Notes under the pieces: model-generated
What the model was told of the DNA's origin: nothing
The model's database searches: none
The model's input: only the letters and a program-made list of their open reading frames with translations
Assembly: GCA_024761205.1 (NCBI GenBank)
Contig: JAMASS010000046.1
Location: forward strand, 1-32,983
Reading direction: 5' to 3'
Origin: Limisphaerales bacterium
GTDB taxonomy: Bacteria > Verrucomicrobiota > Verrucomicrobiia > Limisphaerales > AAA164-E04
Length of the DNA: 32,983 bases
Shown here: positions 1-32,983 of the stretch, in pieces
Numbering within the stretch: position 1 is the first letter of the stretch
How the letters are laid out: each line of letters opens with the position of its first letter
Made by a program: the position numbers and the translations under genes

Positions 1-259
1 GCTAGGCCGTCTTGGCGGTGTTGGCAAAGTGTGGGAACGAGGTGATCGGTCCGTTGATCTGGAGGGGTGGCGGGTCGGGAACGTTGAGTCTCATAATGAC
101 CGGCTCCGCCGAAAAGGGCGTTTGTCGAGGTAAGGTCTCTGTGGCCCTTTGCAAAGTCCCCAAGCCCGGACGCAACGCACCTTGCGGACATGATCGTTTG
201 GCCGGGCTCGACCGCAAATGAAAAATTAAGCAGACAGCACCGGTGGCAAGACCGAATGC
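1..259. repeat. Left copy of 259-bp inverted terminal repeat
   Basis: Bases 1-259 equal the reverse complement of 32725-32983 except at positions 128 (A against C) and 244 (T against C). Similarity stops sharply at 260. Short ORFs on both strands of the repeat resemble no family I know, so I treat it as non-coding or as the end of a larger repeated element. It directly precedes the VWA-PKD gene, whose promoter may lie at or near its inner edge. Whether it is a mobile-element end or a dispersed repeat that ended the assembly cannot be decided here. Confidence 0.9.
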
Positions 260-332
260 GGCTAAGATTTTCCCAGAAAATCAAAATCAAGGCTTTCGTG
301 AGTTGGGAAGGTTTTTAAGAATAGAGGCTTTT

Positions 333-2576
333 ATGGCTGCATCTGCAATCATTTGCTTCATCCCCTATCGAACGCTTCGATGGCTGGCGCTCGCGTTGTT
401 CACCATTACCTCGGCCACGGCGGGGGACTTCGTCATCGTTGTCGACACGTCCGGCTCCATGACCAAAGCCATCTCGCCGTTCGACAAACGCATTCGGATA
501 AAGGTCGTTCAGGAGGCGTTGCGAGCTCATCTCCAAGCCCTGCTTCAGGAACAGGAATCGCGGATCACGCTCATTTCGTTTAATACCGGAATTCAATCGA
601 AAATCGAAGTCTCCGGAAAAAACGCTCACGAGCAAGCCTTCCAATGGATTGAGGGACTGGCGGATGAAGCAAGGGGGCCAGGCCGAGACAAGACGTTTCT
701 CTGGACGACGTTGCGCGAAGCGCTGCGGGTCGCCGAAGGTTACTCCCGGCAAGCTCCGGGACAAACGGTCAACGTCCGGGTGCTCACCGACGGGCAGGAC
801 AACGAGAATGTCACGACTTTCCCGAAAATTCTCGACGAATTCCCCCTCGTAGACGGAAAGAGCATACGGGGCAACCTCGTCATTCTCGGTGATTTGGTCA
901 TGGACTTGAAGCCGCACCCGAGATTCGATATTATCTCCGACCCCCATTTCGAGGTGCTTTTCCCGCCGGTCATCCTCAGGTGTCCGAAAGAGGTCCGAAT
1001 CGGTGAGGCAATGCGGGCCTTCGACAACTCGAAATCCGGCTATGAGCATTACTCCTGGAGCGTGGACGGTCAAGAAGTGAGCAATTCCAAAGTGCTAACA
1101 CATACCTTCACCTCCCCCGGAGCGCACACCATAACCCTTGATGCAAGAGGAGCGAAAGGCGGACGGACACGATCGCAGATCACCCTTCAAGTCACCCGCC
1201 CCGTTTCCCGGGTGGCTTTCAAGGCGCCGGCGGAAGCGGCGCACCGACAGGCCGTGCAATTTGCCAATGAATCCGAAGGAGATTTTGTCTCCTTCCATTG
1301 GGATTTTGGCGACGGTGCGACCAGCACTGAGCGGTCCCCTCTGCACCGTTACACCAATCGTGGCCCCAAGCCAAAAAACTTCGACGTTCAACTCGTCGGC
1401 GTTCTCGCCTCCGGCAAACGAATTGACGGCGTTCCCCACCATCTGACTATCCTTCCCCCCGCCGCCTTTCCGCCTCCACAAGCCGCCATCCGCTTCGACG
1501 AAACAGCCGAAATCACCGTCGAGCAAAGCGTTCAGTTTTTCGACGAATCCACCGGCCTGGTCGAATCCCGGCACTGGAACTTCAATGACGAAGGCGAAAG
1601 TCTATCCAGACATCCCGAATTCACCTTCGCCGCACCGGGAGAAAAGACGATTACGCTCACGGTCCAAGGTCCCGGTGGACAATCCGTCGATAGACGATCC
1701 ATAACCGTCCTTCCCCTTGCCCTGAACATGGAACTGGGCTGGTTGAACCGACAGAACCTCCCTATCGCAGCGCCCGGAATCATAAATTTCGGTCCCATCC
1801 AAGCCTCCCAAGTCCAGCAAGAGGGCCGCACGACTCCGTCCGTCGGACGGTTCGTGGTGCGCTTCCCGAGGGAACTTCCCTCCGGAAACGGTTTTCGACT
1901 GGAGTTTTCCGACAACCTTAATGAAGTGCTTTGCGTCCGCACTTACGATCCCGGCACCGGCCAACGCAGAGCCCTGGACTCCAATCTGTTACGAACTGGA
2001 ACATTCGAAATCGCGTTTGTTCCGAACGCGTCCATCGGCAATTGGTCAGGTGAAGTCCGTTTCATTCCGGTCGGCGAACGCCTGCTCGTCAATGGCTTCG
2101 GCCTACCCGTCGCCATCCCGGTGAAAGTCGCCATCAGAGGTCGGGGCACGCAACTGTTCTACGGGCTGATCATCCTAGTAGCGGCATTCCTTCTATTCTT
2201 ATTATTTCTCCGAAAAAAAGCAACGGCGGGCCTCGCCATACCGCCCGACGTAAAAATGCGAGTGGAACTTACCGAAACGTCGCCCCTCGACGCGACGGTG
2301 GTGCGGCCACCAGAACCCTTCACTCTGGAAAGGCACGACCGCATCTATCTCAGCCAAGCGGATGTGGAAAGTCCCGACGACTTCGTCTATGACCTCGACG
2401 CGAAAGGCTACTCTTTCCTCCGCCAGTCCAAGACGCTCGATTTCTGCCGACCCACAGGCAAACCAAAGCCGGTCCGCACCTCGGATTCCATCAAAATTTC
2501 CTCCACCGACGGCACCAAACGAACCCTGCAAGTGACCATTGCCGAAGATATGGATTCAGACCGTTTTTCCGACTGA
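333..2576 (+). CDS. Exported VWA-PKD protein with C-terminal membrane anchor
   Basis: 747 residues. An N-terminal signal sequence (about 1-30, ending ITSATA) is followed by a von Willebrand A domain (about 32-215) with an intact metal site: D38-T-S-G-S42 and T-D153-G. Two or three PKD-type beta-sandwich repeats follow (about 225-520); the clearest has W323-D-F-G-D-G328. One transmembrane helix (about 606-627) is followed by R-K-K and a roughly 120-residue tail, probably cytoplasmic. I infer a periplasmic adhesion or scaffold protein that could pass information across the membrane. I chose ATG 333 because AGAGG lies just upstream and the signal peptide begins there; the in-frame ATG at 243 would start inside the terminal repeat. 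It lies upstream of the tubulin-like gene on the same strand, and VWA proteins are known genomic partners of one FtsZ-like family. Domains are clear; the role is inferred. Confidence 0.82.
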   Translation: MAASAIICFIPYRTLRWLALALFTITSATAGDFVIVVDTSGSMTKAISPFDKRIRIKVVQEALRAHLQALLQEQESRITLISFNTGIQSKIEVSGKNAHEQAFQWIEGLADEARGPGRDKTFLWTTLREALRVAEGYSRQAPGQTVNVRVLTDGQDNENVTTFPKILDEFPLVDGKSIRGNLVILGDLVMDLKPHPRFDIISDPHFEVLFPPVILRCPKEVRIGEAMRAFDNSKSGYEHYSWSVDGQEVSNSKVLTHTFTSPGAHTITLDARGAKGGRTRSQITLQVTRPVSRVAFKAPAEAAHRQAVQFANESEGDFVSFHWDFGDGATSTERSPLHRYTNRGPKPKNFDVQLVGVLASGKRIDGVPHHLTILPPAAFPPPQAAIRFDETAEITVEQSVQFFDESTGLVESRHWNFNDEGESLSRHPEFTFAAPGEKTITLTVQGPGGQSVDRRSITVLPLALNMELGWLNRQNLPIAAPGIINFGPIQASQVQQEGRTTPSVGRFVVRFPRELPSGNGFRLEFSDNLNEVLCVRTYDPGTGQRRALDSNLLRTGTFEIAFVPNASIGNWSGEVRFIPVGERLLVNGFGLPVAIPVKVAIRGRGTQLFYGLIILVAAFLLFLLFLRKKATAGLAIPPDVKMRVELTETSPLDATVVRPPEPFTLERHDRIYLSQADVESPDDFVYDLDAKGYSFLRQSKTLDFCRPTGKPKPVRTSDSIKISSTDGTKRTLQVTIAEDMDSDRFSD

Positions 2577-2745
2577 GGCGATCAGCTTCCGTTTCACAAT
2601 GCCCCGTTAAGACTTGCTGCAAGGCAGAGCCCAAACTAGCTTATGCCCGGAAGCCCTTGGTCAAAGAATGGCCGACTTCCCTGAAACGCTCGCTCAAACC
2701 CTTGACCCATCTAATATGCGTTAAACTGTTAAGAGAGGAAGATAA

Positions 2746-3015
2746 ATGGAAACAGAGGAACTTATATCTTATCTATCCAATAAGATTCAAACGCAAGCAA
2801 TGGCAGAATCAGAGAGAATTGCTTTAATTCGCCAGCTTCAAGAAATCAGATCGAAAGAAATTAACCAAAATAAAGAAAAATGGAAGAAAAGGTTTATTGC
2901 AGCGGCTACTATTGGGCTGTCCATTTGGATTTCGATTTTGGTTTTGATAATTATGGTTTGGTTTATACTTGGCATTTTTGGCATTTATATTATGACCGAC
3001 AACAAAACATTATGA
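2746..3015 (+). CDS. Small single-helix membrane protein before the tubulin-like gene
   Basis: 89 residues. The first 48 or so form a charged, probably helical or coiled region. K-K-R then leads into a long hydrophobic helix (about 50-82, rich in I, L and W) and a short tail ending MTDNKTL. A good ribosome site (GAGAGGAAG) precedes ATG 2746. The stop overlaps the tubulin-like start (ATGA, 3012-3015), which implies translational coupling. The coding sequence is clearly more AT-rich than its neighbours. The last residues copy the tubulin-like protein's own N-terminus because of a 20-bp tandem duplication; without it the two frames would be fused. I recognise no family. It may act as a membrane anchor or adaptor for the tubulin-like protein, or it may be the detached N-terminus of that protein. 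Confidence 0.65.
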   Translation: METEELISYLSNKIQTQAMAESERIALIRQLQEIRSKEINQNKEKWKKRFIAAATIGLSIWISILVLIIMVWFILGIFGIYIMTDNKTL

Positions 3016-3028
3016 CCGACAACAAAAC
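2989..3028 (+). repeat. Perfect 20-bp tandem duplication spanning a start codon
   Basis: ATTATGACCGACAACAAAAC occurs at 2989-3008 and again, directly adjacent, at 3009-3028. Each copy contains an ATG. The second ATG (3012) starts the tubulin-like gene; the first lies inside the upstream small gene in its own frame. Twenty is not a multiple of three, so the duplication separates two frames that would otherwise be continuous. Confidence 0.95.
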
Positions 3029-6023
3029 CGACAGCGACTTCACCATCAGCCCCAGCCTATTCATCGGCTTGGGCACCAACGGCTGGCAAATCCTCGACGA
3101 CCTCCGCAAGCTCATGTTCGAAGAGTTCGGCCGCGCCGGGCTTCCCTGCTGCCGCTACCTCGCCCTAGAAACCGACGCAGGGAAAAAACCGGACAACAGC
3201 TTGCTCCCCAACGAACCGGCGCCCTACGAGAAAATCGACCCGCGCTACATCACGCTTCCCAGCGTGGACATCGTCAAAAAACGCATCCAGTCGAAAAGTG
3301 GAGAACACGGCTACGTCGACGGCTTAAGTGAATGGCTCGACCCGAGGCTCATCAACAATCAAGGCACGAAAAGCTTCACTGCCGGCGCCGGCCACATCCG
3401 GCAAGCCGGTCGGCTCTGCCTCTGGGAAAACTGGGACTCCGTCGCCGAGGGCTTGGAAAAATCCATCCAAGCCATCAAAGACCCAATCCATCACAGCGAA
3501 GCAGACGCCTTCTTGCGCGACGACTACTTTCCGAGCAAACACAGCGACGCCCAGGTGCCCTCGCAATCTTTCATCAACGACGCCCCCAAGGTCTACATCT
3601 GCGGCACCTTCTGCGGCGGCACTTGCAGCGGCACCTTCATTGACGTGGCCTACTTCGTCAACGAACTGCTCGGCATCCGCAACCGAAGTGCCATGAGAGG
3701 CGGCAACCAGTCCAAAGTCATCGGTCTTTTCACTTTCATTGACAACAAAAGTCTCAAACCAAACAAAAAAGTTCACCTCATCAACTCCTGGGCCGCCCTG
3801 CGCGAGCTTGACTTCTACTGCCAAGGCAGCAGCAGCTATCAGGCAAAGCTTCCGGACGGACGCGACATCGAGACCTCGGACGAACCCTTCGACACAGTCT
3901 ATCTCGAATCTATGGCCAACTCGGACACCACCTTCAACAACGAAAACGGCCTCACCCAAATGTGCGCCATGAACCTCTTCACCGAAGTCGTGACCGGCAT
4001 GGCCGATGACAAAGATACCATCCGCGTCAACTTCACCTCCGTGGACGGCTACATGGACCCCAACGTCTCCGGCTACCTGCGCGCCTTCAGCGCCTTCGGT
4101 CTCTCCGCCATCTGGTATCCCCGCTACCGCATCTCCCGCGCCATCAACCGGACGCTGGCCATCGACATGATTGCCGCTTGGCGCGGCCACGAAGCCACCG
4201 TCAACCAAAACACGCTGGACGAGGATGTTCAGAGAGACTGGAACAAAATCTACAACCGGGCCAAAAACAGCCTCATCGGTGCCGTGGAAGGCGCCCGGTG
4301 CCCTCAAAATCTTCCCGGTGAGATTGACGCCCTCTTCAGGAAAGAACAGGCCGGATTCGCCTACATTGAATGGGAAGGAATCGAAAGCTACCTGAGCACC
4401 TTCCCCAAGAAAGCCCCCTTGAGCGACCGGTTGCAGCACCCCCAAGGCGACTATTACCGCAAAATCAGCAATGCCGGAACCCTCGCCACCAAAGACCTGA
4501 GAACGAGTCTCGAAAAATCCCTCATCAAATACCTGGCCAACCACACCGTCGCCGAGGCCAAGGCATACGTCCAACGCCTCATCGAAAAATCCCAGCAAGC
4601 CCAGGCCGAACTCCCGGAAAACCTGCCGGACTCCCCCAAACTCGTTGACTTCAACCCGGAACAAGGCGTTCCCGGCAATCCCTTCGGCCAGTGGTTGCGA
4701 CGGGAAAGACCCAAGTCCCTGAGCCAGTGGCCCGTTTATTTGCTCAATCTGGCCGCATGGTTTCTCTTAAACAAAAGGCGTCCCCAAGCTGAAGAGCCCT
4801 ACCGGCGCGTCATCTGGAGAGAGGCACGCCAACGCGCCAAAGACCACCTCAACAAAATCAGAAACTCCACTCTCCACCGAGTGCTCGAAAACAGCCTCCA
4901 ATTCATGGAAGACCTAGACCGGCGCGTCGATGCAGTCGACGCCCGGCTGAAGACGTTTCAGGACACCTGCGAAAAAGAAAGAGACAGACTAATCGCCCCC
5001 CAAACCGCCAGCAACGTGCTCATCATCTCCCAAGACGATCCCGACAGCCTCGAAGACGACGTGAACCAAGGCGTCGCCGAAATCCGGAAAAACCGGGACG
5101 CCAAATCCTGGCGCCGCGAATTCATCGGCAAAGACGACGATCCCATCGCCCTTATGGAAAATGAACGCATTGATAACCTCATCTTGCGCGTGGACAAGGC
5201 ATTCAACCGGGACAGCCAATCCGTGACCAACCAATTCCAAATCGGCAAAGAAGCCGTCTCCAATTTCAAAAAGCACATCCGGCGCCTCGTCAAAAGCTCC
5301 CTGCCCTACGTGGAAACCGTCGGCGAGTGGAAACCCCTGCCGATGCCGAAATTGCCCAACCGCCTCTTCTGCCATGACTCAGACGCCGGAAAACAATTGA
5401 CCGCCGCCGCCAATGAGGAACTGCAAAACACCGACGACTACAAAGAAGCAATCGTCAACCTTGGCCATTTTGTCTTCCTTTACCGGGAAATCGCCGGACT
5501 CACCATCACCGACCTCGCCATCCACAAGCACGCCGCAAAGGAACTCGACATCTCGGAAAAAAACCCCCGAGCCTTTTACACCAACTTCACCCATCAAGGC
5601 GGGGAAAACTTCTTCAACCTCCAACGCGATGAAGACTTCAAACACCTCCGCCGGTGGATCGACGCCATGCGCTACCTCTCCCCCGACTCCTTCAAAGAAC
5701 GCGGCGAATCCCTCATGCTCCAATACAAAAACGAACAAGGCATGAGAGTGGAAATCGCCGTCGAACGCAAACGCGCCCTCACCAAAGAACTGCGCAAATT
5801 CCTCGAAAAACACGAAGCCCAGACCCTCATCGATCAATTCCAAGAAACCCTCCGTGCCCTCGGCAAACCCGCCGTCATCCGACGCATGGAGGCCGAAGTG
5901 GAAAAACTTCCCGAAAACGATAGCAAAGCCCGGAGCGAAATGCAGGGAAGACACGAAAAAATCCTCGCCGAAACCTTCCTCGCCGACTCGCTCGACCGGA
6001 AAACACCGGCGACGGACCGCTGA
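3012..6023 (+). CDS. FtsZ/tubulin-like protein (Tubulin_2 type), 1003 residues
   Basis: The N-terminal 450 or so residues look like the prokaryotic tubulin-like family: a Rossmann-type opening FIGLGTNGW (17-25) and a variant tubulin signature loop C201-G-G-T-C-S-G207 within CGTFCGGTCSGTF, where FtsZ/tubulin has GGGTGSG. Residues 450-1003 are mostly charged and helical with a likely coiled-coil stretch, much longer than FtsZ. I infer a nucleotide-binding, possibly filament-forming cytoplasmic protein with a large helical arm. ATG 3012 is chosen because it overlaps the upstream stop; the frame is open to 2880 but would run antisense to nothing and over the small gene. In published comparative work one such family co-occurs with VWA, GTPase and OmpA-family membrane proteins and was proposed to remodel membranes. 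A 446-codon open frame on the opposite strand is a composition artefact. Confidence 0.82.
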   Translation: MTDNKTDSDFTISPSLFIGLGTNGWQILDDLRKLMFEEFGRAGLPCCRYLALETDAGKKPDNSLLPNEPAPYEKIDPRYITLPSVDIVKKRIQSKSGEHGYVDGLSEWLDPRLINNQGTKSFTAGAGHIRQAGRLCLWENWDSVAEGLEKSIQAIKDPIHHSEADAFLRDDYFPSKHSDAQVPSQSFINDAPKVYICGTFCGGTCSGTFIDVAYFVNELLGIRNRSAMRGGNQSKVIGLFTFIDNKSLKPNKKVHLINSWAALRELDFYCQGSSSYQAKLPDGRDIETSDEPFDTVYLESMANSDTTFNNENGLTQMCAMNLFTEVVTGMADDKDTIRVNFTSVDGYMDPNVSGYLRAFSAFGLSAIWYPRYRISRAINRTLAIDMIAAWRGHEATVNQNTLDEDVQRDWNKIYNRAKNSLIGAVEGARCPQNLPGEIDALFRKEQAGFAYIEWEGIESYLSTFPKKAPLSDRLQHPQGDYYRKISNAGTLATKDLRTSLEKSLIKYLANHTVAEAKAYVQRLIEKSQQAQAELPENLPDSPKLVDFNPEQGVPGNPFGQWLRRERPKSLSQWPVYLLNLAAWFLLNKRRPQAEEPYRRVIWREARQRAKDHLNKIRNSTLHRVLENSLQFMEDLDRRVDAVDARLKTFQDTCEKERDRLIAPQTASNVLIISQDDPDSLEDDVNQGVAEIRKNRDAKSWRREFIGKDDDPIALMENERIDNLILRVDKAFNRDSQSVTNQFQIGKEAVSNFKKHIRRLVKSSLPYVETVGEWKPLPMPKLPNRLFCHDSDAGKQLTAAANEELQNTDDYKEAIVNLGHFVFLYREIAGLTITDLAIHKHAAKELDISEKNPRAFYTNFTHQGGENFFNLQRDEDFKHLRRWIDAMRYLSPDSFKERGESLMLQYKNEQGMRVEIAVERKRALTKELRKFLEKHEAQTLIDQFQETLRALGKPAVIRRMEAEVEKLPENDSKARSEMQGRHEKILAETFLADSLDRKTPATDR

Positions 6024-6113
6024 ACCTTCGGCCTCCGAAAAGCGAAAACCAAGCGCACCGCCGCAAACGAACGCCCGCCATCCCCTTCCGCAAAAATCAG
6101 CGGACGCCCCGGC

Positions 6114-7505
6114 TCACCGCCCGATAAACGCGCCGTCCGTTTCCTTGGCGACATCGATGAGGAATTTGCCGAATTCCCCCTGAAAATAATCGCCGATGGC
6201 CACCGTGTTCACGGTCACGCCCAGCCGACGTTTGTTCGTGCGGCACAAGTCGACGATGTCTCTCATATTTTGCCGAATCCGCTTTCGGGTTTGGCGGGGC
6301 AGTCGCGGCTCACCGTCCGTGAACAGGATGATCGTTTGCAGATTCGGATAGCGGTAGGCAGCTTCCAGGGCATCCAGCGTGCCGGTGTGTTCCTCCGGCT
6401 GAATACCTTGAATCTTCTGAATCAGGTTGGACCGATTTGTGCCTCCGTCCGCTCCGGAAACGTCGAGAAACTGCCGGTTCGGCGGAAAGGCGTCGACCTT
6501 TTCGTTGAAGGTGATCAGAAAACAATTTTTCATCGCCAAATGCTCGAGCCAGGTTTCTACCACCTGTTTGGATTCCTCCCACCGCTCACCCTTCATGCTG
6601 GAAGACCGATCGAGCAAAATGCCGACGAATTCCAAATCCCCCTTCAGTCCCAGGAGCTTTTTATGCACGCTCTCTTTTCCGGCACCGTCGCTTGCCTTAG
6701 CCTTCGCCAATTGGCTGTGCAAGTCGCGATTCTCGGCCTTAGCCGTCGCCAGTTCCTGCTCCCGGGATTGCAAAAGTTCTTCGATTCGGTGCTTTTCAGC
6801 GCTGAGGTCACTGATTTCATTTTTTGCCTCCGCCAGTTCCCACTCCCGGGATTGCAAAAGTTCTTCGATTCGGCGCTTTTCAGCGCTGAGGGAGCTGATT
6901 TCATTTTCCCGCTGCAAGGTTTTCTTCTTAGCCTCCTCCAAATCGCGCTTCAGGGATTCCAATCGTTCTTCAATTCGGCGCTTTTCCGCCTTAGCCTTCG
7001 CCAATTGGCTGTGCAAGTTGCGATTCTCGGCCTTTGTCGCCGCCAGTTCCGTCTCCCGGGATTGCAAAAGTTTTTCGATTCGGTGCTTTTCAGCGCTGAG
7101 GTCACTGATTTCATTTTTTGCCTCCGCCAGTTTCTGCTCCCGGGATTGCAAAAGTTCTTCGATTCGGCGCTTTTCGGCGATGAGGGAGCTGATTTCATTT
7201 TCCCGCTGCAAGGTTTTCTTCTTAGCCTCCACCAATTCGCGCTTCAGGGATTCCAATCGTTCTTCAATTCGGCGCTTTTCGGCCTTAGCCTTCGCCAATT
7301 GGCTGTGCAAGTCGCGATTCTCGGCCTTTACCTCCGTCAGTTCCTTCAATTGTTTTTCGAGGTTGGGTTCATTTTTCGCCGATTCGTCTTTCACTGCCGC
7401 CAATCGACCGGCAGAGATGAGCACGACGCCGACGAGTGCCAGCCAAGCCAATTCGTTGAAGGAAATGAACAACGGCCAGTTAAAGTTGGTGTGGGTGCGT
7501 TTCAT
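6114..7505 (-). CDS. MotB/ZorB-like membrane protein with coiled coil and VWA domain
   Basis: 463 residues. A short basic N-terminus is followed by one transmembrane helix (about 10-33). The motif PLFISFNEL before the helix resembles the entry segment of MotB/OmpA-type stator proteins. Residues 40-265 form an almost pure coiled coil of E/K/R/L heptads with repeated EKRRIEELLQSRE and AENRDLHSQL blocks. Residues 285-463 form a VWA domain with D299-R-S-S-S303 and T-D397-G-E-P. Positive-inside charge suggests the coiled coil and VWA domain are periplasmic. I chose ATG 7505; the frame is open further upstream only through TTG. It sits immediately downstream of the long coiled-coil membrane gene, like a MotAB or ZorAB pair, but with VWA where OmpA would be. 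Extra ORFs of 399 and 417 codons on the + strand are shadows of the repetitive coiled coil. Confidence 0.78.
   Translation of the reverse strand: MKRTHTNFNWPLFISFNELAWLALVGVVLISAGRLAAVKDESAKNEPNLEKQLKELTEVKAENRDLHSQLAKAKAEKRRIEERLESLKRELVEAKKKTLQRENEISSLIAEKRRIEELLQSREQKLAEAKNEISDLSAEKHRIEKLLQSRETELAATKAENRNLHSQLAKAKAEKRRIEERLESLKRDLEEAKKKTLQRENEISSLSAEKRRIEELLQSREWELAEAKNEISDLSAEKHRIEELLQSREQELATAKAENRDLHSQLAKAKASDGAGKESVHKKLLGLKGDLEFVGILLDRSSSMKGERWEESKQVVETWLEHLAMKNCFLITFNEKVDAFPPNRQFLDVSGADGGTNRSNLIQKIQGIQPEEHTGTLDALEAAYRYPNLQTIILFTDGEPRLPRQTRKRIRQNMRDIVDLCRTNKRRLGVTVNTVAIGDYFQGEFGKFLIDVAKETDGAFIGR
6694..7319 (-). repeat. 294-bp in-frame tandem repeats encoding the coiled coil
   Basis: The block starting GCCTTAGCCTTCGCCAATTG recurs at 6694, 6988 and 7282, an exact 294-bp period. 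294 bp is 98 residues or 14 complete heptads, so each added unit keeps both frame and coiled-coil register. Two units and part of a third are present, with only scattered differences between copies. A shorter internal period is also visible within each unit. Confidence 0.9.
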
Positions 7506-7596
7506 CAAAAAAATGGCGGCTAGCGATAGGCGCCGGCAGACCAGATCGTTTACAGAACCTTGCTTCTTAACTCGGGGCCAGCGCTGTGAATTGCGA

Positions 7597-9687
7597 TCAT
7601 CCCTTATTCCCAAAAGGCCACCATGACTTCTTACTATTTGCGTGTTTTTTTAACCCCTCGAGCACCTCGGACACTTCTTTCAGCTTGGCGGTTATTTCGT
7701 CCAAAGATTGTGCCAGGGGATTCATTTTGCAGCAGGTTTCTTGCAATCTGTCGCTAAAATCATCGACGGATTTACCGCCCATCTCCAGACTCAAGTTTCT
7801 ATTGCTCAATCTTTCGCTCAACCTGCCGGTGAAGCGCCCGACCGTGTCTGCGGCCTGTTGCAGTTCGGTGCAGGCTTGATTGAATTTCTCACAAAAACGG
7901 GCGACCTCTTGGTGCGCTTTGCCCGTTTCTTCCTGCGCTTTGCCCGTTTCTTCCTGCCAAGTTTGAGTATGCTTTCCCGTCTCGGCCACCTTTTGGCTGA
8001 GAACGCTGAACTGCTCGCGCAAGTTTCCGGCACTTTCCTGCAAGGTTGCCGCTGTCTCCGCGAGATTCGTTTTGAAAACCTCGATCTCTTTTCGGCTGTG
8101 GTTGGTCAAGGAGGTCGCTCCGTCTAAGGATTCCGAAAAGCCAGCCACTTTGTCCGCGCTTTTGCTCAATTCGCCGATGAAATCAGCGACCGTTTCCACA
8201 GACTTTTGCAGATTGTGGCTGGCATTGCCGAAGGCCGTGCAGAAATCGCCGATTTCTTTGTTGGCGTCTGTTTTCAGTCGATGGCACATATTGTCGAACG
8301 CCGTGAGGAAATCATCGATTTTTTTGTGCGCGTGGACCGTCTGTTCCTGCCAAGTTTGAGTATGCTTTCCCGTCTCGGCCACCTCTTGGCTGAGAACGCT
8401 GAACTGCTCGCGCAAGTTTCCGGCACTTTCCTGCAAGGTTGCCGCTGTCTCCGTGAGATTCGTTTTGAAAACCTCGATCACTCCTCGGCTGTGGTCGGTC
8501 AAGGAGATCGCTCCGTCCAAAGATTCCGAAAAGCCAGCCACTTTGCCCTCGCTTTCGCTCAATTTGCCGATGAAATCAGCGACTATTTCCACAAACTTTT
8601 GCAGATTGTGGCTGGCATTGCCGAAGGCCGTGCAGAAATCGCCGATTTCTTTGTCGGCGTCTGTTTTCAGTCGATGGCACATATTGTCGAACGCCGTGAG
8701 GAAATCATCGATTTTTTTGTGCGCGTGGACCGTCTGTTCCTGCCAAGTTTGAGTATGCTTTCCCGTCTCGGCCACTGCGTCACCGAGCAGGGTGACTTGT
8801 TTGTTGGCGTTTTGCGCGTATTGGCCCAAGTCTTGCAGTGAGTTCGATGCGCTTTCCAGCCGTTCGGCCAGCGTTTGGATGCGTTCGGATTGCGCGGCGA
8901 TCTTCTGCCAGTTCAACTGAACTTTTTCGGCATTGTCGGTCATCCTGTCGATCCGCTTGTTCATGTTGCCCATTTTCCGGCTCATGTCCCCCAATTCCAC
9001 GCTCAGTTGATGAACCGTCCTAGTGGCCGTTGAGGAAACCTCTTTAAGATCTCGCAACCCCTCATTGCCGGCCTGAATGCCGCCGACTAGTTGCTGAATG
9101 TCGCCGACTAGTTGCTTGAGGTTTTGGGACAGTTCGGAGGCATTCATCAATTGGGAAAATTCTTCCATGCGCGTGGCTTCCAGAGCTTCCATGCGGGCAC
9201 TGAAGCTGTCGAAATTTTTAGCGATATCCTCTATAATGCGTTGCATTTGACTGGTGTTGCGTTCGGCATCCTGTCTCCTGGCCTCTTGCTCGATCTCGAA
9301 GGCCCTGGCGCGGAAAAAGTTCATCCCGATCAATCCGATAATCGTGCAAAACACGCTCACGCCGCCAAGTATTAGCAGATCTTCGGGAGCCTCCTTCAGC
9401 AAAGCAGTATCTCTCCCCAACCGAAAAAGAATGCAGACCAAGCCGGTGATGGTGGCAATGTAGCCGACAAAATAATAGTGCTCGGCTCGCTGATTCAGGA
9501 CCTCGGCATCTTCTCCCGCTTTCCGGTAGGAAAGACGGCCGTAAACGATGAATACGATCACCCAGAAGATCGAAACCGCGCTCCCGACAATCGGCTTCAC
9601 AAGCCAGCCCACGAGTGGGGATACGAGGACCATTACCACCGCAACGATTGGCATGTACCGATGCGCCGCATTAAGAAATTTTGACAT
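7597..9687 (-). CDS. Four-helix membrane protein with long coiled-coil tail (MotA/ZorA-like layout)
   Basis: 696 residues. Hydrophobic helices lie at about 11-30, 33-50, 71-91 and 103-122. The last two contain IATITGL and GGVSVFCTIIGLIGMNFF, which resemble the paired pore helices of MotA/TolQ/ExbB proteins (T..GL, then a GG...T..GL helix). Residues 130-690 are a long coiled-coil rod, probably cytoplasmic, containing a recently duplicated 131-residue unit. ZorA of Zorya defence has a similar plan: ion-channel-like helices plus a long intracellular tail. No OmpA gene is nearby, but the adjacent downstream gene is a MotB-like protein with a VWA domain, and the 92-bp gap suggests one operon. ATG 9687 has only a weak ribosome site. 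The MotA/ExbB link is by eye and moderate; the coiled coil is certain. A simpler alternative is a non-motor membrane rod protein. Confidence 0.72.
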   Translation of the reverse strand: MSKFLNAAHRYMPIVAVVMVLVSPLVGWLVKPIVGSAVSIFWVIVFIVYGRLSYRKAGEDAEVLNQRAEHYYFVGYIATITGLVCILFRLGRDTALLKEAPEDLLILGGVSVFCTIIGLIGMNFFRARAFEIEQEARRQDAERNTSQMQRIIEDIAKNFDSFSARMEALEATRMEEFSQLMNASELSQNLKQLVGDIQQLVGGIQAGNEGLRDLKEVSSTATRTVHQLSVELGDMSRKMGNMNKRIDRMTDNAEKVQLNWQKIAAQSERIQTLAERLESASNSLQDLGQYAQNANKQVTLLGDAVAETGKHTQTWQEQTVHAHKKIDDFLTAFDNMCHRLKTDADKEIGDFCTAFGNASHNLQKFVEIVADFIGKLSESEGKVAGFSESLDGAISLTDHSRGVIEVFKTNLTETAATLQESAGNLREQFSVLSQEVAETGKHTQTWQEQTVHAHKKIDDFLTAFDNMCHRLKTDANKEIGDFCTAFGNASHNLQKSVETVADFIGELSKSADKVAGFSESLDGATSLTNHSRKEIEVFKTNLAETAATLQESAGNLREQFSVLSQKVAETGKHTQTWQEETGKAQEETGKAHQEVARFCEKFNQACTELQQAADTVGRFTGRLSERLSNRNLSLEMGGKSVDDFSDRLQETCCKMNPLAQSLDEITAKLKEVSEVLEGLKKHANSKKSWWPFGNKG
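7951..8775 (-). repeat. 393-bp in-frame tandem duplication in the coiled-coil tail
   Basis: TTCCTGCCAAGTTTGAGTAT starts at 7951, 8344 and 8737, an exact period of 393 bp or 131 residues. Units 7951-8343 and 8344-8736 are nearly identical, with scattered substitutions, and a partial third unit follows. At the downstream end a short tandem repeat encodes EETGKAQEETGKAH. The near identity shows recent lengthening of the rod without loss of frame. Confidence 0.92.
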
Positions 9688-10164
9688 AAATCACAATCTT
9701 GCTCTCCGCTTCCACAAACGCCTTGGGGATACGTTCGGTGCGGTATCCGCAGTCGGGTCGGTTTCAGGTGTGAGCCGGTAAAAATGCGGTGTGGCCGCCC
9801 GGGTTGTCAAGCGTCGAGGTTCGGCTTCAGTGGCGGTCGAGCACACGCATTCGATTCGGTCCGCCTCAGGCGTGTGCTTGGCGGTCCGAAATTCGATTTC
9901 TCACCCGCCCTTGGCGGAACTAGTGGCGACCATACAACTCGACAGCGAAAAAAGACGCAAACCCTGATAGAACGAACCGATCGGCGGCAAAGGCAGCGTG
10001 AGCAGGAGTGAAAAGCCCGGCTGGCGCAGATCGAAGCGGAGATGAAGAAGGAACACCGCCGGAAGATTCTCGAAATTCTAGGGCGGACGCAGGATTGGGA
10101 TGAATCAGCTCAGGGCTCCTTCTTGTCGGTGCTGTGTTCCGTGTCCTCAAAGGCATTTGTTGGA
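9688..10164. other. Gene-poor stretch, degraded sequence
   Basis: I see no convincing gene. Short open frames on the + strand from 9784 onward include basic, Q/R/E-rich helical segments (for example around 9950-10100) broken by stops, consistent with remnants of a larger gene such as part of a type I restriction locus. The promoter of the divergent coiled-coil gene should lie near 9690-9760, but I see no strong sigma-70 match. Confidence 0.4.
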
Positions 10165-10419
10165 TACCTAGCTGTGGCGAAGATCAGAACGGCAATCAAC
10201 CAAGGCTTTATCGCGATGAAATGCAGCAAGAGGTTGTCCGCAGAATTTGTGCGCCGATTCGTCGAAACCACCGGACTTCTTTTCGAGAAAACTACAGCGA
10301 ACATCAAAGAATCCCACACCCTGACCTGCTTGCTCGACACGCTCCTGCCCAAGCTGCTCTCCGGCGAGTTGTCTGTGTCCGCCACCCGATCCCAGAGCTC
10401 TGAAATTCCAGAATGTTGA
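10165..10419 (+). pseudogene. hsdS: Remnant of type I restriction specificity subunit (HsdS C-terminus)
   Basis: The + frame reads AKIRTAINQGFIAMKCSK followed by about 25 residues and then TLTCLLDTLLPKLLSGELSV. The INQGF.AM segment and the closing LRDTLLPKLLSGEL-type segment are hallmarks of the second half of HsdS DNA-specificity proteins. In an intact HsdS they are separated by far more sequence, so an internal deletion is likely. The region upstream does not continue as HsdS, and no HsdM or HsdR is present. The remnant can no longer select a DNA target. The assignment rests on remembered family motifs. Confidence 0.6.
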
Positions 10420-11032
10420 TCAATGGATTTCACTGCATCTGGCCGATTGAAAACAGTCCCTCCGTCATTGATCCTGGGGTGTTGTTCTACAAACGCGCAG
10501 AAAAGTTGCGGCATCGGCCCGTTGCGATGAAGGTTATACAAGACAGACGGAAGAAGGTCCGTGTAACCGGCGGGCGAAGATTTCACCAATGCGCAAATCT
10601 TACCTCCATGCCCGAAATCCCAGGACGTACAAACTCAAGTCGAAAGCATCGGCTTTCTGTGCGCTCAGAATTTCTGCAGCTACACTTCAAATTGAAGGGG
10701 CGGTCATCCTCACAGACCGCATCGCTTCAAGCAGTTGTGTTAGATTACTGACGCTCTCTCAGGTGAATCTATTGGTCTGCGAAGCCATTTGCGCCAGTTG
10801 ACTGGCGCCACCCAAACAATCCGATCGCCTATTCGCCGGCTTTCCTGGATCGGTTCACGGAAATTTTCCTCGTCAAGGTAAAGGGGTATGCGGTGCGGGC
10901 CGCTCCTGTCACGGAAGGACGGATCGAAACGCATAGGGAGGGCAAAAAACCTTTACCCGATTTCCGGCGTCCGGTAAGTTTCCTCGCTAACTCATGTAGC
11001 AACCCGACAACCGCTAACTCAAAGATTCCGCT
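10420..11032. other. Intergenic stretch upstream of the ParB-like gene
   Basis: About 600 bases without a gene I can support. Open frames on both strands (for example 10413-10751 on the + strand) have no recognisable domains. The only clear structure is an 18-bp palindrome at 10791-10808. The ParB-like gene's promoter should lie in the last 250 bases, but I see no good -35/-10 pair. Confidence 0.4.
10791..10808. promoter_or_regulatory. Perfect palindrome upstream of the ParB-like gene
   Basis: GCGCCAGT, a two-base centre TG, then ACTGGCGC: a perfect inverted repeat with 8-bp arms. It lies 225 bp upstream of the ParB-like start and has no T-run, so an operator or partition-type site is more likely than a terminator. 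Function is inferred only from symmetry and position. Confidence 0.35.
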
Positions 11033-11932
11033 ATGCCCAAGAAAAGTCCCGACAAAGAGTTCCCCTTTAATACGATCGTTTCCGTGCCGCTGAACGAAAT
11101 CGATCAAGAAAGCAGCATCAACGTTCGGCGCACCGGAATCGAGGAGAACGTCGAACTGATCAAATCCTCCATTGAGTCCCGCGGCTATTTGCCGGAGTTC
11201 CCTGTCTCGTTGCGTCCGCATCCCGACCCCCAATCAAAGTATGCCTATGAGAACGTGCAGGGCCAATGCCGGATGAAGGCGGCCTTTGCGCTGAAGCTCA
11301 CGGAAATCCCAGCCGTCATTGTCGATCTGGACAACGACGCGGCCTTGCAGCACTCGTTCATGGAGAACTCCAAGCGCACCGAACTGTCCTTCCCGGATTA
11401 CACCTATTGGGTGGAGCGGAAATACAACGAGTTCATGAAACAGGGAATGACCAGCGACGAAGCTTTCAAGAAAACCGCCGCTTTCTGGGACCTCAAGGTC
11501 AAGAAGGCCGAAGAATACTTTGCTCTTCACGCGCTGCCCGACGAAGTCAAGGAGATGGTCGATCACAAGGAACTGCCGCAGAACGCTGCAATGACTATTG
11601 TGAAGAGCTGCCGCAACTCGTTCGACAAGGCGAAGGAGCAGCAGGATATGAAGGACCGCGCCAAGTGGTTTTGCGAACAGGACCGGGGACGTCGCCAGGA
11701 CGCCCGCAAGGCGATACGCGACTGCGGCTCCAACGCCAGCCTGGAGGATGTGGAACAGAAATTCGAGAAACTAGCCAGCGAGGGCCGAAGCAAGATCGCC
11801 GTCCTCGTCCCCGCCGAATCCATGGACGAGCTGATGGAATACGGCAAGGAGCGGGGCCTCTACGAACCCGAAGCCATCATCGGCTACATGGTGGCAGAGG
11901 CGCTGAAGAAAACTAGCACCCGCTCCCGATGA
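11033..11932 (+). CDS. ParB/Srx-fold DNA-binding protein
   Basis: 299 residues. Residues 12-110 resemble the ParB N-terminal (CTPase/Srx) domain: IVSVPLNEID opening, N-V-R-R, an E-N-V-E-L-I-K-S-S-I-E helix, and GQCRMKAA in place of the canonical G-E-R-R-x-x-A box. A helical, HTH-like middle follows (about 125-200), with a basic, charged C-terminal part. It could bind a specific site and use CTP, as ParB proteins do, but there is no parA beside it and no visible parS cluster. It may instead be a regulator or part of an accessory locus. The start ATG 11033 has no strong ribosome site. Its end overlaps the next gene by four bases (ATGA at 11929-11932), which implies coupling. Confident on the fold, unsure of the role. 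Confidence 0.75.
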   Translation: MPKKSPDKEFPFNTIVSVPLNEIDQESSINVRRTGIEENVELIKSSIESRGYLPEFPVSLRPHPDPQSKYAYENVQGQCRMKAAFALKLTEIPAVIVDLDNDAALQHSFMENSKRTELSFPDYTYWVERKYNEFMKQGMTSDEAFKKTAAFWDLKVKKAEEYFALHALPDEVKEMVDHKELPQNAAMTIVKSCRNSFDKAKEQQDMKDRAKWFCEQDRGRRQDARKAIRDCGSNASLEDVEQKFEKLASEGRSKIAVLVPAESMDELMEYGKERGLYEPEAIIGYMVAEALKKTSTRSR

Positions 11933-12735
11933 ACGAGGATGAGGCGCGGGCCGTTCTGGCCAAGGCCACCAAGAAGGACAAGCTCGCTGCGCTTGTCGAA
12001 GCGCTCGACGCCCTCCCGCGTTACGAAACGCTCCGGGAGCTGTTGCGTGCGCTGGGCCGCGGAGAGGAGAAATCAAGGAGCGCCTACTGGAATAGACTGC
12101 GCAAAGTCTATCAGGCTCACCGCTTGCCGGGCGGCATCCGCTGGAAGGTGGTCCAAGGGGAAATCCCGGTTTCACAGGCCGAGTTCATTGCCCAACTTCC
12201 CGATGAAACCGACCAATATACCCTGGCGCTCGCCATCGTCAGCAGCCGCGAAAAACGCGAAAAATTCTCTCTGGGCGAATGCAAGAGCATTGTCCGGCTA
12301 GTTCTCAAAGGGAAGGACGGCAAGCAGTATTCCATCCGGGAAGCCTTGGATAAAGTGGCCAGCTTCCGCTTCAGAGATCGTCCCCAACTGCTGGATGTTT
12401 TGAACGTCAAGGAATGGATCGAGGTGAACAAAGAGGCATGGAAGCGCCAATTGCCATGGGAGAGCTTCTGTCATCGGCTGATCACGAAAAAATCGAGCAT
12501 CCTCACCGACATCAAGACGGTTGAAACTCATTTGGGCAAGCCGGGAGCTGACCTGAAAGAGTCAGAGGCAGGCATTCAAAGCGACGTCGAGGCGGTTAAA
12601 ACTCAACTGGGCAAGTTGGACACCGACCTTGAAAAGTTGAAGACAAGCATTCAAACCTACATCGAAGGCGTCGAAAAACAATTGGACACCCTCGCGGAGA
12701 AATTGCGGAATTTGTCCGACCTGTCCGGCGAATGA
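11929..12735 (+). CDS. Uncharacterised coiled-coil protein coupled to ParB-like gene
   Basis: 268 residues, not a family I recognise. The N-terminal 170 residues are mainly helical and charged, with a basic stretch near 60-90 (RSAYWNRLRKVYQAHRLPGG) that could contact nucleic acid. The last 100 residues contain a repeated coiled-coil motif of about 27 residues: VETHLGKPGADLKES, VKTQLGKLDTDLEKL, then VEKQLDTLAEKL. Its start overlaps the ParB-like stop, so the two are probably made together and may form a complex. Codon use and GC content resemble the ParB-like gene, which argues that the pair moved as a unit. It could be an accessory partner or loader; this is inference from context. Confidence 0.68.
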   Translation: MNEDEARAVLAKATKKDKLAALVEALDALPRYETLRELLRALGRGEEKSRSAYWNRLRKVYQAHRLPGGIRWKVVQGEIPVSQAEFIAQLPDETDQYTLALAIVSSREKREKFSLGECKSIVRLVLKGKDGKQYSIREALDKVASFRFRDRPQLLDVLNVKEWIEVNKEAWKRQLPWESFCHRLITKKSSILTDIKTVETHLGKPGADLKESEAGIQSDVEAVKTQLGKLDTDLEKLKTSIQTYIEGVEKQLDTLAEKLRNLSDLSGE

Positions 12736-15179
12736 CCGACCGCAACCAGGGGAGTCCGCGCGGAGGCTTCACGCTCTCTGGCTCCATGCCCTTGGCTCAT
12801 TCATTGCGGTTTCCAGCCTTTTGAAGGCGCGATCGAGATGTCCTGGGTCTTTCTCTGACAACCATCAATTCGAATCGGTAATCGGAAGTTGGAATTGCTG
12901 GCCTTGGAAACTTGCCGTCAATTTGGCGAACTAGAGCCATACAAGCTGACAAAGGAAATTTCTCCTGTCGCAGGTAAAAACAGGAAGAAGACTCACAACG
13001 GCCTCGGGAAGTCGGCGCATTGTCCTCATTTTTCGTAGGGGACTGCATGACGTCTTTCCCGGCTCCGAACGACTCCGCTCCGAAGATTCGCGGTTCCCTG
13101 GATTCCCTCGCGCCGGTCCGCTGCCCGGCCAATGCCGGAGAAGCTGTTAGCTGACTCGGCCCTGTGAGCGGTGGCGCAGGCCACAACGGAACTGCCGGCA
13201 GCGCTCCTTTCCGCTGGACCAGATGGTGTTCGTCTTGGAATCCCGGTTTGACAGGAAGATCGACGTCTTCATTTCTCAGGTGGAGTTTGCGCGTGCGAAC
13301 CGTTGAATCATCATCAATTCAGGGCGGGAGCTTTATTGCAAATGGTTCTTTGAGTGCTTGGTGGATTCTGTTCAACAGGCAAGACCGATGCCCCGTGCTG
13401 CACGAGCGCGGGTGGAGGACATGCTGCGGGGCATTGAGGCGGGGCTTAGCGATCAAACGCCGGGATTCTTGCAGACTGGGAGGCGGGCATGTCACAAGCG
13501 TCTATCGCAGCCGAGCATTGGATTCCCCTAGTGCGGGTTTCGGTAATTTCGAATTTTTAGGGAGGCATGAGGTTTCGTAACTTGTCGGCTCTTTGCATTG
13601 CATGGGTTGGCGAAACCGGATTGGGGGTCTGAAGATCATTGGAACGGGATTTCAGGATAAGCCCGTCTGCATGGCCAGATGGAGATATTTTTTGGGATTG
13701 CGCAGCGGTCGGCGTTGGCTCCTGGAAACCGGTTCTGCCGCGGCGAATCTCAACTCCCTTGAAGATCGCAGCTGAGCGAGCGCGGCAAGGGGGAGCTCAG
13801 AGAGGCGCCCAAGGATGGCAGCGTTGACGACGAGCCTCAGCGCGCTTTCCTGCCCGCGCGAGGCTGTGAGGGTCTTCGTGCCGGTTGAGTTGGGGCCGAG
13901 GGCGGTGGGACGCATCGTCGATGTAGGCCAGCGGAAAGAAGGGGCTCGAAACGGTGGCCGAGGTCTCCGAGGGCCTGAGTGAGCGTGGAGGGGTGTTTGG
14001 AACGAAGGAGCTAAGGGATGCGTTCTGAAGCATTCACCGTTCCCATTCATCAAGGAGACTGCGAGGCTGTCTTCTCTCAATTTCGGGCGAGACGCTTGGT
14101 GTTCACCAGATGCCGCGAGCGGCCGTTAAATGGCCCGTTGATCGGCGCCGGGATCAATCTGCCAGAACTCAGGCGGCTCCGATTGTCCGCAAGGCGTGGA
14201 CTGAGTTTTGGCAGACCCCCAAGGCGGCATCGCTCGCCCTAGTGATACTTGATGACTGGCTCTTCGGCTTCTCGCCTTTGAAGCGCACCGTCTTGAGCTA
14301 GGTTGGAAGGAAGCGCCGAGTGCTCCGGCAGCGATGCAACGAGTTCTTCGTCCGCCCGTTGGCTGAGCCGAGGGCTTGGACTCTGGCAATTCCTCAAGGA
14401 GCGCTTCTTGAGGCCCTCGGGCGAGGCTGGACTCTCGGACTGTCATCGGCACAAGACTGGGGGCGCGCAGAGAACGACAGCCAAATCTTGCGGACGGTGA
14501 CATCTATTCGGGCGCCTATCTTCAATCAATCCGAGACGATATTCGTGCCTGGTGTTTTGGCTTGGGAGATGCCCGAAAGACCGTGCCTCAGGACGTAAGC
14601 AAATAAAGAGAATTACAATCGCAACGGGTTAGCACCCATCGTTTCGCTGCTAGTGCGATCAGCAGACCGTCCCCTGCTCCTTGATGGGGTTTTCCATATT
14701 TGCCCACCGCACGCCGTTCCCGGGACTGCAACGGGTTGGGTTCGATAGTGGAAGCCGCGAAAGCGCCCGGCGCGTTCGCCCGTGTGCTCACGCTCTGGCT
14801 TCGGGCCTCAGCCCTCTTCCCGCACAGGCCGTAAGCAGTTGTTGCGGGCCAATCTCAGGAGGCAATCAACTCGATTGGTCTTGCACCAATTCATCGTTGG
14901 AATCGCGGCAAAACCCCGCCTCCCCTCGGACAATCAGGTGCGTCTTGGGGAGCAGCGTCCATCCGTTTGACCAACAAGGCGTTCGATTTCCTCCATCAAG
15001 AGAGCGGGAGAAGCGGTCAAAAAAACGCTCGATAGAGCGTCGCCTGGACGCGGCCATGATGCTCCGATCCGAACGTTAAATCAACGGATGAACCCACTTC
15101 TGGGATGAGCTGGCGCCCTTATCCTGAAATCCTGTTCCGATGATCCTCAAACTCCGCATATGCGAGGTCACAAGCTCTA
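12736..15179. other. 2.4-kb region with no recognisable gene
   Basis: GC-rich sequence with many short overlapping open frames on both strands but no conserved domain, tRNA or ribosome site I can support. A broken frame around 13222-13540 (MVFVLESRFDRKIDVF, then ELYCKWFFECLVDSV, then a basic segment) hints at a decayed gene with at least one frameshift, family unknown. A - strand frame near 13800-14080 also looks partly protein-like but matches nothing I know. This reads as decayed or non-coding DNA next to the core block. Confidence 0.45.
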
Positions 15180-15776
15180 GTGAATTTGTGTGAGCTTGCG
15201 CAGAGTGGTTGCGACAAGGTCAGTCGGATGTCCGAGGAGTTCGGGATATTGAGTCGACAGTTGGAGCGACATTTTCAAAAAGCACTGGGTGTTTCCCCAA
15301 AATGTTGGATGCGAATGCAAAAGATATTTCGGGTGCGTCAACTGATCTGCGAGGGGAACGTGTTAAAGGCGATCTCGTTGGATCTTGGATTCTCCAATTA
15401 TGACAAGTTTGCTCAAGAGCTGAGAAACTTCTACCATGTGAGTCCGCTGGAAGTGGTTGCGTGTGAACGGTGTAATTATTATGAGCCAGCTGCGTTCGTG
15501 AATTCTTTGACGAACCGGTTAGCCACTACTAGACAACGGCGGCCTGCGGCCCGATGCGTTGAAAACAGGCGCCCGGACCTCGCTTTGGTTGCGGCAGAAA
15601 ACTCAGCGGGCTTCCAAACCTTCAGCGGGTTTTTGAGGATGCAATTCGATGTGGTAAGGTGGGGCGAGATTCTGTCGAGCCGCTACCGCCGAGAGTTATT
15701 GGAGGCGCCGAACAGGTTCATTTCCCCGAGCGGTCGCTCTCGGAGGGGATTCCATCTTCCTTCACTAGACTACTGA
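15180..15776 (+). CDS. AraC-type DNA-binding protein, possibly degraded
   Basis: 198 residues from GTG 15180. Residues 18-95 form an AraC/XylS double helix-turn-helix: SRQLERHFQKALGVSPKCW, then RVRQLICEGNVLKAISLDLGF and FAQELRNFYHVSPLEV. Such domains bind promoters. The rest (about 100-198) is Arg/Ser-rich and low in recognisable structure, so the frame may run past a lost stop or a frameshift. There is no N-terminal effector-binding domain. Short HTH-only AraC proteins exist in Verrucomicrobia-like genomes, so it might still be intact through residue 95. No clear ribosome site marks the start. It lies between the gene-poor region and the rpmH promoter. I rate the HTH domain as secure and the gene as doubtful. 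Confidence 0.5.
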   Translation: MNLCELAQSGCDKVSRMSEEFGILSRQLERHFQKALGVSPKCWMRMQKIFRVRQLICEGNVLKAISLDLGFSNYDKFAQELRNFYHVSPLEVVACERCNYYEPAAFVNSLTNRLATTRQRRPAARCVENRRPDLALVAAENSAGFQTFSGFLRMQFDVVRWGEILSSRYRRELLEAPNRFISPSGRSRRGFHLPSLDY

Positions 15777-15868
15777 GAACGGCGGTTCGAGGGGCTTTCG
15801 CTTCCTCTTTGCAACACGCTCACCACTTTGGCTCCCGCTGTGACGTCCGATCTTCTCGTGAGTCAGTC

Positions 15869-15896
15869 TTGACAGCCGAAGGCTCGTTGCTATTCT
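15869..15896 (+). promoter_or_regulatory. Candidate sigma-70 promoter of the rpmH block
   Basis: TTGACA at 15869-15874 and TATTCT at 15891-15896 are separated by 16 bases. The pair lies about 120 bases before the rpmH start and is the best match in the gap. An AAGGAGGGAAGC segment near 15968 is too far from rpmH to act as its ribosome site. Confidence 0.45.
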
Positions 15897-16014
15897 CTCC
15901 GGCAATCCGCTGATTGCGGGACAATGCCTTTGGGTCCTTTTGTGGTAAGCCTTTTCTGTGATTTCCAAAGGAGGGAAGCTAGGGGCCTCCGACTGAGCTT
16001 ACGAAAACTTTACA

Positions 16015-16152
16015 ATGAAGCGAACATATCAACCGTCGAAAACTCGACGAAAGCGCCAGCACGGATTTTTAAGCAGGAACTCCAGTAAGAGTGGACGGGC
16101 GATGTTGGCGAATCGCCGAAAAAACGGTCGTAAGCGGCTAACCCCGTTATAA
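16015..16152 (+). CDS. rpmH: 50S ribosomal protein L34
   Basis: 45 residues, below usual ORF cut-offs. It begins [18 protein letters not shown] and ends [13 protein letters not shown], the standard L34 sequence with its basic, Arg/Lys-rich composition. L34 is a small RNA-binding protein of the large ribosomal subunit. The gene lies ten bases upstream of rnpA, the near-universal rpmH-rnpA order, and is probably co-transcribed with rnpA, yidD, yidC and jag. The ribosome site is weak, as for the following genes. dnaA, often just upstream of rpmH, is absent; gene-poor sequence lies there instead. Confidence 0.97.
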
Positions 16153-16162
16153 ACATTTACTG

Positions 16163-16534
16163 ATGCCGGACTCGCAGTCTTTTCACTTTCGGGGTCGACA
16201 CCGGATTCGTTATTCTTGGGAATTTGCCTCTCTCAAACAGTCAGGGGCGCGTGGGTTTTCGCGGACCATGATTATGAATTGGCAACCTTCCGTAGATCGC
16301 GGTTACTCGCGCCTTGGTGTCGTCGTGAGTAAAAGGGTTGGGAAAGCTGTAACCCGTTCACGCACTAGGCGGTTGCTAAGGGAAGCTTTCCGTGAGATGC
16401 AACACCAAATCCTGCAACCGGTTGATATTGTGCTGGTGGCTCGGAAAATGATTGTTGGTCGTCGCCAGAGCGAGGTAAGGCGGGACTTGGGCCGTCTCCT
16501 CAAGAGAGCGGGAGTCATGGATGCCGCGTCGTGA
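16163..16534 (+). CDS. rnpA: Ribonuclease P protein component
   Basis: 123 residues, a normal length. It has the RnpA core: an early [11 protein letters not shown] segment (F/Y-x-x-x-F type), [26 protein letters not shown] carrying the RNR-type RNA-binding motif, and DIVLVARK. The protein assists the catalytic RNase P RNA in removing 5' leaders from precursor tRNAs. It follows rpmH by ten bases and overlaps yidD by four bases (GTGA at 16531-16534). The ATG at 16163 is the first in frame; there is no obvious Shine-Dalgarno. Confidence 0.95.
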
Positions 16535-16818
16535 TCTTGGTTCGGGAAATTCTCGTGCTCCCCATCCGCTTTTATCAACTAGTGGGTTTGCCGCTGAAGA
16601 TTTTTGTTTTTGGCGCCTCCGCCAATTGCCGATTTCATCCGACTTGTTCGACTTATGCCATTGAAGCCATTTTATGTTTTGGGTTGTGGCGCGGCGGATG
16701 GCTTGCGCTTCGACGGATCGGTCGCTGCCACCCATGGGGAGGGAGTGGATATGATCCCGTACCGAGTGGCCCGGTTGAAAAGGAGGAGCTTCAGTGGATG
16801 CAGCCGCTAACGAAATGA
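16531..16818 (+). CDS. yidD: Membrane protein insertion efficiency factor YidD
   Basis: 95 residues starting with GTG and overlapping the rnpA stop. The family signature is complete: [15 protein letters not shown], then [18 protein letters not shown], with the conserved cysteines and a preceding hydrophobic, amphipathic helix. YidD is a small inner-membrane-associated protein that helps YidC-dependent insertion, and it lies, as usual, between rnpA and yidC. A C-terminal extension of about 18 residues follows the DPVP motif. Confidence 0.94.
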
Positions 16819-16870
16819 GATCCTGTTGGATGCGGCCGTCTTAACGCCGAGAGAATCTTGATGTCTTCCG

Positions 16871-18685
16871 ATGGATAGGAAATCGATCCTCATTTTCGCT
16901 GTCGCGTTTGTGCTCTTGCTCGCTTGGGGCCCTTTTGTCAACACGGTATTGTACCCACCGGACAAACGACGTGTCTCGGGAGCGACCAATGAGGTGACGC
17001 AGGCGGAATCGCCTGAAGTGGCCAATCCGGGGTTAGAGACGTCGTCATCCAATGGTGCCGAGTCCATGCCTTCGGTCGAGATCACGATGATTCCCGATGC
17101 GAACCCTTCGTTTACCGAGGAGTTGGCGACCTTGGAGAATGACGGGGCGAAGTATTGGTTTAGCAATGCCGGCGGGGGGATCCATATAGTCGATCTCAAG
17201 CATTATCCGAATGATACCGGTTGTGGGCCGGAGGCGGATCAGGGTTTGGATTCAAAGTTTGCTCAATTGAACCCTTGGACTTCGGAGACAATCCTAGGGC
17301 TCCGGTTGGGAGAGGCGCCTCTGATTCAGGGGTATGATATTTCGGAGGAACCCGGCACGGTGAAGATGGTTCGGGAGCTGGAGGGTGGGCTGCGAATCGA
17401 AAAGGAATTTGAGCTAGGCACCAATTATTTGATCCGCGCCAAAACGCGCGTCGTTAACAAATCGGATTCGGTGAAGGTCATCCCCTCACAGCATTGGTTG
17501 GTCGGGACGTCCACGCCAATGACACCTGAGGACAATGGCATCCTGATGGGGCTCATGTATTTCAATGGTGCGAAAATTGAGCGAATCAAGGAAAGCTGGT
17601 TTGCCAATCGAACTTTGGGATGCTTTCCTGGGCAGCCTCGAAATTTTTTCCAATATGAAGAGACACCGATTAATTGGGCCTCGGTTGGCAATCAGTTTTT
17701 TACGATTGCGCTCATTCCAAAGGAAGCTGCCGACCGAGTGGAAGCAATGCGTTCACCGTTGAAGTTTTCGGGAGCGGAGGCGACCGAGTTCAAAGTGAAA
17801 CAAGGGTATCAAACGAGTCTCGTCTTCAAGGGACAAACATTGCCACCGGGAGAGTCGATCGAGCGTGAGTTTAACATTTTCGCGGGGCCTAAGGAGTATG
17901 ACACGCTGGCGCGATTGAGTTCTGAGTTTGGCAACGAGCTCGACGGGATCATGGACTTTGGCGGTTTCTTTGGATTCTTTGCCAAAGCGCTGCTGCTTTC
18001 CATGAACGGGCTCAACGGGATGGGCTTGAGCTATGGGTTTTCCATCGTGGTGATCACCTTCATCATTAAGCTGTTATTCTGGCCGCTGACACAGGCCAGC
18101 ACGCGCTCGATGAAACGAATGGCGGCTTTGCAGCCGCAGATGAAGGATATCCAGGATAAGTACAAGGATGATCCGCAGAAAATGAATAAGAAACTGATGG
18201 AGTTCATGCGGGAAAATCGTGTGAGTCCTTTGGGAGGATGCCTTCCCATTTTATTGCAGCTTCCGGTCTTCTTTGGTTTCTACACGATGTTGCAAAGCGC
18301 GATTGAATTGCGGGGAGCGAGCTTCCTCTGGACGTGTGATCTTTCGAAACCCGATACCCTGTTTATCATTCCCGGTTTGGGAATCCCCTTCAATCTTTGG
18401 CCGTTGCTTATGGGAGCCGCGCAACTTTGGCAAACGAGCATGACACCGATGTCACCGGGAATGGATCCTATGCAGCAGAAAATCATGAAATATATGCCGC
18501 TAATATTCGTCTTCATTCTCTACAATTTTTCGGCGGGCTTAGCCCTTTACTGGACTGTACAGAACTTGCTATCAATCGTGCAAATGAAGCTGACCAAGAA
18601 TGAGCCGATTGCTGCAGGTCCGGCTCCAAGGGCGCCCTTAGGCAAGAAGAAAAGCAAAGGAAAGAAAGGACGGCCCAGACTGTAG
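16871..18685 (+). CDS. yidC: Membrane protein insertase YidC
   Basis: 604 residues, full length for a Gram-negative-type YidC. An N-terminal helix (about 5-28, ILIFAVAFVLLLAWGPF) is followed by a large periplasmic beta-domain (about 60-360), then the conserved C-terminal insertase core with five helices (about 370-580), including FGFFAKALLLSMNGLNG, IIKLLFWPLT with the cytoplasmic RSMKRMAALQPQMK loop, and SPLGGCLPILLQLPVFFGFY. A lysine-rich tail (KKKSKGKKGRPRL) likely contacts ribosomes. It inserts and folds inner-membrane proteins, alone or with SecYEG. The periplasmic domain indicates a diderm cell. It follows yidD after 52 bases and precedes jag by 30. Confidence 0.97.
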   Translation: MDRKSILIFAVAFVLLLAWGPFVNTVLYPPDKRRVSGATNEVTQAESPEVANPGLETSSSNGAESMPSVEITMIPDANPSFTEELATLENDGAKYWFSNAGGGIHIVDLKHYPNDTGCGPEADQGLDSKFAQLNPWTSETILGLRLGEAPLIQGYDISEEPGTVKMVRELEGGLRIEKEFELGTNYLIRAKTRVVNKSDSVKVIPSQHWLVGTSTPMTPEDNGILMGLMYFNGAKIERIKESWFANRTLGCFPGQPRNFFQYEETPINWASVGNQFFTIALIPKEAADRVEAMRSPLKFSGAEATEFKVKQGYQTSLVFKGQTLPPGESIEREFNIFAGPKEYDTLARLSSEFGNELDGIMDFGGFFGFFAKALLLSMNGLNGMGLSYGFSIVVITFIIKLLFWPLTQASTRSMKRMAALQPQMKDIQDKYKDDPQKMNKKLMEFMRENRVSPLGGCLPILLQLPVFFGFYTMLQSAIELRGASFLWTCDLSKPDTLFIIPGLGIPFNLWPLLMGAAQLWQTSMTPMSPGMDPMQQKIMKYMPLIFVFILYNFSAGLALYWTVQNLLSIVQMKLTKNEPIAAGPAPRAPLGKKKSKGKKGRPRL

Positions 18686-18691
18686 GCCGTC
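18669..18691 (+). terminator. Hairpin across the yidC stop codon
   Basis: GACGGCC (18669-18675), a nine-base loop, then GGCCGTC (18685-18691), followed by TTCCTC. The 7-bp stem is perfect but the T-run is poor, so partial attenuation or mRNA stability control between yidC and jag is likelier than full termination. Confidence 0.35.
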
Positions 18692-18715
18692 TTCCTCGAA
18701 GATAGATCCAACACG

Positions 18716-19165
18716 ATGAGTGCTCAACCCAAAGAAACACTGGAAGAGATGCTGAAACTACTCGGTTTTTCAGCGACCGTAGCCGACACGCCGCTTGAGG
18801 ATGGAGTCATTTTGGAGATCGACACCGATGATTCGGGAAGATTGATCGGAAAGCAGGGGCAGACGCTCAGTCAGTTCCAGTACGTTCTCAATCGGTTGCT
18901 CTTTCAGCAGGACCGGGATGCGCCGAAGGTGACCCTTGATGTTGGAAACTATCGGTTGAAGTCGCGCGAAGCGCTCATCAACAAAGCCAAGGAAGCGGCG
19001 GAGAAGGCATGCCGGTGGGGGGATGTGGTTGAGTTGGAACCGATGAACGCCTTCGAGCGCCGGATTGTTCATAACGCTTTGAAGAGCCACGATCATATCG
19101 AATCCAACAGTGTCGAGGTGGAAGGAACCTCAAAGAAGGCAATCCTGTTGCGTCCCAAGCATTAG
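18716..19165 (+). CDS. jag: Jag/KhpB-type RNA-binding protein (KH and R3H domains)
   Basis: 149 residues. A KH-II-like domain (about 1-80) carries the IGKQGQ loop (G-x-x-G type), and an R3H-type domain (about 85-149) carries NAFERRIVHNALKSH and the closing VEVEGTSKKAILLRP. Such proteins bind RNA and influence cell envelope and division in other bacteria. It lacks the N-terminal Jag domain found in Firmicutes, as is normal in many Gram-negative lineages. It follows yidC after 30 bases in the conserved order. The start at ATG 18716 is the first in frame. Confidence 0.9.
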   Translation: MSAQPKETLEEMLKLLGFSATVADTPLEDGVILEIDTDDSGRLIGKQGQTLSQFQYVLNRLLFQQDRDAPKVTLDVGNYRLKSREALINKAKEAAEKACRWGDVVELEPMNAFERRIVHNALKSHDHIESNSVEVEGTSKKAILLRPKH

Positions 19166-19246
19166 TCCCCTTGGCTCACTGTTCTTAAAACCCTGCGCTG
19201 CCAAGCGAACCCACCGGAATTTTCCAACTAGTGGATTCTTTTTTCG

Positions 19247-19645
19247 CTATCGGTTACGATCTGCCTTTTTCTTGGCGACAACTTTCCTTTTGGCAGCGAC
19301 CTTTTTCCTTGGGTTGGTTTTCTTGCTCGCGCGTTTGGGGCGTGCTTTGGCCGCGGTTGTTTTCTCGGCTGCCGCTTTTTCCTTCTGCTTTTTTGCCGGC
19401 TTGGGCGGTGCCTTCCGAGGAGCGGTTTTTTTGTGGACGATGTCGCGCACCTTATCGATGCGATCGTCCACATGATCGCGTGCTTTCTTGATGGTTGATT
19501 GAGCGTTATTGATGGTGTCGGTTAGGCGGCGGCAGGCTTTCTTTAAGCGACTCCCGAGCGGCGCGTCATCTCGGATATCGATGCCCTTGGATTTTAAGAA
19601 CTTGTCAATGTGGTTGTAGAGATCGTCTTGGTTTAGCTTTTTCAT
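19247..19645 (-). CDS. Histone H1-like basic protein
   Basis: 132 residues. The N-terminal 70 residues form a helical domain (MKKLNQDDLYNHIDKFLKSK, then SRLKKACRRLTDTINNAQS). The rest is a Lys/Ala/Pro-rich tail (KKTAPRKAPPKPAKK and so on) like bacterial histone-H1-type proteins, which bind DNA or RNA without much sequence specificity. ATG 19645 is chosen because GAGGAAAG lies eight bases upstream, the best ribosome site in this block. It is transcribed against jag and stands alone. A nucleoid-compacting role is inferred. + strand frames over it are shadows of the Lys/Ala codons. Confidence 0.75.
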   Translation of the reverse strand: MKKLNQDDLYNHIDKFLKSKGIDIRDDAPLGSRLKKACRRLTDTINNAQSTIKKARDHVDDRIDKVRDIVHKKTAPRKAPPKPAKKQKEKAAAEKTTAAKARPKRASKKTNPRKKVAAKRKVVAKKKADRNR

Positions 19646-19882
19646 AATCTTACTTTCCTCATGATGTCGAGAAGCATAAGGCACAGTGAAGGAAAAAAGA
19701 AGTACAACTGGTGAAGGATTTATAATGTCGTTGGCTTCGGAGATCGGTGCCAGGGAGGCAGCTCCTCGAGAGGTCCGGCTTGCCTCTTGGCGTCATGTTT
19801 CCTTCAGGCCCGCAAAATCTTTCGTTCGCTTCTCAAAAGGCATGGATTCGCTTGTGGTGTTCCGCTATTCTTTGGCACCTGA

Positions 19883-20473
19883 ATGAACGTTCCCAATCAG
19901 CTAACGATTTCTCGTTTTGTCCTCACGGCAATCTTTTTAATGGTTGTGTTTGCTGAGATACCGTTTGGGGAGACGATCAGTCTGGCGATTTTTGTCGCCG
20001 CTAGTTTGACGGATTATTTTGATGGGAAGATCGCTCGCCGAGATAAGTTGGTCACCAATTTCGGGATTCTGATGGATCCGTTGGCGGACAAGGTCTTGAC
20101 CTGCTCTGCCTTTATAGCCTTCGTAGAGTTGGGATTCGTATCGGCTTGGATGGTGGTGATCATCGTTGCTCGTGAGCTGGCGATCACCGGTTTACGATTG
20201 TTGGCGGCCTCAAAGAATGTGGTCTTGGCGGCCGAACGCTACGGAAAACACAAGACCATTTCCCAGATCACCGCGATCATTTCGATATTGACCTTTGCCA
20301 GCTATCCCCAATGGGGCTCCGTTGGGGAGTTGGTGTTTGGATGGCAGATTGCCGAAGAGTCCTGGGTCTATTGGTTTACCGAATTCGCCAAGTGGGTTGC
20401 GGTGTTGCTGACGCTGTATTCCGGTGCGGTCTATCTGTGGCGCAACCAAGATCTGTATCTTGATGATGTCTAG
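19883..20473 (+). CDS. pgsA: CDP-diacylglycerol-glycerol-3-phosphate 3-phosphatidyltransferase
   Basis: 196 residues with several membrane helices. The CDP-alcohol phosphotransferase motif is complete: D-Y-F-D-G-K-I-A-R, eight residues, then G-I-L-M-D-P-L-A-D (D-x2-D-G-x2-A-R-x8-G-x3-D-x3-D), which binds the metal and the CDP-lipid. The enzyme makes phosphatidylglycerophosphate, the first committed step to phosphatidylglycerol and cardiolipin, at the inner membrane. The next gene, pgpA, removes the extra phosphate, so the pair forms one pathway unit 18 bases apart. MNVPNQLTISRF is the typical PgsA start. Confidence 0.93.
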   Translation: MNVPNQLTISRFVLTAIFLMVVFAEIPFGETISLAIFVAASLTDYFDGKIARRDKLVTNFGILMDPLADKVLTCSAFIAFVELGFVSAWMVVIIVARELAITGLRLLAASKNVVLAAERYGKHKTISQITAIISILTFASYPQWGSVGELVFGWQIAEESWVYWFTEFAKWVAVLLTLYSGAVYLWRNQDLYLDDV

Positions 20474-20491
20474 CGAACGCCTGCTTGGCTT

Positions 20492-20977
20492 GTGAGAAAC
20501 CGGATTGTCTTGTGGATGGCATTAGGGGGGGGCGTCGGCCGTTTGCCCAAGGCGCCGGGCACTTATGGCTCGGTTCTTGGGATGCTGTGGTTGGCAGCGT
20601 TGGCGATGATACCCAACTTTGGACTTGTGTTGGGGATCATTGGGTCATCGTTGCTCCTCGGCGTCTGGTTGTGCACTCAGGCGGAGAGTATCCTGAAATC
20701 TCATGACCCGGGTCCTATCGTGATTGATGAAATCCTTGCGGTGCCCGTTGCCGGTCTGAGCTGGATGATGTGGCCCCAAGGACAAGCAGGAGGGAATGAT
20801 CTGGTTTGGTTTCTGTTGATCTTTGGCTTGTTTCGTTTCTTTGATATCACGAAGCCTTGGCCGGTTGGCTTGAGCCAACGATTACCGCAGGGTTGGGGTG
20901 TGATGGCGGATGATGTTCTGGCTGGTGGCTACGTTGCCGTTATCACGGGTTTGGGGGCTTGGGGGCTGAGCCTTTGA
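20492..20977 (+). CDS. pgpA: Phosphatidylglycerophosphatase A
   Basis: 161 residues. Family hallmarks are GRLPKAPGTYGSVLG near the N-terminus, DPGPIVIDEILAVPVAG in the middle (metal-binding D/E), and RFFDITKPWPV then GWGVMADDVLAGGY near the end. Three or four membrane helices are expected. It dephosphorylates phosphatidylglycerophosphate made by PgsA, giving phosphatidylglycerol. The start is the GTG at 20492, weakly supported; an ATG eight codons later is an alternative. cinA, which often follows pgpA, is absent; degraded sequence follows. Confidence 0.9.
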   Translation: MRNRIVLWMALGGGVGRLPKAPGTYGSVLGMLWLAALAMIPNFGLVLGIIGSSLLLGVWLCTQAESILKSHDPGPIVIDEILAVPVAGLSWMMWPQGQAGGNDLVWFLLIFGLFRFFDITKPWPVGLSQRLPQGWGVMADDVLAGGYVAVITGLGAWGLSL

Positions 20978-21254
20978 CCACGGCGTGGTATGGCCTTCGC
21001 GAGTGTTGTTGTCAGTTGGAACCCGCTCCCCTCAGTGCCATCGCCGCCCATTCTGAGGAGGTCGGGCGCAGCTCTCCGCCCGCGGGGGTGGCGGAACCGA
21101 TCCCGAGGGCAAACAATGCAATCCTTGGCGAGGACGCCAACGCTGGGCTTGATCGGCTCCGCTTGTTGGGCGGTGGCCTTTGGTGTCCGAGAGGATTCCT
21201 TCTGGTTCATGGTTCGTTGGCGGGCGGGTCTTTTGAGGCTCACCGGCCAACACC

Positions 21255-22500
21255 TCTGTCTAGTGGTGATCCATGCCGATGGCGTTGGATTTTGTTCTAT
21301 TCGCCCGGGAGATCGAAAAGACTCGTGTGCCCTTGGCCTGATTTGGAAGGATGGCGGGCTCGGTCAAATCGAAAGGCTAAGTGGTTGGCGTCCGGTTTCT
21401 GCAGAGACGCGCTCTAGGTATGGGGTTGGTACATGTCGATCGCTCGGTGTGGAGCAACGCGAAAGGTGAATTTGTTTTCGAGGGGTTGCCTCCGGGGATG
21501 TATGAAGTCAGGCGAGTTCTCAACGGCATGCGACAGGGGCACGGGTATGACTGAGTGATGTTTCAGGATGCTTTAGTCGAGCTATCTGCGGGAGAGTGTG
21601 TGAGCGTCACCCTGGGGGTGAAGGGGCGTCTGATTGTTGGACTGGGCGCGGGGCCAAGGGCGCGGCGATTGATTGGTCTCAAGGAAGGTGTTGGTTGTTC
21701 GCACGAGTGTAGGTCCCGAAAATACTGTGAGCTCGCCCTAATCGGTCGAGTTTCGAGAGTGATGTGGCGTTCAATGCTGCCTTGGAAAGCTATCAGGAAG
21801 GAGTGGTGGCGTTTGTAAACTCTGAGGCGGGGCGAATGTTTCAGGCGGGTCAGAAAGAATACCTGGTGATCGTCAAGGCGGACGGGGGCTTCCGAGTCGA
21901 ATCCGTTCCATCGGGGGATTACTATCTGGAGATTAGTTCCGCCGAATGGGTTTCGATGGGCAATGCTAACGCTTTGGAAGAGGTTGGTCAGGGCCATTTG
22001 GAAGCCACGGTGCCGGAGATTTCCGGGGGCTATTTGAGTGAGCCTCTGGATGTCGGAGTCGTTCAGGTCGAGCTTTTGGGGAAGTTGAGGCAGGAGAGCG
22101 TGTGCCGGATTTTGATTTGAATCGTTTGGCCGGCGAGTCTCTAAAGCTTTTGGTTTTCGAGGTAAGTACGTCTGTTGGTCTTTTGGGCCCTCTGGTGTGG
22201 CGGAGTTTCCCGAGTTGAAGGCCGTGTTTGAGGTGTTTGGGGGTTATGAGGATTTTATGATGATTGGGCTCAGCCTGGATGATGACTCTCAAACGCCCAA
22301 GCGATTCTGTGAGAAAAACGGAATGAAATGGCTGCAAGCATTTACGGGCCGGTGGGGCGGCTTCCACCGTCTTAATGATTAGGGGGTGTGTAGGATTTCA
22401 GATGCGTTCTTGGTGAGTCCTGAAGGAATCTTGTTTCACCAGAAACTGAGAGGTGTTCAGGTTTATGACGCGGTTGCGGAATCGCTCGGGCGTTGTACAG
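21255..22500 (+). pseudogene. Broken carboxypeptidase-regulatory/redoxin-like gene
   Basis: Fragments of one gene lie in different frames. 21420-21554 encodes a CarboxypepD_reg-like segment (VWSNAKGEFVFEGLPPGMYEV) ending in a stop. 21764-22120 has a second such segment (DGGFRVESVPSGDYYLEI, then GGYLSEPLDVG). 22102-22155 reads VPDFDLNRLAGESLKLL, a redoxin opening. 22155-22382 reads FRGKYV then AEFPELKAVFEVFGG and MIGLSLDDD, a TlpA/AhpC-like fold, followed by a stop, and 22383-22493 continues it with FLVSPEGILFHQKLRGV. The catalytic CxxC segment is missing. Several frameshifts and stops make function impossible. The intact relative would be a secreted or membrane-linked protein with a thioredoxin-like C-terminus. 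The upstream limit is uncertain. Confidence 0.7.
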
Positions 22501-22721
22501 GTTTAGAATTTTACCTTGCCACGGTGGGTTTCCAGATAATCCGAGAGTCGCGCTGGTGCTTGGACGGTTTCGTCACTAGCATGGTGTTCGAGGCCCTCGA
22601 TGTCACATTCCTGGGCTTGTTGTGAGACCTTGAGCAGCGATAGGAATCGTTTGAGAATTTCGTGTCGTTCGTGAATGGCGAGGGTGACTCGTTTACCTTC
22701 CTTGGTCAATGTCAAGCCACG

Positions 22722-22729
22722 ATATTTTT
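22722..22729. repeat. Target-site duplication, left copy
   Basis: ATATTTTT directly before the element's left end; identical to 24760-24767. One copy belongs to the original mntR codons for E-K-Y (read on the - strand). Confidence 0.95.
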
Positions 22730-22763
22730 GGGAATTACTTACTTGACTAGCAACTGGGTGTCA
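22730..22763. repeat. Left terminal inverted repeat of the IS element
   Basis: 34 bases, exact reverse complement of 24726-24759. Its inner three bases supply the stop codon (TGA on the - strand) of the toxin gene, so cargo and element end are fused without spare sequence. Confidence 0.95.
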
Positions 22764-23024
22764 GGAGATTTTTTGGAATAGATTCAGTAAATAATCCTTG
22801 AATATGAACGCCACTAAGCTTACTACTACACTTAGTGCAGCAAAAATTATCGCCCACAGTATCTTTGATTTAGCCTTAGAAATTCTTTTTTCAAGTTCTT
22901 TAAACTCCTTCTCAAAATCTCCTTTCGTGGCATAATGTTCTAAGTGAAATGCCAGTCCTTCGTAAGAGATGCGACCTGTTGAATCATAATCATCTTTTAA
23001 GGAGAGGGTCTGTTTTTTCTTCAT
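22761..23024 (-). CDS. Candidate membrane toxin of a Panacea-type TA pair
   Basis: 87 residues. A hydrophilic, charged N-terminal half (coiled-coil-like KGDFEKEFKELEKRISKAKS) is followed by one strong membrane helix (about 54-74, ILWAIIFAALSVVVSLVAFIF) and a short tail. It overlaps the upstream Panacea gene by four bases (ATGA at 23021-23024), and its stop codon is formed by the inner end of the IS terminal repeat. Panacea antitoxins are paired with many unrelated toxins, including small membrane proteins that damage the membrane; this protein fits that class by size, topology and position. No sequence family is recognised, so toxicity is inferred. It is distinctly AT-rich relative to the host genes. 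Confidence 0.65.
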   Translation of the reverse strand: MKKKQTLSLKDDYDSTGRISYEGLAFHLEHYATKGDFEKEFKELEKRISKAKSKILWAIIFAALSVVVSLVAFIFKDYLLNLFQKIS

Positions 23025-23488
23025 GCTTCTTCCCCAAGCCGCTCAGCCGCTAACTTTTTGTAGTGTTTCTTAATCAAGTCATTGGGGATGATGTAACCGT
23101 CTCCATACTCTTGTGTAACATCATACCAAGGCGTTCCTTCTTCGTGGGTAACAGTTGATAACCGGAAGGCACTATATCTTCGGTAGTCAGTGTCAACCCT
23201 TTGGATCACATCGGACTGGTCCTCTGAAAAATCTTTGGTTCGATCAACGGGATTGCTTCTTATCGCTCTTGATACAAAAGATTTGTAACGGTGATACGTT
23301 TCCGGAATAACAGGGCCGTATTGCCAGGCGTGAACAGCTTCAGAGACCAGCGGTCTATTATGCAACCCCAGCATCCATCCGTGGGCAATGTAGACCAGCT
23401 TGACGATGTGCATAGGCGTCGTGCGAATATCTCTTCGCAACCATAAAATCTGATCTTCAACCAATTTAGCAGGTTTGCTGTCGTTCAT
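23021..23488 (-). CDS. Panacea-domain (DUF4065/SocA-like) antitoxin
   Basis: 155 residues. The Panacea/DUF4065 pattern is visible: MHIVKLVYIAHGWMLGLHNRPLVSEAVHAWQYGPVIPETYHRYK, with the W-x-Y-G-P-V-x-P-x-x-Y core, and a charged C-terminus (LIKKHYKKLAAERLGEEA). Known members neutralise very different toxins by direct binding, and SocA acts with a protease. The gene precedes the membrane toxin candidate and overlaps it by four bases, the usual antitoxin-first order. A good ribosome site (AGGAG) lies before ATG 23488. A 36-bp palindrome just upstream could be an autoregulatory operator. It is located inside the IS element, so it moves with the transposase. Confidence 0.85.
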   Translation of the reverse strand: MNDSKPAKLVEDQILWLRRDIRTTPMHIVKLVYIAHGWMLGLHNRPLVSEAVHAWQYGPVIPETYHRYKSFVSRAIRSNPVDRTKDFSEDQSDVIQRVDTDYRRYSAFRLSTVTHEEGTPWYDVTQEYGDGYIIPNDLIKKHYKKLAAERLGEEA

Positions 23489-23509
23489 TTTGTGCTCCTA
23501 GTTTAAAAT

Positions 23510-23545
23510 TTCAGTAGAGGTTCATTTAAATGAACCTCTACTGAA
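23510..23545. promoter_or_regulatory. 36-bp perfect palindrome before the antitoxin gene
   Basis: An uninterrupted inverted repeat centred between 23527 and 23528, arms of 18 bases (right arm AAATGAACCTCTACTGAA). It lies 22 bases upstream of the antitoxin start. It could be an operator for TA autoregulation or a hairpin ending transposase transcription; the T-run is short. Confidence 0.6.
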
Positions 23546-23560
23546 CCTGAAAGTTTCAGG
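23546..23560. promoter_or_regulatory. Second palindrome adjoining the 36-bp one
   Basis: CCTGAAA, a central G, then TTTCAGG: perfect 7-bp arms immediately next to the 36-bp palindrome. Two abutting dyads suggest a compound operator or tandem hairpins between transposase and cargo. Confidence 0.5.
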
Positions 23561-23568
23561 TTTTCGAT

Positions 23569-23739
23569 TTAATCCTGCCCCGTTTTTTGCGAGGCACCTG
23601 CGGAATAAGTGGACCGTTGTGTTTTTTGGGGAGCCTTTTTAAATTTAGGCTTCGGTTGATCGTCCGGCCTCTTCTCAACGAGAGAGTCGACTAGGTCATT
23701 GAACTTGCCATAGAGTGGGTTGACTTTCCGTGTGCTCAT
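23569..23739 (-). CDS. Small basic ORF overlapping the transposase end
   Basis: 56 residues, starting MSTRKVNPLYGKFNDLVDSL and then rich in K, Q and P. It overlaps the last 44 bases of the transposase gene in another frame and ends before the palindromes. Base and residue use look protein-like, but I recognise no family and the ribosome site is not strong. It may be an accessory IS protein or a chance frame. Confidence 0.35.
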   Translation of the reverse strand: MSTRKVNPLYGKFNDLVDSLVEKRPDDQPKPKFKKAPQKTQRSTYSAGASQKTGQD

Positions 23740-24709
23740 TTTTTGCTGTGTGGTAAAGGTCTACTGTTTTCTGCGTCAGTTGTTTCCAAGTGAGTCGCCG
23801 TCCAACCATCCCCGAAGAGAAAGAATCCAGGCAACTCATGGTATCTCGTTCGTGATTCAGTCTCCAGCTAAATTCTCTCACGTAACTGGCCGTATGTTTA
23901 GGACTGAACCAATGAAAGATACCATGATAGCCTCGCTTGAGCAAGGCCCAAAAGGATTCAAGGGAGTTGGTGTGGGTTTTTCCACGGACATATTCACCTC
24001 TCTTGTGATTCACCACTTCATGTTTGTAGCCTTCCTCTGACAATCCTTGGTAAGATCGGTGTTCATCGGTGTAGATCGTGGCGCCTGGTTGGACATGCTT
24101 CTTGATGAGGCTCTGCAAATACTCCTTGCTGGTGTTCGGGACGGGGAAAGCCTTGACCTTTCCACCTCTCTCTCGCATTCCCAGGATGGCAGTTTTCCCT
24201 ACCGGGCCTCTGCCTTCCCGTGCTTTTTTACGAGCGTGTTTGTTCTTTTCTTTGCCGCCCATATAGGTCTCGTCAATCTCCACCTCGGTGCTCAACAACC
24301 TCTCTCCTGCCGCAAAAGCATCCCTAATCCGATGCCCCAGATGCCACGCAGTCTTTTGCGTGATGCCGAGCTTCTTCGCTAGTTGGATGCTGGAAATGCC
24401 CTTAAGGTCACACGTCATAAGGTAAGCGGCAGTCAACCATTTCAAGAGCGGTAAGGGACTCTCCGCCATCACGGTGCGCGTGCGCACAGAGAAATACCGG
24501 AGGCAACCTCGGCAGCGCCAAGGCATCGGCTTGCAGTTTTTCACTCTCGCCGTCCGGTCCGAATCGCAATGCGGACAAGTCACCGAACCTTTCCACCTCC
24601 TGTTTTCCAAGTGAGCCACCACCGCAGCTTCATCAGGGAATTTCCGAAGAAACTGGAACAAACTCAGGACCTTGGGCTTCGCCGACTCATTAGAATATCT
24701 ACCATTCAT
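23696..24709 (-). CDS. IS1595-family transposase (ISXO2-like)
   Basis: 337 residues, full length. A zinc ribbon (C-P-H-C, then C-R-G-C at about 45-70) is followed by a helix-turn-helix region (ISSIQLAKKLGITQKTAWHLGHRIR) and the ISXO2-like DDE catalytic domain: EIDETYMGGKEKNKH, IYTDEHRSYQGL, and THTNSLESFWALLKRGYHGIFHWF with the conserved N-S-x-E. It cuts and joins the element's terminal repeats. All motifs are intact, so it is probably active. The start ATG 24709 is 16 bases from the terminal repeat. Confidence 0.95.
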   Translation of the reverse strand: MNGRYSNESAKPKVLSLFQFLRKFPDEAAVVAHLENRRWKGSVTCPHCDSDRTARVKNCKPMPWRCRGCLRYFSVRTRTVMAESPLPLLKWLTAAYLMTCDLKGISSIQLAKKLGITQKTAWHLGHRIRDAFAAGERLLSTEVEIDETYMGGKEKNKHARKKAREGRGPVGKTAILGMRERGGKVKAFPVPNTSKEYLQSLIKKHVQPGATIYTDEHRSYQGLSEEGYKHEVVNHKRGEYVRGKTHTNSLESFWALLKRGYHGIFHWFSPKHTASYVREFSWRLNHERDTMSCLDSFSSGMVGRRLTWKQLTQKTVDLYHTAKNEHTESQPTLWQVQ

Positions 24710-24725
24710 GCACCTAGAATGTGCT

Positions 24726-24759
24726 TGACACCCAGTTGCTAGTCAAGTAAGTAATTCCC
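24726..24759. repeat. Right terminal inverted repeat of the IS element
   Basis: 34 bases, exact reverse complement of 22730-22763. The transposase ATG (24709) lies only 16 bases inside it, so the transposase promoter must lie in this repeat or in flanking mntR sequence. Confidence 0.95.
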
Positions 24760-24767
24760 ATATTTTT
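24760..24767. repeat. Target-site duplication, right copy
   Basis: ATATTTTT directly after the element's right end; identical to 22722-22729. Eight bases is the typical duplication length of the IS1595 family. Confidence 0.95.
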
Positions 24768-24985
24768 CGTAGTGCAGGAGTCCTTCGTTAGCTAGTTTCT
24801 GCACCATTGAGGTGATGGAGGGTTGACTGATGCTTAGGGTGTTTGCGATATCAATCGCTCGCGCGTAACCTTTTTTGGTGATGATCTCATGAATCCGCTC
24901 GAGATAATCTTCGGCGGAAACACTGTTCTTATTCTTGGATGGTGGCACTGAAAAGAGTTTAACTCATCTAAGTTTTTTACATTCA

Positions 24986-25013
24986 TTGACACTCCAATTA
25001 ATCGTCTTAAATT
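24986..25013 (+). promoter_or_regulatory. Candidate promoter of the Mn-uptake operon
   Basis: TTGACA (24986-24991), 16 bases, TAAATT (25008-25013). It would start transcription near 25020, 35 bases before the outer-membrane gene. It lies between that gene and mntR, where the repressor would act. Confidence 0.5.
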
Positions 25014-25030
25014 GCGTCCGGTTCTTAAGA

Positions 25031-25046
25031 TTTAGCCAAGACTAAT
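25031..25046 (+). promoter_or_regulatory. Possible MntR/DtxR-type operator
   Basis: TTTAGCCAAGACTAAT is an imperfect dyad with arms TTAG-C and G-CTAA, reminiscent of DtxR-family sites. It would lie just downstream of the predicted transcription start. A second dyad, GAGTT-T-AACTC at 24955-24965, is beside the mntR start. Both are weak candidates judged by symmetry only. Confidence 0.3.
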
Positions 25047-25054
25047 AAATTAAG

Positions 25055-25903
25055 ATGAAACTGATATTTGAAAAATGTCCTCAAGCTCATTCTGGCTCTT
25101 TGTCGAAAAAATGCCTGTGGTGTCTAGTGGGCGCAGCGACGATCATCTTGTGGGGTGGCGGTGCTCACGCAAGTGAGGCCTCAAATAATCTCCGCGAACT
25201 AAAGACAGACCGTCCGGATGCCACGGAAAGCCCGGTGACGGTGGATAAAGGGCATTTTCAGTTGGAGAGCTCATTCTTTAGCTTTTCGCGGGATGATTTT
25301 GGGGAGACTCGCACCGAGTCGTGGGGTGTCGGTGAAAGTAATATCAAGTATGGTCTCACCGATTATATGGATTTTCAGGTTGTCTTTACGCCTTATGTGC
25401 GGGAGACGGTGAGGACCGAGGGGGTGAAGACGTCGAAGGAGGATTTCAGCGATATCACCATTCGACTGAAGTATAATCTTTGGGGCAACGATGGGGGACC
25501 CACGGCTTTTGGTTTGATGCCAGTGGTTAAAATCCCGACGGATACCGATGTCAGCAATGGTGAGTGGGAAGGCGGATTGGCAATCCCCTTTTCCTGGCGG
25601 GTTGGAGAGAAGTGGGGATTTGGGTCCCAGGTACAGGTCGGCCGGGTTTTTGATGAGGACTCGGGTGATATGGAGTTTGAGGTATCTCATACGGCGGTTT
25701 TGGGTTTTGACCTTTTTGAGAGAGTGGGGGTCTATGTTGAGTATATAGGGGTTGCTGGCGGTCATCATTATTTTCCGTTTTTCAGTGGAGGGATGACTTA
25801 TGGGTTGTCGGATATGATTCAGCTGGACGCCGGGACGCTGGTCGGACTCTCGGATCAGGCCGAAGATATCACTGCCTTTACGGGAATTTCGTGGAGGTTT
25901 TGA
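25055..25903 (+). CDS. Outer-membrane beta-barrel protein (phenol-MetA family type)
   Basis: 282 residues. A long N-terminal signal region ends AHASEAS (about 1-40). The mature start LKTDRPDATESPVTVDKGHFQLE matches the family annotated as putative MetA-pathway-of-phenol-degradation transporters, followed by alternating beta-strand segments and a final aromatic residue (ISWRF), as in outer-membrane barrels. In this setting, first gene before a TroA-like lipoprotein, it probably lets the metal or a carrier cross the outer membrane; that role is inferred. A rich AT promoter region lies upstream, shared with mntR. Confidence 0.75.
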   Translation: MKLIFEKCPQAHSGSLSKKCLWCLVGAATIILWGGGAHASEASNNLRELKTDRPDATESPVTVDKGHFQLESSFFSFSRDDFGETRTESWGVGESNIKYGLTDYMDFQVVFTPYVRETVRTEGVKTSKEDFSDITIRLKYNLWGNDGGPTAFGLMPVVKIPTDTDVSNGEWEGGLAIPFSWRVGEKWGFGSQVQVGRVFDEDSGDMEFEVSHTAVLGFDLFERVGVYVEYIGVAGGHHYFPFFSGGMTYGLSDMIQLDAGTLVGLSDQAEDITAFTGISWRF

Positions 25904-25930
25904 GATTTTGAAATGTTGAGGAGCAATTTG

Positions 25931-26944
25931 ATGAAAACGATTTTACGTGGATTATTGCCAGTTTTATTATGGATCCTATTGGCGGGATGTTCACCGGTGG
26001 CTTATCATACTCTCGAAACCGAGACGAGCGAACAGAAGGGACCGGCGACTTATCCTTATAAAGCTGTCGCAACGGTTGGAATGATCGCGGATGTGGTCCG
26101 CAACGTTGCCGGTGAAAATGCCGCCTTGACGAGCTTAATTGGTGAGGGTGTCGATCCTCACCTGTACAAGCCGACTCGGAGCGATGTGGTCGCGCTCAAC
26201 GAAGCTGACGTAGTGTTTTACAATGGACTTATGCTTGAGGGCAAAATGGCCGACGTGCTGGTTCGTGCAGCTCGCGGAGGCCGTCCGGTCTATGCGGTCA
26301 CGGAGGAAATCCTGGATCAGGGTGATTATGTGATGACCGACGAGTCGGATCACTATGATCCTCATGTGTGGATGGATGTTCAGGGCTGGATTCGAGCCAC
26401 CGAAGTAGTGGCAAAGTCGCTGAGTGAGTTCGATCCGAAGAATGCAGAAGCATATCAAAAGAATGCAGCGGCGTACTTGGCTGAACTGCGTCAATTGGAC
26501 GAATACGCCCGAGAATCGATTGCGTCTATCACGCCATCACAGCGGGTTCTGGTGACGGCGCACGACGCCTTTAGCTACATGGGGCGGGCTTATGATCTGG
26601 AGGTGCGCGGTATTCAAGGATTGAGTACGGAATCGGAGGCAGGGGTTAAGGACATCGAGGCGCTAGTGACGTTGTTGGTGGCAAAAAAGATACCGGCTGT
26701 TTTCGTGGAAACCTCCGTTGCTGATAAGAACGTCAAGGCGCTGGTCGAAGGTGCCCAAGCGCAAGGGCATGAGCTGAAGATTGGCGGGGCGTTGTTCTCG
26801 GATGCCATGGGTAAATCAGGAACATATGAAGGGACGTACATTGGGATGATCGATCATAATATTACGACCATCACCCGGGCACTGGGTGGAGAAGCACAGG
26901 AAAAGGGGATGAGCGGTAAGTTGTCGGGGACAATTTCACATTAG
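25931..26944 (+). CDS. Metal-binding lipoprotein of a Mn/Zn ABC transporter (TroA family)
   Basis: 337 residues. A lipoprotein signal with lipobox L-A-G-C20 is followed by a cluster A-I metal-binding protein. Four expected ligands are visible: H in DPHLYKPT, H in YDPHVWMD, E in VFVETS and D in GMIDHN. The H-H-E-D set is that of manganese proteins such as PsaA and MntC; zinc proteins usually have a third His. It would capture the metal in the periplasm and pass it to the permeases. I prefer ATG 25931 because GAGGAG lies nine bases upstream; an in-frame ATG 25913 precedes that site. It follows the outer-membrane gene after 27 bases. Confidence 0.9.
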   Translation: MKTILRGLLPVLLWILLAGCSPVAYHTLETETSEQKGPATYPYKAVATVGMIADVVRNVAGENAALTSLIGEGVDPHLYKPTRSDVVALNEADVVFYNGLMLEGKMADVLVRAARGGRPVYAVTEEILDQGDYVMTDESDHYDPHVWMDVQGWIRATEVVAKSLSEFDPKNAEAYQKNAAAYLAELRQLDEYARESIASITPSQRVLVTAHDAFSYMGRAYDLEVRGIQGLSTESEAGVKDIEALVTLLVAKKIPAVFVETSVADKNVKALVEGAQAQGHELKIGGALFSDAMGKSGTYEGTYIGMIDHNITTITRALGGEAQEKGMSGKLSGTISH

Positions 26945-27141
26945 CGCTATGTGTGATTTGATGTGGTGAGTTATTTTCTTAAAAAGTGGGGTGAGAGTCC
27001 CTCGAGCCGCCTTCCTGCTCTAGGCTACTGCAGATGGGAGGTTATGAAAGTCGAGGGCTCGAGTATGTCTCAATTCCATCTCGCATTGCGAGATGGTGGC
27101 TTGCCGAAGTCTCGCCTCATCAGCCTCATTCAGATTCAGGT
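26945..27141 (+). promoter_or_regulatory. Structured leader before the ABC ATPase gene
   Basis: A 197-base gap in an otherwise compact operon. It holds a perfect 21-base dyad, CCATCTCGCA-T-TGCGAGATGG (27076-27096), and the complementary pair CCCTCGA (near 27000) and TCGAGGG (near 27052). The stretch from 26975 has words loosely like a cobalamin riboswitch (GGTGAGAGTCC, GGCTACTG), but the B12 box is not convincing. Alternatively part is coding: the ATPase frame is open from 27034. Confidence 0.35.
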
Positions 27142-27993
27142 ATGATACGTCTGTTCAACATTGATCGAGCAACTCAGACGACGCCCCGGGGGCGGGCCGA
27201 TGGTGAGGATGGCTTGGGACATCCCGAGCATTCACCGACCTCGCCCTTGTCCATCCATGATCTAACGGTGGCTTACCATCGCAAGCCCGTTGTTTGGGAC
27301 GTCGATTTGGAGATTCCGGAAGGTAAACTGGTGGGTTTAATCGGACCGAACGGTGCGGGTAAGAGCACTTTGATCAAGGCCTGTCTCGAGCTGGCGCCCA
27401 AGGCGTCTGGGCTGATACAGGTATACGGACAGCCGTATCGCAAACAGCGTAGTCTTGTCGGCTATGTGCCACAGAGGGAGAGTGTCGACTGGGATTTTCC
27501 GGTGAGTGCTTTGGATGTGGTGGCCATGGGGGGATATCACCGCTTGGGCTGGTTTCGGCCGGTCAATAAACGGTGTCGGTCGGAGGCGATGCAGGTGCTA
27601 GAACGGGTCGGACTGGCGGACTATGCTGGACGGCAGATTAGCCAACTATCCGGTGGGCAGCAGCAGCGGATCTTTCTGGCTCGGGCGTTGGCGCAAAATG
27701 CCAAGCTTTATTTGATGGACGAACCTTTTGCGGCGGTCGATGCGGGGACCGAGCGGGCGATCGTTGAGTTGCTGCATGATTTGAAATCGCGTGGTAAGAC
27801 TTGCTTGGTCGTGCATCATGATCTTGCGACGGTGGCGGAGTATTTTGATTGGGTGGTGCTTCTGAATATGCGGGTGGTCGATGCTGGGCCGACGAGGGCT
27901 GTCTTCCATCAGGAGAACCTGAGGAAAACTTACGGAGGGAAGCTGACAGTCTTGTCAGCGGCGGCGGAGGCTGTGCAGCACGCGGGCGAATGA
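27142..27993 (+). CDS. ABC transporter ATPase, Mn/Zn type
   Basis: 283 residues. Walker A G68-PNGAGKST, Q-loop region [16 protein letters not shown], signature LSGGQQQR, Walker B LYLMDEPF and the H-loop VVHHD are all present. The [10 protein letters not shown] segment is typical of ATPases serving ABC-3 (manganese/zinc) permeases. It powers uptake of the metal delivered by the lipoprotein. About 36 unusual N-terminal residues precede the ABC domain. I use ATG 27142; ATG 27034 is in frame but would add more non-conserved residues. Its stop overlaps the permease start (ATGA, 27990-27993). Confidence 0.9.
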
Positions 27994-29489
27994 TTGGTGC
28001 GTGTTGCTGGCAACGCGTGGTTCTTTGCTGGTGCTTCACCTGGGGCATAGCAGCGCTGGGGGCGCCGTTCCACGATCATGCGGTTCCGGAATCTGGCAAT
28101 CAGTCGATTACGGATACTCGGATCGAATGGCCTTTGAAGGAGGATCTCTGGCGAGTCATCTCGTTGCGGGATTACAATACCCGGTTGGTGGTCGTCAGCA
28201 CCTCTTTGCTGGGAACCGCTTGCGGTTTGATAGGCGGTTTCTTGTTACTGCGCAAGCGATCGTTGATGGGTGATACTCTCTCGCACGCGACGCTTCCCGG
28301 AATTTGTGTGGCCTTCATGGTGATGGTGGCCTTGGGAAATGATGGGAAAGCTCTTTCGGGGCTCCTGGTCGGTGCGGCGACGACGGGTGTTGTGGGTTTT
28401 GCAACCGTGCTGGTGATCCGCAACGTGACGCGGATCAAGGACGATGCGGCGATGGGGATCGTGCTGAGTGTGTTCTTTGGAGGCGGGGTCGCGCTGCTTG
28501 GCATGATTCAAAAGATGCCGGAGGGCAGTGCGGCTGGGTTGGAATCGTTTATCTATGGCAAGGCGGCCTCGATGGTTTTTCGGGACTTTATTGTGGTCGC
28601 CGGGGTCACGCTGACGGCCTTGATTATTTGTATCTTCTTGTTCAAGGAGTTTCGCATGCTCTGTTTCGATGAAGGCTTTGCCGCCTCGCAGGGGTGGTCA
28701 GTGAAGACTTTGGATATCGCGATGTTAGGTTTGGTGACGACGGTTACAGTCGCTGGCTTACAGGCGGTGGGTTTGATCTTGGTGATCGCGTTTTTGATCA
28801 CTCCGTCTGCGGCCGCGCGTTTCTGGACGCATCGCTTAAGTACAATGTTGTTGGTGGGCGCTGTGATCGGCGGGCTCAGTGGATGGATGGGCGCGGCAGT
28901 CAGCGGTCTGTTTCCTCGATTGCCAGCAGGGGCGATTGTTGTTCTGATCGCTGCGGGTTTGTTTCTTTTCAGCATGCTTTTCGGTTCCGCGCGTGGGGTG
29001 TTGGTTCGGCTGGTGCGACAGGCCGAACTCAAACGAAAGATCGGACGGCAGCATCTGTTGCGTGCGGCTTACGAATGGCTGGAGGCGCAGGTCGCGAATC
29101 CGTATCGAGATCGGGTGGAGAATAGGCCAATTCTGATGAACGGGCTTTTGGCCTCCCGCTCGTGGTCTCCCGGCTTGCTTCATTGGGAGATCAAGTCGGC
29201 TTATGATGATGCGCTGATCGAGCGATTTGGGGCGAAGGATCTGTTGTTCACGGAAGCCGGTTTTTTGGAGGCGGCGAAGGTGACGCGGAACCATCGTCTG
29301 TGGGAGCTTTTTTTGATTGAGAATGCGGATATTGCGCCAAACCATGTGGACAGGGATGCGGATGCGGTGGAGCATGTTCTAGGGGAGGACTTGGTGCGAG
29401 AATTGGAGGAACTGTTGCCGGCCTATCGGGATGCGAAGCGAGGGCCGATGCCGGGAAGCCCGCATCCTTTACCGAAAGGGAGTGCGTGA
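27990..29489 (+). CDS. ABC-3 metal permease fused to a DtxR/MntR-like domain
   Basis: 499 residues. An unusual N-terminal hydrophobic segment and short linker (1-60) precede the ABC-3 permease (about 60-335; [19 protein letters not shown], then eight or so helices). Residues 350-499 are a cytoplasmic domain resembling DtxR/MntR: a degenerate winged-helix stretch ending [13 protein letters not shown], then NH435RLWE and DADAVE461H462VL, matching the H77, E102 and H103 ligands of Bacillus MntR (E99 replaced by D458). This permease-sensor fusion is known in some databases. It may gate the channel by cytoplasmic Mn. ATG 27990 overlaps the ATPase stop; the frame's earlier starts lie inside the ATPase gene. 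Confidence 0.85.
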
Positions 29490-30409
29490 TGGAGTGGCAT
29501 GCGATTGATACCTGGATCGTGCTGACGGGGATTGTCTGCGCTATGGCGTGTGCGGTTGTCGGCAGCTTCCTGGTCCTCCGACAGATGAGCATGATGGGCG
29601 ATGCTATTTCTCATGCCGCGCTACCGGGACTGGCCATTGCCTTTCTCGTGACGGGTGGTCGAGCGAGCGTTTCGATGTTTATGGGCGCCGTGATGGTCGG
29701 CGTGCTGACGGCGGTCTTTACCCAGTGGATCAGCTACTTTGGTAATGTGGATCGGGGAGCGTCAATGGGGATTGTCTTTACGACGTTGTTCGCGGTGGGA
29801 TTGCTGTTAATTGTCCAGGCTGCGGACCGGGTCGATCTCGATCCGGGTTGTGTGTTGTATGGGGCGATTGAGCTTACTCCTTTGGATGTACTTTGGAATG
29901 TGCGCTGGGGCGATGTTTCGATCGGGATTCCACGGGCATTTGTGGTGTTGACCGGCGTACTGGCGCTCAACCTTTTGTTTGTCATCCTCTTCTTTAAGGA
30001 GCTTCGCTTGAGCTCGTTCGATCCCGCCTTGGCGACGACTCTCGGATTCAGTGCCAAGATAATGCATTACTTACTGATGACTATGGTGGCGATCACCACG
30101 GTCGCTTCCTTTGAGGCCGTCGGCAGTATTATCGTGATTGCGATGTTGGTGGTTCCGGGTGCCACGGCTCATTTGCTAACGGATCGACTGATTACGATGG
30201 TCGGGTTGAGTATGGTGGTTGCGGCCTTTTGTGCGGTTGTGGGTCACATTGCTGCCTTGACGGTTCCGACTTGGTTTGGGTTTGCGGATACATCGACGTC
30301 TGGAATGATGTCGGTGGTCGCCGGATTGTCTTTTCTGCTGACTGCTGTTTTGGCGCCTCGGTATGGACTCATTGCGCGGCGGTTGAACATGCGAGCGAAG
30401 GGCGCTTGA
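29489..30409 (+). CDS. ABC-3 metal permease, second subunit
   Basis: 306 residues with about eight membrane helices and the ABC-3 hallmarks: LRQMSMMGDAISHAALPGLA, MGIVFTTLFAVGLLL, and FEAVGSIIVIAMLVVPGATAHLL. It should pair with the preceding permease to form the transmembrane channel. ATG 29489 shares one base with the previous stop and has AAAGGGAG before it; an in-frame GTG lies one codon earlier. It has no sensor domain, unlike its partner. Last gene of the uptake operon. Confidence 0.92.
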   Translation: MEWHAIDTWIVLTGIVCAMACAVVGSFLVLRQMSMMGDAISHAALPGLAIAFLVTGGRASVSMFMGAVMVGVLTAVFTQWISYFGNVDRGASMGIVFTTLFAVGLLLIVQAADRVDLDPGCVLYGAIELTPLDVLWNVRWGDVSIGIPRAFVVLTGVLALNLLFVILFFKELRLSSFDPALATTLGFSAKIMHYLLMTMVAITTVASFEAVGSIIVIAMLVVPGATAHLLTDRLITMVGLSMVVAAFCAVVGHIAALTVPTWFGFADTSTSGMMSVVAGLSFLLTAVLAPRYGLIARRLNMRAKGA

Positions 30410-30425
30410 ATGATGAGACACCCAA

Positions 30426-30521
30426 ATGTCTAAACCCGAAGGAAAGACGAATACTGAAAGCCACCCTGTCATACCCAAGGCTGGTGTGTGGCATCTGGAA
30501 CGACTTCCCTATAAGCGGTGA
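30426..30521 (+). CDS. Possible 31-residue ORF
   Basis: MSKPEGKTNTESHPVIPK, then AGVWHLERLPYKR and a stop. It lies between the second permease and the lipoprotein gene. There is no recognised family and no good ribosome site. It could be a chance frame or a remnant. Confidence 0.2.
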   Translation: MSKPEGKTNTESHPVIPKAGVWHLERLPYKR

Positions 30522-30574
30522 CCATAATTGTGTTAAAGCTTGACGGTCTACGCCAGTTTGATTGCATTACCGCC

Positions 30575-30955
30575 ATGAAGCTTCGGTTTGTTGCGTCGGT
30601 CGTTCTGTGCTTAATAGCCTTTAGTCTTGGCGGTTGTTACACCACCGTGGATGGAGGCAGAAAGGTGGGGCCTCCTTGGATGAAGGACACGATTGAGGGG
30701 CGCTATGAGCGTTCTGTTGAGGAGATTTATGAAGCAGCACTGGAAGTGTTGAGGTTCAACGGTACGCTCGTCAGCGAGAACCGTGTCAATAATTCGATGG
30801 TGGCCAAAGTGGATACGACCACGGTCTACGTTCAGGTGGAGGCTGTAGGACCGACTATTACTCGGGTTTTGGTTCAGAGTCGGACGCGTTTTGGGCGGCC
30901 TGAGGTGGACCTCGCAAGCGAAATCGAGAAGCAGATTGCGCTTCAATTGAAGTAA
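30575..30955 (+). CDS. Small putative lipoprotein
   Basis: 126 residues. The signal ends SLGGC (lipobox-like, C at about 21). The mature part has a short basic Gly-rich linker and then an alpha/beta domain (YERSVEEIYEAALEVLRFNG, then TTTVYVQVEAVGPTITRVLVQSR), like the small DUF3568-type lipoproteins of unknown role. ATG 30575 is chosen because it places the signal at the N-terminus; the frame is open to 30518. A hairpin follows 30 bases downstream, so it is probably transcribed separately from the permeases or ends their transcript. Confidence 0.7.
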   Translation: MKLRFVASVVLCLIAFSLGGCYTTVDGGRKVGPPWMKDTIEGRYERSVEEIYEAALEVLRFNGTLVSENRVNNSMVAKVDTTTVYVQVEAVGPTITRVLVQSRTRFGRPEVDLASEIEKQIALQLK

Positions 30956-30984
30956 TCGGCTTTTCGAGTTAAACCTCCGTCCGG

Positions 30985-31006
30985 TCACCCGAATTTCTTC
31001 GGGTGA
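30985..31006 (+). terminator. Hairpin after the lipoprotein gene
   Basis: TCACCCGAA, loop TTTC, TTCGGGTGA: a perfect 9-bp stem. No clear T-run follows, so it may be a weak or factor-assisted terminator. Position, 30 bases past the stop, supports transcript ending. Confidence 0.55.
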
Positions 31007-31359
31007 GTTCCGATTCAGAGAGGGGAAGTGGAATCAATTTGGCTGCTCTGGATTTATTTTAGGGAACTATATAGGATAGCTTGGCGTGCTGTCTTGGATT
31101 TGCTGCTACTTCGGACACGAAATGAGAAGAGTCCACCGGCGTAGAGCATCGGGGAAAAGGGATGCTGCCGAGGGCGTCACGGTCATTGAGTTGATGAATA
31201 TGTCCCCCCACTTGAGGCAGCGGCCGCCAAGTGGTTTGAAGCGCAAGTATGAGCCAAAGACCGCCGTTGCGGTCACTGCAGAGGCACGAGCGCGCGCAAG
31301 GCTCCCACCGCCAAGCCGATGCCCTTACTAATGCCCGCAGATTGCCGGAGCGACCTCAG
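31007..31359. other. Gene-free stretch after the lipoprotein
   Basis: About 350 bases without a gene I can support. Short open frames on both strands lack recognisable domains. The C-terminus of the neighbouring - strand methyltransferase remnant might extend here, but I could not follow it. Confidence 0.4.
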
Positions 31360-32365
31360 CGTGCGCACCGGCACGGTCCTTTCATTGCCGATAACGGACT
31401 GGCTCGAGCCCGGCTTCGAGCGATCAAGTCTCTCATGGTTATCGCCGGCGCACTTGACAAGCCCTTGGTCATTGGCGATAGCGAGATTCCTTGCTGTGCG
31501 CTAGAGGACAAAACGCGCGTGTTGAGCCAAGGTGACGTAGGCGAATATACGTCGTGGAGCGTTTGAATGCGCTCCGACGGGTCTTCAATGACATTCAGGA
31601 TGTGGCCAAGATTAATGATATCCGCATCCTTCCATTCGGCTTCTGGGGCATGGGTTGGATCCCATCTGGGTGCCTCGCAACCAAGCGCGATAAGCCCTCT
31701 AACATCGCTGCCCCGTCTACACACCGTCATCGAACAGCGTCGTTCCTTTTTGGAGCACATCAAACTCCAACGGTGTTTTGATAGCCTGGAGAGCAGCGTG
31801 AAATCGCTGTTTTATGGCGTTGCACAAACGGAATGGGTGGGATCAGAGGTATTGTCCCCTCATCTAAGATTTCCGTCATCTTCTTCAATGTTTAGCCATC
31901 GTAAGTGAAGCCTTTCTTCGCAAGCAATTGTTACTTGCGAATTCTCAAAAAGCCCGGCTTTCTCCTCCGCTGCCGTCATCGCGGCAAACTTTGAGATATC
32001 AGAATGATTCGCTGGAAAAAAGATTTCTTCCGATGAAGAACCAGCGGATTTATCGGATTAACGTAGCGGAACTGCTGCATCTTCCCGGTCGCAAGATCAG
32101 TCCGAATTGATTCATGAAGCGACAGAGCGGTTCTTCGAAAAAATGAGGATAGGCCAAGAATGAGATTCAGGAATCAGTCGTGCTGAATTTCAGGATGTTG
32201 CAGGCATCCGAAATTTCAAAAGTGTTGACCGTTTGATCAAGAAGCTGGGTAAGCGCATCGCCTAATTCACCGTTTTGCCCCAATAAGCGCAAATGGCTAT
32301 CGGCAACCGTTTGCCAAACTGCAACCGATTCACTTCCTCATGGATATGCTGTTCGAGTCATCTCA
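31360..32365 (-). pseudogene. Decayed DNA-phosphorothioation-associated methyltransferase
   Basis: Read on the - strand, pieces in shifting frames follow one family in order: EEVNRLQFGKRLPIAI (near 32350); LKFSTTDS, stop, ISFLAYPHFFEEP (near 32150); HESIRTDLATGKMQQFRY, then LVLHRKKSFF and AAEEKAGLFE (32120-31930); PFVQRHKTAISR and LEFDVLQKGTTLFDDG (near 31800); then CRRGSDVRG, WDPTHAPEA and DIINLGHILNVIEDPSERI (31720-31560). The order and motifs (GKRLP, SFLxYPxF, LHRK, RHKTAI, G-rich SAM loop, NLGxxLNVIEDPxER) match the putative methyltransferase encoded near dnd genes. At least three frameshifts and a stop inactivate it. No other dnd gene is present. The assignment is from remembered motifs. 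Confidence 0.7.
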
Positions 32366-32724
32366 ATCTGCCCCGTAATTAAGAGACAATGACCCGTATT
32401 GGCAACCAAGGCGACGGACACAAATGAAATGGACACGGCGATAACTCACCAGCGCTTTTGAAAGCTATGCGCTGCTGCTCGCCCGAGAAATGCCAGCAGC
32501 CGTGCCACTGAGATTTTGGAGATTGCCAATATGCGATTGCGACGCATACTTTTTGCCCATGTGGATTTGGTCTGCGAACAGCAGGACTCCCGCAATGCGA
32601 CCAGCGTGGGAGTCGATGCACTCAACGTGCGAAGAGGACACGAATTGTCGACCACGCCCGAGGCGGAACCACAAGCACACCTTTTGACAAGAGCAGGCCG
32701 GTCAAAATCCGAAGCATTAGGTAA
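32366..32724. other. Gene-free stretch before the right terminal repeat
   Basis: About 360 bases. Overlapping short frames on both strands show nothing recognisable. It may include the far end of the decayed methyltransferase gene or its former neighbour. Confidence 0.4.
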
Positions 32725-32983
32725 GCATTCGGTCTTGCCGCCGGTGCTGTCTGCTTAATTTTTCATTTGCGGTCGAGCCCGGCCAAACGATCATGTCCGC
32801 AAGGTGCGTTGCGTCCGGGCTTGGGGACTTTGCAAAGGGCCACAGAGACCTTACCGCGACAAACGCCCTTTTCGGCGGAGCCGGTCATTATGAGACTCAA
32901 CGTTCCCGACCCGCCACCCCTCCAGATCAACGGACCGATCACCTCGTTCCCACACTTTGCCAACACCGCCAAGACGGCCTAGC
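32725..32983. repeat. Right copy of 259-bp inverted terminal repeat
   Basis: Reverse complement of 1-259 with two differences (at 32856 and 32740). It ends exactly at the window end, as the left copy begins exactly at base 1. Similarity on the inner side ends at 32725. Confidence 0.9.

What the first reader, a model, noticed from the sequence alone, without database searches (positions are those of the whole stretch)
333..9687. Tubulin-like protein beside VWA and MotAB/ZorAB-like coiled-coil membrane proteins
Five adjacent genes combine an exported VWA-PKD protein, a small membrane protein, a large FtsZ/tubulin-like protein, a MotB-like VWA protein and a four-helix membrane protein with a long tail. 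One FtsZ-like family is known to co-occur with VWA and OmpA-family proteins and was proposed to remodel membranes; Zorya uses a MotA/MotB-type pair with a long tail for phage defence. This locus mixes both themes, with VWA in place of OmpA. It could be a membrane-remodelling or defence machine; the grouping is by proximity and convergent orientation.
Basis: partly seen in the sequence, partly recalled or inferred. Interest (0 to 1): 0.85.

Follow-up and report, generated by a model that had tools for sequence, protein, structure and literature searches.

The report
Tubulin-like envelope machine with motor-like pair
A bacterium carries, on what looks like a mobile island, a tubulin-like filament protein with a sensor-like partner next to a pair of membrane proteins shaped like an ion-driven rotary motor but with an unusual ligand-binding head; a related tubulin-like protein in Deinococcus travels with a more ordinary version of that motor, so this may be an undescribed kind of powered cell-envelope machine.

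Summary
The five genes are real and at the stated places. The + strand trio (VWA-PKD receptor, small membrane protein, Tubulin_2 protein) is a member of the FtsZl1/VWA system described by Makarova and Koonin in 2010. The - strand pair is a four-helix membrane protein with a long coiled-coil tail, followed by a one-helix protein with a long coiled-coil stalk and a VWA head. It looks like a stator (MotA/ZorA + MotB/ZorB) with VWA in place of the peptidoglycan-binding OmpA domain. The B-subunit motif (SFNEL against AFSDL) and an AlphaFold/structure comparison support this; sequence profiles do not confirm it for the A subunit. The link to the tubulin is not just proximity: the window's FtsZl1 groups (98/96) with FtsZl1 of Deinococcus plasmids. 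They share an unusual CGGTCSG loop, and all four Deinococcus operons encode a MotA-like plus an OmpA/MotB-like protein after FtsZl1. However, the only other VWA-type pair found lies in a genome without FtsZl1, so the pair is a separable module. Defence is suggested (Thermales FtsZl1 inside an Hma/BrxL cassette; an HsdS remnant here) but unproven. Verdict: a new variant of a known kind; the motor-FtsZl1 association was not found in the papers searched.

The parts
333..2576 (+). VWA-PKD receptor-like protein (P0001): signal helix, VWA with MIDAS, three PKD stretches, TM near residue 610, ~115-aa cytoplasmic end
   Evidence: homologue upstream of FtsZl1 in G118 (E 4.5e-112), G175 and G015
2746..3015 (+). 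small one-TM protein (P0002, 89 aa), stop overlapping the FtsZl1 start
   Evidence: a small TM protein holds the same position in Deinococcus operons
3012..6023 (+). FtsZl1 / Tubulin_2 protein (P0005, 1003 aa)
   Evidence: PF13809 E 2.5e-44
3612..3632 (+). nucleotide-binding T4 loop read as CGGTCSG instead of GGGTG(S/T)G, shared with the Deinococcus clade and SKYG83
   Evidence: sequence
6114..7505 (-). B subunit (P0003): TM helix, ~250-aa coiled-coil stalk, C-terminal VWA with MIDAS
   Evidence: model shows TM helix 16-42 then one helix 46-255
7404..7475 (-). MotB/ZorB-like TM segment with SFNEL (Glu where stators have Asp)
   Evidence: Deinococcus AFSDL; G343 SFSEI
6189..6620 (-). VWA domain of the B subunit, in the place of OmpA
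6694..7344 (-). 294-bp tandem duplication (2.2 copies, 95% identity) in the B stalk
7597..9687 (-). A subunit (P0004): four TM helices then a ~560-aa coiled-coil tail
9283..9687 (-). four-helix membrane domain of the A subunit (MotA/ExbB/ZorA-like by model)
7944..8775 (-). 393-bp tandem duplication (2.1 copies, 95.7% identity) in the A tail
10042..10419 (+). C-terminal fragment of a type I restriction specificity subunit (HsdS), flanking the system
   Evidence: PADLOC Specificity_I E 5.8e-13

Best explanation
One envelope-spanning machine. The VWA-PKD protein senses or binds something outside the inner membrane and passes this to the FtsZl1 filament protein inside, with the small TM protein as anchor. 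The minus-strand pair forms a stator-like ion channel complex: the A subunit makes the membrane ring and a long cytoplasmic rod; the B subunit makes the central helix with its ion-carrying Glu and a long rod ending in a ligand-binding VWA head instead of a peptidoglycan-binding OmpA head. Ligand capture by the VWA head would open the motor, and ion flow would move or twist the cytoplasmic rod to drive or regulate FtsZl1 at the membrane. Most likely use: response to envelope attack, such as phage. Shown: gene content, domains, clade relation to motor-linked FtsZl1. Inferred: 5:2 assembly, ion flow, contact between rod and FtsZl1, defence.
For: The window FtsZl1 groups with Deinococcus FtsZl1 at 98/96 and shares the CGGTCSG loop. 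All four Deinococcus operons run small TM protein - FtsZl1 - MotA/ZorA-like protein with tail - OmpA/MotB-like protein (PF01618 E 2.7e-4 and ZorA E 1e-8 in L098). Two g3 genomes also carry MotA-like and MotB/OmpA-like genes in the FtsZl1 run. The VWA-type A/B pair is a conserved two-gene unit (G343, genes overlapping by 4 bp). The P0003 TM reads SFNEL and G343 SFSEI against AFSDL. Of the best 50 structural rows for the P0004 model, 24 are ExbB/TolQ/ZorA/PomA; ExbB 7ajq Z 9.6, type II ZorA 8vvi chain C, all 99 residues, 2.3 A, Z 9.2. Defence context: FtsZl1-VWA lies inside HmaC/BrxL/GajB-like genes in Thermales; HsdS remnant here.
Against: The A subunit is not recognised by PF01618 or PADLOC ZorA when the tail is removed. 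hhalign gives E 0.007, no better than a negative control at 0.004, and a TM3/TM4 motif score does not separate it from other membrane proteins. Helical bundles give middling Z by chance, and designed bundles rank first. The pair is convergent with FtsZl1, not in its operon. G343 has the pair but no FtsZl1 in the genome. Many FtsZl1 loci show no stator (Thermales, Azospirillum, G118, G015, G175).
Confidence: 0.4

Rival explanations
1. Two independent modules that happen to sit side by side on an island: a standard FtsZl1/VWA operon, and a free-standing stator-like pair with a VWA head.
For: Convergent orientation. The only other VWA-type pair is in a genome without Tubulin_2. The region has no counterpart upstream of rnpA-yidD-yidC in three relatives and holds an HsdS remnant, so unrelated cargo is expected.
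Against: The closest FtsZl1 clade is linked to a stator pair in 4 of 4 complete operons, which chance adjacency does not predict.
Confidence: 0.3
2. A housekeeping-like membrane remodelling or vesicle machine, as Makarova and Koonin proposed for FtsZl1, in which the minus-strand proteins are structural rods rather than a motor.
For: FtsZl1 with VWA, OmpA and membrane proteins was so interpreted (PMC2875224). In some lineages (family f4, several genomes) FtsZl1 recurs across species, suggesting a resident function. Sequence profiles do not confirm a stator for P0004.
Against: Patchy distribution (2 of 146 genomes in the order), location on plasmids, defence genes around it in Thermales, stator pairs in sister loci.
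Confidence: 0.2
3. An anti-phage system proper: a Zorya-like motor whose effector is FtsZl1 instead of ZorC/D or ZorE. (This overlaps with the best explanation, which leaves the use of the machine more open.)
For: ZorA-like tail and A-then-B order; type II ZorA among the structural matches; FtsZl1-VWA inside an Hma/BrxL cassette in Thermales plasmids; tubulin-VWA systems in Bacillota and Actinomycetota already predicted as conflict systems (PMC7159879).
Against: No Zorya effector seen; OmpA domain absent; no test of protection; G343 neighbours match no known system clearly.
Confidence: 0.25

Closest known systems
FtsZl1 (Tubulin_2) / VWA system of Makarova and Koonin 2010 (PMC2875224)
   Same: Tubulin_2 domain with long C-terminal part; VWA-TM protein beside it; membrane proteins around it
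   Different: No GTPase, kinase or OmpA gene seen on this contig (left side missing); adds a stator-like pair, which that paper's text does not mention (no MotA/MotB/TolQ/ExbB)
Deinococcus plasmid FtsZl1 operons (L027, L028, L097, L098)
   Same: FtsZl1 sister clade, CGGTCSG loop, small TM protein upstream, stator A + B genes beside FtsZl1
   Different: B subunit has an OmpA head there and a VWA head here; the pair follows FtsZl1 there and converges with it here; a repeat protein (LRV/DUF2336 hits in L098) follows there
Zorya (ZorAB, PMC11890865)
   Same: A subunit with short membrane core and long coiled-coil tail; B subunit with one TM and a large C-terminal domain; A before B
   Different: VWA instead of OmpA; Glu instead of Asp in the TM; long B stalk; no ZorC/D/E seen; FtsZl1 beside it
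GAP1-N2 tubulin conflict systems (Kaur et al. 2020, PMC7159879)
   Same: tubulin-domain protein with coiled-coil or helical tail plus membrane VWA protein
   Different: those have GAP1 and DO-GTPase genes, not seen here; no stator described there in the passages read

Membership tests
Tubulin_2 / FtsZl1 | match to PF13809 over its cut-off across the N-terminal domain | tested here: met
   152 bits against 27, profile 1-353 of 356
Tubulin_2 / FtsZl1 | GGGTG(S/T)G nucleotide loop | tested here: inconclusive
   reads CGGTCSG: GGT and SG kept, two Gly replaced by Cys, as in the Deinococcus clade
FtsZl1/VWA system (Makarova and Koonin) | VWA protein encoded beside FtsZl1 | tested here: met
   P0001; same pairing in G118, G175, G015 and Thermales
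FtsZl1/VWA system (Makarova and Koonin) | predicted GTPase, kinase or OmpA partner (frequent, not universal) | tested here: inconclusive
   none in 333-12735 by Pfam, but the contig ends at base 1
MotA/TolQ/ExbB family | match to PF01618 | tested here: not met
   P0004 no hit; G343 homologue E 0.21, its only Pfam hit but under the cut-off
MotA/TolQ/ExbB family | stator A-subunit fold | tested here: inconclusive
   model pLDDT 69; ExbB Z 9.6, type II ZorA Z 9.2, 24 of 50 rows stators, but Foldseek E 0.22 at best and helical bundles score by chance
Zorya | ZorB with peptidoglycan-binding OmpA-like domain | tested here: not met
   VWA_2 in its place, no OmpA hit
Zorya | conserved Asp in the ZorB TM helix | tested here: not met
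   Glu in SFNEL and SFSEI of both members
Zorya | effector ZorC/ZorD or ZorE | tested here: inconclusive
   none among the eight proteins scanned; contig truncated on the left
Zorya | ZorA with long coiled-coil tail | tested here: met
   ~560-aa tail; PADLOC ZorA1 E 7.8e-13, on the tail only
GAP1-N2 tubulin conflict system | GAP1 and DO-GTPase genes | tested here: inconclusive
   no GTPase family match in 333-12735 (no GAP1-specific model was tried); left side unknown

The most novel reading that the evidence does not exclude
A clade of FtsZl1 proteins (CGGTCSG type) is the cytoplasmic partner of an ion-driven 5:2 rotary motor. In the window lineage the motor's peptidoglycan-binding head was replaced by a VWA ligand-binding head on an elongated rod, giving a ligand-gated motor that works on a tubulin-like filament.
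Probability: 0.25. Interest if true: 0.88.

Novelty: new variant of a known kind. Interest (0 to 1): 0.62.

Why it matters
FtsZl1 proteins have been known since 2010 without a tested function that I could find. A recurrent tie to a MotAB/ZorAB-like motor would give a concrete, testable idea: a tubulin-like filament driven or gated by ion flow. A stator with a VWA head would also be a new way to hook such a motor to a ligand instead of to peptidoglycan, and both would widen the range of envelope and defence machines built on the 5:2 motor.

Tried and rejected
(1) Proving P0004 a stator by sequence: Pfam and PADLOC on the tail-free domain, hhalign against TolQ/ExbB and ZorA-like profiles with negative controls, a TM3/TM4 motif score against 119 membrane ORFs: none significant. 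PADLOC ZorA hits of the full protein are to the coiled coil only, so I did not use them as evidence. (2) More relatives: genome-contig scan with P0005 found none and with A4 one truncated contig; viral contigs found none with A2 and A4; phage records none for P0005; plasmids none for the P0004 N-terminus or the P0003 VWA. (3) PDB sequence search with A1: none. (4) Model of P0003: VWA poorly predicted from one sequence, so not searched. (7) The idea that G343's pair sits in a known defence system found no clear match.

Full report
WHAT IS THERE. The window is the whole of contig C41 (32983 bp) of a 4.94-Mb genome, so the left neighbour of the system is not known. On the + strand: P0001 333-2576 (signal helix, VWA with MIDAS, three PKD stretches, TM, ~115-aa cytoplasmic end), P0002 2746-3015 (89 aa, one TM) and P0005 3012-6023 (1003 aa, Tubulin_2 PF13809, E 2.5e-44). 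On the - strand, converging with a 90-bp gap: P0004 7597-9687 (four TM helices in 125 aa, then a ~560-aa coiled-coil tail), then P0003 6114-7505 (one TM, ~250-aa coiled coil, VWA with MIDAS).

THE PLUS-STRAND TRIO. Tubulin_2 is the FtsZl1 family of Makarova and Koonin (PMC2875224), who noted VWA, GTPase, kinase and OmpA partners and proposed membrane remodelling; their text does not mention MotA, MotB, TolQ or ExbB. A VWA-PKD or similar protein directly upstream of FtsZl1 recurs in G118 (P0001 homologue E 4.5e-112), G175 and G015, and a VWA protein holds that place in three Thermales plasmids. The family is patchy: over the cut-off in 10 of 289 genomes of the phylum and 2 of 146 in the order. 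Kaur et al. 2020 (PMC7159879) placed tubulin-VWA loci of Bacillota and Actinomycetota among predicted conflict systems.

THE MINUS-STRAND PAIR. In 388 genomes of the phylum the pair was found only here and in G343 (the other hits are far weaker VWA matches, mostly in long proteins, not examined further). In G343 a 319-aa four-TM coiled-coil protein is followed, with a 4-bp overlap, by a 327-aa TM-coiled coil-VWA protein, so the two genes form a unit. G343 has no Tubulin_2 match in its genome (97% complete). The B-subunit TM begins PLFISFNEL here and PITISFSEI in G343; the OmpA/MotB-like proteins of Deinococcus begin YVAFSDL or YIAFSDL. The stator Asp is thus a Glu. The A subunit has the MotA order of helices, with a short loop between TM2 and TM3. 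A single-sequence AlphaFold model (residues 1-200, pLDDT 69) has the last TM helix running on into the tail (H101-172). In VIA-align, 24 of the best 50 rows are ExbB/TolQ/ZorA/PomA chains, among them ExbB 7ajq (Z 9.6) and the entire 99-residue chain C of type II ZorAB 8vvi (2.3 A, Z 9.2). Designed helical bundles rank higher, such Z values can arise by chance, and plain Foldseek gives no significant hit (best E 0.22, an ExbB). Sequence methods do not confirm it. I rate the A subunit as a probable, unproven stator fold.

WHY THE TWO HALVES MAY BELONG TOGETHER. A tree of 20 FtsZl1 N-domains puts the window protein with those of four Deinococcus plasmids and a MAG (SKYG83) at 98/96 support, although its branch is long. 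All six share CGGTCSG where the others keep GGTG. In the four Deinococcus operons FtsZl1 is preceded by a small protein (three TM helices by eye in L028) and followed (in D. radiophilus after an IS insertion) by a MotA/ZorA-like protein with a coiled-coil tail and an OmpA/MotB-like protein (OmpA E 1.6e-18; PF01618 E 2.7e-4 in L098, whose record names it MotA/TolQ/ExbB). Two genomes of genus g3 also hold MotA-like and MotB/OmpA-like genes in the FtsZl1 run (L021, L022; the MotA-like calls there are weak by profile, best E 0.004, and rest also on the GIAGTLWGI-type motif). So FtsZl1 plus stator is a recurring theme, and the window would be a version in which VWA replaced OmpA. Against this, the pair here is convergent and all five families together were seen only once.

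TWIN ROD DUPLICATIONS. The B stalk holds a 294-bp unit (98 aa, 14 heptads) in 2.2 copies at 95% identity, and the A tail a 393-bp unit in 2.1 copies at 95.7%. Both partner rods were lengthened recently and to about the same divergence. The modelled B helix 46-255 would be about 31 nm long (0.15 nm per residue). The meaning is open.

CONTEXT. None of the window's proteins from 1 to about 15.8 kb has a match in the 12-17 kb upstream of rnpA-yidD-yidC fetched from three relatives, and a C-terminal HsdS fragment lies at 10042-10419: this looks like an island. In Meiothermus, VWA-FtsZl1-unknown lies between HmaC/PDC-S01 genes and BrxL and a GajB-like gene, with BrxL also downstream in Thermus and Allomeiothermus. 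An Azospirillum FtsZl1 lies by caspase-domain proteins. This makes a defence role plausible for some FtsZl1 systems; nothing here tests it.

MECHANISM. Shown: domains, order, clade, recurrence. Inferred: the B VWA head, on the outer side of the membrane by analogy with MotB/ZorB, binds a ligand (MIDAS intact); the A/B complex conducts ions; the A tail transmits the motion to FtsZl1 or to its membrane anchor. Confidence 0.4 for this as a whole. Rivals: unlinked modules (0.3), a Zorya-like defence system with FtsZl1 as effector (0.25, overlapping with the best explanation), motorless remodelling machine (0.2).

MEMBERSHIP. It is a Tubulin_2/FtsZl1 locus. It is not filed as Zorya: the OmpA domain and the TM Asp were tested and not met. 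It may still work like one.

Noticed in passing
2989-3028: Perfect 20-bp tandem duplication (ATTATGACCGACAACAAAAC) over the P0002 stop and the FtsZl1 start, so P0002 ends and FtsZl1 begins with MTDNKT.
   Followed up: no
6694-7344 and 7944-8775: Both partner coiled coils carry recent tandem duplications (294 and 393 bp) of nearly equal divergence (5.0 and 4.3%).
   Followed up: partly
L094 2127-18386, L095, L096: In three Thermales plasmids VWA-Tubulin_2-unknown protein lies upstream of BrxL (in Allomeiothermus with an IS between) and, in Meiothermus, downstream of HmaC/PDC-S01: a tubulin-like protein inside a defence cassette.
   Followed up: partly
11033-12735: ParB_N-domain protein with a coiled-coil partner gene overlapping by 4 bp, right of the HsdS remnant; possible plasmid or phage origin.
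   Followed up: no
L100 12384-15614: Azospirillum plasmid FtsZl1 beside caspase-domain, DUF4384 and OmpA proteins.
   Followed up: no
12750-15100: About 2.3 kb with no convincing gene between the ParB-like pair and an AraC-like ORF; probably decayed sequence.
   Followed up: no
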